Source: Verrucomicrobiaceae bacterium (GTDB lineage Bacteria; Verrucomicrobiota; Verrucomicrobiia; Verrucomicrobiales; Akkermansiaceae). Taken from it: 64,000 nt of DNA. This document shows, in pieces, positions 1 to 64,000 of the stretch (position 1 is the first letter of the stretch; each line of letters starts with the position of its first letter). A model generated the notes under the pieces. The model saw nothing but the letters and a program-made list of their open reading frames with translations, searched no databases and had not been told where the DNA came from. The stretch covers positions 62,001-126,000 of the forward strand of contig JAIXQH010000067.1 of NCBI GenBank assembly GCA_027484055.1, given 5' to 3'. Position numbers and translations under genes: made by a program.

Positions 1-218
1 CTCAACCCCATGCCCACATGCATCCCGATGATGCGGCTTATTACGGTGTCAAGCACCTCGACACCATGAAGCTGAAAGTCCACGGCCCACTCGCCATGAC
101 TTTCGACAACTTGATCGTCCGCGTCGATCCATCCTTCAAACTCGAAGTCCACATCGACACCGACGAAGGCAACGCCTGTGGCCTCAAGCCTGACACTTTC
201 TGCGAACTCACCAAGTAA
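1..218 (+). CDS. pduL: Phosphotransacylase PduL, C-terminal part (partial)
   Basis: The reading frame is open from the left edge of the window (first full codon at base 3) and ends at 218, so only about 71 C-terminal residues are visible. A His-rich HAHMHPDDA segment near the start and the LEVHIDTDEGNACGL segment at the end match the PduL family, which interconverts acyl-CoA and acyl-phosphate in microcompartments with a fold unrelated to Pta. It is followed after 33 bases by a shell gene, so it is the recycling enzyme of this microcompartment: it would make propionyl- or acetyl-phosphate for the acetate kinase encoded downstream. The assignment rests on the C-terminal motifs and on context. 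Confidence 0.85.
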   Translation, partial: QPHAHMHPDDAAYYGVKHLDTMKLKVHGPLAMTFDNLIVRVDPSFKLEVHIDTDEGNACGLKPDTFCELTK

Positions 219-251
219 TCTCAATCCAATCCCATATCACCAACTAACATT

Positions 252-524
252 ATGAGCACTGCACTCGGCATGATCGAAACTAAAGGCTACGTCGGCAGCG
301 TCGAAGCCACCGACGCCATGGCTAAGGCCGCCAACGTTGAACTCGTCAAACAAATCCAAACTGGCGGTGGCTTCCTCACCGTCCTCGTCAAAGGCGACGT
401 CGGCAGCGTGAAAGCAGCCGTTGATGCCGGTGCAGAAGCAGCAGGCCGCGTAGGCGAGCTGGTTTCTTCCCACGTCATCGCTCGTCCGCACATCGAGCTC
501 CTTAGCCAATTCGGCATCGCTTGA
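252..524 (+). CDS. BMC-H hexameric shell protein 1
   Basis: The 90-residue protein is a single BMC domain (Pfam BMC, CcmK/PduA type). It opens with ALGMIETKGYVGSVEATDAM, has a central KGDVGSVKAAVDAG segment and ends in the conserved HVIARPH stretch. Proteins of this type form the hexagonal tiles of microcompartment facets, and the residues around the central pore decide metabolite passage. The start at 252 gives the usual family length. No clear Shine-Dalgarno sequence is visible. It is first of three BMC-H genes in the operon; the next begins 36 bases after its stop. Confidence 0.95.
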   Translation: MSTALGMIETKGYVGSVEATDAMAKAANVELVKQIQTGGGFLTVLVKGDVGSVKAAVDAGAEAAGRVGELVSSHVIARPHIELLSQFGIA

Positions 525-560
525 ACCTTCATTTTTTAACCCTCTAAACTTACCAATACC

Positions 561-839
561 ATGGCCAAGCAAGCAATCGGCATCATCGAAACCAAAGGTT
601 TCGTCGCCCTCATCGAAGCCTCGGACGCAGCTCTCAAGGCAGCGGACATCAAAATGACCGGCTGGGATAAAATCGGCTCCGGCCTCGTCACCGGTTTCTT
701 CACGGGAGACGTCGCAGCTGTCAAAGCCGGCCTCGACGCCGCCGCATCAGCCGGCTCCCGCATCGGCACGGTGACTTCCGTGCAAATCATCCCACGTCCA
801 CACGACGACCTGTCGAAGCTCGGCACTTGGATCGCCTGA
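561..839 (+). CDS. BMC-H hexameric shell protein 2
   Basis: The 92-residue BMC-domain protein opens MAKQAIGIIETKGFVALIEA and ends in QIIPRPHDDLSKLGTW. It is a close paralogue of the 252-524 and 2147-2458 products, with a different pore region, so mixed facets with different permeability are likely (inference). The gene lies between the first shell gene and ackA. Its stop codon is followed after 4 bases by a palindromic intergenic repeat (844-908). Confidence 0.95.
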   Translation: MAKQAIGIIETKGFVALIEASDAALKAADIKMTGWDKIGSGLVTGFFTGDVAAVKAGLDAAASAGSRIGTVTSVQIIPRPHDDLSKLGTWIA

Positions 840-843
840 TTTC

Positions 844-908
844 GTTAAACGTTAGATATTAAAAGTTAAAGGGATATTCCTTCTAACTTTTAACAAATAA
901 CCAATAAC
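844..908. repeat. Palindromic intercistronic repeat, GTTA-phrase family, no cargo
   Basis: The left arm (844-871) is built from GTTA/AAAGTTA phrases and the right arm (881-908) is its imperfect reverse complement, matching at 20 of 28 positions. A short GGGATATTCC core lies between them. The element begins 4 bases after the stop of the shell gene and ends 14 bases before the ackA start, so it fills the gap. Similar elements lie at 4364-4446 and 52652-52729, and the same phrase forms the arms of the four-helix-bundle gene element at 54761-55232. Confidence 0.75.
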
Positions 909-922
909 CTCATTTAATACCC

Positions 923-2098
923 ATGCTCGTTCTCGTCGCCAACCTTGGCTCCACTTCATTTAAATACCGTCTCTTCCGCATGAATGAGAACGGTGGAGAT
1001 GTCATTGCCAAGGGAGGCTACGAGCGCGTCACGGATCATGCCGTTGTCATCGAGGACGCACTTGCGACCCTCCAGAAAGACGGCATCATCGCGAGCGCTG
1101 ACGAGATTGAAGCTGTGGGTTTCAAGACGGTTTTAGGAAAAGATGTGAGTGGCTGCGTCATCGCCGATCAGACGGTGATCGACGCGCTCGATGGCTTCAC
1201 CGCTGTCGCTCCCGCGCACAATCCTCCTTACGCCGCCGGCATTCGTCAGTTTGAAAAGGCGCTGCCAAAGGCACGTCTCGTCGCGCTTTTTGAAACCGCT
1301 TTCTACCAGTGGACCTCCCCAGCGTATTACAACTACGCTATCCCACAAAGCTGGCGTGACATTGGCATTCGTCGCTACGGCTTCCATGGTGCCAGCCATA
1401 AATTCATCGCTGAGCGTTCCGCAGAACTCTGCGACCGCGAGGACATCGCGGAAATTGCCCGCCGCCTTTACTTGGACGGGCCTCAGGAAGTTTCCGCCAA
1501 GCCATTCCGCGTCGTTTCTTGTCACCTCGGTGGTTCAAGTTCGGTGACCGGCATCCGCAACGGTGTCGCTATCGGTTCCAGCATGGGCTTCTCGCCCCAA
1601 AGCGGACTCCCGCAAAACAATCGTGTCGGCGACCTTGATTCCGGTGCAATCCCCTATGCGATGCGCACTCTCGGACTCTCACTCGATGAGGCCGAGCGTC
1701 AATTGGCCAAAGAATCCGGCCTGCTCGGACTTTCCGGTGTCTCCAATGACGCCCGCGACATCGAAAAAGCCGCTGCCGAAGGAAACCCCGCCGCCGTTCT
1801 CGCTCTCGAAGCTAACATCCACTCGATCCGTCACTGGATCGGTGCCTTCCTCCTTGATCTCGGCGGCCTCGACGCCCTCGTCTTCACCGCTGGCATCGGC
1901 GAAAATGGCCGCGACACCCGCGCTGCCGTTTGCAAGGACCTCGAAGCCTTTGGAATCTTTTTGGATCCCGAAAAAAACGCGGCCTGTCGCGCCACGGAGG
2001 CGGTCATCAGCACCGATGATTCTCCTGTGAAAATCATCGTCATCCCAGCCAACGAAGAACTCGTGTTAGCCCGCGAAGTCTACCGCAAGCTGTCTTAA
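923..2098 (+). CDS. ackA: Acetate/propionate kinase
   Basis: The 391-residue protein belongs to the acetokinase family. It has the N-terminal phosphate-binding signature NLGSTSFKYRLF (residues 7-18), the YGFHGASHK signature (about 152-160) and the C-terminal FTAGIGENG nucleotide-binding loop (about 320-328). It converts acyl-phosphate and ADP to the acid and ATP. Placed after pduL and between shell genes, it gives the substrate-level phosphorylation step of the microcompartment pathway. Acetate kinase is a usual member of PV-type loci. No shell-targeting extension is obvious. The NLG start differs from the NxGSSS form of E. coli AckA, as is common in this sub-branch. Confidence 0.93.
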   Translation: MLVLVANLGSTSFKYRLFRMNENGGDVIAKGGYERVTDHAVVIEDALATLQKDGIIASADEIEAVGFKTVLGKDVSGCVIADQTVIDALDGFTAVAPAHNPPYAAGIRQFEKALPKARLVALFETAFYQWTSPAYYNYAIPQSWRDIGIRRYGFHGASHKFIAERSAELCDREDIAEIARRLYLDGPQEVSAKPFRVVSCHLGGSSSVTGIRNGVAIGSSMGFSPQSGLPQNNRVGDLDSGAIPYAMRTLGLSLDEAERQLAKESGLLGLSGVSNDARDIEKAAAEGNPAAVLALEANIHSIRHWIGAFLLDLGGLDALVFTAGIGENGRDTRAAVCKDLEAFGIFLDPEKNAACRATEAVISTDDSPVKIIVIPANEELVLAREVYRKLS

Positions 2099-2146
2099 TT
2101 CTCTCTCATCTCACTTCTCACAAACTCACACTAAACTAATACTACC

Positions 2147-2458
2147 ATGGCCAAACAAGCAGTTGGACTCCTCGAAACCCGTGGCCTCGCCTGTCTCGTC
2201 GTCGGCGTTGACGCGATGCTCAAATCCGCAAACGTCGAACTCGTCGGACCGATGAAACAAGTCGGCAGCGCACTTTGCAATGCCGTCGTCACCGGTGACG
2301 TCGCCGCCGTCAAAGCCGCGCTCGATGCCGGTGCCGCAGCCGCTGCGGAATCAGGTGAAGTCGTCAGCGCTCACGTCATCGCCCGTCCGGACGATGCCAT
2401 CGACGGTGTCCTGCCGAAGGATCCTGCCGGTGCTGCCGCTCGCGCTCCACGTAAGTAA
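2147..2458 (+). CDS. BMC-H hexameric shell protein 3, with C-terminal tail
   Basis: The 103-residue BMC-domain protein opens MAKQAVGLLETRGLACLVVG. After the HVIARPDDAI segment it carries an extra tail of about 18 residues rich in Ala, Pro and Lys/Arg (ending AARAPRK) that the other two BMC-H proteins lack. The tail could face the lumen or the cytosol and might bind cargo (inference). The gene sits between ackA and the first BMC-P gene. A strong GC-rich hairpin follows its stop at 2469-2502. Confidence 0.94.
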   Translation: MAKQAVGLLETRGLACLVVGVDAMLKSANVELVGPMKQVGSALCNAVVTGDVAAVKAALDAGAAAAAESGEVVSAHVIARPDDAIDGVLPKDPAGAAARAPRK

Positions 2459-2468
2459 CTCACGATTT

Positions 2469-2502
2469 ACCGCGCCGGACTGAGCAATCGGTCCGGCGCG
2501 GT
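2469..2502 (+). promoter_or_regulatory. GC-rich intra-operon hairpin
   Basis: A perfect 12-bp stem (ACCGCGCCGGAC paired with its reverse complement) encloses a 10-base loop. It lies 10 bases after the third BMC-H stop and 18 bases before the BMC-P start. There is no U-run, so it is probably not an intrinsic terminator. A role in mRNA processing, or in setting the ratio of abundant hexamers to rare pentamers, is plausible but inferred. Confidence 0.6.
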
Positions 2503-2519
2503 CATTCCTCATATTCCTA

Positions 2520-2828
2520 ATGTTTCTCGCAGAAGTCATTGGACAAGTTGTCTCGACGAAAAAAGACGAACTCATGGTCGGAAGGAAACTTCTCCTGCTT
2601 CGTCCCAAACTCATCGATGACAAAGACCCTTCCAAATTCAAGGATGGGGCTAACACCATCGTCGCCATCGATACCGTCGGTGCCGGGGAAGGTGAACTCG
2701 TGCTCTTCTGCCAAGGCAGCTCGGCCCGCGCCGCGCAAGGCCTCAAATTGATCCCTGTCGATGCCGCCATCGTCGCCATCATCGACCGCGTGGAAGTCCA
2801 CGGTAAAACTCTCTATAAAGGTGGTTAA
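2520..2828 (+). CDS. BMC-P pentameric vertex protein 1 (EutN/CcmL family)
   Basis: The 102-residue protein opens MFLAEVIGQVVSTKKDELM and contains IVAIDTVGAGEGELVLFCQGSSAR. This is the EutN/CcmL pattern, in which an OB-like fold forms pentamers that cap shell vertices. It ends after the AAIVAIIDRVEV strand. It is one of three pentamer paralogues in the operon; three BMC-P genes are typical of PV-type loci. Confidence 0.94.
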   Translation: MFLAEVIGQVVSTKKDELMVGRKLLLLRPKLIDDKDPSKFKDGANTIVAIDTVGAGEGELVLFCQGSSARAAQGLKLIPVDAAIVAIIDRVEVHGKTLYKGG

Positions 2829-2871
2829 GACCCACTGACTGCCGCCCACTTTCCTTCCCTTTCCATTCCGC

Positions 2872-4359
2872 ATGAAAACTCTCGATCCAGATACCCTACG
2901 CTCCGTCGTCGAATCCGTCATTTCGCGCCTTGCGACTGCCGGTGCCACCACGACCCCAGCACCCGCCGCAGTTCCTGCTGCCGCGAAATCCTCTTCCTGC
3001 GGCTGCGGCTGCAGCGGCGAGTCCGGCCAACGCGGAGTTTTCACCTGTGTCGATAAAGCCGCAAACGCGGCGACCGACGCTCACCTCCAGTTGAAAAAAC
3101 TCGGAGTCGCTGGCCGCGCCAAGGTCATCGAAATCGTCAAAGGCCTCGCCGTCGCAAATGCCGAGCCATGGGGCCGCTTCGAAATGGAAGAGACCAAAAT
3201 CGGCCGCCTCGACCACAAGATCGGCAAACTGCTCATCACCAAAAACGTCCCCGGCACCGAGTGGCTCCAGCCCTTCGCCATGAGCGGCGACGGCGGCATC
3301 ACTCTCGAAGAATACGCGCCCTTCGGCGTGATCGGTGCCATCCTTCCCGTCACCCACTCGGTCCCAACCCTCACTGGAAACGTCATCAACATGGTGGCCG
3401 CTGGAAACTCCATTGTCTTCAATCCCCATCCCGGCGGTGCACGCAGTGCCGCCATGGCAGTCCGCGCTTACAACGAAGCCATTTTCCGCGAAATCGGCAT
3501 CGATAACATCATCACGACGATTGAAACGCCGAGCCTCGAATCCTTCGACCTGCTCTGCAAAAACCCACTCGTCAACCTGCTCGCCATCACCGGTGGCCCT
3601 GCCGTGGTGAACGCCGCCATGAAATCCGGCAAACGCGCCATCTGCGCTGGCCCAGGAAATCCAGTCGTCGTCGTCGATTCCTCAGCCGACCTCGCAAAAG
3701 CCGCCCGTGCCATCGTTGAAGGCGGTGCGTTCGACAACAACCTGCTCTGCATCGGTGAAAAAGTCGTCTTCGTGGTCGGCTCCGTCTTCAACCGCTTCTG
3801 TGAAGAACTCACCAAGGCCGGTGCCGCCCGCCTGAATGCCCAGGAACTTGAGCGCCTAACCGCAGCAGCCTTCACCGTGAAACCCGGCGAAGGCGGTGGC
3901 TGCTCCCACGCTTCCGTCAACCGCGCCCTCGTCGGTGCCGACCCAAGCGTCCTCGCCCAACACGCCGGTGCCACCATCCCTGCTGGCACTCAGTTGCTCT
4001 TCGCAGAAACCGATGCTGACCACCTCTTCGTCCAAGAAGAGCAAATGATGCCGATGATGCCCATCGTCTCTTGCCCAGACTTCGAGACCGCCGTCCGCGA
4101 AGCCAAACGCGCCGAGCACAACTACCGCCACTCCGCCATCATCCACACCAAGGACGTTGATCACATGACCTACATGGCCAAGGAAATGGACACCACGATC
4201 TTCGTGAAAAACGGTGCTTCCGTCGCCGGCCTCGGTCTCGGTGGCGAAGGCTATCTTTCCTACTCCATCGCCACCACCACCGGTGAGGGCATCACCACTC
4301 CCAAAACCTTCACCCGCGTGCGCCGCTGCGTCCTCGTCGAAAATCTCCGGATCATTTAA
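2872..4359 (+). CDS. CoA-acylating aldehyde dehydrogenase (PduP-like), encapsulated
   Basis: The 495-residue protein of the aldehyde dehydrogenase superfamily should oxidise lactaldehyde or propionaldehyde to the acyl-CoA with NAD+ inside the compartment. Residues 1-22 (LDPDTLRSVVESVISRLATA) form an amphipathic helix of the encapsulation-peptide type. A Pro/Ala linker follows, then a Cys-rich CGCGCSG patch near residues 43-49. The catalytic domain carries the nucleophile Cys293 in NNLLCIGEK, as in PduP and EutE. The LRII C-terminus completes the fold. It is flanked by shell genes. The Cys cluster in the linker is unusual and could bind metal or act in redox sensing (inference). Confidence 0.93.
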   Translation: MKTLDPDTLRSVVESVISRLATAGATTTPAPAAVPAAAKSSSCGCGCSGESGQRGVFTCVDKAANAATDAHLQLKKLGVAGRAKVIEIVKGLAVANAEPWGRFEMEETKIGRLDHKIGKLLITKNVPGTEWLQPFAMSGDGGITLEEYAPFGVIGAILPVTHSVPTLTGNVINMVAAGNSIVFNPHPGGARSAAMAVRAYNEAIFREIGIDNIITTIETPSLESFDLLCKNPLVNLLAITGGPAVVNAAMKSGKRAICAGPGNPVVVVDSSADLAKAARAIVEGGAFDNNLLCIGEKVVFVVGSVFNRFCEELTKAGAARLNAQELERLTAAAFTVKPGEGGGCSHASVNRALVGADPSVLAQHAGATIPAGTQLLFAETDADHLFVQEEQMMPMMPIVSCPDFETAVREAKRAEHNYRHSAIIHTKDVDHMTYMAKEMDTTIFVKNGASVAGLGLGGEGYLSYSIATTTGEGITTPKTFTRVRRCVLVENLRII

Positions 4360-4363
4360 TGAC

Positions 4364-4446
4364 GTTAGAAGTTATTTGTTAAAAGTTATTAGGCCCGTGT
4401 CTTCCTCTTCTAAACAACCAATAACCCATAACTCATAACCTCTAAC
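4364..4446. repeat. Palindromic intercistronic repeat, GTTA-phrase family, no cargo
   Basis: The left arm (4364-4393) is made of GTTAGAAGTTATTTG-like phrases. The right arm (4416-4446) is an imperfect inverted copy, with about 22 of 30 positions pairing and a 22-base loop. The aldehyde dehydrogenase stop is 4 bases before it, and the next shell gene starts 10 bases after it. It has the same phrase vocabulary as 844-908 and 52652-52729. Confidence 0.75.
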
Positions 4447-4456
4447 TCTCCAAACC

Positions 4457-4711
4457 ATGTTCCTCGCTCAAGTCGTCGGCCACGCAGTCAGTAGTTATTC
4501 CCACCCTTCACTCAAAGGACACAAGATGATGCTCTGCCAAGCCCTCGACCCTGAACATGGACTCACCGGAGCTCCCATGATCGCCATCGACCTTTTCGGC
4601 GCAGGCCTGCATTCGAAAGTGCTAGTCTCCACCGACGGCCTCGGTGCCCGTCACATCGTCCACGACGACTCATCACCCATCCGCAATTTCATCCAAGGAA
4701 TCGTTGATTGA
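4457..4711 (+). CDS. BMC-P pentameric vertex protein 2
   Basis: The 84-residue EutN/CcmL-family protein opens MFLAQVVGHAVSSYSHPSL and continues with MIAIDLFGAGLHSKVLVSTDG. It is shorter than its two paralogues, matching the compact form of the family. It is the second of three vertex proteins. The stop codon TGA is the first part of a further inverted repeat (4711-4838). Confidence 0.92.
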   Translation: MFLAQVVGHAVSSYSHPSLKGHKMMLCQALDPEHGLTGAPMIAIDLFGAGLHSKVLVSTDGLGARHIVHDDSSPIRNFIQGIVD

Positions 4712-4838
4712 TAAGACACAAGAACGCTTCGCTCCAAGACCCACGACTCAAGATGAAGAATCCACTTTCCCAATCACCATTCACACCAACGCAGCAAGCC
4801 CCTCTTGTCTTGTGTCTTGCGTCTTGTCGTCTTGAATC
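4711..4838. repeat. Intercistronic inverted repeat, CAAGAC-phrase family, no cargo
   Basis: The left arm (4711-4755) carries AAGACACAAGA, CCAAGAC and ACTCAAGA phrases. The right arm (4803-4838) is the inverted form with repeated TCTTG(T/C)CTTG phrases. The 47 bases between them hold no gene. The stop of the upstream shell gene coincides with the left edge, and the next start is 9 bases past the right edge. The architecture is as in the GTTA-phrase elements, but the arm sequence is unrelated. Confidence 0.6.
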
Positions 4839-4847
4839 TCTCTAACC

Positions 4848-5168
4848 ATGCGCGTAGCCCAAGTCATCGGTCGAGTGACCCTGAGTATTCAAGATCCTGC
4901 TTTCAAAGGCGGGCGTTGGCTCATGGTCAGTCCCCTCGATGCCGGGCAATTCAACGACGCCTGCCGCAAGGCTCCCGCCCTTTCCGCCCAGTCATCCCTC
5001 GTCACCTACGACAACATGGGTGCCAGTGACGGCGACATTGTCGGCATTGTCGAAGGCGCAGAAGCCACGGCACCCTTTGATTTTCCGATCCCCATCGACG
5101 CGATCACCGTCGCGATTTTTGATTCACTTTATTACGAACCACCTGTTTCCGAGCCCACTAACCGCTGA
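4848..5168 (+). CDS. BMC-P pentameric vertex protein 3
   Basis: The 106-residue EutN/CcmL-family protein opens MRVAQVIGRVTLSIQDPAF and continues GGRWLMVSPLDAGQFNDACR. It has a longer internal loop than the other two vertex proteins (residues about 35-60), a recognised feature of one PV-type pentamer. It ends 5 bases before the aldolase start, so the two are probably co-translated. Confidence 0.91.
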   Translation: MRVAQVIGRVTLSIQDPAFKGGRWLMVSPLDAGQFNDACRKAPALSAQSSLVTYDNMGASDGDIVGIVEGAEATAPFDFPIPIDAITVAIFDSLYYEPPVSEPTNR

Positions 5169-5173
5169 ACTAC

Positions 5174-6277
5174 ATGAGCAACAAAGTCTTCACTGCCGCT
5201 GATATCGAAGCCCACTTGAAATCTGGGAAAACTGCCGCAGATCTGCCAAAAGGCGCGGTTCTGACTCCATCCGCCAAGGACGTGCTCCGCGATGGAATCG
5301 GCCCGGTGCGTGCTGGTGGAAATTCTATGAGCAGCCCATCCGCCCAATCCGCCGCACCCGCTGTTTATGCGGAGCCCATCCTTCCTGACTACGAATACCA
5401 CTGGACTCCCGGAAAAGACCCAAAAACTCCTGCGGAAATCCACGCGTTTTTCCACTCCGCTCCCATCGTCGCCCTCAAGGAGCGCATGGTGGAAATCGGC
5501 CAGCGCATGTGGGCCCGTGAATACACCGACGGCAACGGCGGCAACCTCACCATCCGCGTCGGTGACAACTTGGTGCTTTGCACCCCGACTCTCGTTTCCA
5601 AAGGCTTCATGACTGTCGAGCAAATGTGCCTCGTGGACATGGAAGGCGTGCAGCTTGCCGGTAAATACAAGCGCACCTCCGAGTGCATGACTCACCTTGC
5701 CATTATGAAGCGCCAGCCAAAGGCCAAAGCCTGCTGCCACGCTCACCCACCACACGGCACCGCATTCGCCGTCGCAGGTGTCCAGCCACCAACTTGCATG
5801 ATCCCCGAGGCGGAAGTGTTCCTCGGTCAGATCGGTCTTTCCCAATATCAAACCCCCGGCACCCCTGCCAATGCCGTCGCCGTCGGTGACGCAGCGGTCG
5901 ACCACATGGCCGTGCTCATGGTCAACCACGGTGTCATCACTTGGGGCAAGGACATCGAAGATTCCTACTGGAAAATGGAAAACGTCGAGTCCTACTGCAA
6001 AACCATCTGGGTCGCGTCTCAGCTCAACGGCGGCAAGCTCCTTACCATCACCGGTGGCCAAGCCAAGGAACTCATCGCCCTCCGCAAGGTGCTCGGCATG
6101 GAAGACAAGCGTGCGAATTGGCAAGAATGCCAGCTCTGCGACAACGCCGAGTTCAGCCCCGGCACCGTCTGCCAAATCCCCGACAAGGCCGCCCCGACTG
6201 GTAGCGCCAAGCTCGACCCAGAAGCGGAAAAACTCGTACAAATGCTCACTGAGCAGATCCTTGCGGCTGTTAAATAA
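5174..6277 (+). CDS. Class II aldolase (fuculose/rhamnulose-1-phosphate type), encapsulated
   Basis: The 367-residue protein has a class II aldolase/adducin domain at about 95-310. It shows GGNLTIRVGDN, the zinc-binding HAHPPHG motif (His189, His191, His194) and a later VNHGVITWGKD segment. The family cleaves L-fuculose-1-P or L-rhamnulose-1-P to DHAP and L-lactaldehyde. It is longer than FucA (about 215 residues) because of an N-terminal extension (1-75) and a C-terminal helix (about 348-367, DPEAEKLVQMLTEQILAAVK). That helix looks like an encapsulation peptide and resembles the one at the dehydrogenase N-terminus. It is the last gene of the operon, with a terminator following. Confidence 0.92.
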   Translation: MSNKVFTAADIEAHLKSGKTAADLPKGAVLTPSAKDVLRDGIGPVRAGGNSMSSPSAQSAAPAVYAEPILPDYEYHWTPGKDPKTPAEIHAFFHSAPIVALKERMVEIGQRMWAREYTDGNGGNLTIRVGDNLVLCTPTLVSKGFMTVEQMCLVDMEGVQLAGKYKRTSECMTHLAIMKRQPKAKACCHAHPPHGTAFAVAGVQPPTCMIPEAEVFLGQIGLSQYQTPGTPANAVAVGDAAVDHMAVLMVNHGVITWGKDIEDSYWKMENVESYCKTIWVASQLNGGKLLTITGGQAKELIALRKVLGMEDKRANWQECQLCDNAEFSPGTVCQIPDKAAPTGSAKLDPEAEKLVQMLTEQILAAVK

Positions 6278-6297
6278 GCTCGATAACTAGTGTCTCA

Positions 6298-6330
6298 AAA
6301 AGCGCAGGCGTCATGCCTGCGCTTTTTTTT
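6298..6330 (+). terminator. Rho-independent terminator of the microcompartment operon
   Basis: A perfect 9-bp stem AGCGCAGGC / GCCTGCGCT with loop GTCAT is followed by eight T. It lies about 20 bases after the aldolase stop. The A-run before the stem also allows weak action on the other strand. Confidence 0.93.
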
Positions 6331-6412
6331 GTGTCTTTAGGCTTCGCCGGACGCAAAGTGACAACGATCGGGTGGGTCTTGATCCGATTCCGAGCTTGCG
6401 ATTCCTTCGCTG

Positions 6413-6430
6413 TGGATATATGTATATCCA
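6413..6430. promoter_or_regulatory. Palindrome just upstream of vapB, candidate operator
   Basis: TGGATATA-TG-TATATCCA is a perfect 8-bp inverted repeat around a 2-base spacer. It ends 3 bases before the antitoxin ATG at 6434. VapBC-type complexes commonly bind palindromes at their own promoter, so this is the likely autoregulation site. The AT-rich half-sites could also contain the -10 element. Confidence 0.6.
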
Positions 6431-6433
6431 TCA

Positions 6434-6667
6434 ATGAAAACGACTGTATTCACATCAGGCGGATCACAGGCCGTGCGTATCCCGAAAGAATTCCGAATCG
6501 ACGCGAAAAGGGTGGAAATTGAACGGAAAGGCGGGACTTTGGTGCTCCGTCCGCTTCCAGATGAAACTACTTGGCCGGATGGTTGGCTCGAGTCATTCGC
6601 CGCCGGGAAACTGGATGAAAGCTTCCAACGTCAACCCCAAGGTGAGCCGCGGGAGGTGAATTTCTGA
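6434..6667 (+). CDS. vapB: VapB-type antitoxin (AbrB/MazE fold)
   Basis: The 77-residue protein starts MKTTVFTSGGSQAVRIPKEF, the swapped-hairpin AbrB/SpoVT DNA-binding signature of VapB and MazE antitoxins, followed by KGGTLVLRPLP. The C-terminal half (about 45-77) is the likely toxin-neutralising segment. Its TGA overlaps the toxin ATG by one base (6667), the usual coupling of antitoxin-first pairs. The start at 6434 places the palindrome 6413-6430 right upstream. Confidence 0.88.
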   Translation: MKTTVFTSGGSQAVRIPKEFRIDAKRVEIERKGGTLVLRPLPDETTWPDGWLESFAAGKLDESFQRQPQGEPREVNF

Positions 6668-7059
6668 TGGTCCTGCTTGATACAGACACCTGCATTCATT
6701 TCATGAAAGGCAGACCCGGAGTCCTTGAGAACTTCTCCCGATACCGTCCTGGAACTGTATTTCTGTCCTCGATCAGTTATCACGAACTGCTCTACGGAGC
6801 GCTGCACTCGGGGGCGGTTCAGAAGCATTTGGAGGTGGTGGCCGCATTCATCGCGCCCATTCAAGTGCTGCCGTTCACTTTGGTTTCAGCCGGGTATTCT
6901 TCCCAAGTCCGTCAATCTCTGGCTGCTGCCGGGCAAACGATAGGTCCGCTCGACACGCTCATTGCCGGGCATGCTCTGGAACATGAACTCACGCTGGTGA
7001 CCGGAAATACTCGCGAGTTCGCCCGGATTGGGGGGCTGATGCTGGAAAACTGGGGGTAG
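6667..7059 (+). CDS. vapC: VapC-type PIN-domain ribonuclease toxin
   Basis: The 130-residue PIN-domain protein has MVLLDTDTCIHFMKG with the first catalytic Asp, YHELLYGA with the central acidic residue, and PLDTLIAGHALEHELTLVTGNTREF with the last acidic residues. It is expected to cleave RNA, for example tRNA or rRNA, in a Mg2+-dependent way. It is translationally coupled to the upstream AbrB-fold antitoxin. All PIN acidic positions appear present, so it is probably active. Confidence 0.9.
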   Translation: MVLLDTDTCIHFMKGRPGVLENFSRYRPGTVFLSSISYHELLYGALHSGAVQKHLEVVAAFIAPIQVLPFTLVSAGYSSQVRQSLAAAGQTIGPLDTLIAGHALEHELTLVTGNTREFARIGGLMLENWG

Positions 7060-7104
7060 CAAAAAGAGCTGCGGGGGTATTGCAGCAATTTGGCTATGAT
7101 TGCT

Positions 7105-7179
7105 TCGCTGGGTAGCGAGAGGATTGACAGTGCGTTGGGGGATTGCAAAACGCTTCAGGTTTGAATCCTGCCCTCCGAG
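7105..7179 (+). pseudogene. tRNA-like relic (degenerate tRNA)
   Basis: A 75-base stretch ends in an apparently good T-arm (CAGG-TTTGAAT-CCTG) and a CCTCCGA acceptor-like end. Its first seven bases, TCGCTGG, pair with that end at 5 of 7 positions. The middle can form GCGTT/AACGC but leaves a 12-base loop containing GCA, so no functional anticodon arm exists. It may be a decayed tRNA, or a 3' tRNA end left by an integration event. It lies between vapBC and a terminator. Confidence 0.35.
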
Positions 7180-7209
7180 ATGTGTGTTTTCAAAAATCAT
7201 GAATCCACC

Positions 7210-7243
7210 AAAAAGCCCCTCGTTTCCACGAGAGGCTTTTTTT
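7210..7243. terminator. Bidirectional terminator downstream of typA
   Basis: AAAAGCCCCTCG and CGAGAGGCTTTT form a 12-bp stem with one mismatch around the loop TTTCCA, with an A-run before and a T-run after. It lies 20 bases beyond the typA stop, which is read leftward, and also faces anything transcribed rightward from vapBC. Confidence 0.85.
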
Positions 7244-7262
7244 GGGATATTCTTAAACTCGA

Positions 7263-9107
7263 TTAGCGATTTCCGCGGTCTTCGGCACCGGAGGCGGTCT
7301 TCTGCGAACGCTTGCGGACGTTGGCGTCGAGGATGCGCTTGCGGAGACGGATGTTGAGCGGGGTGGCTTCGACGAGTTCGTCGGCATCGATGTATTCGAT
7401 GGCGCGTTCCAGTGAGAAGCGCAGCGCTGGGGTGAGCTTGGAGGTCTTGTCCTTGCCGGAGGAGCGCATGTTGTCGAGGTGCTTTTCCTTCACGGGGTTG
7501 ACCGGAAGGTCGCCGACGCGGGGGTTTTCACCGACCAACATGCCGCCGTAAACCGCATCGCCAGGGGCGACGAAGAGCACGCCACGATCTTCGAGCGTTT
7601 GCAGGGAGAACGGGGTGGCGGTGCCGGAGTCCATGGAAACGAGCGTGCCGGTGGTGCGGTTCTGGATGTCGCCAGCGTGGAGGGCGTATTCCTTGAACAA
7701 GTGGGACATGATGCCGTGACCGGAGGTCAGGTTGACCAGCTCGGTCTCGAAGCCGATCAATCCACGGGTGGGGATGGTGGCTTGGATGAAGACGCGGCCG
7801 GAAGCCTCGGTGTCCATGTGCTCCATGAGGCCCTTGCGGTTCATGAGGATTTTCAGGATGCCTTGGGTGTAGTCGCCTGGAGCCTCGACGTAGAGGGTTT
7901 CGTAAGGTTCGAGGAGTTTACCGTTGTCATCGCGACGGAAAATCACGACTGGGCGGGAGACGAGCACTTCGAATCCTTCGCGGCGCATTTGCTCGACGAG
8001 CACGGCGATCTGCATGGCTCCGCGAGCGGAAACATTGAAGACGCCGGAGGTGTCGGTGTCTTCGACGGTGATGGAGATGTTGGTTTTCAACTCACGCATC
8101 AGGCGCTCACGGATGGCGCGGGAGGTGACGTGCTTGCCTTCTTTTCCGGCGAGTGGGCCGTCGTTGATGGAAAACTGCATCGAAACGGTCGGTGGGTCGA
8201 TGGCGACGAAAGGAAGTGGCTCTTGGTCAGCAGTGCCGGCGATGGTTTCGCCGATGTCGATGTTCTCGATACCAGCGGCGATTCCGACGATGCCGCCTGC
8301 GCCGCAACCGTCTGAGTCAGCGGTGGCGAGTCCGGAGTAGGTGAAGGTCTTGAGGACTTTCGACTGCACCTTGGTGCCGTCCTGGCGAAGAAGGAAAACG
8401 GTGTCGCCCTTTTTAACGCTGCCACCGAGGACTTTACCGACGGCGACGCGGCCCACATATTCATCCCACTCGATGTTGGAAACGAGCATGAGGAAAGGAG
8501 CTTCAGGATCGGCCTTGGGAGCAGGGATGTGCTCGACGATTTTCTTGAGGAGAGGAATGCAGTCGATGCGCTCGTCGCCGGGCTCGTCCATGAAGTAGCC
8601 GTCGCGAGCGGAGCCGTAGCAGAAGGGAGCGTTGAACTGGTCTTCGTCGGCATCGAGGTCGAGGAAGAGTTCGAGCACTTGGTCGCGGACTTTTTCTGGT
8701 GTGGCGAGAGGGCGGTCGATCTTGTTGATGACGACGATGGGCTTGAGGCCTTCCTGCATCGCCTTGCGGAGCACGAAGCGGGTTTGGGCTTGTGGGCCAC
8801 CGGAGGCATCGACGACGAGGAGGACGCCATCGACCATTTTCATCACACGTTCCACTTCGGCACCGAAGTCGGCGTGACCTGGGGTGTCGACGATGTTGAT
8901 GGTGTAGCCTTCCCAGAGAATGGCGGTGTTTTTGGCCTTAATGGTGATGCCTTTTTCCCGCTCAAGGTCCATGGAGTCCATGGCGCGCTCGGTGGTAGCT
9001 TGGTTCTCACGGTAGGTGCCGCCGGCTTGCAGGAGTTGGTCAACGAGGGTGGTTTTCCCATGGTCAACGTGGGCAATAATGGCGAGATTTCGAATTTTCA
9101 AGGACAT
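7263..9107 (-). CDS. typA: Ribosome-associated translational GTPase TypA/BipA
   Basis: The 614-residue protein has the full TypA layout: a G domain with [10 protein letters not shown] (residues 12-21), DTPGHADF and NKIDRP; a beta-barrel domain II; EF-G-like domains III and V; and the TypA-specific C-terminal domain with [14 protein letters not shown] and [14 protein letters not shown]. The protein binds 70S ribosomes and aids 50S assembly and stress growth. Length is normal for the family (about 600-615). It is a single-gene unit ending at the hairpin at 7210-7243. Confidence 0.97.
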
Positions 9108-9280
9108 GGGAACGATTGGATAAATGGCGGCCTCCGTGAGAAGGGGGGCGGGCTATGCACGGTTTTGGCGGCGATGGCAAGGCGGGATTCGGGATAAAAT
9201 GCGAAGATGGGGTGGAGCTTGCCTAGCTGGTATGAAAAAACTTGAATTTGATAGCAATACAGCATATGGCTTTCAACAAC

Positions 9281-9574
9281 ATGTCTGAGCTCGAATTTGA
9301 GTGGGATGAGGCAAAGGCGATTATGAACGTCGATAAGCATCAAATCACATTTGTGGAAGCTCAAACGGTTTTTTATGATCCAGATGCCCTTGTCATTCCC
9401 GATCCAGAACACTCCACCATCGAAGACAGGTTTATCATTTTAGGATTGGGTTCAGAAAATCGGGCTTTGGTGGTAGTCCATTGTTTCCGCAGAGAAAATA
9501 CGGTCATTCGGATTATATCCGCGAGAAGAGCAGGAACGAAAGAACAGCGACCCTACTGGGAGAAAAAACGATGA
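9281..9574 (+). CDS. brnT: BrnT-type ribonuclease toxin
   Basis: From the chosen ATG at 9281 the protein has 97 residues and begins MSELEFEWDEAKAIMNVDKH, the BrnT signature (FEWDxxKaxxNxxKH). It continues VFYDPDALVIPDPEHS and ends with VIRIISARRAGTKEQRPYWE, the family's RIISARxA motif. ATGs at 9242 and 9266 would add unrelated N-terminal residues. BrnT is an RNase of the type II BrnTA module, and toxin-first order is normal for it. The stop overlaps the BrnA start (ATGA). Confidence 0.9.
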   Translation: MSELEFEWDEAKAIMNVDKHQITFVEAQTVFYDPDALVIPDPEHSTIEDRFIILGLGSENRALVVVHCFRRENTVIRIISARRAGTKEQRPYWEKKR

Positions 9575-9804
9575 AAACAGAATACGATTTCACAAAAGCC
9601 ATAAGGAATCCCTACCTGAAGAAGGAAAAAAAAGCGGTTACGATTCGGCTCGAAAGTGAGGTGGTGGATTATTTCAAAGCGATGTCCTCCGAAACTGGCA
9701 TTCCTTATCAGAACTTGATTAACCTCTACCTACGAGATTGTGCTGAGCATCGTCGCAAACTCAGTTTGGTGTGGGATCCGAGCCAAGCGATAGCGGAGTC
9801 GTAA
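9571..9804 (+). CDS. brnA: BrnA-type antitoxin
   Basis: From the ATG at 9571 the product has 77 residues and starts MKTEYDFTKAIRNPYLKKEK. A ribbon-helix-helix segment follows: AVTIRLESEVVDYFKAMSSE, then GIPYQNLINLYLRDCA. This is the BrnA pattern, in which the antitoxin binds BrnT and represses the operon. The four-base overlap with brnT indicates translational coupling. Confidence 0.88.
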   Translation: MKTEYDFTKAIRNPYLKKEKKAVTIRLESEVVDYFKAMSSETGIPYQNLINLYLRDCAEHRRKLSLVWDPSQAIAES

Positions 9805-9814
9805 TTCGCAGATT

Positions 9815-10552
9815 TTATTCCCTAGCATCGCTCGGTCGGCTAAGCGGCGAATTGAGCGGGCGGGGGAGTGGGCCTGTGCCGCTGTCGCCGAGGGCGGCCT
9901 GAGTGCGAATGGCGGATGCGATGGCATTCGCGAGCTTTTGGCGGTAGTTGGCATCACTGATTTGGCGGCTCTCGGTTGCGTTGCTGAGGTAGCCGCCTTC
10001 GAGGAGGACGCAGGGGATTTCTGGGTTCCGGGTGAGGCGGATGCGGCGGCGGACGAGGCCACGGTTGCCGATTTCCATGGGGCTGGTTTGGGCCATTGCT
10101 TGCTGGAGGCGGGTTGCGAGGCCGTGGCTATCGACTCGCCAGTAGTAGGTTTCTGGACCACGGATGAAGGAGGGGCCGCTGTTGTAGTGCATACTGATGA
10201 GGATGGCGCTGCCGTTGCGATTGGCACGGGCGACGCGGTCGTCGAGGTCGATGAAGGTGTCATCTGAGCGCATGAGGATCACGTTGAAGTCACTGCGAAG
10301 GGCGTCAGCGATGCGTTTGGCGGTATCGAGCGCGAGGTCTTTTTCCTTCTGCCGGGTGTGTGGACTGACGGCACCGCTGTCTTTTCCGCCGTGGCCCGCA
10401 TCGATGATGACCGTGCGAAATCCGCGTGGCCCGGGGCGGTGGCCAAGGGCGTCGTGGCCGCTGGAAGAAGAGCTGATGTCGGAGAGCGGCCCGCAAGAAG
10501 TGATGAGGGCGCTCAGGGAGAGCAAGAGGGAGGCTTTGAAAAACGGACTCAC
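9815..10552 (-). CDS. N-acetylmuramoyl-L-alanine amidase (lipoprotein)
   Basis: The 245-residue protein has a lipoprotein signal, with ALITSC at residues 15-20 as the lipobox. The Amidase_3 domain follows: VIIDAGHGGKDSGAVSP with the first zinc His, RANRNGSAILISMHYNSGPS with the second, and CVLLEGGYLSNATE with the catalytic Glu. It cleaves the amide between MurNAc and the stem peptide, so it acts in cell separation or wall recycling from a membrane-anchored position. The C-terminal 20 residues are Pro/Ser-rich. Confidence 0.9.
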   Translation of the reverse strand: MSPFFKASLLLSLSALITSCGPLSDISSSSSGHDALGHRPGPRGFRTVIIDAGHGGKDSGAVSPHTRQKEKDLALDTAKRIADALRSDFNVILMRSDDTFIDLDDRVARANRNGSAILISMHYNSGPSFIRGPETYYWRVDSHGLATRLQQAMAQTSPMEIGNRGLVRRRIRLTRNPEIPCVLLEGGYLSNATESRQISDANYRQKLANAIASAIRTQAALGDSGTGPLPRPLNSPLSRPSDARE

Positions 10553-10631
10553 GCCGCAGATCCATGGCAGAGCGCGGGTGCCAATGGAAGCTTAGGTTTC
10601 CTCGCGCGGTTGGCTAGCTCGGTCTTGACAG

Positions 10632-11900
10632 GTGGGGACTCATGCAGCGACTTATCTCTCATTGAAAACGCTCCAACTATTACTGCCATTGACTGCCATT
10701 TTGGCGATGGGGGGGTGGATGGTGATGGATCGGCGTGAGGCGCATGCCTTGCAGACGAGCTCCGCTGCCATAAGGGCGGGGATTTCCGATTGGGGCACCC
10801 AGCCAACGGATCGAAGCGTAGGGAAACCATCGGTCGAACGTGCGATTGGGGATCTGGATTTAGGACAGGTGGCGGAGAGCTTGTCCAAGCTGCAGAAGAC
10901 TGGAGGGTTGTCTGAGATGGAAGAATTGATGCGTTTCGAGCAGCGCTTGTCGCGGATGTCGCGCTCGGAACTTCTAGCGGCGTTGGATGCTTTAGCAGGA
11001 CTGAACCTTTCTCCAGAGGCACGGTTGGAGTTGGAGAAAATGATCCTCGCGCAGTTGGTGTCGCTGGATCCGGCAGCTGCCTTGAGACGCTACGCTGGGA
11101 AAATCCAAGGAGCGCCGAGCGAAATCGGCCTACAGCTGGCAGATGCCATGAGAGATTGGGCGAAGTCAGACCTGGCCGGTGCCACAGCCTGGCTCGACCA
11201 GCAACTCGCCAGCGGGAATCTCGAAAGCAAATCGCTTGATGGACGCAGTGAAATAAGGACGCAGTTCGAAGCCGCTCTGGTGGAGGTGCTCGTCGGCTCG
11301 GATTCTGTTGCGGCGGGGCGGCGCTTGGAGAGTCTGCCAGAAGATCAGCGCCGGGAAATTTTACAACAAATCCCCTTCGCTGACCTCAGCTCAGAGGAGC
11401 AGAAAGCCTATGCGGAGCTGGTGAGAAAATGGGTGCCTGCCGCTGAGCAGCCAGGCTCCTTTGCCGACATGGGTGGAAAAATGGTGGAAGGAAATGCCTT
11501 TCCTCAAGTCGCGGAATTTCTCGATTCCGTGCAAGCTACGCCGACTGAGCGCTACGCTGCGGCCAAACAGGGGGCTGAATCTCAGATGGATGCGCTAAGT
11601 CGGGCGGGGACCGTCACCAAGGAGTCAGTGGACTCGCTGCGTGACTGGGTCGCGCAGCAAGCGCCGGGTCAGGCAGATCTCATCACCGGGAAATCCCTCG
11701 CGGAAGCATCACAGAACGGCGGAAAACTAAGCGCCGATGACGCCGCAAACCTCGTAATTCAGTATCAACAACGCTCAGGAAACGATGACCTACTCGTCGC
11801 CTTCATCCAAGGATACGCCGCACGCTCGAATCTCCAAGCGGTCCAAGCCCTAGTTTTGAAAATCAAGGATCCACAAGTCCGTGCCACCTACACCCGCTAG
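10632..11900 (+). CDS. Membrane-anchored protein of unknown function, paralogue A
   Basis: The 422-residue product has one N-terminal hydrophobic segment (about residues 14-30, LQLLLPLTAILAMGGWMVM) and a long helical, Ala/Leu/Gln-rich exterior. It contains ADAMRDWAKSDLAGATAWLD, which fits the A-x-W-x-x-x-D-P/L-x-x-A-x-x-W repeat seen in many Verrucomicrobia surface proteins. The next gene is a diverged paralogue starting 5 bases after its stop. No enzyme motif is seen, so the function is not assignable. The start is taken at the first ATG in frame. Confidence 0.75.
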   Translation: MGTHAATYLSLKTLQLLLPLTAILAMGGWMVMDRREAHALQTSSAAIRAGISDWGTQPTDRSVGKPSVERAIGDLDLGQVAESLSKLQKTGGLSEMEELMRFEQRLSRMSRSELLAALDALAGLNLSPEARLELEKMILAQLVSLDPAAALRRYAGKIQGAPSEIGLQLADAMRDWAKSDLAGATAWLDQQLASGNLESKSLDGRSEIRTQFEAALVEVLVGSDSVAAGRRLESLPEDQRREILQQIPFADLSSEEQKAYAELVRKWVPAAEQPGSFADMGGKMVEGNAFPQVAEFLDSVQATPTERYAAAKQGAESQMDALSRAGTVTKESVDSLRDWVAQQAPGQADLITGKSLAEASQNGGKLSADDAANLVIQYQQRSGNDDLLVAFIQGYAARSNLQAVQALVLKIKDPQVRATYTR

Positions 11901-11904
11901 TGGC

Positions 11905-13206
11905 ATGACGACCGCCACGAAATACTCACTCGCCGCGACCGCCGGGGTCCTGCTCGTGGGGAGCCTGCTCGGGCTAGTCCGCCAGCAAGAGCTGGTAAAA
12001 CTCCGCACAGAGCAGCATGACTTGCTCCTGCAAGCCGATCAGCTCGGCGTGCAACTCGACTCCGCTCGCAGCCTTCCCCTCTCGAAGCGCTCCCGTGATT
12101 CGGCGGACTTAAAGACGCGCTCGATGGTCACTCAAATGCTCGTTTTCGCCAAGGAAATGGACAGTCGCCGCCTCCAGGGCAGCCTCTCAGACCTGAAATT
12201 CCAAAAGCGCGTGATGGAAATGAATCAGCGCTTGGTCGCTCTGAGTCCGCCTGAATTGCAGAAAGTCATCGCGGCGCTACTCGGTGAAAATGGCCTCACG
12301 ACGGAGACTCGGGTGAATTTCATCGGTTCCTCGATTCTGATCTTGAGCGACTCCCGCCCAGCTGAGGCGGTGGCGCTGTATGCAGAGTCCGGCGGGCTTC
12401 TCGGTAGGTTACCGCTTGGCAGGCATGTGATTTCCAAGGCATTAAGTCGCTGGGCGGAGCAGGACCCACTCGCTGCACAGGGATGGATGCGCACCCATCC
12501 GGATGGGTACCCCGGCATTTCCGAGCATGACGCCCAGCGTCTGATTCTCGCTGGAACGGTGAAAAAATCCCCCGCGCTCGCCATCGCGCTGCTCCGTGAA
12601 ATGGGCTTTCAAGACTCATCAGCCGCCCTGCGAACCATTGTCGAAGAGGCGGATTCGCTCGAACAACGCAGCGCCATCCTCGCTGCCCTGCGCGAGCAAA
12701 AGAGCGTGAAGTCGCTCAACGAGTCGCTCGAAACCATGGCCCGGAGCCTCAAGGGGGAATCCTTCGAGACCGTGCAAGCCTGGTTGAACCACTCAGCCCT
12801 CAACTCAACCGAAAAAGCCCATTTTGCCGCAGGCCTCACCTACGCGACGACCCAGCAAGACACCGGGCACTGGATCGACTGGATGGCGCAAAATCTCCCA
12901 AGCGATCAGCTTCGAGAAAATGTCGGTAATCTCATCGGCCAATGGACCCAGCAAGATTACCTCGCTGCCGGGAAATGGCTCACCGCCGCAGCGGCGGGTC
13001 CGGCGAAGAATGCCGCTATCGGAACCTACGCCATCACCGTCGCCGAATATGAGCCGCAGACGGCGGTGCAGTGGGGGCTCACCCTGCCAGAGGGTGCCGA
13101 GCGACAAGCGACCCTGCAGGCGATTCTACGAAATTGGCCAAAAAAGGACGCCGCCGCTGCCGCATTGTTCGCCCAAGAGCACGGACTCCTGCCACTCACC
13201 AAGTGA
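11905..13206 (+). CDS. Membrane-anchored protein of unknown function, paralogue B
   Basis: From the ATG at 11905 the product has 433 residues. It has an N-terminal membrane anchor (about residues 7-22, SLAATAGVLLVGSLLG), a short coiled segment, then helical repeats. Clear repeat units are ALSRWAEQDPLAAQGWM, IGQWTQQDYLAAGKWL and AEYEPQTAVQWGLTLP. A GTG at 11881 would overlap the previous gene and is less likely. The tail-to-tail overlap with the leftward gene is 11 bases (13196-13206). Tandem duplication with paralogue A suggests a paired envelope function, but none can be named. Confidence 0.75.
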   Translation: MTTATKYSLAATAGVLLVGSLLGLVRQQELVKLRTEQHDLLLQADQLGVQLDSARSLPLSKRSRDSADLKTRSMVTQMLVFAKEMDSRRLQGSLSDLKFQKRVMEMNQRLVALSPPELQKVIAALLGENGLTTETRVNFIGSSILILSDSRPAEAVALYAESGGLLGRLPLGRHVISKALSRWAEQDPLAAQGWMRTHPDGYPGISEHDAQRLILAGTVKKSPALAIALLREMGFQDSSAALRTIVEEADSLEQRSAILAALREQKSVKSLNESLETMARSLKGESFETVQAWLNHSALNSTEKAHFAAGLTYATTQQDTGHWIDWMAQNLPSDQLRENVGNLIGQWTQQDYLAAGKWLTAAAAGPAKNAAIGTYAITVAEYEPQTAVQWGLTLPEGAERQATLQAILRNWPKKDAAAAALFAQEHGLLPLTK

Positions 13207-13915
13207 ATACCAGCGGCGGGACGATGAGTCGGGTGTTGTTTCCCTGGTGATCTTCGCTTTCCTCGAGGGCGGTGACGCGGTCGTTTTCAAACTCGACGGC
13301 GGTCTTGCTCTTCTCCGTGCGAGTGACACTCACGAGGCGGCGATAGGCGATGCCGGTGCTGCGATCAATTTCGGTGACGTAGTTTTTCACGTCTTCGTAT
13401 TCGATGAATTCCCAGCGCCCGGACTGGCCTTCAGCAGTTTTGCGGTTGGCGGTTTTGGTGGGCTTACCTCTTGAAAGAGTGACTTCGTCCAGCGTCATGC
13501 CGATGGCGAGTTGCTTGGCGGCGATGAGTTTCTGGACGAGAGTTTGGCGCTCGTAGAGTTTTTTTAGGTTGGCGACGAATTCGGGGTCGGTTGAGGAAAA
13601 GGCCCAAGGCGCGACCCAGCCGGAGATCCCATCGCGGGTTCCTCGGCCACGGACGCGGTAGATTTTTTCCGTCATCGCCTCTAGCGGGACAACTTGGCCG
13701 GCTTTGAGGGTGCCGAGCCGGGTGCTGCCATTTTTGTCAGAGAAGACGGGAGCCTCTTTGATGACGGTGAGCTGGATGGGTTTTTTGAGCGTCTGGTCGA
13801 GATAAATAACGTCCGGGTCAGAATCGAGTAGGGACTTGCTGCTACGAGATTTCGGCTCGCCGTGGGCATGGAGGCAGAGACAGAAGGAAATGAGGGCGAG
13901 GGTTTTCAGACTCAT
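13196..13915 (-). CDS. Secreted SH3-like domain protein
   Basis: From the ATG at 13915 (upstream codons lack signal-peptide character) the product has 239 residues. A signal peptide MSLKTLALISFCLCLHAHG is followed by a bacterial SH3-like region (about 50-110: APVFSDKNGSTRLGTLKAGQ, then GISGWVAPWAF). A second part has IGMTLDEVTLSRGKPTKT, resembling the small outer-membrane lipoprotein (SmpA/OmlA-like) fold. It is probably periplasmic. The partner or ligand is unknown. Confidence 0.7.
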   Translation of the reverse strand: MSLKTLALISFCLCLHAHGEPKSRSSKSLLDSDPDVIYLDQTLKKPIQLTVIKEAPVFSDKNGSTRLGTLKAGQVVPLEAMTEKIYRVRGRGTRDGISGWVAPWAFSSTDPEFVANLKKLYERQTLVQKLIAAKQLAIGMTLDEVTLSRGKPTKTANRKTAEGQSGRWEFIEYEDVKNYVTEIDRSTGIAYRRLVSVTRTEKSKTAVEFENDRVTALEESEDHQGNNTRLIVPPLVFTW

Positions 13916-14015
13916 ATCGAGCAGGGTAGCGCGGATTTGTGAAAACGGAATCTCGATTTTATGGGGAAGAGTGCACGGTGATAGTGGTGCGATCACTTAT
14001 CCTTCGCGAGAGAAA

Positions 14016-15182
14016 TTATGCTAAACTCGAGAGTTCATTTTGCAGATGTGAAATGCTGATGACTTCTATGCTGGGTTTGAGCAAAAAACGATCATCACCG
14101 CCATAGACGATGAAGGTTTTAGTAGGTTTTATGTCTGCCACGGCGGTGTAAAAACCTGCACTGAGGACGGGTGATAGGCCGCGTTTGATTTCGATGCACC
14201 AGCTCTCGCCGTTGCGGAATTTAAGAATCAAATCGATCTCTGCGCCGGCACTGGTCCGGTAGAAATAGGCTTCGGTTCTCGGTGGGGCACAGGCGAGCAA
14301 ATTTTCGATGACAAATCCTTCCCAGCTATTTCCCGCGATGGGATGTCCTAGCAATCGTTCGATTTCGCTGATGCCGAGCAGCTCATGAACCAAGCCGGAG
14401 TCTCGGATGTAAAGCTTAGGTGATTTGACGATCCGCTTGCCGGTATTGGTGTGCCATGGACGTAGTTTCCGCAGGAGAAACATATTTTCGAGCAAATCAA
14501 GATGCGCGTTTAGCGTCCGACTATCGATTTCGAGACTGCGAGAAAGGGTCGCGATATTGGCGAGTCCACCATGAGAATGCGCGAGCATAGTCCACAGGTT
14601 GCGCAGCTTGCTGGCGGAAAGTCTGCTGCCATGGAGAGGGACATCGCGCTCCAGATAGGAGCGGATGAGGAAGTCTCGGAACTCGGAGCTGGCGGCATCA
14701 TTTTCAGCCAAAAAGCTCTGAGGGAAGCCACCGCGAAGCCAAAGCCGATCCAAGTCGTTCGGAGGAATTTCCTGAAAGGTGACAGGACTCAGCTCGACGT
14801 AGGCGATGCGCCCAGCCAGTGTCTCGCTGCTATGCTGGATTAACTCAAGCGAGGCAGAGCCAAGTAGAAGAAATCGCCCAGCCAGGAATCCTCTGCTCTT
14901 GCCTTCATCAATTAGGCCGCGCAGCGAAGAAAAAAGCTCTGGGAGGATCTGGATTTCATCCAAGATGATGAGTTTGTCCTCGCGGCGGGACAGGTAATCC
15001 TCGGGATCAGACAAGCGGAGTTGGTCGCGTCGGCTCTCCAAATCAAGGTAGATACCCGACACTTCAGATGCACAGGATTTGGCTAAAGTGGTTTTGCCGA
15101 CTTGGCGTGGCCCAAGCAGAACCACAGCCGGGAAATTCACCAGCAATCTCTTGATTTCATCTAAAGCCTTGCGCTCAATCAC
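14016..15182 (-). CDS. AAA ATPase with DUF4143 domain
   Basis: The 388-residue protein has a Walker A GPRQVGKTTL (residues 24-33), a Walker B KLIILDEIQ (about 70-78) and a sensor-like LLGSAS. A DUF4143 C-terminal part follows, ending in a PD-(D/E)XK-like segment (GAEIDLILKFRNGESWCIEIKRG, positions about 312-334). Such ATPases are common, often mobile, and of unclear role. It stands alone here without an evident antitoxin. The promoter side holds a 307-base gene-poor stretch. Confidence 0.88.
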   Translation of the reverse strand: MIERKALDEIKRLLVNFPAVVLLGPRQVGKTTLAKSCASEVSGIYLDLESRRDQLRLSDPEDYLSRREDKLIILDEIQILPELFSSLRGLIDEGKSRGFLAGRFLLLGSASLELIQHSSETLAGRIAYVELSPVTFQEIPPNDLDRLWLRGGFPQSFLAENDAASSEFRDFLIRSYLERDVPLHGSRLSASKLRNLWTMLAHSHGGLANIATLSRSLEIDSRTLNAHLDLLENMFLLRKLRPWHTNTGKRIVKSPKLYIRDSGLVHELLGISEIERLLGHPIAGNSWEGFVIENLLACAPPRTEAYFYRTSAGAEIDLILKFRNGESWCIEIKRGLSPVLSAGFYTAVADIKPTKTFIVYGGDDRFLLKPSIEVISISHLQNELSSLA

Positions 15183-15489
15183 CTTGTAAAAATAGCATCA
15201 CGATGCTTGAATTGCAAGATTTTTGATTGGGGCTGGGTGTGGCTCTGTGAGTGATGGGGTCGCAGCTCACGGATTGACATCAGGCAGGCACGAAGCGCCC
15301 AAGGAGGGACATTTTCACATCCTGATCCGTGTTCATCCGCGTGCATCGGTTGTTCGCTTCTGTCTCAATTAACCGGGTAAATCTTGGTGCTCTTGGCAGC
15401 TTGGCGGCTCAAAATTCTGTTTGATTCTAAAGCGAAATTCTTAGCGCTTCGGGATTGGACGTTTGGATTTCCTCCTTCATGGTGCGGGC
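15183..15489. other. 307-base gene-free stretch with a solo repeat phrase
   Basis: No coding frame is convincing in this stretch between the divergently transcribed ATPase gene and hemL. It holds a repeat phrase at 15323-15354 (TGATCCGTGTTCATCCG followed by CGTGCATCGG), the same style as the ACGGATT-type arms near 51280 and 30753. Promoters for both flanking genes should lie here. A TTGACA at 15275-15280 has no convincing -10 partner. Confidence 0.5.
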
Positions 15490-16779
15490 ATGAATTCGCA
15501 AGGGCCGCTGTCGCAGAAAATTTTCGCTGTCGCTAAAGAACTGATCCCGGGTGGGGTGAACTCGCCGGTGCGGGCCTTCCGGAATGTGGGCGGGGAGCCG
15601 TTTTTCGTCCGCCGGGCGAAGGGGAGCCGGATTGAGGACATCGACGGGAAGCACTACATCGACTACATCGGCTCTTGGGGGCCGAATATTTTGGGCCATG
15701 CGCCGATCGCCATCACCAACACGATCCACGAGGTGGCGAAGGATGGGATTTCCTTCGGCATTCCGAATTTGTTCGAGGTGGAAATGGCGAAGACCATCTG
15801 CGAGTGGGTGCCGTCAGTGGAAAAAGTCCGGATGACCTCGTCGGGCACAGAGGCCACGATGTCGGCGATCCGGCTGGCGCGTGGTTTCACTAAGCGGGAC
15901 TACATCGTAAAATTTAACGGCTGCTATCACGGCCACAGCGACTCCCTGCTGGTGGCAGCTGGCTCGGGTGCCTTGACGCATGGCGAGCCAGACTCGGCGG
16001 GTGTGCCCAAGGCATTTGCGGAGAAGACGATTGTGCTTTCTTACAATGATCCGGCCGCGCTGGAGGCTCTATTTGCCGAGCGTGGGGAGGAAATCGCGGC
16101 GATCATCGTCGAGTCATACCCGGCGAACGCTGGCCTCGTTTTCCCGCAGCCGGGGTATTTGGATTTGTTGACGACGATCACGAAAAAACATGGAGCCTTG
16201 TTGATTTTTGATGAGGTGATGACCGGATTTCGCCTCGGGCGGGCGGGGGTGCAGGGCTTGGAAAATCTGACGCCGGACTTGAGTTGTTTTGGAAAAGTCA
16301 TCGGCGGGGGGCTGCCAGTGGGAGCCTTCGGCGGGCGGGCGGAGGTGATGGATTTGTTGGCACCCGTGGGTCCAGTTTATCAGGCGGGAACCTTGAGTGG
16401 GAACCCCTTGGCGATGGCGGCAGGCTTGGCGCAACTGCGGGAACTGACGGCCCGGTCCGGCTTCGCCAGGCTGGAGCAACTCGGTGCCCATTTTGAAAAT
16501 GGTCTGCGCCAACTGATGCTGGAAAAAGGAGTGCCGCACCGGATCAACCGGGTGGGGTCGATGTTCTGCCTGTTTTTCACCGAGCGAGAAATCATCAATG
16601 TGGACGACGTGATGAAGCAGGACTTGGCGTTTTTCAAAAAATTCTTCTGGGGCTGCTTGGACAAGGGGATCTACTTGGCGCCCTCGCCGTATGAAACGGG
16701 GTTCATTTCATTGGCGCACACAGAAGCGGATTTGGACGATACGCTGACCGTATTCAGTGAAGTGCTGGCGGGGATTTAA
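15490..16779 (+). CDS. hemL: Glutamate-1-semialdehyde 2,1-aminomutase
   Basis: From the ATG at 15490 the protein has 429 residues. It begins SQKIFAVAKELIPGGVNSPVRAF, the typical HemL start. It carries SSGTEATMSAIRLAR (PLP phosphate site), FDEVMTGFRLG and the Schiff-base Lys269 in CFGKVIGGGLPVGAFGG. It makes 5-aminolevulinate from glutamate-1-semialdehyde for tetrapyrrole synthesis. The ATG at 15463 would add nine residues not seen in the family. Confidence 0.97.
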   Translation: MNSQGPLSQKIFAVAKELIPGGVNSPVRAFRNVGGEPFFVRRAKGSRIEDIDGKHYIDYIGSWGPNILGHAPIAITNTIHEVAKDGISFGIPNLFEVEMAKTICEWVPSVEKVRMTSSGTEATMSAIRLARGFTKRDYIVKFNGCYHGHSDSLLVAAGSGALTHGEPDSAGVPKAFAEKTIVLSYNDPAALEALFAERGEEIAAIIVESYPANAGLVFPQPGYLDLLTTITKKHGALLIFDEVMTGFRLGRAGVQGLENLTPDLSCFGKVIGGGLPVGAFGGRAEVMDLLAPVGPVYQAGTLSGNPLAMAAGLAQLRELTARSGFARLEQLGAHFENGLRQLMLEKGVPHRINRVGSMFCLFFTEREIINVDDVMKQDLAFFKKFFWGCLDKGIYLAPSPYETGFISLAHTEADLDDTLTVFSEVLAGI

Positions 16780-16804
16780 TCTGAAATCCGAAGTCGGATC
16801 ATTG

Positions 16805-17060
16805 TCGGCTACGCGGCGCATGTTTTTGCCGCTGATGCTCCGTCGCTTTGGCGATTGGTGACAAAGACTCGGAAGGTGTAGCCATCCACGTCGATGATTT
16901 GTCTTCCAACAGTGCTTTTGTTCTCAAGGATGCGCTCGCGGATGTCGAAAAATTCGGACGGGCGGACCAGCCTTGGAATTGCAGGGTGAAGCGCGCCCAA
17001 GCGTAAATTTCATCAATGGGCGACTCCGGATTGGTGGAAAACGGGCACGGGCCGTGCATA
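16805..17060 (-). pseudogene. Possible transposase remnant
   Basis: Leftward frames here read EFFDIRERILENKSTVGRQI followed by IDVDGYTFRVFVTNRQSDG. The second piece resembles the C-terminal part of DDE transposases (xxGYxFRxFVTN). An adjoining frame reads IDEIYAWARFTLQFQGWSARP upstream, so the two pieces would be joined by a frameshift. Without start, catalytic residues or terminal repeats, this is at best a decayed fragment. Confidence 0.3.
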
Positions 17061-17074
17061 GTCGTGGCGCGATA

Positions 17075-17725
17075 ATGAGAGCGTATTTATTCAGTTGTGA
17101 ACATGCAGTGTGCACGGTGCCGGAGGCGCAGCGGGACTTGTTCCGTGGGGCGGAGGAGGTGGTGAGTTCGGGAGAGGGCTGGGAGCCGGGGGCGCTGAAT
17201 TTAGCGCAGGGCTTTGCGATGAAATTCCGCACGCCGCTGGTGCATGGGGAGGTGACGCGCTTGTTGATCGATCTGGAGCAAGATGGGGAGGCGCGGTGGA
17301 GTCGGTTTACGGGGCCGTTACCGGAGGTGACGCGCGGGAGGTTGGCGGATCGGTTAGCACTGCCCTATCGGGCGGAGTTGAAAAAACGGATCGCGGAGGA
17401 CTTGCGGCGGCATGAGGTGCTGCTGCATGTGTTGGTCCACACGGATGCGGAGCGGACGGGGGGGGTGACACTGGAAACGCCACCGGGAGCGGCGGTGGCG
17501 GAAAAGTTAGCGCGGGGGTGGCGGGCGCGCTTGGTGGCGGCGGGGCTGGACGTGAGGCAGGTGGCGGAGGTGGAGCTGTCTGCGCTCGCGCGGGATTTGG
17601 CGGGGGATTTCCCGGTGGAGCGGTATGCGCAGGTCCGCTTGGGGGTGTCGCAGAGCTTTTTCCTAGAGGGGCAGCCGTGGCGCTGGGCGGAGCTGAAGAA
17701 GGTGCTGGTCGAGACGCTGGCCTGA
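17075..17725 (+). CDS. N-formylglutamate amidohydrolase-like protein
   Basis: From the ATG at 17075 the product has 216 residues. It starts MRAYLFSCEHAVCTVPEAQR, which fits the FGase family opening (CEHA...VP). It continues with a VHGEVTRLLIDLEQD segment and HVLVHTDAERTGGVTLETPP. Members hydrolyse N-formylglutamate or related formyl/acyl amino acids, and many are uncharacterised. The gene is more GC-rich than its neighbours. There is no histidine-degradation context here, so the substrate is open. Confidence 0.6.
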   Translation: MRAYLFSCEHAVCTVPEAQRDLFRGAEEVVSSGEGWEPGALNLAQGFAMKFRTPLVHGEVTRLLIDLEQDGEARWSRFTGPLPEVTRGRLADRLALPYRAELKKRIAEDLRRHEVLLHVLVHTDAERTGGVTLETPPGAAVAEKLARGWRARLVAAGLDVRQVAEVELSALARDLAGDFPVERYAQVRLGVSQSFFLEGQPWRWAELKKVLVETLA

Positions 17726-17730
17726 GCGCT

Positions 17731-18339
17731 CTATTGGCCGAGGATGCCTTTGGTCTGTTCCACGCTGAGGTCACGGCGTTGTTGCCAATCGGTGACTTCT
17801 GGCTGGGCGAAGGATTTACGGCGGTTTTCGATTGAATCGTTACTGCCTTTTTGGATGGCGGTGGTGGTGGACTCGCGGGCGCTGCTGGTGGCGTAGTCGC
17901 CGGTGGAGTAAGGCTTGTCGGAGAAGGCGTTTTCGGTGCCACTTTCGCGGGCGTTTTTGCCTTGTTGGGCGGCGGATTTCTGGAAGCGGCTGGCGTCGGT
18001 ATTACCCGTGTAGGATTTATTGGCGCTGTAGTCCTTGGAACCCCACCAGGATTTTTTGGCGTAGTTGGGGGTTTTGTAGGGCTGTTTGGTGAAGTTTTTG
18101 TTGGCGAAGTTGGGGTCGGTCTTGCCTTCGAAGGGGCTACGTTTCCCGGTTTGTGCTATCCATTTTCCTTCGCTGTCCTGTTTGTAGGAGCTGGGCTCGG
18201 GCTTGGTGGCGTCTAGGCGCTCGGAGAGGGTCTGGCGGGTGGTGGTGGAGGCGCTGGGCTTGGCGTCGGGGGCGCAAGCGGTGAGTCCTAGAAACAGGAT
18301 TAGGACTGAGTGACGCAGGGGCGAAAATGGGGATTTCAC
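17731..18339 (-). CDS. Lipoprotein of unknown function
   Basis: The 202-residue protein has a lipoprotein signal with LTAC at residues 19-22. The mature part is polar, rich in Ser, Lys, Thr, Asn and Tyr, with little hydrophobic core (for example NKNFTKQPYKTPNYAKKSWW, then YSANKSYTGNTD). It is probably intrinsically disordered. The start ATG overlaps the stop of the upstream TPR protein gene (ATGA), so the two are translationally coupled and likely partners at the envelope. Confidence 0.75.
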   Translation of the reverse strand: MKSPFSPLRHSVLILFLGLTACAPDAKPSASTTTRQTLSERLDATKPEPSSYKQDSEGKWIAQTGKRSPFEGKTDPNFANKNFTKQPYKTPNYAKKSWWGSKDYSANKSYTGNTDASRFQKSAAQQGKNARESGTENAFSDKPYSTGDYATSSARESTTTAIQKGSNDSIENRRKSFAQPEVTDWQQRRDLSVEQTKGILGQ

Positions 18340-20468
18340 GGTAAGGCGAGGCGTTGTTCGAGGGCGGGATCTGGGGCGGCACCGCGCTCTAGGGCGAGGT
18401 TGTAGTAGTCTCGGGCTTTTTCGAGGCGTTTGTTGGAGGCGCAGAGAAGGGCGAGGTTGTAGTAGGGGTCGCTGGGAATTGGGTCTGCGGAAATGGCGGC
18501 TTTATACTGGGTTTCTGCCTCGCTAAGGCGGCCGAGGCGGTGGGAGAGGGTGGCGAGCAGGAGCTGGCTCTTCGCGTCGTCCGGGGCGAGTTCGACGGCT
18601 TGTTTGACTTCCAAGACGGCACTCGGGAAGTCGCCGAGAGACATGAGCGAGTAGCCGAGCATGCGGTGGGCGACGGGTTCAGTGGGGTCAAGTTCGACGG
18701 CGCGGCGGAAGTTATCGGCGGCGGCGGCGGGGTCTTGGAGGGTGAGGTTGACGACGCCGAGCTTGCAAAGCGAGGGGATGTGGCCGGGGTGCTGCTCGAC
18801 GATCATTTGGTAGAGCTCGCGAGTGGGAAGGTAGCGCTTGGCGGCGAAGGATTTCTCGGCGGTGCGCTCGAAGACGGCGATGTTGCGGGTGAGGTCGGCG
18901 GTGTTTCTGGCGACGGTGGCGCGGTCTTGGGCGAAGGGAGAGACGAACTCACCGTCCACGTTTTGGTCCGCCAGTACGCGCTGCTCGGCGGGTGAGAGCT
19001 GGATCTCTTGCTCGTCGAAGAGCTTCACGGCTTGGGCGATGCGGGGGTCTGAGTTGCCCATGTCCTTGACGGACTCGACGAGGAGGTCGCGGGCTTGGCG
19101 GCGGCGTTCTTGGACGCGGAGTTGGTGCTGGATGATGTCGCGGAGGGTGGCGACTTCGGAAGGGTCGGCGGTGGCTTGGCCGCGGGCGAGGGCGCTGTCT
19201 TCGGACTTGAGGCGCTTTTCTAGATCGGCGAGGCGGGTGTCTTGCTCGCGTTTTTCGTGAATCAGGCGGTTGATTTTGGTCTTGGCGATGACGAGGTCTT
19301 GGAGGGCGGCGAGGGTGTCGTCTTTGGCGCTGTTGCTATCGAGGTTGAGGCGTTCGACTTTTTCGTTGGCTTCGCGGAGATTTTTGGCGAGGCCCATGTT
19401 TTGCTGGACGAGGTCTTGGATGCGGCCGTCTTCGTTGAGCTTGAGGAGGGCGCTCATTTGATCGCGTTCCTGAAGTAGGGAGTCGCGTTCGGTGCGGAGC
19501 TGGGAGAAGGCATCGCGGCTTTCTTGCAGCTCGTTGATGAGGCCGGAGATGCGTTTGTTGGCGGCACCGAGCTCGGTGTTTTTCTGGGCGAGTTCTTTTT
19601 CGAGGGCTTGGAGTTGGGCACGTTGGCCGGAGACGACTTGGGCGGAGCTTTCACTCTGGAGTTTGAGGTCGCGGTCGAGGTCAGCGCGTTTTTGTTGAAC
19701 GGCGTTGAGATCGGCTTGGAGGATGGCGATGCGGGCGAGGGCCTCGGTGTGGGAGCTACGGCTTTGGTTGAGGGCCATGTTCATCGCGTCGCGCTCTTGT
19801 TCGACGGCGGTGATGCGCTGGGTGAGTTTCTTGAGTTCGCCTTCGACAGGGCTGGAGGCGAGGCGAGCGCGGAGTGCTTGGGCGTTGGCTTCGGCGGCTC
19901 GGAGCTGGGCTTGGGCCTGGGCGAGGCTGGCGTCGTTGTTGTTGAGATTGCGGAGGCGTTTCACTTCGGCCTCGGCCTCGGCGAGGCGACGGGCGGTGAT
20001 GGGATCGATCTCAAGGACGTTGGGAGGAGAGGGGATCTCCGGGCTGGGGTTGTCGCTGAGGGTGCCGCGGGCTTTCATGCCACCTTCGAGCTCGGCGACG
20101 GCATTTTGGTTTTTTTTGAGTTGTTCGAGGCCTCTGGGGCCAAGGAGGGTGATGTTACTGGCGGTTTTGAGCACTCGGTTTTTCACCATGTCTGGCTTCC
20201 AGTCTGGGTAGAAGCGGGCGACGTTGTCGAAGAAGGTCTGGGCCGTCTTCAGCTTGGCGATGGCTCCGAGGTAGTCGCCTTTTTCAACGAGTTCTTCTGA
20301 GGCACGGGTGGCAAGGTAGCCTTGGAAGTAAACGTCTGAAGGGTCGAATTGCGCCGGTGAAATGGGGGGCGGAGCTTGGCCGAGTGCGGGCAAGGTTAGC
20401 ACCAGTAGGCTGCCAAAGGCGAGGCCCGAGAGGAGCTTGAGAAATGGGTTAGCAGTCGGGTGAGCCAT
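18336..20468 (-). CDS. Secreted coiled-coil and TPR protein
   Basis: The 710-residue product has a signal peptide (about 1-31, ending ALG-QA), a helical region with the KGDYLGAIAKLKTAQ repeat (about 62-76) and a long coiled coil (about 165-430, Glu/Gln/Arg/Leu heptads). The C-terminal TPR array (about 560-700) includes LGVVNLTLQDPAAAADNFRR, EVKQAVELAPDDAKSQLLLA and YYNLALLCASNKRLEKARDY. It probably scaffolds a periplasmic complex. It forms a two-gene operon with the lipoprotein 17731-18339. Confidence 0.85.
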   Translation of the reverse strand: MAHPTANPFLKLLSGLAFGSLLVLTLPALGQAPPPISPAQFDPSDVYFQGYLATRASEELVEKGDYLGAIAKLKTAQTFFDNVARFYPDWKPDMVKNRVLKTASNITLLGPRGLEQLKKNQNAVAELEGGMKARGTLSDNPSPEIPSPPNVLEIDPITARRLAEAEAEVKRLRNLNNNDASLAQAQAQLRAAEANAQALRARLASSPVEGELKKLTQRITAVEQERDAMNMALNQSRSSHTEALARIAILQADLNAVQQKRADLDRDLKLQSESSAQVVSGQRAQLQALEKELAQKNTELGAANKRISGLINELQESRDAFSQLRTERDSLLQERDQMSALLKLNEDGRIQDLVQQNMGLAKNLREANEKVERLNLDSNSAKDDTLAALQDLVIAKTKINRLIHEKREQDTRLADLEKRLKSEDSALARGQATADPSEVATLRDIIQHQLRVQERRRQARDLLVESVKDMGNSDPRIAQAVKLFDEQEIQLSPAEQRVLADQNVDGEFVSPFAQDRATVARNTADLTRNIAVFERTAEKSFAAKRYLPTRELYQMIVEQHPGHIPSLCKLGVVNLTLQDPAAAADNFRRAVELDPTEPVAHRMLGYSLMSLGDFPSAVLEVKQAVELAPDDAKSQLLLATLSHRLGRLSEAETQYKAAISADPIPSDPYYNLALLCASNKRLEKARDYYNLALERGAAPDPALEQRLALP

Positions 20469-20568
20469 GCGAGTCGTAGAATCTAGGCAAAAGTGAGTGC
20501 TGGAGCAAGCGGGATTCCGACCACAGTGGGTGCTGGGGAATACTCGGGAATGGGTTTGGATGGTGGGG

Positions 20569-20643
<75 letters not shown>

Positions 20644-20691
20644 CTAGCGGGGGGACTATGTCAGCCGAATGTATGACGGCAAGCGCCAAGA

Positions 20692-21294
20692 TTAGGATCG
20701 GGAAATTCTCGAAATACGCAGGCGCTCGGCAGTGACGAGTGCGAGAAAGCTGGAGTAGTCGTGCTCGCGGGAGGAGGAGAGCAGGCGGTAGGTGTAGTGG
20801 CTCCAGTGCTGCATTTCCTCGAGGGCGTTGGACATGCGAAGGGCGATGATTTCTGGGCTATCGGTGCCACGGCCGGAGAGGCGGGTGTGGAGTTCTAGCT
20901 CGCTGGGCGGCATCACAAAAAGGTCGGTGAAGGCGCGGCGGATGTCTGGATCTGGACAGGAGCGAACTTGGGCTGCGCCTTGGACGTCGATGTCCATGAC
21001 GACGTCGGTGCCAGCTTGGAGGTAGGTGATGACCTCGGATTTCAGGGAGCCGTAGAGATTTCCGTGAACGGTGGCATGCTCGAGAAAGAGTCCGGCGGCA
21101 AGGCGGGCTTGGAAGTCTGCGACGGTGAGAAAGTGGTAATCTTGGCCATTTATCTCGCCAATTCGTGGGGCGCGGGTGGTGCAGGAAATGGAGTAATGGG
21201 CTTCTCCAGAGTCTGCGAGTTTACGGCAGAGCGTGGTTTTTCCGGATCCGGAGGGACCTGAGACGACAAGGAGGATGCCGGTGCGTGCTGCCAT
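20692..21294 (-). CDS. gmk: Guanylate kinase
   Basis: From the ATG at 21294 the protein has 200 residues. It starts MAARTGILLVVSGPSGSGKTTL with the P-loop, then SISCTTRAPRIGEINGQDYH and EHATVHGNLYGS, the GMP-binding features, and IDVQGAAQVR. It phosphorylates GMP to GDP. An in-frame ATG at 21315 (MSLHAHP...) could add seven residues. The gene ends just before the tRNA and diverges from the regulator at 21408. Confidence 0.95.
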   Translation of the reverse strand: MAARTGILLVVSGPSGSGKTTLCRKLADSGEAHYSISCTTRAPRIGEINGQDYHFLTVADFQARLAAGLFLEHATVHGNLYGSLKSEVITYLQAGTDVVMDIDVQGAAQVRSCPDPDIRRAFTDLFVMPPSELELHTRLSGRGTDSPEIIALRMSNALEEMQHWSHYTYRLLSSSREHDYSSFLALVTAERLRISRISRS

Positions 21295-21407
21295 GGGGTG
21301 AGCATGTAGAGACATGGGATGGTGCAGAATCGAGAAGTTTATGCAGGATTTTTCGAAAATGTGGTTTGCTGCTGCCGGGCGCTTCGGCAAGGGTGGTGAG
21401 CTAGGAT

Positions 21408-22073
21408 ATGCGATTCAACGAATTTACAGAATTGATCAAGCCTCAGTGGCGGGCCGTGCTTGAGCAGCTGAAGTTGGGTGGGGGGATGGCTGTGACAGAG
21501 ATCGCGGCAGGAGTGGGGGCGAGCTACATGAGCGTGAAGCAGCATTGCGAGGAGCTGCACAAGCTGGGTTATTTGGACCGCACGCGGGTGCCGCGGACGG
21601 AAGTGGGGAGGCCGGAGATTTTTTACAGCTTGAGTGAAAAAGCGGCTGCGCTTTTCCCAGAGGTGGGGGTGGATTTCACCTTGGAGTTGTTGGCGGAGCT
21701 GAAGGGGATTTTCGGAGAGAGTACGCCAGATAAGTTGCTGTTTCAGTATTTCCAGAAGTTGGAGCGGAAGTGGCAGGCTGGACTTGCTAAAGCGGGAACG
21801 ATCCATGAGAGGGCGGAGAAGTTGGTGAGTCTGCGCGAGCAGTTCGGTGGCACGGTGTCTCTGAGTGTGGGGGGCGAGGGGGAATTGTGTTTGGAGGAAT
21901 TTCACAATCCCTTGCAGCGGATTTTCGCGCGTTACCCAAGAGCGGCGGCGATGGAGTTACGGATGATCGAACAGCTCTTGGGTGCGCGGGTGACTCGTCG
22001 AGAAGTATCGAGCGGGCGAAGCGCGCAGCCACGGGTCGTTTTCGAGATTTACGGCGCTATGGCTTCAGGATGA
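21408..22073 (+). CDS. Winged-helix transcriptional regulator
   Basis: The 221-residue protein has an N-terminal winged helix (about 1-75: LGGGMAVTEIAAGVGASYMS, then VKQHCEELHKLGYLDRTRVP, then the GRPEIFYSLSEKA wing). This matches the ArsR/SufR-like predicted regulator family. The C-terminal domain (about 85-215) lacks the SufR cysteine set, apart from one Cys in ELCLEEFHNP, so Fe-S sensing is not supported. It diverges from gmk. The target genes are unknown. Confidence 0.75.
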   Translation: MRFNEFTELIKPQWRAVLEQLKLGGGMAVTEIAAGVGASYMSVKQHCEELHKLGYLDRTRVPRTEVGRPEIFYSLSEKAAALFPEVGVDFTLELLAELKGIFGESTPDKLLFQYFQKLERKWQAGLAKAGTIHERAEKLVSLREQFGGTVSLSVGGEGELCLEEFHNPLQRIFARYPRAAAMELRMIEQLLGARVTRREVSSGRSAQPRVVFEIYGAMASG

Positions 22074-22129
22074 ACATTTTCTGAATGCTTGTGACCTTAT
22101 GCACGTCGCAGAACTAACTTTTTAAATCC

Positions 22130-24784
22130 ATGAGACACCGAATCGTTCTACCGCTCGCCGCCTATTTTCTATTTGCCGCGACATCCTGCGATAAGCAGCC
22201 ATCTGAGATTGAAAAAAAAATCGCAGAGCTGGAGCGAAAAAATCAATCTGCGGAAGATCGGCAACGAGCGCTTGAGCAGCAGATCGAAGATCAGAAAATC
22301 GCCGCTGAGCGCGATGCCATTGAGCGCGAGAGGGTGAAAATCGAGGAGGAACGAGCGGCGATGGCTCGTCAGCAGGGACAGGCTGCGGCGGAACAAAATG
22401 ATGCAATTCGCCGGCGTGAAGAGGGTTTGGCAGAACGCGAGGAGAAGCTGGGACAGAAGCGGGCTGAATTGCAAAACAAGCAGGATGAATTGGTCAGAAA
22501 AACGCAAAATTTTAGCGATCGCGACCGTGATTTAGCAGGGCGTGAGGCGCTTCCATTTCAGCAAATCCAGCAACGCCGCCCGGTTGGAGACTACGGGATG
22601 TTTTATGATTCTTTGTCCTCCTATGGCTCGTGGTTTGAATCGCCGGATTACGGGTATGTCTGGCAGCCGGTGGTAGTCCGGGATTCAGGCTGGAGGCCAT
22701 ATTCACGGGGACGCTGGGCGTGCAGTGACCGTGGCTGGACTTGGGTCTCAGAAGAGCCGTTCGGCTGGGCGACCTACCATTACGGTCGTTGGGCGCTGCT
22801 TCGTGGTCGGGGGTGGGTTTGGGTTCCTGGGACGGAATGGGCGCCAAGTTGGGTCTCTTGGCGGCAAAATGACCGGCACATCGGCTGGGCGCCACTGCCA
22901 CCGGAGACGCTGGCCTACCGAGGGCACTCGTGGGGCACAAACGTGGACGTGCAATTTCGAATCGGTGCGCTTAGCTTTAATTTCGTGGAGATCCGCAACT
23001 TTGGCGGGCCCGTGTACGCTCACTGTCTGCCAGTGAGGGGAAATACCACCATCATTCAGCAAACGACGAATATCACCTACATCCATATTCAGAATCAGCA
23101 AGTCATCTGCGGTGGGCCGCGCTACCGGGATCTAAGTGACCGAATCGGCAAACCGCTGCCATTTTACCGACTTGAGGTGAATCAATCGGCTCGCCAAACC
23201 CGTAATTCTGAAGGGATGAGGGCCAGAATCATGGGGGATAAATTGATGGTCGCTGCGCCGAATATCGATAATGGCTGGAATGCTGGACTTAAGCCGAAGC
23301 AAGTGAAGGGTCAGGTGGAATCCGGTGCCATCGAGCGCGATGGACCATTGACTGCCGAAGTCACGAATTTATACCGCCAAAGTCGCGAGGAAAGCCGTCA
23401 GAGGGCAGACGAGACCGTTAAGGAACTCGGTGGACGTCAAGAATTCGATCGTCGCAGACTCGAGGTTCTGCAGGAAAATAGAGCTTTAGCCGAGCGCGAA
23501 CTCCTAGTTGAAAAAGAACGCTCAGAAAAGGAAAACGCAGCAGGCAATTCGTCGCAAGGCACAGAACTGGTAAAGCCTAAGCCGTTTCTGTCGGACGACT
23601 CAGAAAGGCCCCACGGGAAGGAACCATCTGTGGATGAAACGTTAGGAAATCGGACACCGAACGATCGTCCAAGGCCTAAAGAAGACAACGCCTCACCCAC
23701 GTCTCGCCCGGAGCGACCCAAGTCAAGCGACTCTACCCCACCCGCTGTGCGCGACATCCCAGCAACTCAGGAAACACAACTTCCAGAAGGATCATCGCGC
23801 CCTGAAATGCCCCGAGATGCAGGATCCAGACCACCCGCCGAAGAGCCCGATCAAGCGCAGAAAGGAGTAGGCAAACCTCAAGCGCAGCCAAATGACGTGA
23901 AGCCTCATGAAAGGCCAGCCACGGAGAAGCCGCCTGTGACTCAAGCTGAGGAAAAACCCGGCGAAGCTGTCTCAGAAAAAGAAGCAGCCAAAGAACGGAT
24001 GCGTGAAATGGCAGAAAAGCAACGTGAGGCTACACAGGCGAGTGAGGAACAGAAAGAACAGCTGAAAGCGCAGCAAGAAGAGCAACAACGCAAGCAAGCT
24101 CAAGAAATGCAGAAAAAAGAGCAGCAAAGCGCCGCTGAAGAATCCCGTGCTGCACAAGCAGCCGCGATGGAGCAGCAAAAAGAACAGGCCCAGCTGCGCG
24201 AGAAAGAGCAACTACAACGCCAAGCTGCTGAAGAAGCCCGTGCGATGCAGCAGGAGCAAGCCGACGCAAAACGCCAGGAAATGAAACAGCGCGAGGCTCA
24301 AGAACAGGAAGCCGAAAAAGCTCAAGCCGAAGCTCAGCAACGCAAGCAGGAGGAAATGCAACAGCAGAAGCAGCAAGAAGCCCAGCAGCGCCAAGAGGAA
24401 GCGAGGCAGCAACAGCAAGCCGAAGCTCAGCAACGCAAACAGGAGGAAATGCAGCAGCTGAAGCAGCAAGAAGCCCAACAACGCCAAGAAGAAGCGAGGC
24501 AGCAACAACAAGAAGAAGCCAAACAGCGCCAGCAGGAGGAAATGCAACAACGCCAAGCCGAGGCGAGACAGCAACAGCAAGAGGAGGCCAGACAGCGCCA
24601 GCAAGAGGAAATGCAACAACGCCAAGCCGAGGCAAGACAGCAACAACAAGAAGAGGCCAGACAACGGCAACAGGAGGAAATGCAACAGCGCCAAGCCGAA
24701 GCCCGGCAACAACAGCAAGAGCAGGCTCAGCAGCGCCAACAGCAGGAAGCACAGCGACGCCAAGAAAAGTCTCCTGAGCAGTAG
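22130..24784 (+). CDS. Large lipoprotein: coiled coil, W-rich DUF6600-like domain and Q/E repeat tail
   Basis: The 884-residue protein has a lipoprotein signal (FAATSC, Cys20) and a charged coiled coil (about 25-140). A Trp/Tyr-rich domain follows at about 150-290: repeated GYVWQPVVV, GWRPYSRGRWACSDRGW, EPFGWATYHYGRW. This is the DUF6600-like pattern of Gram-negative envelope proteins. A disordered Pro/Glu/Ser region spans about 420-620, then a very long Gln/Glu/Ala/Arg tail (about 630-884) that ends in 23-residue tandem repeats. The tail should form one long helix. The role is unknown; envelope or matrix structure is likely (inference). Confidence 0.85.
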   Translation: MRHRIVLPLAAYFLFAATSCDKQPSEIEKKIAELERKNQSAEDRQRALEQQIEDQKIAAERDAIERERVKIEEERAAMARQQGQAAAEQNDAIRRREEGLAEREEKLGQKRAELQNKQDELVRKTQNFSDRDRDLAGREALPFQQIQQRRPVGDYGMFYDSLSSYGSWFESPDYGYVWQPVVVRDSGWRPYSRGRWACSDRGWTWVSEEPFGWATYHYGRWALLRGRGWVWVPGTEWAPSWVSWRQNDRHIGWAPLPPETLAYRGHSWGTNVDVQFRIGALSFNFVEIRNFGGPVYAHCLPVRGNTTIIQQTTNITYIHIQNQQVICGGPRYRDLSDRIGKPLPFYRLEVNQSARQTRNSEGMRARIMGDKLMVAAPNIDNGWNAGLKPKQVKGQVESGAIERDGPLTAEVTNLYRQSREESRQRADETVKELGGRQEFDRRRLEVLQENRALAERELLVEKERSEKENAAGNSSQGTELVKPKPFLSDDSERPHGKEPSVDETLGNRTPNDRPRPKEDNASPTSRPERPKSSDSTPPAVRDIPATQETQLPEGSSRPEMPRDAGSRPPAEEPDQAQKGVGKPQAQPNDVKPHERPATEKPPVTQAEEKPGEAVSEKEAAKERMREMAEKQREATQASEEQKEQLKAQQEEQQRKQAQEMQKKEQQSAAEESRAAQAAAMEQQKEQAQLREKEQLQRQAAEEARAMQQEQADAKRQEMKQREAQEQEAEKAQAEAQQRKQEEMQQQKQQEAQQRQEEARQQQQAEAQQRKQEEMQQLKQQEAQQRQEEARQQQQEEAKQRQQEEMQQRQAEARQQQQEEARQRQQEEMQQRQAEARQQQQEEARQRQQEEMQQRQAEARQQQQEQAQQRQQQEAQRRQEKSPEQ
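24528..24745 (+). repeat. 69-bp tandem repeats inside the Q-rich lipoprotein gene
   Basis: About three near-identical 69-bp units each encode EEMQQRQAEARQQQQ followed by EEARQRQQ. Looser relatives extend upstream to about 24330. Synonymous changes between units (CAA/CAG, GAA/GAG) show the protein repeat is kept while the DNA drifts. Copy number is likely to vary between strains. Confidence 0.85.
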
Positions 24785-24814
24785 AAATCGGGATTTTTCT
24801 CTCTCAACAGTCGA

Positions 24815-24852
24815 GGGCTTGAGCGCCGCGCGCGTCTCAAGTCCTTCTTTTT
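24815..24852 (+). terminator. Rho-independent terminator after the Q-rich lipoprotein gene
   Basis: GGGCTTGAG and CTCAAGTCC form a 9-bp stem with one G-U pair and a 12-base GC-rich loop, followed by TTCTTTTT. It lies about 30 bases after the stop codon. Confidence 0.75.
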
Positions 24853-24919
24853 CAAGATTTCAGGGTCGGATGAGATTCAGGGTTGAGTCTGCTGCCGGAT
24901 TTCGAGAGAACCCCTGCGG

Positions 24920-26170
24920 ATGAGAATTTTGGTTGTTGGAAAAGGTGGGCGTGAGCACGCATTGGTCAGAGCATTGGCGGAATCACCCAGCTCGCCGGAG
25001 TTGTTTTGTTACCCTGGCAGCGATGCGATTTTCGAGATCGCGAAGCCAGTCGCGGCAGATGGGCTGGAGTCTCTCGTCGCGTGGATGACCTTAAATTCCA
25101 TCGACCTCTGCGTCGCCGGCGAGGAAAGCTACCTGGTGAAAGGAGAAGGTCTCGCCAATCTCTGCGAACGCCACGGCATCCCTTGTTGGGGGCCGCCAAA
25201 AGAGTCGGCACAGCTCGAAGCTAGTAAAGAGTTTGCAAAAAATTTCCTCCTTCGGAATCAAATCCCCACTGCCCGCGCCGCCGCCACAGACACCTTGGAA
25301 GAGGCCTTAGCCGCGATTGCTGGGGAGTATCCGACAGTTCTGAAATTTGATGGTCTCGCTGCCGGAAAGGGTGTCGCTGTTTGTCCGGATGCCGCCGCCG
25401 CGCTGAGTTTCTTGGATGAAGTCTTCATCCAGCGTCGCTTCGGACCCGGGCGTGTGCTCGTTGAGCAATGCCTCACTGGCCCGGAAGTTTCCATTTTTGC
25501 CGCCATCATTGACGACGAATACCTCATTTTTGTCCCCGCTCGCGACTACAAGCGCGCCCACGATGGAGACCTCGGCCCGAACACCGGCGGCATGGGAGCC
25601 GTTGCCAGCCGCCAGCTCATTTCCGCCGAGTTGCTCGCCCAGATCGAGCAAGAAATCGTCAAGCCGACCGTGCAAGGCCTCCGCCGCGAAGGGCTCCCCT
25701 ACCGTGGATTCCTTTACTTCGGGCTCATGCTCACCCCCACCGGGCCGCAAGTGATCGAGTATAACTGCCGTTTCGGAGATCCAGAATGCCAAGCGGTCAT
25801 GCCCTTGGTTGAGGGAGATTTGGCGGCGTTCTGCCTCGCCGGAGCACAAGGCCGCCTCCGCGCAGACCTCCTCACTTTTAGCGAGAGCTGGAGCGTCTGC
25901 GTCATACTCGCCTCCGCCGGCTACCCCGATTCCTCGCGAAATGGGGATGAAATCTCCGGCCTCCCCGCCGTCACCCAGGCCCGCGTCTATCACTCGGGCA
26001 CGCATCTGAACGAGGCCGGGAAATGGGAAACCTACGGTGGTCGCGTCCTTGCCGTCGTCGCCGGGGCAGACACCCGGGCGGATGCCGTCACGCAGGCGCA
26101 TGCTGCTGCCGATCTTGTGACATTCGCTGGCTTGCAACGCCGCCGTGATATCGGCATCCTCAATTTCTAG
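24920..26170 (+). CDS. purD: Phosphoribosylamine-glycine ligase
   Basis: The 416-residue ATP-grasp enzyme starts MRILVVGKGGREHALVRALA, the GARS N-domain opening. It continues with LKFDGLAAGKGVAVC, HDGDLGPNTGGMGAV and YNCRFGDPECQAVMPL. It joins 5-phosphoribosylamine and glycine in the second step of purine synthesis. Family length is about 420-430, so it is complete. It is followed by pyrR after 11 bases, linking purine and pyrimidine genes in one likely transcript. Confidence 0.97.
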   Translation: MRILVVGKGGREHALVRALAESPSSPELFCYPGSDAIFEIAKPVAADGLESLVAWMTLNSIDLCVAGEESYLVKGEGLANLCERHGIPCWGPPKESAQLEASKEFAKNFLLRNQIPTARAAATDTLEEALAAIAGEYPTVLKFDGLAAGKGVAVCPDAAAALSFLDEVFIQRRFGPGRVLVEQCLTGPEVSIFAAIIDDEYLIFVPARDYKRAHDGDLGPNTGGMGAVASRQLISAELLAQIEQEIVKPTVQGLRREGLPYRGFLYFGLMLTPTGPQVIEYNCRFGDPECQAVMPLVEGDLAAFCLAGAQGRLRADLLTFSESWSVCVILASAGYPDSSRNGDEISGLPAVTQARVYHSGTHLNEAGKWETYGGRVLAVVAGADTRADAVTQAHAAADLVTFAGLQRRRDIGILNF

Positions 26171-26181
26171 CCCCCCATTTC

Positions 26182-26715
26182 ATGGAAATCACCCTCACCG
26201 CAGAAGACATCGCCGCCGGAGTCGAGCGCTTGGCCCAAGCCATCCTCGCCAAGCACCGCGGCCACCCGATCGCCCTTGTGGGCATCCGTAGCCGGGGAGA
26301 TGAAGTCGCCGAGCGTGTGCTCACTCTCCTTTCGGCGGAAGACGATTGGGAACTTTCCTTCGGCGTGCTCGACATTTCCCTCTACCGGGACGACTTTGAG
26401 CATCTTCGGGAAAATCCCTTGCTCCAAGAAAGCGACATCGGCTTCGCGGTCGATGGTGCACACATCATCCTAGTGGACGACGTGCTTTTCACCGGGCGCA
26501 CCATCCGCGCCGCGCTCGACGCTCTCTCCGACTACGGCCGCCCCGCCAAGGTCGAGCTTGCCGTTCTCATCGACCGTGGTCACCGGGAAATGCCGATCCA
26601 GCCCGATTTCGTTGGCATCACCCTCGACACCCGCCGCCTCGACCATGTATGGGTCTCCTTGGAAGGCACGGATGGAAAGGATCAGATCCTAGTCATTGAA
26701 AAACCAAACCCATGA
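26182..26715 (+). CDS. pyrR: PyrR regulator / uracil phosphoribosyltransferase
   Basis: The 177-residue type I phosphoribosyltransferase has the PRPP loop IILVDDVLFTGRTIRAAL (residues 95-112), IRSRGDEVA near the N-terminus and the PyrR ending FVGITLDTRRLDHVWVSLEG. PyrR binds pyr mRNA in response to UMP and can act as an attenuator. No obvious PyrR-binding antiterminator stem was found upstream of pyrB. The last four bases overlap the next gene (ATGA). Confidence 0.95.
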   Translation: MEITLTAEDIAAGVERLAQAILAKHRGHPIALVGIRSRGDEVAERVLTLLSAEDDWELSFGVLDISLYRDDFEHLRENPLLQESDIGFAVDGAHIILVDDVLFTGRTIRAALDALSDYGRPAKVELAVLIDRGHREMPIQPDFVGITLDTRRLDHVWVSLEGTDGKDQILVIEKPNP

Positions 26716-27485
26716 GCGGACTCCCGAAGCAAAAGAAATCAGCCGATGAGATCGCGAAGCTTCGGGAAACACTCGGCATCCAAGGAGCGCCACCTCCCGA
26801 GCCGCCGCTCCCGCCGCCGGAGCCGTTAGCACCGTTTCCCACCAACGCCGCCATCGCGCTCACGCCGCCCTTGCCCGTCGTCGCGGATCTTGAGCCCTCC
26901 CTGCCAATTTCGCCTGCGCCAGAGCCCACCATGCTGCTGCCATCCATGCCGCCGCCTGCCAAGCAAGTCCGCTCGTTAAAACGCTCAGAGCGCCTTCCCC
27001 AACTCACCCCACTTGTGAATCCCACCCACTCGCTGGGGCCAGCCGCCGCCCACGAGTTGGCCAGTAAGATCGTCAAGTCACTCCGCAAGTCCGAGCAGAT
27101 CCCGCTGACTCTCACCCCACAGATCCACTCGGATTCCGCGCTTCCCAGTCAGCGCCATAGCGACCAAGAAATCGCCCGGCTCCGGCGGAATGAGGCGCTC
27201 TCACAGCAAGCGATACTCGGCCCGCCACCGACCCGCTTCGGTTACCTTGCATGGATCCTGCCCGGCTACGTCGTCGTCGTCCTCGGCGCCCTTCTCACCT
27301 ACTGCTATGAGCTTTCTGCCTACTTTCTCTGCCCTTGCCTCGGCATCAGCCTTGCCTGTGCCGTCCTCCTCCTTCTCAAAAAACCTCTCTTCCGCCACCA
27401 TGCGGCATTCATCGCCGTCATGGTCCTGTTTGTCGGCATCTTCTCGGCACTCTATTTCATTCCCCAACTCCGGTATGGCACGTAA
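26712..27485 (+). CDS. Pro-rich membrane protein of unknown function
   Basis: The 257-residue protein has a Pro/Ala-rich N-terminal half (about 20-150; PPEPPLPPPEPLAPFP and similar). It contains two short related segments, SADEIAKLRETLGI near the start and SDQEIARLRRNEALS near 155. Three hydrophobic segments lie at about 180-200, 206-225 and 232-250. It starts within the pyrR stop and its end overlaps pyrB by 11 bases, so it is tightly embedded in the pyr operon. A role in localising or tuning pyrimidine enzymes is only a guess. Confidence 0.7.
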   Translation: MSGLPKQKKSADEIAKLRETLGIQGAPPPEPPLPPPEPLAPFPTNAAIALTPPLPVVADLEPSLPISPAPEPTMLLPSMPPPAKQVRSLKRSERLPQLTPLVNPTHSLGPAAAHELASKIVKSLRKSEQIPLTLTPQIHSDSALPSQRHSDQEIARLRRNEALSQQAILGPPPTRFGYLAWILPGYVVVVLGALLTYCYELSAYFLCPCLGISLACAVLLLLKKPLFRHHAAFIAVMVLFVGIFSALYFIPQLRYGT

Positions 27486-28410
27486 AGACCTGCTCGACAT
27501 CGCATCCCTCACTCGTGACGAAATCGAACTCCTGCTCGATCAATCTGCCCCGTTCAAAGAACTCTTCACCCGCTCGGTGAAAAAAGTCCCCGCCCTCAAA
27601 GGCAAGTCCGTGCTCATGCTTTTCTACGAGCCAAGCACCCGCACCCATTCCTCTTTCGAGGTCGCCGCCAAGCGCCTCTCGGCGGATGTCACGAACTTCG
27701 ACGTCGCCCACTCCTCCATCACCAAGGGCGAGTCCATCCGCGAGACCGTCGAGACGCTCCAAGCTATGCGCACCGACTACATCATCGTCCGCCACGGTCG
27801 CTCTGGCCTACCCGGCATGATCGCCCGCCAGACCAAAGCCTCCGTCATCAATGCCGGCGACGGTGCCCATGCCCACCCCACCCAAGCCCTGCTCGACGCC
27901 TTCACCATCAAGGAGAAATTCCCAGATCCCACTGGTAAGAAAGTCCTCATCATCGGCGACATCCTCCACTCCCGCGTCGCCCGCTCCACCAGCACGATCC
28001 TGAAAAAACTCGGCGTCCACGTCGCCTACCTCGGCCCCGGCTCACTCGTCCCCAAGACCGGCCCCGAAAATATCCGCCGCTTCACCGACTACCGTGAAGC
28101 CATGGCCTGGTCGCCCGATGTCGTCTATCTCCTCCGCGTCCAGATGGAGCGCCAAGACGTCCAGTTCTTCCCGAGCCTCCGCGAATACCACCGCCTCTAC
28201 GGCATCACCGACGCCCGCCTCGAAGAAATCCGCCAGCGCGGCCTCTACCTCATGCATCCCGGCCCCGTGAACCGCGGCGTCGAGCTCTGCGACGCTGTCA
28301 TGGACTACGAGCGCAGCCTCATCAACGACCAAGTCGAGAACGGCATCGCCGTCCGCATGGCCGTGCTCTACTGGCTCAAGCCGGGAGCTGAGTTAATCAA
28401 CTTGAAATGA
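27475..28410 (+). CDS. pyrB: Aspartate carbamoyltransferase catalytic chain
   Basis: From the ATG at 27475 the protein has 311 residues. It carries YEPSTRTHSSFE (51-62, carbamoyl-phosphate site), AHAHPTQALLDAFT and VYLLRVQMERQ, and ends with MHPGPVNRGVEL. It makes N-carbamoyl-aspartate. No pyrI is present, and the context with pyrR and pyrC fits the unregulated or dihydroorotase-associated class. The start is chosen because the residues before it (read through from the previous gene) are not family-like. Confidence 0.97.
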   Translation: MARKDLLDIASLTRDEIELLLDQSAPFKELFTRSVKKVPALKGKSVLMLFYEPSTRTHSSFEVAAKRLSADVTNFDVAHSSITKGESIRETVETLQAMRTDYIIVRHGRSGLPGMIARQTKASVINAGDGAHAHPTQALLDAFTIKEKFPDPTGKKVLIIGDILHSRVARSTSTILKKLGVHVAYLGPGSLVPKTGPENIRRFTDYREAMAWSPDVVYLLRVQMERQDVQFFPSLREYHRLYGITDARLEEIRQRGLYLMHPGPVNRGVELCDAVMDYERSLINDQVENGIAVRMAVLYWLKPGAELINLK

Positions 28411-28454
28411 TGAAATTCATCGCTAAATTTTTCATCAATCACTCACGTTAAAAG

Positions 28455-28670
28455 ATGAGAATCACCGTCGAAATTGAAGATTCCAAGATTGAAGCGATTC
28501 AACGGTGGACCAACGAGCCGAAAAAATCCCCTGCGATCGCCCAAGCCCTCGATGAATTTATCGAGCAACGTGAGCGCCACGAGTTTTTAACCAAGGTCAT
28601 GGCGGGAAAAACCGACTACCGGATGTCGAATGACGAGTTGGAATCCCTCACCGATTTCACCAAGCCGTGA
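28455..28670 (+). CDS. VapB-family antitoxin
   Basis: The 71-residue protein starts MRITVEIEDSKIEAIQRWTN and continues SPAIAQALDEFIEQRERHEF. This is the short ribbon-helix-helix antitoxin type found with PIN toxins. It overlaps the toxin gene by four bases (GTGA at 28667-28670). An inverted repeat TGATGAAA/TTTCATCA at 28408-28437, just upstream, may be its operator or a weak terminator of pyrB. Confidence 0.8.
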   Translation: MRITVEIEDSKIEAIQRWTNEPKKSPAIAQALDEFIEQRERHEFLTKVMAGKTDYRMSNDELESLTDFTKP

Positions 28671-29065
28671 CCCTCATCGACACCTCGGCATGGATCGAAT
28701 TCTTCCGCGCAAAAGGAGATTTACGCATCAAAACACTCGTCCGCGATCTCCTTGCAGCCCGAGAAGCGAGCTACACCTGCCCGGTGGCATTCGAGTTGCT
28801 CACCGGAGCGCGCAAGGAAGAACTAGAGGATCTCCGCACCGGCCTGGGACTCGCGCAGCGCATTGTGTTGCTGCCCGAGCACTGGGATCTTGCTGCTGCG
28901 TCGAACGCCGTGCTCAAAGCCAAAGGCATCAATCTCCCGGCCTCCGACTTGTTGATTGCGACCGTCGCCCACGCGCGGCAATTTTCACTTCTCGCCAAGG
29001 ATGCTCATTTTAATGTCATTTGCGAGCAAGCCTTGCCAGAGCTGTTACTCCTCAATCCACAGTAG
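28667..29065 (+). CDS. vapC: VapC-type PIN-domain toxin
   Basis: The 132-residue PIN protein (GTG start) has MTLIDTSAWIEFFRAKGD with the first Asp, CPVAFELLTGARKEELE, and NLPASDLLIATVAHARQF followed by AKDAHF with the C-terminal acidic residues. It is a predicted RNase. The pair with the 28455 antitoxin interrupts the pyrB-pyrC order, suggesting later insertion. It is only distantly related to the VapC at 6667. Confidence 0.88.
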   Translation: MTLIDTSAWIEFFRAKGDLRIKTLVRDLLAAREASYTCPVAFELLTGARKEELEDLRTGLGLAQRIVLLPEHWDLAAASNAVLKAKGINLPASDLLIATVAHARQFSLLAKDAHFNVICEQALPELLLLNPQ

Positions 29066-29079
29066 TCACCATGACGCCG

Positions 29080-29110
29080 CGTCCATCCGTGGTTTCTTTG
29101 CATCCATTAA
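29080..29110. repeat. Solo repeat phrase between vapC and pyrC
   Basis: CGCGTCCATCCGTGGTTTC and TTTGCATCC phrases occur in the 57-base gap. They resemble fragments of the phrase at 15323-15354 and of the reverse of the ACGGATT arms. No second arm is visible nearby. Confidence 0.35.
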
Positions 29111-29122
29111 AATCATTTTCCC

Positions 29123-30403
29123 ATGACTCTCCTCATCACCCACACCCGCATTGCCTCGGAAAACTCTCCTGATCTCGTCTCGGGCGATGCCTTGATTGCC
29201 GATGGCGTCATCCAACAAATCGGCGAAAACCTGACGGCTCCCGCAGGCGCCCGCGTCATCGACGCTCGGGGCCGTATCCTCATGCCGGGCATGTTCGATG
29301 CTCACGTGCATTTCCGCGAGCCGGGATTTGAGGCGAAGGAGACCATCGCAAGTGGCAGTGAGGCGGCGATCAACGGCGGCATCACCGGTGTGGTGATGAT
29401 GCCGAACACCCGCCCGGCGATCGACTCGGCGACGGTGGTGGCGAATGTTTTAGACATCGCCAAGCGCACGGCCCGCATCCCGGTTTATACTTCGGGCTGC
29501 GTCACCAAGGACCGCCATGGCAAGGAGTTGGCCGGCATTGACGGGATGCGTGGTCTCGGGGTGAAAATGCTCACGGACGATGGTGACACCACCGGCGATG
29601 CGGCGGTTTTGCTGCGGGCCATGCAGTATGCCACTGAGTTTGGCCTGTTCTTCGCCAGCCACTGCGAGGTGCCGGAACTCGCCGGGCCGCGTGCGCTCAA
29701 CGAGGGGGCCATGAGTTACCGCCTCGGGATCAAAGGCTCACCGGCTTGCGCGGAGGAAATCATCATCGACCGGGACATCCGCCTAGCGCATGCGGCGGGA
29801 GCACACATTCATATCCAACATGTTTCTAGCAAGCTGGGCATGGAGACCATCCGCTGGTGGAAATCCCGGGGCGATGTGAAGGTGACTGCGGAAGTTTCTC
29901 CGCACCATTTGCTGTTCACGGATGAGCACATCGGCGACTACGACACGAACTACAAAATGAATCCACCGCTGCGGACGCAGGCGGATTGTGATGGACTGCT
30001 ACAGGGCCTCATCGAGGGCGTGTTCGACCTCATTGCCACCGATCACGCGCCGCACACGCCGTTTGAGAAATCGCAGGATTTTATCAGCGCGCCGAATGGG
30101 ATCACGGGTCTGGATACGGCGCTTGTTTCACTCTATCACCACTTCGTGGAGCCGGGGAAATTCGGTTGGGACTTGGTGGTGAAGCGCTACTCCGCCGAGC
30201 CACGCCGCCTGATGGGGCTGCCAGTCGTCAGCATCGAGGTCGGACAAAAAGTGGAGTGCGTCTTGTTCGACCCCGAGGCGGAGACGACCTTCACCAAGGA
30301 GTTTATGAAATCAAAATCACAGAACACGCCCTTCATCGACCAGACCTTGAAAGGCCGAGTGGACTTGGTGATTTTGGGGACGGAGATCCTGCTGGAGCGC
30401 TGA
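29123..30403 (+). CDS. pyrC: Dihydroorotase (class I)
   Basis: The 426-residue amidohydrolase has the metal site DAHVHFREPG (residues 59-68, His61 and His63), MPNTRPAIDS, SHCEVPEL, HIQHVSSKLG and LIATDHAPHTPFEKS with the catalytic Asp. It closes carbamoyl-aspartate to dihydroorotate. Length and motifs match the class I enzymes that can associate with PyrB. It is last in the pyr cluster. Confidence 0.96.
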   Translation: MTLLITHTRIASENSPDLVSGDALIADGVIQQIGENLTAPAGARVIDARGRILMPGMFDAHVHFREPGFEAKETIASGSEAAINGGITGVVMMPNTRPAIDSATVVANVLDIAKRTARIPVYTSGCVTKDRHGKELAGIDGMRGLGVKMLTDDGDTTGDAAVLLRAMQYATEFGLFFASHCEVPELAGPRALNEGAMSYRLGIKGSPACAEEIIIDRDIRLAHAAGAHIHIQHVSSKLGMETIRWWKSRGDVKVTAEVSPHHLLFTDEHIGDYDTNYKMNPPLRTQADCDGLLQGLIEGVFDLIATDHAPHTPFEKSQDFISAPNGITGLDTALVSLYHHFVEPGKFGWDLVVKRYSAEPRRLMGLPVVSIEVGQKVECVLFDPEAETTFTKEFMKSKSQNTPFIDQTLKGRVDLVILGTEILLER

Positions 30404-30406
30404 GGT

Positions 30407-30697
30407 TCACTTGAGTTGAGCCATGTATTTCTCGGGGTCTGCATTGAATTTAGGGATGCAGCTCTTGCAGCAGAATTTGATTTGTTGGCCGTGGTAATCG
30501 AGTTGTGGAGGGATGCCCATGGTGCCGAGTTTTTCCCCGGAAACGAGGCAGGTGATTTTTGGAAACGGGATGGCTTCTGCTGCTTCTGCGACGGCTTCCG
30601 GGGCTTTGGTTTCGGCGGCGCTTGATTGAGTCTTCGCAGGCTTGCAGGAAGCGGTGAAGAGGGCAGCGAGTGTGAGTGGGATTAGGGTCAATTTCAT
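30407..30697 (-). CDS. YHS/TRASH-like metal-binding lipoprotein
   Basis: From the ATG at 30697 the product has 96 residues. A lipoprotein signal with TASC (Cys18) and an Ala/Glu linker are followed by a metal-binding module: ITCLVSGEKLG, then YHGQQIKFCCKSCIPKFNAD, then PEKYMAQL. The pattern resembles YHS domains, which bind heavy metals. It is the last gene of the RND efflux operon and probably acts as a periplasmic metal sink or chaperone (inference). Read-through codons before 30697 lack signal features. Confidence 0.8.
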   Translation of the reverse strand: MKLTLIPLTLAALFTASCKPAKTQSSAAETKAPEAVAEAAEAIPFPKITCLVSGEKLGTMGIPPQLDYHGQQIKFCCKSCIPKFNADPEKYMAQLK

Positions 30698-30752
30698 GAT
30701 GGTGTGTTGGTTTGGGTGAGAGAGATGTTGGCTTGTGAAATGAAGAGGGTAT

Positions 30753-30783
30753 TTAACCACGGATTGCACGGATTACACGGATG
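30753..30783. repeat. Solo ACGGATT-type repeat arm
   Basis: TTAACCACGGATTGCACGG and GATTACACGGATGG form a solo copy of the arm that brackets the GxxExxY gene at 51273-51750, with a few differences. It lies between the cusA-like stop and the YHS lipoprotein start. No inverted partner is seen within the gap. Confidence 0.6.
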
Positions 30784-30807
30784 GAAGAGGATTTGGATTT
30801 GAATTTT

Positions 30808-33800
30808 TTATTTGATGGAGAGGGATTTCTGGAGGCTGCCGTTTCTGAATTCACGGCCTCTGAGCCAGAGGAATATGACGGGGGTGACGATGAGGATGTG
30901 CAACAAGCTGGAGATCATGCCGCCGATGACGGGAGTGGCGAGGGGCTTCATGATTTCCGCGCCTTGGCGGTGACTCCACATGATGGGGAGCAGGCTGGCC
31001 ACGATGGTGGCCACGGTCATGACCTTGGGGCGAAGGCGGAGGCGGGCGCCGTCTTTCACGGCTTGGACGAGATCCTCGTAGGTGAAGGCGCTGCCTTTTT
31101 CGCGCAGGCGATTTTTCACGGTTTCTTCCAGATAGACAACCATCACGACTCCGGTTTGCACGGCGGTGCCGAACAGCGCGATGTAGCCGACCCAAACGGC
31201 TCCGTTGAAGTTGTAGCCTAGTAGTTTCTGCAACAGCACCCCGCCGCTGAGGGCGAAGGGCACGGCGAGCATGACATGGGCGGCTTCTAGGGCGCTGTGA
31301 TAGACGAAGTAGAGCAGGACGAAAATGACCATGAGGACGAGCGGGAAAACGAGGGTCATCGTTTTCACGAAGCGGCGCTGGTTTTCAAACTCGCCGGTCA
31401 TCTTGTAGGTCATGCCTTCCATGTCGATGGTCTTGAGCTTCTGCTCGATTTCTTCGACGAAGCCGCCGAGGTCGCGGTCTTGCACGTTGGCTTGCACGTA
31501 GGAGCGGAGGAGGCCGTTTTCGGAGGTGATTTCGTTGGCACCGATTTCGCGGGTGATCTTGGCGACCATGCCGAGGGGGATGGTGGGCTTTTCTTCTGAA
31601 GCGATAGGTCCAACAGGACCCATAGAGCCTATTCCAGCATTCGTCGCCACCAAGATCCTTCCGAGTTTCTCGATGTCATCTCTCTCCCCGCGCTCGACTC
31701 GGATCTGAATCGGAAAGCGCTCGCGACCTTCGATGGTGGTGCTGACATTTTTCCCGCCGATAGAAATTTCCACAGCGTCTAGTACGTCCTTGGCGCTGAG
31801 GCCGTAACGGGCCATGGCCACTCGATCCACTTGGATGTTGAGGTAAGGCTTGCCTTGGACTCGGGAGGCGGAGACGCCGGTGGCACCTGGGATGTGGTTG
31901 ACGAGTTGCTCGATCTCGAAGGCTTTGCGTTGGATTTTTTCCAAGTTGTCGCCGTAGATTTTGATGCCGACCTGGGCGCGGATGCCGGTGTAGAGCATGA
32001 GGATGCGGTTCTCGATGGGTTGTAAAAACGCTGGGACGTAGCCGGGGATGAGTTTCATTTTCTCGGTGAGCTCGGCCTTGAGTTTTTCGACGGTCATGCC
32101 CTCGCGCCAGGCGGGGTTGCGTTTGACGCGGAATTTTCCGTTGGGGATGTATTCGGGTTTGAGCATGATGGTGGTCTCCAGCATCTCGGTGGGTGCGGGG
32201 TCGGTGGCGGTTTCAAAGCGCCCGAGTTTCCCGGCGACGCTGGCGACTTCCGGCGTTTGGGAAATGACTTGGTCCTGCCAGGACATGACGCGCTGGATTT
32301 CCTTGAGGCTGGTCTTGGGAAGGAGCACTGGCATGAAAAGTAGGCTGCCTTCGTTAAGCGGCGGCATGAATTCCTTGCCGAATCCCGAGACCCACTCGGC
32401 ACTGCGGGGGAAGCCGGACTCGTCGACTTTCTTCACCCAAGTGCGCGGTAGGCCGAAGGCGGTTAGGAGTGCGCAGGCGAGGATGAGGCAGGCGCTGGCG
32501 ACCACGGTCTTGCGGTGGGTGAGTGCCCAGTCGAGCGTGGGCTCGTAGCACTTTAAGAGAAACTTCATCACCACATTTTTGTCTTCCGAGTGGAAAGGCC
32601 CACGGACTAACACCGAGCAGAGCACCGGCACGAGCGTTACCGCCAGCAGCGTGGAGCCGATCATGGCGAAGGTCTTGGTGAAAGCGAGGGGGTGGAATAG
32701 TTTCCCTTCCTGGCCGCTGAGGGCGAAGACGGGGACGAAGGCGAGGATGATGATCGCCATGGCAAAGAAGATCGGCCTGCCGACTTGCTTGCAGGCGACG
32801 AGGCTGGTGGCGAGTGTCTCCTGCGCATTGAGTCTGCTGCCTTTTTCCTGCTCCGCTTCTTCACAGTGGCGGAGGACGTTCTCGGTGACGACGATGGCCG
32901 CATCCACTAACACGCCGATGGCAATGGCGATGCCGGTGAGGGACATGATGTTACTGGTGATGCCGAACTGCTTCATCATCAGGAACGAGATGAGGATCGA
33001 GATGGGCAAAGGCAGTGTGACGATGAGGATGCTGCGGAAGTGCCAGAGGAAAAGGATGTGGGCGAGGGTGACGAGGATGATTTCCTCGACGAGGGCGTGC
33101 TTGAGGGTGTCGACGGTGTGGTCGATGAGTTCGCTTCGGTCGTAAAAGGATTTTATGGTGACGCCGGGGGGTAAACTGGGAGAGATCTGGGCGATTTTTT
33201 CCTTCACCCGCTCGATGACAGCTTTGGCATTTTCCCCGCTGCGCATAACGACGGTGCCGCCGACGGCCTCATGGCCAGCGATGTCGAGTGCGCCGCGCCG
33301 GAAGTCGCCGCCGAGCTGGATGGTGGCGATGTCTTTGAGATAAATCGGGGTGCCGCCGCTGGCCTTGACAGTGATGAGTTCGAGATCTTCCGCGCTGGTG
33401 ACGAGACCGATGCCTCGCAGGACGAATTCGGCACCATTTTCCTCAACCACTTTTCCGCCGACGTTGAGGTTGGCATTTTGCACGGCGGTCATGATGTCCA
33501 TGACGGTGACGCCGGAGGCGCGCATCTTGGTGGATGAGAGCTCGATTTGGTATTGTTTCACGAACCCGCCGATGCTGGCGACTTCCGCCACGCCTTGCAC
33601 ACTGGCGAGCTGGTAGCGGATGTTCCAGTCTTGGATCGAGCGGAGCTTGGCGAGGTCGTAGCCGCCAGCGGGGGCAAGCTTGGGATCGACTGCTAGGTAG
33701 TATTGATAGACCCAACCGAGTCCCGAGGCATCGGGGCCGAGCTGGGGTGTGACTCCCTGCGGCATGGCGCTTTGCAGGAAATTGAGCCGCTCCAGCACCC

Positions 33801-34125
33801 GACTGCGGGCAAAGTAGGGGTCCACGCCGTCTTCGAAAATAATCGTGTTCAGCGAGAAGCCAAACATGGAGGTGGCGCGCACTTCCTTGACCCCGCTGAG
33901 TCCCTGGAGGCCAGTGCTGAGCGGGTAGGTGACTTGATCTTCCACTTCTTGAGGGCTGCGGCCTTCCCAATCGGCGAAGACGAGCACTTGGTTCTCGGTG
34001 AGATCGGGGATGGCATCGACCGGTGTGAGCGTGAGGGCGCGGATGCCGAGCGCCACGATGAGGAGCGTAGCGCAGGCGACGATGAAGCGATTTCTCAAGC
34101 TCCAGGTGATGATGGAATCGATCAT
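30808..34125 (-). CDS. cusA: Heavy-metal RND efflux pump, CusA/CzcA family
   Basis: The 1105-residue inner-membrane pump starts MIDSIITWSLRNRFIVACAT. It has the RND proton-relay helix with GIAIAIGVLVDAAIVVTENV, large periplasmic loops and twelve predicted membrane segments. ASGLGWVYQYYL and the lack of a DUF in the loops fit the HME subfamily, which exports Cu+/Ag+ or Zn2+/Co2+/Cd2+. Neighbouring Cys/His-rich partners favour copper or silver. Proton-driven export runs through the adaptor and TolC-type proteins encoded next to it. It ends downstream near a solo repeat. Confidence 0.94.
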   Translation of the reverse strand: MIDSIITWSLRNRFIVACATLLIVALGIRALTLTPVDAIPDLTENQVLVFADWEGRSPQEVEDQVTYPLSTGLQGLSGVKEVRATSMFGFSLNTIIFEDGVDPYFARSRVLERLNFLQSAMPQGVTPQLGPDASGLGWVYQYYLAVDPKLAPAGGYDLAKLRSIQDWNIRYQLASVQGVAEVASIGGFVKQYQIELSSTKMRASGVTVMDIMTAVQNANLNVGGKVVEENGAEFVLRGIGLVTSAEDLELITVKASGGTPIYLKDIATIQLGGDFRRGALDIAGHEAVGGTVVMRSGENAKAVIERVKEKIAQISPSLPPGVTIKSFYDRSELIDHTVDTLKHALVEEIILVTLAHILFLWHFRSILIVTLPLPISILISFLMMKQFGITSNIMSLTGIAIAIGVLVDAAIVVTENVLRHCEEAEQEKGSRLNAQETLATSLVACKQVGRPIFFAMAIIILAFVPVFALSGQEGKLFHPLAFTKTFAMIGSTLLAVTLVPVLCSVLVRGPFHSEDKNVVMKFLLKCYEPTLDWALTHRKTVVASACLILACALLTAFGLPRTWVKKVDESGFPRSAEWVSGFGKEFMPPLNEGSLLFMPVLLPKTSLKEIQRVMSWQDQVISQTPEVASVAGKLGRFETATDPAPTEMLETTIMLKPEYIPNGKFRVKRNPAWREGMTVEKLKAELTEKMKLIPGYVPAFLQPIENRILMLYTGIRAQVGIKIYGDNLEKIQRKAFEIEQLVNHIPGATGVSASRVQGKPYLNIQVDRVAMARYGLSAKDVLDAVEISIGGKNVSTTIEGRERFPIQIRVERGERDDIEKLGRILVATNAGIGSMGPVGPIASEEKPTIPLGMVAKITREIGANEITSENGLLRSYVQANVQDRDLGGFVEEIEQKLKTIDMEGMTYKMTGEFENQRRFVKTMTLVFPLVLMVIFVLLYFVYHSALEAAHVMLAVPFALSGGVLLQKLLGYNFNGAVWVGYIALFGTAVQTGVVMVVYLEETVKNRLREKGSAFTYEDLVQAVKDGARLRLRPKVMTVATIVASLLPIMWSHRQGAEIMKPLATPVIGGMISSLLHILIVTPVIFLWLRGREFRNGSLQKSLSIK

Positions 34126-34128
34126 GAG

Positions 34129-34833
34129 TTAGAGGAGGAAAAGCATGGTAGCCGCCATGGCGAGCATGAGGCCGTCTTCGATGAGAGTGACGGTGGACAT
34201 GGGCAGTTGGAAAAAGGTGCCGAGGCAAGCGCAGCGGATGGTGGTCTTGGAAATCACGGCGAGGATGACACCGACCAAGCTGACGAGCATGACGACGGTG
34301 GTGGTGGCATTGACCACGAGTGGATTCGCATTTGCGAGGTAGGCGAGTCCTAGTGCGAGCTCGATGAACGGATAGATCAACCCATAACTCGGGATTCGCT
34401 TGGCGATGACGTCGTAGCGGCGGTAGGTGTCGGCAAAGCCGGGTAGATCGAGCATTTTGAAAAAGGAAAAGGCGATGAAGAAGCCACCCATGAAAAGCCG
34501 CATGGCGAGCATGGCGTCCCAGTGCCCGGCGGCGAACAGAACGCTGGCCGTGACGGCGAGTAGATAACCGAGTATGACGAGAAGCGGGCGATAGGTGGTG
34601 GCGTTTTTCTCGGGCAGTGGGGTGGTGCTGGGGGCGGCGAGCTGATAGCGCCCGGCGGGTGTTAGCCATTCATTCAAGGCTGACAGGGTGAGTGGTGTGG
34701 TGGTTTCAATTACTGCCAAAGGTGGGGTCAGTGTGACGCTGGCGCGGCTGATAGCTGGGTGTTCGCTGAGGCGTTGTTGGACTTTTGCGACGCAGTTGCC
34801 GCAGGTCATGCCGGTGATGAAGTAGGAGTTCAT
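34129..34833 (-). CDS. HMA metal-binding domain fused to a MauE/DoxX-like membrane domain
   Basis: The 234-residue protein has an N-terminal HMA domain (1-70) with YFITGMTCGNCVAKVQQRL, the CxxC metal site of copper chaperones. It is followed by four hydrophobic segments (about 83-105, 112-130, 150-170, 175-230). Their layout, with CACLGTFFQLPMS, resembles MauE/DoxX-type proteins. It lies between adaptor and pump genes, 3 bases from the pump start. It may hand cytosolic metal to the pump or support thiol chemistry (inference). Confidence 0.8.
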   Translation of the reverse strand: MNSYFITGMTCGNCVAKVQQRLSEHPAISRASVTLTPPLAVIETTTPLTLSALNEWLTPAGRYQLAAPSTTPLPEKNATTYRPLLVILGYLLAVTASVLFAAGHWDAMLAMRLFMGGFFIAFSFFKMLDLPGFADTYRRYDVIAKRIPSYGLIYPFIELALGLAYLANANPLVVNATTTVVMLVSLVGVILAVISKTTIRCACLGTFFQLPMSTVTLIEDGLMLAMAATMLFLL

Positions 34834-34843
34834 GGGGATCGTG

Positions 34844-36031
34844 TTAGGGGGTGAAGGAGCGGTTGAGTTCGGCTTGGCTGTCGATGAGGAGGTTGCCTTG
34901 GGTCACGACCTTGTCGCCGGGCTCGAGACCGCTGAGGACTTCGACGAGGGTGTCACCTCGCCTGCCGATTTTCACGGGGGTCTGGGTGTAAGCGGAGCCG
35001 GCTGAGTTGAGATAGACGAGTGCTTGGGCGCCTGTCTGCAGGACGGCAGTGCGGGGGATGGTGAGCACGGCTGGGCTGGTGATGGCCACGATGCCGTCGG
35101 CGTAGAGCTTGTGCAAAAGTTCCCGGCGACCGTCGATGAGAGGGTTTGGCAGTTCGACGCGAATCTTGGTGCTGCGGGTGCTTTCGTCAAAATTTGGGTC
35201 GATGAAAGAGATTGTTCCGGCGAAGGATTTCCCAGGCAGTGAGGATGTGGTGACGCTGACGGACTGGCCGAGGTGGAGCCATGGCATGTCTTGTTCGTAG
35301 GCGATGAATTGGAACCACATGGTGGAGAAGTCGGCAATTTCAAAGAGCTTCTGGCCGGTGGTGACGTATTGGCCCTCATAGACTTCGTGGTTGACCACGG
35401 TGCCAGTTAGGGGGGCGAGTAGTTGGGTGCTGAGGGTGGTGGGATCCTCGGTGGCGAGGTTTTGGATTTGCTCTGGGGTGAGGCCCATTTGCTGGAGGCG
35501 GAGTCCGGTGTTGGTTTTTAACTCACCGGTGAGCTGGCGGTATTCGCGTTGGGCCTGGAGCAATGCGGGGCTGTAAATCATGGCAAGCGGCTGCCCGGCG
35601 ACGACCTCGATGCCGTGGTGATTTGCATAAAGCTTCTCGATCCGCCCGTCCACGTAGGCGGAGATGAGCCGGTGGCGGCGTGCGTCGTCATCGATCATCC
35701 CGGCGACGGCTAGACTGCGGGTGAGGGGCTGGATTTTCGCCTCGGCGGTTTGGACGTTGAGGACTTGGACTTGGTTTTGCGTGAGGGTGACGACGTTTTC
35801 TGCGGAGTCGGCATTGAGTGACTTTTCACCGGGGTAGATGGGCGTGAGTGTCATGCCGCAGATGGTGCAGGTGCCGGGTTTGTCGCTTTTGATCCATGGG
35901 TGCATGGCGCTCTGATAGTAGAGCGGCTTGCGCTCGTTGGCGGTGGTGCTCGGTGGCTGGGACTTGAAGAAAATCCAAGAGCCGGTGACGGCGAGGGCGG
36001 TTGTGAGGAGAATAGTTAGGAGCGTTTTCAT
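34844..36031 (-). CDS. cusB: RND periplasmic adaptor (CusB/CzcB family) with metal-binding module
   Basis: The 395-residue protein has an N-terminal membrane anchor (about 5-20) and a heavy-metal-binding module at about 38-68: YYQSAMHPWIKSDKPGTCTI followed by CGMTLTPIYPG. The hybrid-motif core follows: ANHHGIEVVAGQPLAMIYSP, APLTGTVVNHEVYEGQYV and GLEPGDKVVTQGN. It bridges pump and outer-membrane channel. The start overlaps the upstream tolC-like stop (ATGA). The adaptor-fused metal module is typical of Cu/Ag systems. Confidence 0.93.
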   Translation of the reverse strand: MKTLLTILLTTALAVTGSWIFFKSQPPSTTANERKPLYYQSAMHPWIKSDKPGTCTICGMTLTPIYPGEKSLNADSAENVVTLTQNQVQVLNVQTAEAKIQPLTRSLAVAGMIDDDARRHRLISAYVDGRIEKLYANHHGIEVVAGQPLAMIYSPALLQAQREYRQLTGELKTNTGLRLQQMGLTPEQIQNLATEDPTTLSTQLLAPLTGTVVNHEVYEGQYVTTGQKLFEIADFSTMWFQFIAYEQDMPWLHLGQSVSVTTSSLPGKSFAGTISFIDPNFDESTRSTKIRVELPNPLIDGRRELLHKLYADGIVAITSPAVLTIPRTAVLQTGAQALVYLNSAGSAYTQTPVKIGRRGDTLVEVLSGLEPGDKVVTQGNLLIDSQAELNRSFTP

Positions 36032-37272
36032 GGGGAATGGGGGACGAGCAGGTTGAGTTCTTCGAGCGCGGCGAGCTGCATGGCGAGGTAGCGGCGCTGC
36101 TCAAGGCGGATGGAAAAAAGCTGGCGTCTGGCATCGAGTAAATCGGAGAGGCTGGACTTGGAGCTGATCCAAGAATTCTCGACAGCTTCTGCGGCGGCGA
36201 GGGCGTGTTGGTAGATTTCACCCGAGTAGGCATCTGCCTGAGCCGCGGCGTTCGTGGCATCGGTGGTGGCAGTTAGGATGTCGTTGGCGATGATTAAGCG
36301 GGTGCTTTCGATGTCGTTGACAGCGGCTTTTTCACGAATCTGAGCGGCTTGGATGGCGGCCTGGGTGGAGCTGCGGTTGAAGTAGGGCAGGCTCATTTTT
36401 AAGCCCACGGCAGCGGTGGGGATGCCGCCACCGGAGTAGAGGTTCGTATCCACGCTGACGGAAAATTGGGGTAGGCGTGCGCGCTGGGTGATTTCCGTTT
36501 CGGCGCTGGAAACAATGGCCATTTCGCGGAGCGAGCGGACTTGTGGGTTGGCGCGGGTGATGCGTGCGATCTCGGCGCTTGCGAGCGGGGTGGGGGAGGG
36601 TTTTTCCCCAAGTTGCAGGCGGGGCCAAGCGGATTCCATGGGGCGACCGAGCTGCAAGTTGAGGCTTTGGGCGATGCGCTCGCGAGTCCGTTGGCTGGCG
36701 GCGAGTACCTGCGTAGCGCGGGCAAGCTCACTTTCTAGGCGCAGGGCGTCAATGCTGTTGGAGTCGGGGCTGATCGAGCGTTGGCGGGCGTTTTCAGTCA
36801 TCTCGGCAAACCACTTGAGTTGGTCGCGGAGCAGGGTGGTGGATTCATCCGCGAGGGCTAACTCGATGGCGTCCTTGGCCGTAGTAACGCCGACGAGGAG
36901 TGATGCGCTGCGTGAATTTTCTTGGGTGGCGCGGCGGATGGATTCGGCTTTAGCGCGGGTGGCTTGGTAGAGGCCGGGCTTGGGTAGCGGCTGCTCGAAG
37001 CTGAGGCGGACATCGCCATCCGAGCGGCGCATGGCTCGTTCTGCCGCCATCAAAGAGATGCCGACCATGGGATCGTCCCATAAGCGGATGCTATGGGTAT
37101 CCGCCTCCGCAGCGGTGGCGCGTAGCTGGGCAGAAAGAGCCGCAGGATGGCGGCGTGATGCTTCGGCCCGCAGCTCGGTGAGTAAGGACTCGTCGAGAAG
37201 CCGGGCGTCCTGCGCGGGCAGTAGGTGTGTGGCCACGGTGAGGCCAGCTAGAAGGTAATAGATTGATTTCAT
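36028..37272 (-). CDS. TolC-family outer-membrane channel (CusC-like)
   Basis: The 414-residue protein has a signal peptide (1-19) and two OEP repeats of long helices, with DPMVGISLMAAERAM, RLSFEQPLPKPGLYQATRAK and FSVSVDTNLYSGGGIP. It completes the tripartite efflux complex. It is translationally coupled to the adaptor by a 4-base overlap. It has no lipobox, unlike E. coli CusC. Confidence 0.9.
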   Translation of the reverse strand: MKSIYYLLAGLTVATHLLPAQDARLLDESLLTELRAEASRRHPAALSAQLRATAAEADTHSIRLWDDPMVGISLMAAERAMRRSDGDVRLSFEQPLPKPGLYQATRAKAESIRRATQENSRSASLLVGVTTAKDAIELALADESTTLLRDQLKWFAEMTENARQRSISPDSNSIDALRLESELARATQVLAASQRTRERIAQSLNLQLGRPMESAWPRLQLGEKPSPTPLASAEIARITRANPQVRSLREMAIVSSAETEITQRARLPQFSVSVDTNLYSGGGIPTAAVGLKMSLPYFNRSSTQAAIQAAQIREKAAVNDIESTRLIIANDILTATTDATNAAAQADAYSGEIYQHALAAAEAVENSWISSKSSLSDLLDARRQLFSIRLEQRRYLAMQLAALEELNLLVPHSP

Positions 37273-37318
37273 CAGTCAGCAAAGTCATGGGACGGCTTTT
37301 CCAAGCACCAGAGTTTAC

Positions 37319-37374
37319 CGCGCAAAGGTGCGGTCCTCGTGAATGGGCGTAGTACGCCAGTCAGTGCGCTGACT
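37319..37374. promoter_or_regulatory. Cluster of three small hairpins in the efflux operon leader
   Basis: Between the small Cys-rich gene and the tolC-like gene lie three perfect inverted repeats: CCGC...GCGG (37319-37334), GGCGTA-G-TACGCC (37346-37358) and AGTCAG-TGCG-CTGACT (37359-37374). No T-run follows on the transcribed strand, so they are not ordinary terminators. They could be mRNA-stability or processing structures. Confidence 0.5.
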
Positions 37375-37727
37375 CAGATGAGAAAGGTGCAAAAAGCCAC
37401 TGAAAGAGTGACTCCAGCGAAACCACTGGGCGCTCTAAGCTCCGTGGAGGTGGCTAACACATCTGCTGTCATCACCTCCAGCTTGGCCGTGGATTGGCTG
37501 GACTCTTCGGATTTTGAAATGAGTAATTTCAAATCCACCTCCACTTGCGCGATCGGGTGCTGCTTTGAGTTCGAGTCACTTTCTCCGGCACAGGGGCAGG
37601 ATTTCATCCCTGCACAGCAATTCATCTCATGCACAGGCGTGAAACAATCCGCTTGAGCAAAAAGCTGGGCCTGTGAGAGCTGGATTACCAGTCCCATGAT
37701 CAATGCGATGATCGATTTAATGGCCAT
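37374..37727 (-). CDS. Small secreted Cys/His-rich protein heading the efflux operon
   Basis: The 117-residue product has a signal-like N-terminus (about 1-24, IIALIMGLVIQLSQAQLFAQ) and a short segment with DCFTPVHEMNCCAGMKSCPC (about 27-46; six Cys, one His, two Met). A polar part and a C-terminal hydrophobic end follow. The Cys-Met-His mix suits soft metal binding. It is first in the operon, with a promoter-like site directly upstream (37738-37756). It probably binds or senses the exported metal (inference). It was not recognised as a named family. Confidence 0.65.
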   Translation of the reverse strand: MAIKSIIALIMGLVIQLSQAQLFAQADCFTPVHEMNCCAGMKSCPCAGESDSNSKQHPIAQVEVDLKLLISKSEESSQSTAKLEVMTADVLATSTELRAPSGFAGVTLSVAFCTFLI

Positions 37728-37737
37728 TACTGGAGGC

Positions 37738-37766
37738 AGTATAAGCGTGCTTGGAACAATTCCAAG
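37738..37766 (-). promoter_or_regulatory. Promoter with palindromic operator for the efflux operon
   Basis: Read leftward, TTGGAA (-35) is followed after 16 bases by TATACT (-10), which ends 10 bases before the ATG at 37727. The -35 is part of a perfect palindrome CTTGGAA-TTG-TTCCAAG (37750-37766), a likely binding site for a metal-responsive repressor or activator. The predicted transcript would be nearly leaderless. The same region lies upstream of comM, which is read rightward. Confidence 0.6.
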
Positions 37767-37819
37767 AGTTATTCGGCCTTGCCATCGTTGAGAAAAATCT
37801 TCAAAGGTTTGCTGTTCGC

Positions 37820-39355
37820 ATGATTACTCGTTTATTTTCAGCCGCGCTGCGTGGGGTGGACGCCCAGGAAGTCGAAGTCGAAGTCAATGCCCGTGGCGCA
37901 GACAAGCCCATGGTTGTGATCGTGGGATTGCCGGATGCCGCAGTGCGTGAATCGTCCCAGCGGGTGATTTCAGCGATTGGTGCCTCTGCGCTGGAGTTGA
38001 ATGACGGAGTGAAAACGGTGAATCTGGCCCCAGCGGATTTGAAAAAAGAAGGGCCATCGTTCGATTTACCCATCGCCCTCGCCATGGTCGCGGCGAGTGG
38101 CACCAAGCCCTTTCATGCCGATGATTGCTGCGTCGTCGGGGAGTTGGGGTTAGATGGCGCGGTGCGTCCGGTGAAGGGGGTGCTCTCCATCGCCCTTGAA
38201 GCAAAACGGCGGGGGCGGACGCGGCTGTTTGTGCCAGAGGTGAATGCCCCTGAAGCCGCTGTGATCGAGGGGATCGATGTGTTTCCGATCCAGAACTTAA
38301 GGCAGGCATGGGATTTCTTAAATGGCGATGTATTAATTCCGCCGTATCGCTTGGATCGCCGGGCGTTTTTCAATTCCCACCGCTCCTACGAGGTCGATTT
38401 CGACGAGGTGAAAGGCCAGCATCATGTCAAGCGCGCCCTCGAAGTGGCCGCAGCGGGTGGGCATAATCTCCTGATGGTCGGTCCTCCAGGTACTGGGAAA
38501 TCGATGTTGGCCAAGCGGATTGCCACGATCATGCCTGATATGACCGAGGAGGATGCCATCGAAACGACGAAAATCCACTCGATTACCGGGCTGCTTGATA
38601 CGAAAAATTCTTTCCTGACGACTCGCCCATTTCGTTCGCCGCACCACACGATTTCCGATGCGGGTTTACTGGGTGGCGGGTCAAATCCAGGCCCCGGCGA
38701 AGTGTCACTCGCCCATCATGGCGTGTTGTTTCTGGATGAGCTTCCCGAGTTTAGAAGGCAGACTCTCGAAGTCCTCAGGCAGCCCTTAGAGGACTACCAA
38801 GTCACCATTTCAAGAGCAGCAGGCTCTCTCACCTTTCCGGCGAAATTCATGCTCGTCGCGGCGATGAACCCGTGCCCATGCGGGTATTACGGCGACTTGA
38901 AACGCGAATGTCGTTGTTCACCGCGCCAGATCGAAAACTACCGGCAGCGGATTTCGGGGCCTCTGCTCGACCGGATTGATCTTCACGTGGAAGTGCCAAT
39001 TGTGGATTTCCGCGAGCTGTCGTCGAACTGCAACATCGGCGAAAAGTCCGAAATCATCCGCAAACGCGTGGTCGCGGCTCGAAAAATCCAGTTGGATCGT
39101 TTCAAAAAATCCCCGAACACGACCAACTCGTCCATGGGCTCGCGCCAAGTTCGTCAGCACTGCCAACTCAATCCTGAAGGTAGCGGCTACCTTGAGCGGG
39201 CCATGGAGGAAATGAATTTCTCCGCCCGGGCCCACGACCGGATTCTTAAAGTGGCAAAAACTCTCGCCGACCTCGGTGGATCTCCCGAGATCAGGCCGAA
39301 TGATGTGCTTGAGGCGATCCAGTATCGGACACTCGACCGCAAGTTGTTTAGTTGA
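37820..39355 (+). CDS. comM: ComM-like Mg-chelatase-family AAA ATPase
   Basis: From the ATG at 37820 the protein has 511 residues. It begins [20 protein letters not shown], then the ChlI-like N-domain with [12 protein letters not shown]. The Walker A GPPGTGKS is at 221-228, with [16 protein letters not shown] (Walker B) and [14 protein letters not shown] (four-Cys region). ComM is a hexameric helicase that promotes branch migration in natural transformation. Length is normal. The ATG at 37751 would add 23 unrelated residues. Confidence 0.93.
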
Positions 39356-39377
39356 GTATGCCGTGGCCTTAAAATCA

Positions 39378-39408
39378 CGTATCATCATATCCTGATACGA
39401 AGATTTGT
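39378..39408 (+). terminator. Weak terminator or hairpin between comM and metH
   Basis: CGTATCA and TGATACG form a 7-bp stem with an 8-base loop, followed by the T-rich AAGATTTGTTT. It lies 22 bases after the comM stop. No cobalamin or SAM riboswitch is recognisable before metH. Confidence 0.4.
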
Positions 39409-39444
39409 TTCTTGAAATGGTGGTTTGCGTGCCTATGCTTGGCC

Positions 39445-40539
39445 ATGCCACAGGCCGATCCCACCTCAGAACTCCAAGCCGCCCTCGCCGAACGGATTCT
39501 CGTGCTCGACGGAGCCATGGGAACCACCATTCGAAGCTACGGGCTCGACGAAGCCGCCGCGCGTGGTAGCCGCTATGCCGACAACGAAAAGGACCTCCTC
39601 AACAACGGCGACATCCTTTCCATCACCCGGCCAGAAATCATCGGCGACATCCACAAACGCTTCTACGAGGCTGGCTCGGACATCTGTGAAACCAACACTT
39701 TTTCCGCCACTGGCATCGCCCAGAGTGAGTTCTTTGTCGAAGATCCTCGCGAAAAAGGCGGACGCAAAGACCCCGAGTTTTTTCAGAAAATCCTCGATGA
39801 TTCCTTCCTGAACGACCTCGCCTGGGAAATGAATGTCGAGTCCTCGCGCCTCTGCCGGAAATGGGCGGACGACATTGGCAGCGACACCGGCGTGAAGCGT
39901 TACGTCGCGGGAGCCATCGGGCCACTCACCGTCTCCCTCACCAACTCCCCGGATGCGAACGACTCTGGATTCCGTGTCGTCACCTTTGACCAAGTTCTCT
40001 CCGCTTATAAACACCAAGTCCGCGCCTTGATCCATGGCGGCTGCGACATTCTCATGGTCGAGACGATTTTCGATTCGCTCAATGCGAAGGCGGCCGTCGT
40101 TGGTATCCAAGAGGTCTTCGCAGAGGATGGCCTGCGCCTGCCGATCATCATTTCCGCCGCCGTCGGGCTCGGTGGGGAAACCATGATTTCCGCGCAAAAA
40201 GTCGAAGCGCTGTGGAACGCTTTCGCCCATGCCAAGCCTCTAGCAATCGGCCTGAACTGCTCGCTCGGTCCTGATTTGATGCTGCCGCACTTGGAAGAGC
40301 TTTCCGCCTGTGCCGCCACCTGCATTTCCTGTTACCCGAATGCGGGGCTGCCGAACCCCTTGGCCCCGACGGGATTCGATTTAGAGCCGCATCACATGCA
40401 TGACTACATGGCCGAGTTCGCCAAGGCCGGCCTGCTCAATCTCGCTGGCGGTTGCTGTGGAAATACACCCGAGCATGTCGCTGCGATCGCGAAGGCCGTT
40501 GCGAAGTATGCACCACGTGAGGTCCCGGTGATTGGATGA
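39445..40539 (+). CDS. metH: Methionine synthase, homocysteine-binding module (N-terminal part of split MetH)
   Basis: From the ATG at 39445 the protein has 364 residues. It has RILVLDGAMGTTIRSYGLDE and the zinc ligands Cys272 (GLNCSLGP) and Cys337/Cys338 (GGCCGNTPEHV). These define the homocysteine methyltransferase barrel, module 1 of cobalamin-dependent MetH. It ends APREVPVIG, then TGA. The TGA is the first codon of the left arm of an inserted element (40537-41043). The rest of MetH is encoded at 41053-43812 in the same frame. The two proteins together make a full enzyme if they associate. Confidence 0.93.
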   Translation: MPQADPTSELQAALAERILVLDGAMGTTIRSYGLDEAAARGSRYADNEKDLLNNGDILSITRPEIIGDIHKRFYEAGSDICETNTFSATGIAQSEFFVEDPREKGGRKDPEFFQKILDDSFLNDLAWEMNVESSRLCRKWADDIGSDTGVKRYVAGAIGPLTVSLTNSPDANDSGFRVVTFDQVLSAYKHQVRALIHGGCDILMVETIFDSLNAKAAVVGIQEVFAEDGLRLPIIISAAVGLGGETMISAQKVEALWNAFAHAKPLAIGLNCSLGPDLMLPHLEELSACAATCISCYPNAGLPNPLAPTGFDLEPHHMHDYMAEFAKAGLLNLAGGCCGNTPEHVAAIAKAVAKYAPREVPVIG

Positions 40540-40583
40540 AGCGAAACGCGGAGGACGCTGAGAAAGAGGAGGAAGACGCAGAG
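40537..40583 (+). repeat. Left arm of the metH element
   Basis: This 47-base purine-rich arm pairs with 40997-41043 at 45 of 47 positions. Differences are at about bases 14 and 23 of the arm. Its first triplet serves as the stop codon of the N-terminal metH part. Confidence 0.9.
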
Positions 40584-40594
40584 AACTAAGTTTT

Positions 40595-40990
40595 ATGAAA
40601 ACTAGGGAGGAGTTGAATCGGCTATCTGGCGAGATCGTGGATGCGGCGATGGAAGTGCATCGCGAGTTTGTTCCAGGGCTATTGGAACGCGTTTACGAAT
40701 CCGCTCTGCAACGAGAGCTTTCGCTCCGAGGTATTTCATCGCGCCGTCAGGTTCAAACAGAAGTGTTCTACAAGGGAGAAACACTGGATGAAGATGCATA
40801 TCGGATTGATCTGCTGGTCGATGAATGTGTCGTCGTTGAAATCAAAACTGTTTCTGAAATCTTTCCGATCCACGAAGCTCAGCTTCATACTTACATGCGT
40901 CTTGCCAAAAAAAATCTCGGACTATTGATCAACTTCAATGTCATCCTTCTTCGCGATGGCATTAAACGCCGCGTCATCCATTTCCCTTAA
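40595..40990 (+). CDS. GxxExxY family protein (PD-(D/E)XK nuclease-like)
   Basis: The 131-residue protein carries the family signature in [18 protein letters not shown] (G-x-x-E-x-x-Y). It continues with [20 protein letters not shown], a D...E-x-K core of the PD-(D/E)XK type, and [20 protein letters not shown]. These small proteins are widespread in Verrucomicrobia and Planctomycetes and have no established function. The gene is the only content of the palindromic element. It starts 12 bases after the left arm and stops 7 bases before the right arm. Confidence 0.9.
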
Positions 40991-40996
40991 TAAAAT

Positions 40997-41043
40997 CTCT
41001 GCGTCTTCCTCCTCTTTCTCCGCGTCCTCTGCGTTTCGCTTCA
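40997..41043 (+). repeat. Right arm of the metH element
   Basis: This is the reverse complement of 40537-40583 with two mismatches (pyrimidine-rich on this strand). In mRNA the two arms could form a stem of about 47 bp enclosing the GxxExxY reading frame. Confidence 0.9.
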
Positions 41044-41052
41044 ATTCCAATT

Positions 41053-43812
41053 ATGAAAACCATCCCTCACGCTCTTCGCCTCTCCGGCACCGAGGCCTAC
41101 AACCACACGTCTGACAAGCGCTTCCTCATGATCGGTGAGCGGGCGAACGTCGCTGGCTCCCCTCAATTCGCCAAGCTTGTGCGCGAGGGGAATTTGGAAG
41201 CCGCAGTCGAAGTCGCACGCCAACAAGTCGCCAACGGCGCCAACGTCATCGACATCTGTTTCGATGACGGCCTCATTGACGGCAAGGCGATGATGAGCCG
41301 CTTTCTCCAACTCCTCCAAGGCGAGCCAGACGTGGCGAAAGTCCCGATCATGGTGGACTCCTCGAAATGGGAAATCCTCGAAGAAGGACTGAAGTACCTG
41401 CAAGGAAAAGGCATCGTGAACTCGATCTCGCTGAAAGAGGGTGAGGAAAATTTCAAAAAACAAGCCCGCCACATCATGCGCTATGGCGCGGCGGTCGTGG
41501 TCATGGCCTTCGACGAAAATGGCCAAGCCGCCTCCTATGATGAGAAAATTCGCATCTGTGAGCGCGCCTACCGCATCCTTGTCGATGAGGTTGGCTTCAA
41601 CCAAGATGATATCATTTTCGATCCTAACATTCTCACCGTCGCCACCGGCATTGAAGAGCATAACAACTACGCGCTCGACTTCATCAATGCCACACGCTGG
41701 ATCAAAGAGAACCTCCCCGGTGCAAAAGTCTCCGGCGGCGTTTCAAACATTTCCTTCTCCTTCAGAGGAAATAACAAAGTCCGTGAGGCCATGCACTCGG
41801 CGTTCCTCTATCATGCCGGCCGTGCGGGCATGGACATGGGAATCGTCAATGCCGGGATGCTCGAAGTCTATGATGAGATCCCGGATGAACTTCTTTGCTG
41901 TGTAGAAGACGTGCTGCTCAACCGCCGTGCCGACTCCACCGAGCGCTTGCTCGATCTGGCAGAAAGCTTCAAAGGCGTCGGCGGTAAAAAAATCGAGGAA
42001 GACCTCTCTTGGCGAGAGGCTCCTGTCGAAAAGCGCCTCGAACACGCCTTGCTCCGGGGTATCGACAAATACATCGACGAGGATACCGAGGAGGCTCGCT
42101 TGAAATATGTCCGTCCGCTCAAAGTCATTGAGGGCCCCCTCATGGATGGCATGGGCGTCGTCGGTGATCTCTTCGGTGCCGGGAAAATGTTCCTGCCGCA
42201 AGTCGTTAAATCGGCAAGAGTTATGAAGAAAGCAGTGGCTTGGCTTTTCCCCTTCATGGAAGCGGATAAGGCCGAATTCCTCGCCGGAGACATCGCCGAA
42301 CTCATGGCGGAAAATCCTGCGCTCACGGACGAAGAGGCACTCAAGCTCGCCGAGCGCGGCCGCTCGGCTGGGCGATTCCTCATCGCCACGGTCAAGGGAG
42401 ATGTGCACGACATTGGTAAAAACATCGTCGGGGTCGTGCTCTCGTGCAATGGCTTCGAAGTGACCGACATGGGCGTGATGGTTTCCTGTGATAAAATCCT
42501 CGCGAAAGCCATCGAAATAGGTGCCGACGTCATCGGTCTATCCGGCCTCATTACGCCCTCGTTAGACGAGATGGTTCACGTCGCCAAGGAGATGGAAAAG
42601 CGCGGGTTTAAAATTCCACTCCTCATCGGTGGGGCGACGACTTCTGGAGCACACACGGCGATTAAAATCGCGCAGCACTACTCCGGCCCAGTCGTCCATG
42701 TGCTCGATGCGTCACGCTCCGTGCCCGTAACCACCTCCTTGCTCTCCAAGGATCAGCGAGATGCCTTCGCGTTAGAAAATCGTGAGAAGCAGCAGAAGCT
42801 ACGCGACAATTTCCTCGGTGGCCCGAAAAAGGAAACCCTCACCCTCGCCGCCGCTCGCGAGGCTGGGCCGAAGTATGACTGGGCAAGCTACACCCCACCC
42901 GTGCCCGCCTTCACCGGCACTCGTAAGATCCAGAGCCCGTCGCTGCGTGAGCTTGTCAAATTCATCGACTGGACGCCATTTTTCCATGCATGGGAGCTTC
43001 GCGGTGTGTGGGATCGCACGACTCTCACGCTCAAGACGAAAAACGCTGAGGGTGCTGTGGAAGCGGGTAAGCTCTATCAAGACGCCTTGTTCTGGGTGGA
43101 CCGGATTATCGACGAGAACCGTTGCCATGCAGAAGGGATCTATGGGTTTTTCCCCGCGAATTCGGAGGGCGATGATATCATCGTGTGGACCGACGAGACA
43201 CGCAGCACCGAGCGCACCCGTTTCCACAGTCTTCGCCAGCAGCTCAAGAAGGACTCCGGGAAACCGAACGTCGCTCTAGCAGATTGGGTAGCTCCCATGG
43301 CGGCGGATTACATTGGAGGTTTCGTTGTCGGGATCCACGGAGCACATGAATTTGCGGAGCAGTTGGATAAGGAAATCGATCCTTACGGCTCGATCATGGT
43401 CAAGGCCATCGCCGACCGATTTGCTGAGGCGTTTGCGGAATTTCTCCATCACAAGGCCCGCGTCGAGTGGGGTTATGAGACGGAAGACGAGCTGACACAC
43501 GATCAGTTGATTCATGAAAACTACCAAGGCATTCGCCCGGCACCGGGCTACCCTGCCCAGCCGGACCATACGGAGAAACCGATTCTCTTTGATCTACTAG
43601 GAGCCTCCGAGGCCACTGGAGTCACTCTCACTGAAAGCTGCGCCATGCACCCGGGCGCGGCAGTTTGTGGATTGTATTTCTCCCATCCAGAGAGTCACTA
43701 CTTCGCTCTTTCGGAACTCCAGAAAGACCAAATGGAAGACTACGCACGGCGCAAGGGCATCTCGCTGGAAGAGGCAGAGAAATGGCTGGGCCCATGGCTT
43801 GGCTACGCTTAA
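41053..43812 (+). CDS. metH: Methionine synthase, folate/cobalamin/activation modules (C-terminal part of split MetH)
   Basis: The 919-residue protein begins IPHALRLSG after MKT, matching the residues that follow the first linker in intact MetH. Modules in order are the pterin-binding barrel (about 20-300, [20 protein letters not shown]), the cap and B12 domain with DVHDIGKN (His452 as the cobalt ligand) and [13 protein letters not shown], and the AdoMet activation domain with [12 protein letters not shown]. It transfers methyl from methyl-THF via cobalamin. It starts 9 bases after the inserted element and is in frame with the N-terminal part. A single MetH normally has about 1200-1250 residues; the two parts sum to 1283. 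Confidence 0.95.
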
Positions 43813-43818
43813 GCGATC

Positions 43819-44448
43819 ATGCGACTTGTGTTATGGTTTGTGGTTTTGACCGGACTGGTTCTTGTGACATGGCTGATCTGGGGCGATGACTGGGATTCTC
43901 AGTTCACCCTGGCAGGTAGCGTCCAGTGGCTAGAGCGGGCGGGCCCGTGGGCTTGGGCGGCGGGGATTTTCCTCCTCATCGTGGATCTTGCCTTGCCGGT
44001 GCCGAGCACGATTGTGATATCGGCATTGGGTTATTGTTATGGCGTTTTTCTCGGCGGCTGCATCGCGTCTGTAGGCCTCATGGCATCTGGCCTACTCGGA
44101 TATGGGGTGGGCTTGTGCTTCGGGGAAAACGTTGCGAGGAAATGGCTTGGGGACCGAGATTTTGAAAATGGGCGGCATATTTTCACCTCCAGAGGCGCCT
44201 GGATCGTCGCTTTGTCGAAGGCACTGCCGATTTTACCCGAGGTCATTGCCTGCACCGCGGGTTTGCTGCGGATGCCCTTTCGACGATTCGTGCTTTCACT
44301 GGGTTGTGGCAGTTTACCCATGGGCTTTCTCTTTGCCGCGATCGGCCGCATCGGTCGGGATGCCCCGGGCTGGGCCTTCGGCTTGAGTCTGCTCATCCCG
44401 GCTTTGTTATGGTGGCTTGCGAGTCGGTTTCGTCTATTCCGCTCTTGA
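43819..44448 (+). CDS. VTT-domain (DedA/TVP38-like) membrane protein
   Basis: The 209-residue membrane protein has five or six hydrophobic segments. It has the VTT/SNARE-associated pattern LALPVPSTIVISALGYCYGV, then GYGVGLCFGENVARKWLGDR, and LSKALPILPEVIACTAGLLR. Family members act as lipid scramblases or in membrane homeostasis. It begins 7 bases after the metH stop. Confidence 0.8.
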   Translation: MRLVLWFVVLTGLVLVTWLIWGDDWDSQFTLAGSVQWLERAGPWAWAAGIFLLIVDLALPVPSTIVISALGYCYGVFLGGCIASVGLMASGLLGYGVGLCFGENVARKWLGDRDFENGRHIFTSRGAWIVALSKALPILPEVIACTAGLLRMPFRRFVLSLGCGSLPMGFLFAAIGRIGRDAPGWAFGLSLLIPALLWWLASRFRLFRS

Positions 44449-44460
44449 GTCAGCTCGGAG

Positions 44461-45714
44461 ATGACCCAAGTTCAGGGCGTGCGCATTGAAATCATCAACA
44501 CAGGAACGGAACTTTTACTCGGCAATACCCTGAACACTCACAGTGCTTGGTTCGGGCGGGAACTATTCAAGCTGGGCTTACGCATCGCCCGTCAGACGAC
44601 GGTGCCGGATGGCGACGCGATCCGTGACTCGCTGGAAGAAGCCATTTCCCGTGCGGATGTGGTGATCGTGACGGGTGGGCTTGGGCCGACCAGTGATGAC
44701 TTGACCCGCGAGATCACCGCTGAGGTGCTCGGGCTGGAAATGATCATGGATGAAGCGGCTCTCCGCTCAATGGAGGCGTTTTTCGCCGTGCGTGGTCTCG
44801 CCATGGCTGAGGCAAATCGCAAACAAGCGCTCTGTTTAGTCGGGGCGGACAGTCTGGCAAACCCACACGGCACGGCACCCGGAATCTATGTGCCACCTCG
44901 CCTCAATTCCCGATCAAACTGCGCGGTTTTCCTTCTGCCCGGTCCTCCTCGTGAGCTTTACCCGATGGTTCACGAACAAGTGATCCCACGGCTCCGCGCT
45001 CTTGCTGGGGTGGAAATTGTCAATGAGGCTTTGGTCCTCAAATTCACGGGCATCGGTGAGAGTAGTTTCCACGAAGGCGTGGACCAGCGTTTGGCGGCGG
45101 TGCCAGGTCTGGAATACGGGTATTGTGCGCACATCGGCGAGGTCGACTTGCGCTTGATCGGTACGGCAGAATCCTTGGCGGAAGGCCGGAAAATCGCGCT
45201 CGAGCAATTCGAGTCATTTCTCATCAGTGATGATGAAAGCTCATTGGAAGAAACCGTCGTCAGGCTCATGGCTGCGCGCGGCATGAAACTTGCCCTCGCC
45301 GAAAGCTGCACCGGTGGACTGATTTCACACCGCATCACCAATGTCCCAGGTGCGAGTGAAGTCTTCACGCATGGGTTCATCACTTATGCAAATGCGGCGA
45401 AGTCCGAGCTGCTCGGCGTCTCGCCAGAAGACATCGAGACTCACGGCGCGGTGAGTGAGACGGTCGCCCGTGCGATGGCGGAGGGGGCGCTGCGTGCGAG
45501 TGGTGCCTGCATCGCCGTCTCAGTCACGGGCATCGCAGGCCCAGGTGGTGGCAGTGAAGAAAAGCCCGTTGGTACCGCGTGGCTCGGACTCGCGGTGAAA
45601 GGTGAACCGACGAAAGCCTATAAAATTTTTCACCCAAGAAATCGGCGGGACTTCAAGCTGGCCGTCAGTCAGGCGGCCTTGGAAGCGGTGAGGAGAAAGC
45701 TCAAGGGGATTTAA
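44461..45714 (+). CDS. cinA: CinA-family protein (NMN deamidase type)
   Basis: The 417-residue protein has an N-terminal MoCF-like domain (1-170) with IEIINTGTELLLGNTLNTHS and VTGGLGPTSDDLTRE. The C-terminal CinA amidase domain (about 255-417) has LALAESCTGGLISHRITNVP and SVTGIAGPGGGSEEKPVGTA. The family hydrolyses ADP-ribose and/or deamidates NMN. Length is typical. It overlaps the convergent gene by four bases. Confidence 0.94.
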   Translation: MTQVQGVRIEIINTGTELLLGNTLNTHSAWFGRELFKLGLRIARQTTVPDGDAIRDSLEEAISRADVVIVTGGLGPTSDDLTREITAEVLGLEMIMDEAALRSMEAFFAVRGLAMAEANRKQALCLVGADSLANPHGTAPGIYVPPRLNSRSNCAVFLLPGPPRELYPMVHEQVIPRLRALAGVEIVNEALVLKFTGIGESSFHEGVDQRLAAVPGLEYGYCAHIGEVDLRLIGTAESLAEGRKIALEQFESFLISDDESSLEETVVRLMAARGMKLALAESCTGGLISHRITNVPGASEVFTHGFITYANAAKSELLGVSPEDIETHGAVSETVARAMAEGALRASGACIAVSVTGIAGPGGGSEEKPVGTAWLGLAVKGEPTKAYKIFHPRNRRDFKLAVSQAALEAVRRKLKGI

Positions 45715-46448
45715 ATCCGCCGCAGAGTCACGCGATCCCAATACTCCGCATCCCGACCGTGGGTGAAAGCGGTGCTATAGGGATCGAGCTGCCGCCAGGT
45801 CGCGACAGAGTCCCCGGCGACTAGCACCTCGTTCATGCCGTCCAGCGTCTTTAAACTGCGGACTTCGGGAAATGCCTCACGGAGGATTTTCCGCGTCAGT
45901 GACTGCATGGTCCGGTGGCCTTCTCCGATGACTAAATTCACGGCGAGTAATCCACCCGGAGCGACGGCGCGCTGCAAGTGCACGAGTAATTTTGGATCCC
46001 AGGCTCGTGGGCGAAAGACGTCGATTTTTCCGGCGAGGTAAATATCATCAAAGACTACATCGAATTGGCGCTCGTTTTTCTCCAACCATGTGTAGGCGTC
46101 TGCGGTGATGATCTCGATGTCGAGCTCGCCCAAGTGCATGTGCTCGTGCGCGAGTTCGATGATTTCCGCGTCAATCTCGATGGCGGTGAAGCGACAATCT
46201 GGGAGTAAATGTCGGAGGGTGCGAAAGGCGGTGCCGCCCGCGAGGCCGAGCATTAGAATCGACTTAGGTGGCCCACTTGGCCTTAGCAAGGCGGCCGCTA
46301 CGATGAGGTCCCATGCCAGCCCCGTTAAGAAACGGGTCGGGTGAAACCACGCGTGAAGTGCTCCAGCCACGCGGAACTCGGTCGCGCCCGCTGATTTCCA
46401 GACCTCCAGCGATTGAAAACGCGTATGAACCGATGCGATGCAAGGCAT
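45711..46448 (-). CDS. Spermidine-synthase-like methyltransferase-fold protein
   Basis: The 245-residue protein has a Rossmann-type core SILMLGLAGGTAFRTLRHLL (about 80-99), FTAIEIDAEIIELAHEHM and FDVVFDDIYLAGKIDVF, resembling spermidine synthases. The N-terminal beta domain and the usual aminopropyl-acceptor residues are not clear, so the substrate is uncertain. It follows nuoN by 7 bases, so it may be transcribed with the nuo genes. Confidence 0.75.
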   Translation of the reverse strand: MPCIASVHTRFQSLEVWKSAGATEFRVAGALHAWFHPTRFLTGLAWDLIVAAALLRPSGPPKSILMLGLAGGTAFRTLRHLLPDCRFTAIEIDAEIIELAHEHMHLGELDIEIITADAYTWLEKNERQFDVVFDDIYLAGKIDVFRPRAWDPKLLVHLQRAVAPGGLLAVNLVIGEGHRTMQSLTRKILREAFPEVRSLKTLDGMNEVLVAGDSVATWRQLDPYSTAFTHGRDAEYWDRVTLRRI

Positions 46449-46455
46449 CTCCGAG

Positions 46456-47925
46456 TTATTTCAACAGTGCCCAGATCGGCTGTGGCCAGAACCCGATGAG
46501 CACCACCGCGAGGGTGAGGCCACCGATGCAGAGCTTGCTGATGCACGGGAGGATGATCGCGCTTTCCTGCGCCGGGGCTTTCCACCACATCGCGCGGATC
46601 ACGCCGAAGTAGTAGTAAAATCCTGCGGCTGCGGCGATGAAGGCGATCGCGACGCCCCACCAGAGACCCGCTTCGACGGCGAGTGAGAAGACGAAGAATT
46701 TCCCGATGAAGCCAGCGGTGAGTGGCACCCCGGCGAGTGCGGCGAGTAGGGTGGTGAGGGCGAGGGCGAGGGTGGGATTGGTTTTTCCGAGGCCATTGAA
46801 ATCGCTGATTTCCTCACCATCGCGCTGGATGCGGACTTGGGAGAGGATGAAGAAAACGCCCATGGTCATGATGAGATAGGTGGCGAGGTAAAAAGAAACC
46901 ACTTTGGTTGAGCCTTGTGAAAACGCCGTTTCAGACTTGGCGGCGGCGAGCGCGAGAATCAGGAATCCGGCGTGGGCGATGGAGGAGTAGGCCAGCAAGC
47001 GTTTAAAATTGGTCTGTGGAATAGCGGCGAGATTTCCGTAAAGCAGGGTCGCGCAAGCCATGATGAGCAAGAGCGCCACGACCGGAGCACGGGTGGCTTC
47101 ACTTGCGAGGAATGGCTCAAGGAAACGGATGGTGAGGATGAATCCGGCGGCCTTGGAACCCACCGAAAGGAAGGCGGTCGTCGGAGTCGGAGCACCTTGA
47201 TAGACATCGGGAATCCACACCTGCATGGGGACGGCACCAATTTTGAATGCAAGTCCGACGATGACCAGAGCGACGCCGAAGAGCAGGGGAGTGGTCGATT
47301 GCAAGTGACCGATCGCAGCGGGAATTGCGGCGAGCTGCATCGTGCCGATCGTGCCATATACCCAAGCGATTCCGTAAACGAGGAAACCCGTGCTGAGTGC
47401 GCCGAGGATGAGGTATTTCACCCCGGCTTCGAGCGAGCCGACGTTCCGGCGCAGGTAGGCGACAAGGATGTAGAAGGTCACGGTGACTAGCTCGAGGGCG
47501 ACGAAAGCACCGGCGAGATCCTTCGCTGAGGCCAGCCACATCATCCCGGCGCAGGCAAAAATTGGCAGAGTGTAGAACTCGCCCGTGCCGGCCTCGGAGT
47601 CGGGGACTTCGGTGAAGCGGGCGAGGATTGTCCGATAATCCACGGCCAGCAGAAGGACGAGGATCGTGGCGGTGAGGGAGAAGAGTTTATAAAACTTCGC
47701 GAGGCCGTCGAATTGATAGAAGTTCCATAGCGGCCATGTCGCCCAAACTGCGGTGGGTTTGGCATCGGGGCCGATGGCGAAAAACGTCAACCCGAGGATT
47801 AAAGTCAGGCCGATGGCCCCGGCCACGCCGACCCAAGCCTTGTTTTTGCAGGAGCAAAAGGTCTCGGCCATCAGTAAAATGATGCCGAGGGTGACGGTGA
47901 GGGCTTCTAGGTAATAAGCGGGCAT
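46456..47925 (-). CDS. nuoN: NADH-quinone oxidoreductase subunit N
   Basis: The 489-residue membrane protein has about 14 hydrophobic segments and the antiporter-like signature FKIGAVPMQVWIPDVYQGAP with LLAYSSIAHAGFLILAL. It is one of the proton-pumping subunits of complex I. It is last of the nuo genes in this window, 30 bases downstream of nuoM. Confidence 0.95.
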   Translation of the reverse strand: MPAYYLEALTVTLGIILLMAETFCSCKNKAWVGVAGAIGLTLILGLTFFAIGPDAKPTAVWATWPLWNFYQFDGLAKFYKLFSLTATILVLLLAVDYRTILARFTEVPDSEAGTGEFYTLPIFACAGMMWLASAKDLAGAFVALELVTVTFYILVAYLRRNVGSLEAGVKYLILGALSTGFLVYGIAWVYGTIGTMQLAAIPAAIGHLQSTTPLLFGVALVIVGLAFKIGAVPMQVWIPDVYQGAPTPTTAFLSVGSKAAGFILTIRFLEPFLASEATRAPVVALLLIMACATLLYGNLAAIPQTNFKRLLAYSSIAHAGFLILALAAAKSETAFSQGSTKVVSFYLATYLIMTMGVFFILSQVRIQRDGEEISDFNGLGKTNPTLALALTTLLAALAGVPLTAGFIGKFFVFSLAVEAGLWWGVAIAFIAAAAGFYYYFGVIRAMWWKAPAQESAIILPCISKLCIGGLTLAVVLIGFWPQPIWALLK

Positions 47926-47937
47926 GGTGAGTGAAGA

Positions 47938-47973
47938 ATAGGTCTTATAAGTCCTTTAGAACTTATTTAGCAG
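47938..47973. repeat. Solo repeat phrase at the nuoM stop
   Basis: ATAGGTCTTATAAGTCC and TTTAGAACTTATTTAGC phrases overlap the nuoM stop codon (47956-47958) and most of the nuoM-nuoN gap. The style (CTTATAAGTCC) is a further phrase family; no inverted partner is seen. Confidence 0.4.
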
Positions 47974-49407
47974 ATTAAGCAAAAGGTTTGGATAAAGCCC
48001 CACGGCGAAGAGAGCCACGATGAGCAACACCGCTGGGATGCGGCCAAAGAAGGAGATGTCACGAGCGGATTCCGTGGCCTTAACGGCTGGGCCTTGGAAA
48101 ATTGACCGATAGGCACGGAGCATGTAAACGGCGGAGATCACGACGCCCCAGATCGAGAGGATGCAGGTGATTTGCACAGGGCCTAGACCCGAGCTTCCGT
48201 TGTAGGATTTGAATGCGGCTAGGAATACGAGGATTTCACCGGAGAAATTTGCCAGGCCGGGTAAACCGATGGAGGCCATCGCGCCAATGCCAAACAGGAA
48301 GGCCAACTTGGGGGCGGCTTTGGCAAGTCCGCCGAGTTCTTGCAGATCCAGCGTGCCGGTGCTGCGCTCAATGCGGTCGGCGAGGCTGAAGAGCAGCGCG
48401 ATCGAGATCCCGTGGGCAAACATCAGGACGATGGCGGCAGAGCGGGCAAGCGGGTTTTCCGGGAAGGCGATGAGCGCAGCGATGGCGAGGAAGATGTAGC
48501 CCATGTGCATCACCGAGGAGTTACCGAGCATCCGGTCGAGGCGTTTTTGAGAAATCGTGACCCAGCCGACCCAGAGGATATTGCCGAGCAGCAGAACCAG
48601 CAGCGGAGTGAGCCAGGCTTGCAGACCTTCTGGCACCAGTGGGATCGCGAGCCGAAGCAGACCGTAGAGGCCGAATTTTTTCAAAACACCCGCATGGAGC
48701 ATGGCCACGGGAGCGGGTGCGCTGGCATAGGCGGGAGCGGCCCATGAGTGGAAAGGAAACAGCGAGACGAGTGTGCCGAAGCCGACGATGAGCAATGCGG
48801 CGATGCTCTTTTGAGCAACGGGGTCAATTTTCAGTGCTCCAGACTTCGCGGCGTTCAGCATCGTGGGGATGTCATAGGTGCCGGCGAGATTCGCCAGCCA
48901 GACGAGTCCAGCGAGCAAGATCACCGAGCCGAGACCGAGATAAATCGTGATTTTCCAGGCGGCATCGCGGCGGTCACCACGGCCAAGCATCCCGATCATC
49001 AGGAAAGTCGGGACGAGTGCGAGCTCGTGAAAGGCGTAGAAGAAAAACAGGTCCGTTGCCGCGAAGGCCCCGAGCGCCCCGGCGGAAATGAGAAGTGAGG
49101 AGCCGAAGTAGAGTTTTTCCCGGCCTTCAGGAGCCTTGCCGGAGAGCACGGCGGCGAGGGTGACGATCACTGAAAGCAGCACCATGATGACGCTCATGCC
49201 ATCAGTGAAGCCAAAGGCCAGGTTCATCGCGGGCTTTTCAAGCACGGGCAACGAAAATGACCAACAAGCACACTGCCACGTGAATACAGCGTAAAGTCCG
49301 AGCGCAAGATTGACGGCAGCAGCTGCAAGCGCGGTAAGCCGGGCGGGTGCACCGAACAAAATCGCAAGAAAGGCGGCGATGGGTAGGAAGACGAGGATGG
49401 CGAGCAT
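47956..49407 (-). CDS. nuoM: NADH-quinone oxidoreductase subunit M
   Basis: The 483-residue membrane protein has LFPFHSWAAPAYASAPAPVA and LDRMLGNSSVMHMGYIFLAI, the proton-channel signatures of NuoM. Its C-terminal codons (NLLNKF) and stop lie in a repeat phrase. It is 24 bases downstream of nuoL. Confidence 0.95.
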   Translation of the reverse strand: MLAILVFLPIAAFLAILFGAPARLTALAAAAVNLALGLYAVFTWQCACWSFSLPVLEKPAMNLAFGFTDGMSVIMVLLSVIVTLAAVLSGKAPEGREKLYFGSSLLISAGALGAFAATDLFFFYAFHELALVPTFLMIGMLGRGDRRDAAWKITIYLGLGSVILLAGLVWLANLAGTYDIPTMLNAAKSGALKIDPVAQKSIAALLIVGFGTLVSLFPFHSWAAPAYASAPAPVAMLHAGVLKKFGLYGLLRLAIPLVPEGLQAWLTPLLVLLLGNILWVGWVTISQKRLDRMLGNSSVMHMGYIFLAIAALIAFPENPLARSAAIVLMFAHGISIALLFSLADRIERSTGTLDLQELGGLAKAAPKLAFLFGIGAMASIGLPGLANFSGEILVFLAAFKSYNGSSGLGPVQITCILSIWGVVISAVYMLRAYRSIFQGPAVKATESARDISFFGRIPAVLLIVALFAVGLYPNLLLNLLNKF

Positions 49408-49431
49408 GGAAAAATGGAGCTAAGAAATGAT

Positions 49432-51252
49432 TCAGTGACCAAACACCGCGAAATAGATGACGAACAGACAGCCGAGACCGAAGCAGAAGGCGTATCCTTG
49501 GAGACTGCCGGACTGGACCTTGCGGAAAAGATTTCCAAAGGACGCGGCTGCTCGGCTTGAGCCGTTGACGATGAGGCCGGTGATGAGGAGCTCGTCGATG
49601 AAGGAAATGATCATGGCGAACGCATCTTGGAAATAGCGGACGATCCCTTTTTCGTAGATCGCGTCGAGGTAGAAGCGGTTTTGGAAAAGTGGGATGGACA
49701 CGGGGTCTTTGTCCTTACCGGTGTAAAGGATGAATCCAGTGACCACACCGATGATCAATGCTGCGATGGAGACGTAGGTGACCAGGCCAAGGTGGATCAG
49801 ATGCTCCGGCTGGTGGTAAGCTGGGGCCAGTTTGCTCGCGATGGCTGGGTATCCGGCGGCGAATCCAAGCACCGCTAACAACAGGAGTGGCACGAACATC
49901 AGCGGACCGACCTCGTGGGCGTGATCCGCATTTTCCGATTTCGTCTTGCCAAGGAAAGCCACGACAAACAGGCGGGTCATGTAAAATGGCGTAAGCACGG
50001 CAACACCTGCGGCGATCCAGAATAGGGCTTGGTTTTTCTCGTGGGCGGCTTCGAGGATTTGTTCCTTTGAGAAGAATCCGGAGAAGCCGGGAACAGCGAT
50101 GAGTGCGAGAAAGCCAATGAGGAAGGTGAAGCCCGTGATCGGCATCTTTTTAAGCAGCCCACCCATTTTCCAGATGTTTTGTTCGTGGTGGCAGGCGTAA
50201 ATGACGGCCCCGGAGCCTAGGAAAAGAAGTGCCTTGAACCAAGCGTGGGTGAAGAGGTGGAACATGCCTGCTTCACCAGCGACGAGGCCTACGGCCATGA
50301 CCATATAGCCGAGCTGTGAGAGAGTGGAGTAGGCGAGGATTTTTTTAATGTCATCCTGCTGAGTGGCCATGAGCGCGGCGACCAGCGAGGTAATGCCACC
50401 GGTCCATGCGATCACGGTGCTAGCAGTGAGTCCTTCAAAATGCTCGAAACCGAGCGTGAATTGCAGGCGGAACAGCATGTAGACCCCAGCGGCCACCATC
50501 GTCGCCGCGTGGATCAGCGCGGACACCGGAGTCGGGCCTTCCATGGCATCGGGCAGCCAGACGTGGAGCGGGAGTTGCGCGGATTTTCCGATGGCTCCGC
50601 AGAAGATGCAGAGAACGGCCGCTGAAATGACGCCAGTTGCGATGAGTGGGTTCGCAGCGATGAAATGTTCAAGTCCGCCTTTCATCGAGTCGAAGGCGAG
50701 ATGGCCCGTGATGCCCCATAGCATGAGGATTCCGACGAGAAAGCCGAAGTCGCCGATCCGGTTGCAGAGGAAGGCTTTTTTCGCCGCGTCTGCTGCTGAG
50801 TCTTTTTGATACCAGTGACCGATGAGCAAGTAGGAACTCAATCCGACCAACTCCCAGAAAATGAAGGTCATGATGAAGTTGTCCGCCAGCACGATGCCGG
50901 TCATCGAGAACATGAAGAGTGAGAGGCCCGTGAAGTAGCGGGCTTTCGCGCTGTCCTCCTTCATGTAGGCCAGCGAGAAAATGTGAACCAGCATCCCGAC
51001 GCCAGTGACCACGATCATCATGCCGGTGGATAACTGGTCGAGCTTGTAGCCGATGTTGATCGAGAAATCACCGATAGTGGCCCAGGCGAAATGTGAGGTT
51101 TCATTTTTCCCCAAGAGCAGCACTGCAAGCACGAAGGTCGCGATGGCAGAGGCCGTCGAAATCAACGGGGCGAGTCCGGTTTTTTTCAGGACAAGTTGGT
51201 TCGCCGCGGCGACGGCGAGGGGGAGTAAGATGAGGAGCCAGGCGAGGTTCAT
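49432..51252 (-). CDS. nuoL: NADH-quinone oxidoreductase subunit L
   Basis: The 606-residue membrane protein has GKSAQLPLHVWLPDAMEGPT and IKKILAYSTLSQLGYMVMAV, the NuoL antiporter-like motifs. The C-terminal lateral helix region follows (about 530-600). It is the distal proton pump of complex I. It starts 21 bases after the outer arm of a GxxExxY element that separates it from nuoK. Confidence 0.96.
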   Translation of the reverse strand: MNLAWLLILLPLAVAAANQLVLKKTGLAPLISTASAIATFVLAVLLLGKNETSHFAWATIGDFSINIGYKLDQLSTGMMIVVTGVGMLVHIFSLAYMKEDSAKARYFTGLSLFMFSMTGIVLADNFIMTFIFWELVGLSSYLLIGHWYQKDSAADAAKKAFLCNRIGDFGFLVGILMLWGITGHLAFDSMKGGLEHFIAANPLIATGVISAAVLCIFCGAIGKSAQLPLHVWLPDAMEGPTPVSALIHAATMVAAGVYMLFRLQFTLGFEHFEGLTASTVIAWTGGITSLVAALMATQQDDIKKILAYSTLSQLGYMVMAVGLVAGEAGMFHLFTHAWFKALLFLGSGAVIYACHHEQNIWKMGGLLKKMPITGFTFLIGFLALIAVPGFSGFFSKEQILEAAHEKNQALFWIAAGVAVLTPFYMTRLFVVAFLGKTKSENADHAHEVGPLMFVPLLLLAVLGFAAGYPAIASKLAPAYHQPEHLIHLGLVTYVSIAALIIGVVTGFILYTGKDKDPVSIPLFQNRFYLDAIYEKGIVRYFQDAFAMIISFIDELLITGLIVNGSSRAAASFGNLFRKVQSGSLQGYAFCFGLGCLFVIYFAVFGH

Positions 51253-51272
51253 GTGTTGGGAAGTGAAGAAAA

Positions 51273-51750
51273 GAATTTGACCACGGATTACACGGATTTA
51301 CGGATTTTTAAGATAAATATTGGCGACTCGTTTGAAGGTAAGCGATGCCTCCCTGAAATTGAGTATTAATCCAACTTGAAGTCCCGAAATACTCAGGTAA
51401 CCCAAGGTTTGGGCGATATGGAGATCGCTGATGAAGGATGCGACTTTGGTTTCTATGATAACCTTGTTTTCGACAATTAAATCAGTGATGAGTTTGCCCA
51501 CGCTTTGTTCTCTATAAAACACGGGGAACTGTTGCTGTTGAGTGAATGAGATGGACTGCGTGGTGAACTCTATGCACAGAGCGTTTTCATAAATCTTTTC
51601 ATCAAGTCCTGGGCCAAGGGCACGGTGCACCGTCATCGCTGCACCGATGATGAGTTGGGTGAGGTCCATGTGCGGGTGGCTTGTCCGATCCTGATTCATT
51701 AAACGAGTTATCTCTTAATCCGTAAATCCGTGTAATCCGTGGTTAAAATC
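51273..51750 (-). mobile_element. Inverted-repeat element carrying a GxxExxY gene, between nuoK and nuoL
   Basis: The arms are 51273-51306 and 51717-51750. The inner 27 bases (51280-51306 and 51717-51743) are perfect reverse complements built of ACGGATT phrases, ACCACGGATTACACGGATT and on. The flanking 7 bases match at 5 positions. The 478-bp element holds one gene in the nuo direction. The nuoK stop codon (51752-51754) abuts its outer edge, and the cargo stop codon lies inside one arm. A solo arm relative lies at 30753-30783. Confidence 0.8.
51298..51699 (-). CDS. GxxExxY family protein (PD-(D/E)XK nuclease-like)
   Basis: The 133-residue protein contains HRALGPGLDEKIYENALCIE with the G-x-x-E-x-x-Y signature, then KLITDLIVENKVIIETKVAS (D...E-x-K core) and QTLGYLSISGLQVGLILNFR. 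It is clearly diverged from the copy at 40595, so the two did not arise by recent duplication. The start could also be the ATG at 51669 (MDLTQLIIGAA), which matches the family N-terminus. Its last four codons are encoded by the repeat arm. Confidence 0.88.
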   Translation of the reverse strand: MNQDRTSHPHMDLTQLIIGAAMTVHRALGPGLDEKIYENALCIEFTTQSISFTQQQQFPVFYREQSVGKLITDLIVENKVIIETKVASFISDLHIAQTLGYLSISGLQVGLILNFREASLTFKRVANIYLKNP

Positions 51751-51751
51751 T

Positions 51752-52072
51752 TCAACCTTTCAGCGAAGTCAGTTCATCCGTGTGGATTGTCTGACGGGCG
51801 CGGTAGAGGGCGACGATGATGGCGAGGCCGACGGCGACTTCGGCGGCAGCGACAGTGATGACGAAGAAAACGAGCATTTGGCCGTTGTAGTCTGGTAGTC
51901 CGTTCGCGGTAACGTGGAACCGGGAAAAGGCGACCAGTGTAAGATTTGCAGCACTCAGCATCAGCTCAAGGCACATGAAGACGATGATGATATTTCGCCG
52001 CATCACCACGCCTGCTAGGCCGATGGCGAACAGGAGTCCTGAGACGAGGAGGTAGTCGTTTAAAGTAGCCAT
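51752..52072 (-). CDS. nuoK: NADH-quinone oxidoreductase subunit K
   Basis: The 106-residue membrane protein has three hydrophobic helices with the conserved Glu in [19 protein letters not shown] and a second in [17 protein letters not shown]. It is a standard NuoK. It starts 12 bases after nuoJ and ends at the edge of the inserted GxxExxY element. Confidence 0.96.
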
Positions 52073-52084
52073 GGGAAAAGGGAA

Positions 52085-52648
52085 TCAGTCTGCTTGTTTA
52101 TTTGAGAGGACCACGACCCCGACGGTGGCGACGAGTAGCAAGACCCCGAGGATCTGAAGCGGGAGGTTGTATTGAGTGAAGAGCGTGTTGCCGATGAGGT
52201 GGACGTCTGGCAATTTCCCGAGCTGGAGTGCCGCAGCGATTTTACCGTCCGCTGGGAAACCTGCCGCAGCGGCGGCGAGTGTCGCCTTGCTGAGGGTTGG
52301 CTCACTCATGTCCGGTGAGTTAGAAAGGATGCCGATGAGTTGGACGAGAAATGCGGCAACGAGTGCGAGGCCAGCAGCAATCGGGAGCAGTGGCTTGCTG
52401 GGTTTTTCCTCATCTTTCAAATCGAGCAGCATGATGATGAATACGAAAAGAACCATCACCGCTCCGGTGTAAACGAGGATCTGAATGACCCCAACGAAGA
52501 AGGCACTCAGGCCGATGAAAAGCCCGGCGAGCCCGACAAAACAGGTCACCACGGAGAGCGCACTGGACACCGGATTACGAAATGCGACGACCGCCGTGCC
52601 ACCTATGAGCATGATGGTGGAAAAAAGCCAGAAGAGGTAAGAGGGCAT
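52085..52648 (-). CDS. nuoJ: NADH-quinone oxidoreductase subunit J
   Basis: The 187-residue membrane protein has FVGVIQILVYTGAVMVLFVF, the NuoJ signature, and five predicted helices. A 65-residue loop precedes the last helix. It starts 3 bases past a palindromic repeat that fills the nuoI-nuoJ gap. Confidence 0.94.
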   Translation of the reverse strand: MPSYLFWLFSTIMLIGGTAVVAFRNPVSSALSVVTCFVGLAGLFIGLSAFFVGVIQILVYTGAVMVLFVFIIMLLDLKDEEKPSKPLLPIAAGLALVAAFLVQLIGILSNSPDMSEPTLSKATLAAAAAGFPADGKIAAALQLGKLPDVHLIGNTLFTQYNLPLQILGVLLLVATVGVVVLSNKQAD

Positions 52649-52651
52649 GTA

Positions 52652-52729
52652 GTTAATCGTTATAAGTTAGTTGTTATTGGTAAAAGAGAAGGAATGTTCC
52701 GTTTAACTTTGAACCAATAACTTTTTAAC
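52652..52729. repeat. Palindromic intercistronic repeat, GTTA-phrase family, no cargo
   Basis: The arms 52652-52681 and 52701-52729 carry GTTATAAGTTAGTTGTTATTGG-like and inverted AATAACTTTTTAAC phrases around a GGAATGTTCC core. The nuoI stop is 1 base from one arm and the nuoJ start 3 bases from the other. The core resembles GGGATATTCC of 844-908. Confidence 0.7.
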
Positions 52730-52730
52730 A

Positions 52731-53297
52731 TCACTTGAGTTCGTTCCATTTATTGACGAGGCCGGTGCGGACGCCGCCGATTTCGTAGAGCTTCTTTTTG
52801 TCGTGAACCATGTCGGCTCGTTTGAGGCCGGTAATGAGGTAGTCTTTCCGCAGATAGATCGCTTGTTCAGGGCAGACCTCTTCGCAGAGGCCGCAGTAAA
52901 TGCAGCGGATCATGTCGATGTCGAACTCAAGCGGGCGTTTCTCGACCTTGGCCCATGGGTCGTCTGAAGGAATTTCGCTGGGCTTGATTTTGATCGCCTT
53001 CGGTGGGCAGATGAATTCGCAGAGTTGGCAAGAGACACAGCGTTCGCGGCCTTGTTCGTCGGTGACGAGTGTGGGTGCGCCGCGGTAGTAGTCGGGCATG
53101 TGTGTGTCCCAGCGTTGTTCGGGAAACTGCATGGTGACGCCCAGCCCGGATGAGGCGAGGCTCTCCGCTCCGACAGACTTGCCACGGAGGGTTTTGACCG
53201 CGTGGGTCATGGTGAGGAAGAAACCTTTGATGAGGGCTCCGAAGTAGATTTTTTCCCCGAGATTAAGCTTCGGGCGTTGGAGTTTGACGACAGCCAT
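52731..53297 (-). CDS. nuoI: NADH-quinone oxidoreductase subunit I
   Basis: The 188-residue protein has two 4Fe-4S ferredoxin motifs, CVSCQLCEFICPPKAIKI and CIYCGLCEEVCPEQAI, which carry clusters N6a and N6b of complex I. It is separated from nuoH by a short extra frame (53310-53480). Confidence 0.96.
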   Translation of the reverse strand: MAVVKLQRPKLNLGEKIYFGALIKGFFLTMTHAVKTLRGKSVGAESLASSGLGVTMQFPEQRWDTHMPDYYRGAPTLVTDEQGRERCVSCQLCEFICPPKAIKIKPSEIPSDDPWAKVEKRPLEFDIDMIRCIYCGLCEEVCPEQAIYLRKDYLITGLKRADMVHDKKKLYEIGGVRTGLVNKWNELK

Positions 53298-53309
53298 GGT
53301 TGGAGAGAG

Positions 53310-53480
53310 TTAGAGAGTGGAGGCAGCTAGGGAGCGAAGTTTTTCGAGGTTCAGTGCACCGCCGCCGCGTAAGTAAAAGGTGGTGACTTGATGGCGAACC
53401 ATGTGGTAGAGCGCCACGCTTTCTAAAGACTGCATCCAGCGGTCTTTATCGTTGGCAGGCGTTGGTGATTCCGACGGCAT
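53310..53480 (-). CDS. Small protein between nuoH and nuoI
   Basis: An open frame of 56 residues starts MPSESPTPANDKDRWMQSLE and ends NLEKLRSLAASTL. It fills the nuoH-nuoI gap, starts 20 bases after nuoH and stops 12 bases before nuoI. It shows no membrane segment; the centre (ALYHMVRHQVTTFYL) is amphipathic. It may be a small accessory subunit or a non-functional frame; its position within an otherwise compact operon supports coding. Confidence 0.5.
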   Translation of the reverse strand: MPSESPTPANDKDRWMQSLESVALYHMVRHQVTTFYLRGGGALNLEKLRSLAASTL

Positions 53481-53500
53481 GAGTGAATGATTTCAGCGGA

Positions 53501-54751
53501 CTAGGCGCGCAGGGTCTTCGGGGTTTCCTCGGAGACTTTGGCGACCCAGATGACGGAGGCGGTAAGGACGACAAGTAAAATGGCACCAATGCCAATGATC
53601 GTTTTTTCAAGATCTGGCGCTGCGACGATGAGTGCTGCGAGGAAAACATTGATCAGCGCAGCTTCGAAAAAGACAACCCAACCGAGTTTCATCAGTTGGT
53701 CGTAGCGGAACCGAGGCACCGTCCAGCGGACGAGGATGAAGAAGAGGATGAAGGCGATCAACTTGGTGAGAAAGCAACCCATGTGGATGAAGCCACCGAA
53801 GTAAAAGTCGCCGATATGGAGCTTGGCGACTTCCGCATCGAGACCGAAGCCAATGGACCAGCCACCGAGGAAGAGGGTGATAATGAGCGCGGAGCCAATG
53901 ACCATGGCGGCGTATTCACCCATGAAGAACATGGCGAATTTCATGGAGGAATACTCCGTATGATAGCCGCCGACGAGTTCGGTTTCGCACTCGGGCAGGT
54001 CGAAAGGCATCCGGTTGGTTTCCGCGAAAATCGAGATGGTGAAAATGAGAAATGCAATGGCGGCAGGGAACCAGAAGAGGAGTTTGCTGGTGAGGGTGTG
54101 GTCCGCATCGTGGCCCCAGAGTGGCAGGAGTAACCAACCGTGGTCGGCTTGTTGCTGGACGATGTTGCTGAGATTCAAATCCCCGAAATACATCAGGACC
54201 GGGACAATGGAGAGTCCGAGGGCAATTTCGTAGGAAATCATCTGCGCCGTGGAGCGCACTCCACCGATGAAGGGGAACTTCGAATTAGATGACCAACCGG
54301 CCAAGGTGATGCCATAAACCGAAAGCGAAGCGACGGAAAAAACAAACAGCGGGCCGATGTCCAAGTCCGCCACAAGTAGTTTCTCGGCGTGGCCGAAAAT
54401 ACTGATCGGCGAGCCGAATGGAACGACACAGACGGTGATCAGCGCAGGCACCACCGTCAGCGCAGGGGCTAACCAGTAAAAGGCCTTGCGGACATGGTCG
54501 GGAGTAAAATCTTCTTTGAGGAACAGTTTTAGACCGTCGGCAATCGGCTGAATCAGCCCGAAGAAGTGGAAGTCTTTCTTAAATCCCAACAAAGTGAATG
54601 GAATGCCCACTCGGTTCGGCCCGACTCGGTCTTGGATGATTGCGGAAAAGCGCCGCTCAAAATAAACCGAAAGAGGGACAAGCGGAAGAACCACGATGAA
54701 CGTCAGCACGACGATCTTAGTGATGATGATGGCGATTTGGAAAAGGTCCAC
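53501..54751 (-). CDS. nuoH: NADH-quinone oxidoreductase subunit H
   Basis: The 416-residue membrane protein has YFERRFSAIIQDRVGPNRVG near residues 29-48, FAETNRMPFDLPECETELVG and GEYAAMVIGSALIITLFLGG, the quinone-site signatures of NuoH. It starts 9 bases after the arm of the four-helix-bundle element that separates it from nuoG. Confidence 0.97.
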   Translation of the reverse strand: MDLFQIAIIITKIVVLTFIVVLPLVPLSVYFERRFSAIIQDRVGPNRVGIPFTLLGFKKDFHFFGLIQPIADGLKLFLKEDFTPDHVRKAFYWLAPALTVVPALITVCVVPFGSPISIFGHAEKLLVADLDIGPLFVFSVASLSVYGITLAGWSSNSKFPFIGGVRSTAQMISYEIALGLSIVPVLMYFGDLNLSNIVQQQADHGWLLLPLWGHDADHTLTSKLLFWFPAAIAFLIFTISIFAETNRMPFDLPECETELVGGYHTEYSSMKFAMFFMGEYAAMVIGSALIITLFLGGWSIGFGLDAEVAKLHIGDFYFGGFIHMGCFLTKLIAFILFFILVRWTVPRFRYDQLMKLGWVVFFEAALINVFLAALIVAAPDLEKTIIGIGAILLVVLTASVIWVAKVSEETPKTLRA

Positions 54752-54760
54752 GGTAGGATA

Positions 54761-55232
54761 GTTAAACGTTATTGGTTAGAAGTTATTGGGCGGTACCGCC
54801 TTCGAGAGGCTTTTTGGTGGCGGCGGCTTTTCGTAGGTAGGAGATGTAGCCGTTCAAGAGGGCGATTGCTTTTGAGGCGATTGTGCGTCCTTCATTGAGG
54901 AGGTCCTGAGAGACGAGTTCTTCGTCGTGCGCTGTGAGCATGTGGTCAATCGTTTCCCAGCATGAACCACGCGCGTTTGAACAGAATTTTGCGTTATCTA
55001 AATAATGGAATCGACCGTAGCCTTCAGCAATGTTCGCTGTCGTCGAGCGTGCGGCGCGGAGGATCTGGTCTCCCAGACGATAGCGTTCCTCTTTGGGCAA
55101 TGCGCGAAAGAAGGCTCTGGCCACAAAAACTCGTAGCTCTCGGCATGCTTTCCAGCATTCCAAGTCTTCGAAAGTTCTGAGCGATTCGCGATCCATTGTC
55201 TTACTAATAACTTTTAACAAATAACTTTTAAC
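54761..55232 (-). mobile_element. Inverted-repeat element carrying a four-helix-bundle gene, between nuoG and nuoH
   Basis: The arms 54761-54789 and 55204-55232 match as reverse complements at 25 of 29 positions and consist of GTTAAAAGTTATT phrases. GGATAG just outside both arms, also inverted, extends the symmetry to 54756-55240. The single gene inside is read in the nuo direction, and its stop codon lies in the inner arm. The nuoG stop (55235-55237) abuts the other arm. The arm vocabulary equals that of the cargo-free palindromes at 844, 4364 and 52652. Confidence 0.8.
54783..55196 (-). CDS. Four-helix-bundle protein (23S rRNA intervening-sequence protein family)
   Basis: From the ATG at 55196 the product has 137 residues. 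It has the family opening TFEDLECWKACRELRVFVAR, then YRLGDQILRAARSTTANIAE, GYGRFHYLDNAKFCSNARGS, and a last helix IALLNGYISYLRKAA. Relatives are encoded in intervening sequences of 23S rRNA genes and as Avd in diversity-generating retroelements. Function is unknown; RNA binding is suspected for the family. An ATG at 55220 would place eight codons inside the repeat arm and is less likely. Confidence 0.9.
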   Translation of the reverse strand: MDRESLRTFEDLECWKACRELRVFVARAFFRALPKEERYRLGDQILRAARSTTANIAEGYGRFHYLDNAKFCSNARGSCWETIDHMLTAHDEELVSQDLLNEGRTIASKAIALLNGYISYLRKAAATKKPLEGGTAQ

Positions 55233-55234
55233 CC

Positions 55235-56983
55235 CTATCCATTAATCAGCCCCGCCGCTTTTCGTGTACGCTCATTCGCCAGCAGTGGGATTTGGTAGCC
55301 AGTTTCAAGGAGGGGCGTGCCTTGATGACCGATTTTTGAAAGGCTGAGTCCGCTGAATTCACTGACGTTTTCGGCGAGGGCCTTGAAGACGTCTTCGATG
55401 TGGTGCACCTCGTTTTTATCACCGGAAAGCGCGAGGATGAGGTCGCGGATGATTTCCCAATCGTCATGGGCTTCGTTGGGAGGCTCGACGGCGCGATTGA
55501 GGCGTTGGAGACGGCCGGAAAGATTGATCATCGAACCGCGTTTTTCGGCGAAGGCGGCGGAAGGGAGTACGAGGTGGGCGTGCTCGGCAGTGGGATTGGC
55601 GAGAACGCTGGTTTGCAAGAGGAAATCAAGCTGGCCGAGGTCTTCTGCGGTGAATCCACCGTCGGTGATGAGGTCGTCGCCGAGCACGATCAATGACTTG
55701 ATCGCGCCATTTCGGACGCCGTCGCGGATCTGATCGAGTGGCACGCCGGCTCCCAAAATGAGCTGGGCACCCGTGCTGTTCGGATTCCGGTCGGCGGCGA
55801 CCAGTAGGGAGTCCGCTTCGCCAGTGCGAGTCACCCATGAGACGAGGGACGTGCCGATTTCTGCGGCGAGAGTGCGGGCGAGGAAAAGTTCCTCATTGGT
55901 CATCCGCGCAGAGGCGATCACCGCCGTTTGCGCGGCGGGAGTGGCCTTGATCTGGGTCACGGCGGTGGCGAGAGCGGCAGACCACGAGGTGCTGCTGTAG
56001 CTGCCGGAATTCGAAATAAGCGGCTCGGTGAGGCGGGCAGCGCTGTCGATGTAGTGGAAATTTAACCGATGTGAATCCGGCATCCATGCGGAGTTCACCT
56101 CGTCGTTCTGACGCGGGGTGATGCGGTGGATTTTGTTCTCACGGGTCCAGACGGTGATGTTGGTGCCGGTGCCGCAATTCACGTCGATGGTGGGGGTTTC
56201 CTTGAGGAACCACACTCGCATCTGGAAGCGGAAGTCATTGGAGGTCAATGCCCCGACGGGGCAAATGTCGGCGGTGTTGAGCGAGTAATTCGAGTCGAGA
56301 AGTCGGCCCGGATGGACGGTGAGGGTGGTGTGGGTGCCGCGCTGGGTGAAACCGAGCACTGGATCGGAGGCGACTTCATCCATGAAGCGGATGCAGCGGC
56401 TGCACATGATGCAGCGTTCGTCATCGAGGCGGATGCGGGGGCCGATATCGACATTTTTCGGCTTTTTCACCTTCATATCCACGAAGCGGGAGACGCCGCG
56501 GCCGTGTTGCACGGATTGCTCTTGGAGGCGGCATTCGCCTGCTTGGTCGCAGATGGTGCAGTCGAGTGGGTGATTGATGAGGAGAAACTCCATGACGCCC
56601 TCGCGGCATTTCTCGACGAGTTCGCCCTGGGTGCGGATGCCCATGTTTTCCCCGACGGTGTTGGCGCAGGCAATGACGGGGCGAGGCATCCAGCCGATGA
56701 TTTCGTAGCCGTTTTCGTCACGAGTCGGCTCTTGGCCGGGCGCGGGACGGGGTGGCATGCCCATTTGCACGAGACACATCCGGCAGTTTCCTGGAACGGA
56801 CAGCTTCGGGTGGTAGCAATAGTGAGGGACGGTGATTTTCGCTTGGCGGCACGCTTCGATCATGCGGGTGCCTTTAGGAAATTGGTGCCAAACTCCGTCA
56901 ATCTGGACGTTGACCATGCCTTTTTCGGCTGCGTGGTCTTTGGGCAGTTTCAATTCTGCGGTGGCCGAAGGTGTGTCGCTCAT
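55235..56983 (-). CDS. nuoG: NADH-quinone oxidoreductase subunit G
   Basis: The 582-residue iron-sulfur protein has an N-terminal 2Fe-2S domain (HYCYHPKLSVPGNCRMCLVQ), the His-ligated 4Fe-4S site HPLDCTICDQAGECRLQE and the ferredoxin-like CIMCSRCIRFMDE. A reduced molybdopterin-type domain covers about 230-582. It is shorter than E. coli NuoG (about 900), like many bacterial forms. No nuoA-F is present in this window, so complex I genes are split. Confidence 0.94.
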   Translation of the reverse strand: MSDTPSATAELKLPKDHAAEKGMVNVQIDGVWHQFPKGTRMIEACRQAKITVPHYCYHPKLSVPGNCRMCLVQMGMPPRPAPGQEPTRDENGYEIIGWMPRPVIACANTVGENMGIRTQGELVEKCREGVMEFLLINHPLDCTICDQAGECRLQEQSVQHGRGVSRFVDMKVKKPKNVDIGPRIRLDDERCIMCSRCIRFMDEVASDPVLGFTQRGTHTTLTVHPGRLLDSNYSLNTADICPVGALTSNDFRFQMRVWFLKETPTIDVNCGTGTNITVWTRENKIHRITPRQNDEVNSAWMPDSHRLNFHYIDSAARLTEPLISNSGSYSSTSWSAALATAVTQIKATPAAQTAVIASARMTNEELFLARTLAAEIGTSLVSWVTRTGEADSLLVAADRNPNSTGAQLILGAGVPLDQIRDGVRNGAIKSLIVLGDDLITDGGFTAEDLGQLDFLLQTSVLANPTAEHAHLVLPSAAFAEKRGSMINLSGRLQRLNRAVEPPNEAHDDWEIIRDLILALSGDKNEVHHIEDVFKALAENVSEFSGLSLSKIGHQGTPLLETGYQIPLLANERTRKAAGLING

Positions 56984-57112
56984 GGCTGGATGGAATGGCC
57001 GGTCGCGTGTGCATGGTGTGCCCGGCTGTGTTCGCGCGAGACTATGTTCACGCAGGCTGGTTGCGGCAAGCGTGCTTTGTGAAAAATTTCACAAGCTGGT
57101 TGCGGCGAGAGT

Positions 57113-58675
57113 TTAAGCGTCTTGAGAGACGATTCTCGGGAAAATCGGCAGCGGCAAGCCGATTTCGTGGCCGTCCGGGAGTAGGCCCCAGTGGAGGTCT
57201 GCTAATTTAAGGGTCGTCAGCACCGGGAAATTCAACTGCGCGGCGAGTTTTTCTGCGGCAGCGGGTAGGATCGGGGAAATGAGCACGGTTGCGTGGGCCA
57301 GACTTTCGGCGAGGTGATAGAGGATGGTGGCGACGCGGTCTTTTTGGTCTGGGTCTTTGTTCAGGGTCCACGGCTTCATGCGCTCGGCGTATTGATTGCA
57401 ATGCACGATGTGGCGGCTCAGAGCTTCGAGGCCTTTTGAAAGGTCGAAATCATCCATCGCCGTGCGGTATTCGCTGAGGGAGTTCGCCAGGGATTTTTGC
57501 AAGGCGAGATCGTCCTCGGTGAGTGGGCCGCCGTGGTGAAGGATGCCACCGGTGAAGCGCTGGCTCATGTTGAGCGCGCGGTTGCAGAGGTTCCCGACTT
57601 CGTTGGCCAGCTCGGTGTTGAAAAGCATGACGAGGCGATCCATGTCGAAGTCGGAATCCTTGCCGGTGACGATGTCGCGGACGAGGTAGTAGCGGACAGC
57701 CTCGACGCCGAATTGATCGACGAGGGCGCTAGGATCGACCACGTTGCCGGTGGACTTGGCCATTTTTTCGCCACGGATGTTCCACCAACCGTGTACGAGC
57801 AGGCGCGGCATTTGGGACTCTGAAAAGCCCATGGCGCGGAGCATGCAAAGCCAATAAATCCCGTGGGCTGGGATGAGGATGTCCTTGCCGATGATGTGGA
57901 CCGGGCGGTCTGACCAGATCGTCTTAAAATCTGGAAGTCCCGAGTCAGCGAGTGATTTGTAACCGGCGAAGGAAATGTAATTGATGAGCGCGTCGAACCA
58001 GACGTAAGTGACGTAATTTTCATCGAACGGGAATTCGATGCCCCAGCGCAGCCGCTCTTTGGGGCGGGAAATGCAGAGGTCGATGCCGGAGTTTTTTTCT
58101 AAGGCGTTCAGCAGTTCGGATTTACGAAAGGCTGGGATGATGAGGTCTGGCTGGTTCTCAATGAAGCTTTTCAGCCAATCGGTATGGTCGCTGAGTTTGA
58201 AATACCAATTTTCCTCCTCGATTTCGACGACTTCGCCCCATTCGGGGCCGAAATTCCCGGCTTCGTCGCGGTCGCGGTCTTGGAGGAATTGCTCCTGGCG
58301 CACCGAGTAGGAGCCGGCGTGGGCCTTTTTGTAGAGTTGGCCTTGATCCTTGAGTTCAGTGAGGATCGTGCGGACGCAGTGCTTGTGGCGTTCATCGACC
58401 GTTTCGGCCCAGCCGTCGTATTCCACGCCGAGTTTTTCCCAGAGATCGGAAAATTTCTGGGTGGTGCGTTTGACAAATTCCTCGGGAGAAATCCCTTCTT
58501 TTTCCGCCGTCTGCTGGACTTTCTGGCCATGTTGATCCACGCCGGTGAGGAAAAAAACCTCGTCGCCACGGAGTCGATGGTAGCGGGCGATCACGTCAGC
58601 CATGACCTTTTCATACGCATGGCCGATGTGAGGGGAACCGTTGGTGTAGTCGATGGCGGTGGTGACGTAAAACAT
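57113..58675 (-). CDS. metG: Methionyl-tRNA synthetase
   Basis: From the ATG at 58675 the protein has 520 residues. It starts MFYVTTAIDYTNGSPHIGHA with the HIGH motif at about 16-19. It has KMAKSTGN in the KMSKS position and an anticodon-binding helical domain (about 370-520). No C-terminal tRNA-binding (EMAP-like) domain follows, so it is the short form. An upstream ATG at 58762 would add 29 Pro/Phe-rich residues and is unlikely. Confidence 0.95.
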   Translation of the reverse strand: MFYVTTAIDYTNGSPHIGHAYEKVMADVIARYHRLRGDEVFFLTGVDQHGQKVQQTAEKEGISPEEFVKRTTQKFSDLWEKLGVEYDGWAETVDERHKHCVRTILTELKDQGQLYKKAHAGSYSVRQEQFLQDRDRDEAGNFGPEWGEVVEIEEENWYFKLSDHTDWLKSFIENQPDLIIPAFRKSELLNALEKNSGIDLCISRPKERLRWGIEFPFDENYVTYVWFDALINYISFAGYKSLADSGLPDFKTIWSDRPVHIIGKDILIPAHGIYWLCMLRAMGFSESQMPRLLVHGWWNIRGEKMAKSTGNVVDPSALVDQFGVEAVRYYLVRDIVTGKDSDFDMDRLVMLFNTELANEVGNLCNRALNMSQRFTGGILHHGGPLTEDDLALQKSLANSLSEYRTAMDDFDLSKGLEALSRHIVHCNQYAERMKPWTLNKDPDQKDRVATILYHLAESLAHATVLISPILPAAAEKLAAQLNFPVLTTLKLADLHWGLLPDGHEIGLPLPIFPRIVSQDA

Positions 58676-58788
58676 GGGAAACTGGAAAATAGTGGGCGGA
58701 AAAAGCGCTGCGGGCGGAAGGAAACACGGACTGGGCCTGTCGTGCAAGGACTGGAAATCCATTTGCTCCTGCTCGGTGGTGGGCGATT

Positions 58789-58956
58789 ATGAAGGTCATG
58801 AGCCAAGTCCTTGCCCTCGCTGTCTTCTTAATGATCCTTTGGCTCGTCTTGCGAGTCGCCCTTCTCGTGACCGGCGTTTTTCTACACTTGCTATGGATTT
58901 TCGCGATCGTGCTCGCCGTGATCTGGCTGGCCGGAAAACTGCGGGGGAAGGCTTAG
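58789..58956 (+). CDS. Small membrane protein
   Basis: A 55-residue frame starts MKVMSQVLALAVFLMILWLV and continues LRVALLVTGVFLHLLWIFAI. It gives two adjacent hydrophobic stretches with a short charged end (LRGKA). The second Met (58798) is an alternative start. It overlaps the stop of the convergent TPR gene by four bases. It looks like a two-helix inner-membrane peptide; no family was recognised. Confidence 0.55.
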   Translation: MKVMSQVLALAVFLMILWLVLRVALLVTGVFLHLLWIFAIVLAVIWLAGKLRGKA

Positions 58957-59288
58957 TCTTTTACGACTTTCCCGCCCAGTGAGAGGATTCGGGCGTTGCC
59001 CTTGGCGAACTCGGCTTCGGGGATGTTTCCATCCCGCACATACATTTGGGAAAGGCTGGTCCAGGCGAGCAGGTCGTTCGGCTGGAGGTGGACGGACTGA
59101 AGTCCGCAGCCGATGGCTTCTTTGAGCTGGCCGGTTTTCAGCAAAGCCATGCCGAGAGCGTGCCAGCCGTCGAAATACGTGGGATCGAGGGCGACACAGC
59201 GCCGATACAGCGCGGTGGCCTCGTCGAACTCACCGAGAGCGAGGTGCCCGTTTGCTTCGTCGAAGAGGGCTTGCAGATCTTCAGACAT
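58953..59288 (-). CDS. TPR-repeat protein
   Basis: From the ATG at 59288 the product has 111 residues with three TPR-like repeats: ALFDEANGHLALGEFDEATA, FDGWHALGMALLKTGQLKEA and LAWTSLSQMYVRDGNIPEAE. It is soluble and lacks a signal peptide. It follows the PpiD-like gene by 26 bases and likely acts with it or as a chaperone adaptor (inference). Confidence 0.8.
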   Translation of the reverse strand: MSEDLQALFDEANGHLALGEFDEATALYRRCVALDPTYFDGWHALGMALLKTGQLKEAIGCGLQSVHLQPNDLLAWTSLSQMYVRDGNIPEAEFAKGNARILSLGGKVVKD

Positions 59289-59314
59289 GGCGGCGGGAAA
59301 GGGGAGGGGAGGCT

Positions 59315-60982
59315 TCAGCGTTTTGCCAATTGCTCGATCTTGGCGGCTTGCGCACGAGCGGCCAGCCATGAGCTGAAGGCCATGCTTTCGTTTCCGCTGG
59401 TGATGGAGGTCACTTCGCTGTCGAGGCGGGTTTCGGCGTTCGCTTCTTTCACCACCTCGCGCTTGGCGACGTAGAGGATGAAGGCGCGGTCGGACTGGAC
59501 GATGACGTCGGCGATGCCTTTGGGATCGATGTTTTGCGCCAATTCAAAGAGATTCTGGGGCTGAGTGGCCGCATCTGGCGTGCTGGTCTTGGAGATGGCG
59601 GTGAAGGGCTTGGTCTCGGTGAGGCCGACTTCCTTGGCCGCGTCGGCAAAGGATTTTCCGCTGCTGACGGAGGCTTTGAGCTTGGTGATGGCTTCGGTGG
59701 CAGCGGTTTTCATGGCTTCCGTGGCCTTTTCATTGATGTATTGGTCACGAGCTTCGGCCTTGGCTTCCTCGTAGGTCTTGGCGCGTGATGGCTCGGTGCC
59801 ATCGAGACGGGCGATGAACCACTGATTTTCTCCCACGGGGATGGCTTCGGAGATTTTTGAGAAAGCGTCGCCGGATTCCTTGATGCGGAAGAGGCTGTCC
59901 ACGACTTTACCGCCTTGGCTGGAGGCGCGGATGGTGAAGTCGATTTCCTTGATGGGGCTCTTCTGGCTGAAAAAGTCAGAGGTTTTGACATCCCAGTCGT
60001 TTGCCTTGGCGAGTTCCTCGAAACCGGTGCCTTTTTGGTTTTCGAGGTTGTAGAGGAAGTCATCGACGAGGGAGTCGACCTCAAGCTGCTTCTTGCGGCG
60101 GACTTCGGCAAATTCAGCGTTACGCTTGGCTTTAGCCGCGTCTTTGGCGGCTTGAGCGGCCTTTTTCGCTTCTTCAGAGGCGGTCACATCCGCAATGGAA
60201 GCGGGTGCATCCTCGGCGGCAGGCTCAGCAGGGAACTTGGGTGTGACGACGAGGTAGGTGAATTTGCGGCGTGGCTCGGTGGTGAAGGCGTCCGAGCGAG
60301 ATTCCCAATAAGTTTTGATCTGCTCTTCGGTGGGTTGGATTTTTTCTTCAAAAGCGGCGATGTCGAATTTGGCCAGCTCGCCGGAGATTTGTTGGTTATC
60401 AATGGCCAGATTCCGCGCGATAGTCGCACGATCCATGCTCAGGCCGGAGCCGATGATGGAGTTGATTTTCTTGCAGGCGAGCACGTCTGAAGCGAGTTCG
60501 CGGAGGTCTTTCTCGGTCATTCCAAGGCGTCCGAGGTATTTTTCGGTGAAGTTGCGGAAGTTCTCGGGGCTAAATTTACTATCCGCTCCCGCGAAGACGC
60601 GGAGGGTGCGGAGGTAGGTTGAAATTTCTTCCTCGCCGGGAAAGACACCGAACTCGGTCTTGGCATCCCGAAGAATCATGCGGCTGATGAAGAATTTTTC
60701 CGGCATTTGCTCTTGGCTGGTGGCCGCAGCGGTCATGCCCATGAGAAATTGATACAGGCCGAAGTCGCCCGAGCGGGCAAGATTGCTGGTGAGGGCGAAG
60801 GACTGGGTGCCGAGGGTGTTGAATTCCTTGTCCGTGTAGGTCCGCCCGGCGATGCGGAGGACGTTGACGCCACCGGCGATGGAGCGTGAACTTCTCGAAT
60901 AGTCACCAAAGATGAAAGCGAGGGCAGCAATGGCGAAAAGCGCAATCGATAGGCCGGTGTATTTGCGGAGATTCTCAATCAT
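59315..60982 (-). CDS. SurA/PpiD-like membrane-anchored foldase
   Basis: The 555-residue protein has an N-terminal membrane anchor (about 10-28, GLSIALFAIAALAFIFGD), then a SurA/PpiD-type N-domain (about 40-230) with FGVFPGEEEISTYLRTL and FTEKYLGRLGMTEKDLRELA. An Ala/Lys-rich helix and a C-terminal region with repeated helices follow. A canonical parvulin catalytic domain is not evident, so it may be a chaperone rather than an active prolyl isomerase. It acts at the periplasmic face of the inner membrane. Confidence 0.82.
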   Translation of the reverse strand: MIENLRKYTGLSIALFAIAALAFIFGDYSRSSRSIAGGVNVLRIAGRTYTDKEFNTLGTQSFALTSNLARSGDFGLYQFLMGMTAAATSQEQMPEKFFISRMILRDAKTEFGVFPGEEEISTYLRTLRVFAGADSKFSPENFRNFTEKYLGRLGMTEKDLRELASDVLACKKINSIIGSGLSMDRATIARNLAIDNQQISGELAKFDIAAFEEKIQPTEEQIKTYWESRSDAFTTEPRRKFTYLVVTPKFPAEPAAEDAPASIADVTASEEAKKAAQAAKDAAKAKRNAEFAEVRRKKQLEVDSLVDDFLYNLENQKGTGFEELAKANDWDVKTSDFFSQKSPIKEIDFTIRASSQGGKVVDSLFRIKESGDAFSKISEAIPVGENQWFIARLDGTEPSRAKTYEEAKAEARDQYINEKATEAMKTAATEAITKLKASVSSGKSFADAAKEVGLTETKPFTAISKTSTPDAATQPQNLFELAQNIDPKGIADVIVQSDRAFILYVAKREVVKEANAETRLDSEVTSITSGNESMAFSSWLAARAQAAKIEQLAKR

Positions 60983-61203
60983 GAAGTGGGTGGGGTTGTC
61001 GTGGCTGGGAGTGGCTAGTAAAGAGGTGGGCTCGGACGACTACAATGGAAATCCAGAGTTGGGACGCGGAGTCTCTCCACTCCGGGCCTTGTCTCAAGGC
61101 GAATTTTTAGCGGATTTCACCTCGGCTCGGGAAAGGCTCGGTCTCATGCGGGTGAGAATCTAGCTTGCCCGATGCCCCGATTGCAGGTTTCTTGACGGAC
61201 TTT

Positions 61204-63072
61204 ATGAATTTTCGCTGGTTAAACGCACTCCTGTGGGGGAACTCGGTGGCCCTGTCGTGGATGTGGGGACTTGGATTGTTTTTCAGCGTCCAAATGACTT
61301 TCATGTTCGGTCTGCAAGGGCTCTTGATGTTCGCGATTCCGAATGCTCTCGGCCTGATGCTGTTCGGCTACTTGACCCACAATGTCGCGAAAAGTCACAG
61401 CGGGGGGCAGGAATCGTTGGCGATTTTCTTCGAAAAATTCTCCAAGCCGTTTCGGTTGATTTTGTATCTCTACCAGATCGTTGCCATTTCACTGACGGTT
61501 TTTGCGTTGGTTAACTATTTATTCGTGCCGCTGCAATTGGCGAGCGGGCCTCTCTTTGGCATTTATCTGTGTTTGGTCGTGTTCGTCATCCTAGCAGCAG
61601 GCTGCTTGTTCGGTGAGGAATTTGGCATCGGAAAAATTAAACTGAGTCACGCACTGATGGGTGCCTTGTTGGTTCTGTGTGTGGGGACGATTTTGTTTGG
61701 ACTACGTCCGCTGGTGCCAGAGTCGTTCAAGTGGTCCGCGCCGTTTCCTGAGTCTTGGAGAGGGCCGAGTTTCTTTGGATATGCAATTCCGCTGGTAATC
61801 GGTTTGCTGGTAGGGCCTTGGCTGGATTTGCAACATTGGCAACGGGCGATCCAAATTCACCGGGAAAAAACGTCGATCCGCGCGAGTTACTTTTTTGGCG
61901 GCTCGATCTTTTTTCTGATGCTTCTATTCCACGGCTGTCTTGCGTTGTGGGTGATGACGAGAGAAGGCGCTCCGTTGTCAGCGGCTGAAGGCCTGGATGG
62001 CTTCAACTATGCGCATGATTTAGTGACTCAATTTTTCAGTAAAAACTTCACGGCTGCCACGAGTGTGATGCCGATCGCGTACTACACCTTTTTATGCATC
62101 TGCGCACTCACAACGCTCGATAGCGGCTACGTCGCACTCAAGTGGTTTCTCGAAAAGAACGTCGAGAAGAGCGAAAACATGCTTGTATCACTGATCCCGA
62201 AGCAGATTTTAGGGTCGCCGATTCCGACCTTCGTGTTGGTGGGGCTGATCACGCTAATTGGGATTTGGGCAAAGCTGCAGTTGGAATACTTCATGGTGTT
62301 CTATGCGTCATTTTTCGTGGGTTACGCTGCCCTTGCGATCGCTCGCTGTTATGTGCCGAATTCCCAACAGCCCTTGCCGCAGATCAGGATGTTTTCGATG
62401 TCGAGCATGTCCTTGGTGATCTTTGCCTTTGGCTATTTAAATAGCCAAACGCCCTTGCTCTTACTTGGCTCCATCGCTCCATTAGCCTATGTTTTCTGGT
62501 TGGTCTTTAATGCGGACCTGCTGCGCGTAGTCACCGAGAAGGCGGGCGAAGTGATTGAAGCGGCATCGGAAATCCCAGCGATTAAAGCGATGGCGAAAAC
62601 GGCGACGGTGATGACCAGTTCCGACATTGTCGCACCGCAGGATGTCCATGCGCTGGGTGGGCATTTCGAGGACAAATGGTTCGTTTACTCGATGATCGCC
62701 AGCTACTCGGATACCAACTCGGTGGGCAATGTTTACTTCGGCATGTATGCGATGTTCGTCGGGAAAGCGCGTGAGCTTTTCTTCAATCGTGCGATGCCGG
62801 ACTTCGATTTAAAGACGACGAAATTCTATATTCTCACTCGCTCCTTCGAGCATAAGTTCGTGCGTGAAGCACGCGAGTTTGACACGATCACCGTGAAAAT
62901 CCGGGTGGCAGATTTCAATCGGAAATTCTGCACGCTGGAGCATCAGATTTTCGGTTCAGACAACCAACTTCTCGGCAAGGGTAAGCAGAGCTTGCTGTTT
63001 GTCTCGTCCAAGGATTATAGTCTGTTGGACATCCCTTCCGAGGTCTATACGGCCTTCATGAAGTATCTCTAA
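61204..63072 (+). CDS. Transporter-fold membrane protein fused to a hotdog thioesterase domain
   Basis: From the ATG at 61204 the product has 622 residues. About 420 N-terminal residues form 11-12 membrane helices resembling the sodium:solute symporter/LeuT-like fold (for example FALVNYLFVPLQLASGPLFG, YAIPLVIGLLVGPWLDLQHW). A short linker precedes a 4HBT hotdog domain (about 490-620) with DTNSVGNVYFGMYAMFVGKARELFF split by helices and FDTITVKIRVADFNRKF, as in YbgC-like acyl-CoA thioesterases. A TTG at 61165 could add 13 residues. The combination is unusual; it may couple uptake of a carboxylate with CoA chemistry (inference). Confidence 0.75.
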   Translation: MNFRWLNALLWGNSVALSWMWGLGLFFSVQMTFMFGLQGLLMFAIPNALGLMLFGYLTHNVAKSHSGGQESLAIFFEKFSKPFRLILYLYQIVAISLTVFALVNYLFVPLQLASGPLFGIYLCLVVFVILAAGCLFGEEFGIGKIKLSHALMGALLVLCVGTILFGLRPLVPESFKWSAPFPESWRGPSFFGYAIPLVIGLLVGPWLDLQHWQRAIQIHREKTSIRASYFFGGSIFFLMLLFHGCLALWVMTREGAPLSAAEGLDGFNYAHDLVTQFFSKNFTAATSVMPIAYYTFLCICALTTLDSGYVALKWFLEKNVEKSENMLVSLIPKQILGSPIPTFVLVGLITLIGIWAKLQLEYFMVFYASFFVGYAALAIARCYVPNSQQPLPQIRMFSMSSMSLVIFAFGYLNSQTPLLLLGSIAPLAYVFWLVFNADLLRVVTEKAGEVIEAASEIPAIKAMAKTATVMTSSDIVAPQDVHALGGHFEDKWFVYSMIASYSDTNSVGNVYFGMYAMFVGKARELFFNRAMPDFDLKTTKFYILTRSFEHKFVREAREFDTITVKIRVADFNRKFCTLEHQIFGSDNQLLGKGKQSLLFVSSKDYSLLDIPSEVYTAFMKYL

Positions 63073-63073
63073 C

Positions 63074-64000
63074 TCATGCGTGTTCCAGCGCTTCGCGGGA
63101 GATGCCACGGAGTTCAAACACTTTAACGAGAGTTTCTTCGATCAAATTGTTCGGGCAAGAAGCGCCTGCAGTGATGCCAAAAATGACCGGGCGATTCTCC
63201 GCGAAAAGTTGTGAGTAGTCCGAGGTTATTTCCACTCGGTGGTGCAGGTCGTAGTGGACGATTTCCTCCAAGGAGCGAATGCAAGAGGAGTCACGGATGA
63301 AAAAGGTGGGCACTTCCGGCTCGGCGATTTCGACAAGGTGCGCGGTGTTCGAGCTATTATATCCACCGACGACGAGTAACAGATCCATCGGCTTGCGGAG
63401 CATTTCAAAGAGTGCGTCTTGGCGCTCTTGGGTGGCACCGCAGATGGTGTCGAACATTTGAAAACGGGCGCTATCGCCGTCCCGGTCAAGCACAGCTTGG
63501 CGAATCCGACGCTGGATTTCCTCGGTTTCGCTCTTGAGCATGGTCGTCTGATTCGCGACTCCGACTTGAACCAAGTGGAGGTCGGGATCGAAGCCGGGCG
63601 AGATGCCGTTGGCAAAACGAGCGAGAAATTCCTCACGATTTCCCCCATGCTTCAAGTAGTCGCAAACGTAGTCCACGTCCGCGAGGGTCAGAATGATCAG
63701 GTAGTGGCCATCCCCATTTTCTCCCAGAGCACGTGAGGCCGTAGCGAGGGTTTCCTCGTGATTCGACTTGCCGTGGATGATGGAGGTGAAGCCATCTTTG
63801 GCATAGCCGCGGACGCGCCGCCAGACCTTCATGACATCCCCGCAGGTCGTATCCACCACGTAGCAACCGCGCTCTTCGACCTTCTGCATGAAGCGGGTGG
63901 GGGAGCCGAATGCTGGGACGATGACGACGTCCTCCTCGGATAAATCGTCATAGCTGGCGTCCATTTCCTGCCATGGGAGCGAGACGATACCCATGTCGCG
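63074..64000 (-). CDS. ispH: 4-hydroxy-3-methylbut-2-enyl diphosphate reductase, long form (partial)
   Basis: About 308 C-terminal residues are visible; the frame stays open to the window edge, so the N-terminus with the first Fe-S ligand lies outside. It has VVDTTCGDVMKVWRRVRGY, IHGKSNHEETLATASR, FDTICGATQERQDAL, LVVGGYNSSNTAHLVEIAE and GITAGASCPNNLIEE, which include the other cysteine ligands. The long form is typical of Cyanobacteria, plants and Planctomycetes/Verrucomicrobia. It makes IPP and DMAPP in the MEP pathway. Confidence 0.95.
   Translation of the reverse strand, partial: RDMGIVSLPWQEMDASYDDLSEEDVVIVPAFGSPTRFMQKVEERGCYVVDTTCGDVMKVWRRVRGYAKDGFTSIIHGKSNHEETLATASRALGENGDGHYLIILTLADVDYVCDYLKHGGNREEFLARFANGISPGFDPDLHLVQVGVANQTTMLKSETEEIQRRIRQAVLDRDGDSARFQMFDTICGATQERQDALFEMLRKPMDLLLVVGGYNSSNTAHLVEIAEPEVPTFFIRDSSCIRSLEEIVHYDLHHRVEITSDYSQLFAENRPVIFGITAGASCPNNLIEETLVKVFELRGISREALEHA

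Follow-up and report, generated by a model that had tools for sequence, protein, structure and literature searches.

The gap that separates the two parts of a split metH gene in the window (the whole 64-kb stretch of DNA that was analysed) is filled by a 507-base unit that we interpret, at a probability of roughly 0.55, as a compact selfish cassette, composed of a nuclease-fold gene and its own inverted arms and spread by nuclease-stimulated recombination. We favour this reading because the unit keeps to one site and one orientation, with turnover among three types (A, B and C), transfers over short tracts and fidelity to metH, and because the arms covary with the protein, inverted flanks are widespread, the PD-(D/E)XK fold has invariant acidic and lysine residues and dN/dS is low. 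The following features were located in the window:

39448 to 40539, plus strand: metH-N, homocysteine methyltransferase domain (PF02574, E 4.9e-74; TIGR02082 model positions 2-322)
40537 to 41043, plus strand: whole element, 507 nt, named type A (homologous gap contents in relatives)
40537 to 40584, plus strand: left arm, with units including ACGCGGAG, ACGCTGAG and ACGCAGAG
40595 to 40990, plus strand: GxxExxY gene, PD-(D/E)XK fold, 131 aa (TIGR04256, E 4.2e-39; PF13366, E 4.5e-38)
40996 to 41043, plus strand: right arm, complementary to the left arm at 46 of 48 bases
41053 to 43812, plus strand: metH-C, pterin-binding, B12-binding and activation domains (TIGR02082 model positions 323-1181; four Pfam domains)
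51271 to 51752, minus strand: second GxxExxY element, type F, in a nuoK-like/nuoL gap (gene 51298-51699)

The stop codon TGA of metH-N (40537-40539), a gene with an alternative TTG start at 39412, forms the opening triplet of the left arm, and the ATG of metH-C at 41053 follows the right arm after 9 bases. The first-pass annotation had described these junctions, the length of 507 bases, arms pairing at 45 of 47 bases and a sole enclosed gene of the PD-(D/E)XK-like GxxExxY type in the metH direction, and all of this was borne out, the profile matches naming the same family and the pairing rising to 46 of 48 when the arms are taken as 48 bases. Its placement of the element exactly at the interdomain gap of MetH agrees with the ends of the TIGR02082 matches of the two halves (2-322 and 323-1181), which put the gap at the Hcy/folate linker. 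Six inverted repeats of at least 24 nt with arms within 900 nt were found in the 64-kb window; the arms of the element are not a chance pairing, since the two near-perfect repeats (96 and 94%) are both GxxExxY elements, the others reaching 74-76%. RNA folding of 40520-41060 predicted a stable hairpin (z = -9.6 against shuffles), and Rfam gave no match within 40300-41300. The element thus carries terminal inverted repeats, a classical feature of insertion sequences; inside it a known transposase gene was absent, the enclosed GxxExxY gene matching PF13366 only. A lone arm-like triple unit, CCACGGATTGCACGGATTACACGGAT, was also seen at 30757-30782 on the plus strand, with no partner arm nearby.

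The encoded protein scored 133.5 bits against TIGR04256 (curated cut-off 35) and 130.7 against PF13366 (cut-off 22), which makes it a member of both families. Proteins of the PD-(D/E)XK superfamily have an alpha-beta core with an active site of D and ExK. In an alignment of 79 GxxExxY sequences the residues E31, D72, E82, K84 and Q96 were invariant, and from the PD-(D/E)XK and RecB-like motifs we take them to be the putative catalytic set. The AlphaFold model obtained with 79 sequences had a mean pLDDT of 93.9, and its closest solved structure was SSO0001 (4ic1; Z 9.6 and rmsd 3.5 over 99 residues), with restriction enzymes, archaeal Hjc and exonucleases among the further matches listed, at Z 5.6-7.8. 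Foldseek also ranked 4ic1 first (E 3.2e-4), with a TM-score of only 0.41, and a sequence search of the PDB gave no convincing relative. The modelled fold and the D/ExK residues place the protein in the PD-(D/E)XK superfamily, and a nuclease role is predicted. The median dN/dS was 0.07-0.10 in four GxxExxY groups, calculated from unsaturated pairs alone (20 of 45, 26 of 78, 6 of 10 and 11 of 28). At E 0.001, Pfam reported PF13366 as the one family for the protein, the Y1 (HUH) transposase domain being absent. Three other assignments were tried and rejected: a defence system (PADLOC, weak Cas4-like matches only, best E 5.2e-4), a PHROGs family (best E just 0.0042) and carriage by phages or plasmids (no phage record; eight plasmid records, each below 60% identity). 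In the passages retrieved from open PMC full text, neither a function nor arms were found for TIGR04256/PF13366 (PDDEXK_3); six arm sequence strings gave no match there, and open PMC papers yielded neither a description of the combined cassette mechanism nor a relevant paper on split MetH with inverted repeats.

A metH match was present in 136 of 145 genomes and loci were read in 77 of them, the window's own genome being included in both counts. Among the 77 loci, 30 were supplied by the search and 47 were hand-chosen, with ten duplicate loci removed; three without the N half (L017, L021 and L057) were excluded. The resulting table of 74 loci with both halves on one contig, the window's included, comprised 66 split and 8 fused metH genes. 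The gaps of the 66 split loci contained a full GxxExxY gene in 34 cases, a partial one in four (L008, L020, L023 and L033) and none in 28, and every GxxExxY gene found in a metH gap was in the metH direction. Arm remnants were detected in three GxxExxY-free gaps (L022, L124 and L125). The gap of L069 held a 158-nt palindrome of another kind, with ACATCGA-like units. In a tree of 76 GxxExxY proteins, for which the non-metH Verrucomicrobia genes were the best-scoring loci plus hand-chosen ones, the 36 metH copies fell into lineages A (15, including the window's), B (17) and C (4), the C copies nesting in a set with 12 pheS-pheT copies, two of which were assigned to that home by their downstream side only.

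The three lineages are interleaved over the MetH tree. Two pairs of loci illustrate this: L116 (type B) and L122 (type A) have flanks 95-96% identical around gaps of 67% identity, and L019 (A) and L066 (C) have flanks 94-95% identical around gaps of 62%. At the level of sequence, the metH site in close relatives thus holds different types, remnants or nothing. Protein and MetH distances were correlated within types (Mantel r 0.60 within A and 0.47 within B), which suggests that much of the descent of A and B is vertical, with swaps and transfers on top; the swaps of type could have proceeded by ordinary recombination. A single clade of A and B had a support of only 22, and a single clade of all metH occupants was neither shown nor clearly rejected (AU p 0.053). 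We had suspected a link between the type of element and the first codons of metH-C, which proved weak on the counts of ATGCG (3 of 3 C, 1 of 19 B) and ATGAAA (12 of 15 A, 8 of 19 B), decayed copies included. In the left arm of L116 the unit TTCGCAAAG occurs in about seven tandem copies, on one side only.

When the window protein was compared with the 145 genomes, the 31 best matches by E-value outside its own genome (52-88% identity) were all at metH and the next-ranked one, at 50% identity, was elsewhere; among the lower partial matches, those in G016 and G014 are decayed metH copies and that in G106 (51%) lies elsewhere. Transfers into the same site were clear in three pairs, two at metH and one at pheS-pheT. 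The gaps of L031 and L111 are 98.4% identical over 516 aligned bases between metH parts of 81 and 84% identity, and those of L056 and L059 99.6% identical over 503 bases between metH parts of 86 and 90%. In a segment scan the identical tract extended beyond the gap by 39 nt to the left and 20 nt to the right in the first pair (gain 87 nats), and by 15 and 26 nt in the second (gain 60 nats), compared with at most 9.4 nats in six other same-type pairs and 12 nats in the near-identical pair L105/L113. At pheS-pheT, the elements of L085 and L094 are 99% identical with a downstream sequence of 87% (57 nats), little upstream sequence being available. Tracts with the cassette at their centre and a slight overlap into the coding sequence fit nuclease-stimulated recombination, and they disfavour clean transposition, in which the coding flanks would stay uncopied. 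These alignments establish site fidelity, turnover and three same-site transfers as sequence patterns, and among them recent horizontal transfers into one site that carried the cassette and short flanks only. Compared with a homing gene, the fixed homologous site is there, and transfer with co-conversion of the flanks is seen as a sequence signature only.

The arms appear to belong to the cassette. Over 34 metH loci, the arm and protein distances were correlated at a Mantel r of 0.74 (p 0.0002), and r was 0.73 once the MetH distance had been removed; the correlation of arm distance with MetH distance was 0.18. In the same way, the arms of three metH cassettes of type C were near those of the pheS-pheT C copies (mean distance 0.30-0.48) and far from the metH A and B arms (0.86-0.91). 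A global set was formed by the best 80 of at least 558 GxxExxY relatives, which lie on titled bacterial and archaeal contigs of many phyla and represent one branch of the family; 76 of these 80 had flanks long enough for arm scoring. Inverted flanks scored above the highest shuffle at 66 of the 76 loci, against 2 of 75 for a control of one neighbouring reading frame per locus at the same threshold. In 60 of these 66 loci from the best 80, both arms contained at least two units C[AG]CN[AG]A[AGT], the mean falling to 0.1 after the arm letters were shuffled; the units are mostly of about 8 bases and CRCNRAG-like. Across this best-80 set the correlation of arms and protein was weak (r 0.13, p 0.014), and flanks mispaired between different loci gave a 99th percentile of 24.8, exceeded by 39 of the 76, presumably because the arm units are so alike. 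The alignments and distances join arms and gene into one unit, varying largely independently of the host gene.

The window's own genome (4.4 Mb) contains six GxxExxY genes at E 0.01, with clean flanking arms in four (L001, L002, L003 and L006) and several arm-like repeats around L004 and L005, the arm sequence varying from copy to copy. The type F element has arms at 51271-51306 and 51717-51752 that are 94% complementary, and L133, L136, L141 and L143 carry a gene related to it with matching neighbours. Besides metH, the recognised homes include nuoK-nuoL, pheS-pheT and carA-purA, nuoK-like, nuoL and the other home gene names having been read from translations. Gene-less copies with F-type arms, of about 110 bases and 86-93% mutual identity, occur at four places in the own genome, the inverted pair being confirmed by a repeat search in three and by eye in L233. 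The pheS-pheT gap was compared in seven relatives: in three it is short or unrelated, and in four it contains a hairpin that lacks the gene, with three arm types represented (L239, L241 and L242/L243). One of these relatives, G065, has C arms without a gene at pheS-pheT and, at metH, a complete C cassette. For the window's A arms, solo copies were weak matches only, the two best without an inverted pair.

These gene-less hairpins, in the own genome and in 4 of 7 pheS-pheT gaps, together with type C at two sites and outer arm tips (AGATTTT-(G)AACC-like) that are alike in several types, would be expected if the nuclease recognised the folded arms and moved the DNA bounded by them, in the manner of REPIN/RAYT-like or TIR-type transposition, with metH and pheS-pheT as preferred or tolerated targets. 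The occurrence of type C at two sites and the several gene-less hairpins of the own genome fit transposition better than pure homing. Against it stand the identical tracts of two pairs, which reach into the coding sequence of metH, and the 31 best matches, which are all at metH, so that we consider transposition as the main route possible but rather unlikely.

The genes around the copies are mostly co-directional: among the 60 scorable loci of the best 80 of at least 558, both neighbours had the direction of the GxxExxY gene in 39, both were opposite in 3 and 18 were mixed. For the 40 non-metH Verrucomicrobia copies (32 scorable) the count was 25 both co-directional against 2 both opposite, several loci sharing one home, so that these are not 27 independent cases. 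Such an orientation bias, the low dN/dS and the stable predicted hairpin would suit a small operon gene that benefits the host and is swapped by ordinary homologous recombination, its arms serving mRNA folding or stability. The GxxExxY gene is, however, absent or partial in 32 of the 66 split metH loci, and the short cassette-centred tracts lie within flanks of 81-90% identity; we regard a host benefit as improbable.

The first-pass annotation had proposed that the element entered a contiguous metH and cut it into two genes, and had seen in its virtual excision a sequence that aligns with the natural linker of intact MetH. Fused metH genes, which it had suggested looking for in relatives, were found in five members of the family and one of the order, each as a single open frame of 1281-1412 aa. 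Within the sampled genus, the window's included, metH is split in 58 of 60 members and fused in two (L120 and L121, from G067 and G049, the genomes of L067 and L049); family members outside the genus are split in 8 of 13 cases and fused in 5 of 13, and the one order member is fused. The two fused genes inside the genus may stem from a secondary fusion or from acquisition of a fused gene. Seven of the eight split loci outside the genus, with gaps of 2-55 nt, were without any GxxExxY gene, and the eighth, L036 of a sister genus, has a type B cassette at metH. On the MetH tree the split or fused state required 2 changes and the occupant label A, B or C required 15, three of the labels, those for the decayed copies L008, L023 and L033, being assigned by hand and not from the tree. 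The split is therefore old, and cutting of a contiguous metH by the present element found no support. Virtual joining of the window's halves stays in frame, yet gives a PRE-to-LRLSG stretch 8 residues longer than the linker of fused L068, PREIPTQEPLLRLSG, which rules out a return of native MetH by excision. The alternative also offered in that annotation, an older split in whose gap the element settled, is the better reading.

It may still be that an ancestral element caused the first split. An insertion into contiguous metH in an ancestor would agree with the fused genes of sister genera and of the order, with the position exactly at the linker and with the type B cassette of the sister genus; the seven sister-genus genomes that are split without GxxExxY, the 2 changes against 15 and the linker that excision does not regain make it very unlikely. 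A MetH divided likewise, its S-methyltransferase domain being separate from the rest, is reported for Burkholderia phytofirmans in passages that mention no cassette (PMC7311316), and a three-part MetH is reported for Phaeobacter inhibens (PMC5764234).

In-frame inserts of about 220 aa were observed inside MetH of six relatives, in MetH-C near residue 751 in L055, L056, L058, L069 and L070 and near residue 626 in L074. All six contain WCVMPNHVH, which we take to be a mark of Y1/RAYT transposases, and L055, the sole one scanned with Pfam, matched Y1_Tnp at E 2.4e-6. Additional interrupted MetH matches turned up as well. A reading in which the arms are those of RAYT (Y1) transposases, with GxxExxY as a mere passenger, can hardly be credited, in spite of these Y1-like inserts and 13 Y1_Tnp matches in the own genome, as the arms covary with GxxExxY and none of the 13 Y1 loci had two-sided GxxExxY-type units by a weak finder that misses types A and F in controls. 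RAYT as a mobiliser was left unsupported; one of these Y1 loci has a one-sided run of units, and at several the inverted repeats differ in sequence from such units.

Under the selfish cassette reading, the unit would reside in the gap between co-directional operon genes, here the two parts of a metH gene that was split long ago. The predicted nuclease would cut or nick an allele without the cassette, or with another type, and repair would then copy the cassette in, as for homing endonuclease genes. The arms might be recognition or folding elements of the nuclease, and the gene-less hairpins its miniature derivatives or remains, similar to REPINs. We put at even odds the wider proposal that GxxExxY genes and their arms form one undescribed selfish class of Bacteria and Archaea, with a nuclease specificity coevolving with the arms and with both homing and REPIN-like derivatives. 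Such a role as a selfish cassette nuclease is testable for a widespread family so far named by its motif only, and it would account for the CRCNRAG-like inverted repeats around GxxExxY genes. The housekeeping operons metH, pheS-pheT and nuoK-nuoL would be recurrent homes of cassettes, and the paired arms and nucleases natural specificity variants on one scaffold. In sister species, related cassettes seem to enter this one spot, to decay there and to be exchanged for one another, a pattern that speaks for selfish DNA of a kind that has received little study and not for a one-off accident.

Among known systems, the TIGR04256/PF13366 (PDDEXK_3) family, named by motif and fold, includes the window protein as a member. 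We file the cassette neither with homing genes nor with REPIN-RAYT systems, because Y1 is absent and cleavage of the empty allele is only inferred. Free-standing homing endonuclease genes, for example those of the T4 type, are described as invading a site, degrading, being lost and then invading it again (PMC13405050). They resemble the cassette in their intergenic nuclease gene, same-site transfer, short shared flanks and cycle-like pattern. The cassette differs from them by its Cas4/RecB-like PD-(D/E)XK fold, for which cleavage is predicted, by its covarying inverted arms of repeated units and by its position in chromosomal operon gaps of many phyla. With REPIN-RAYT systems (PMC3116915) it shares a gene beside inverted short repeats and gene-less hairpin copies; in contrast to them, it has a PD-(D/E)XK protein in place of the Y1 transposase domain, its arms are made of tandem units of about 8 bases, and several of its types have fixed operon homes.
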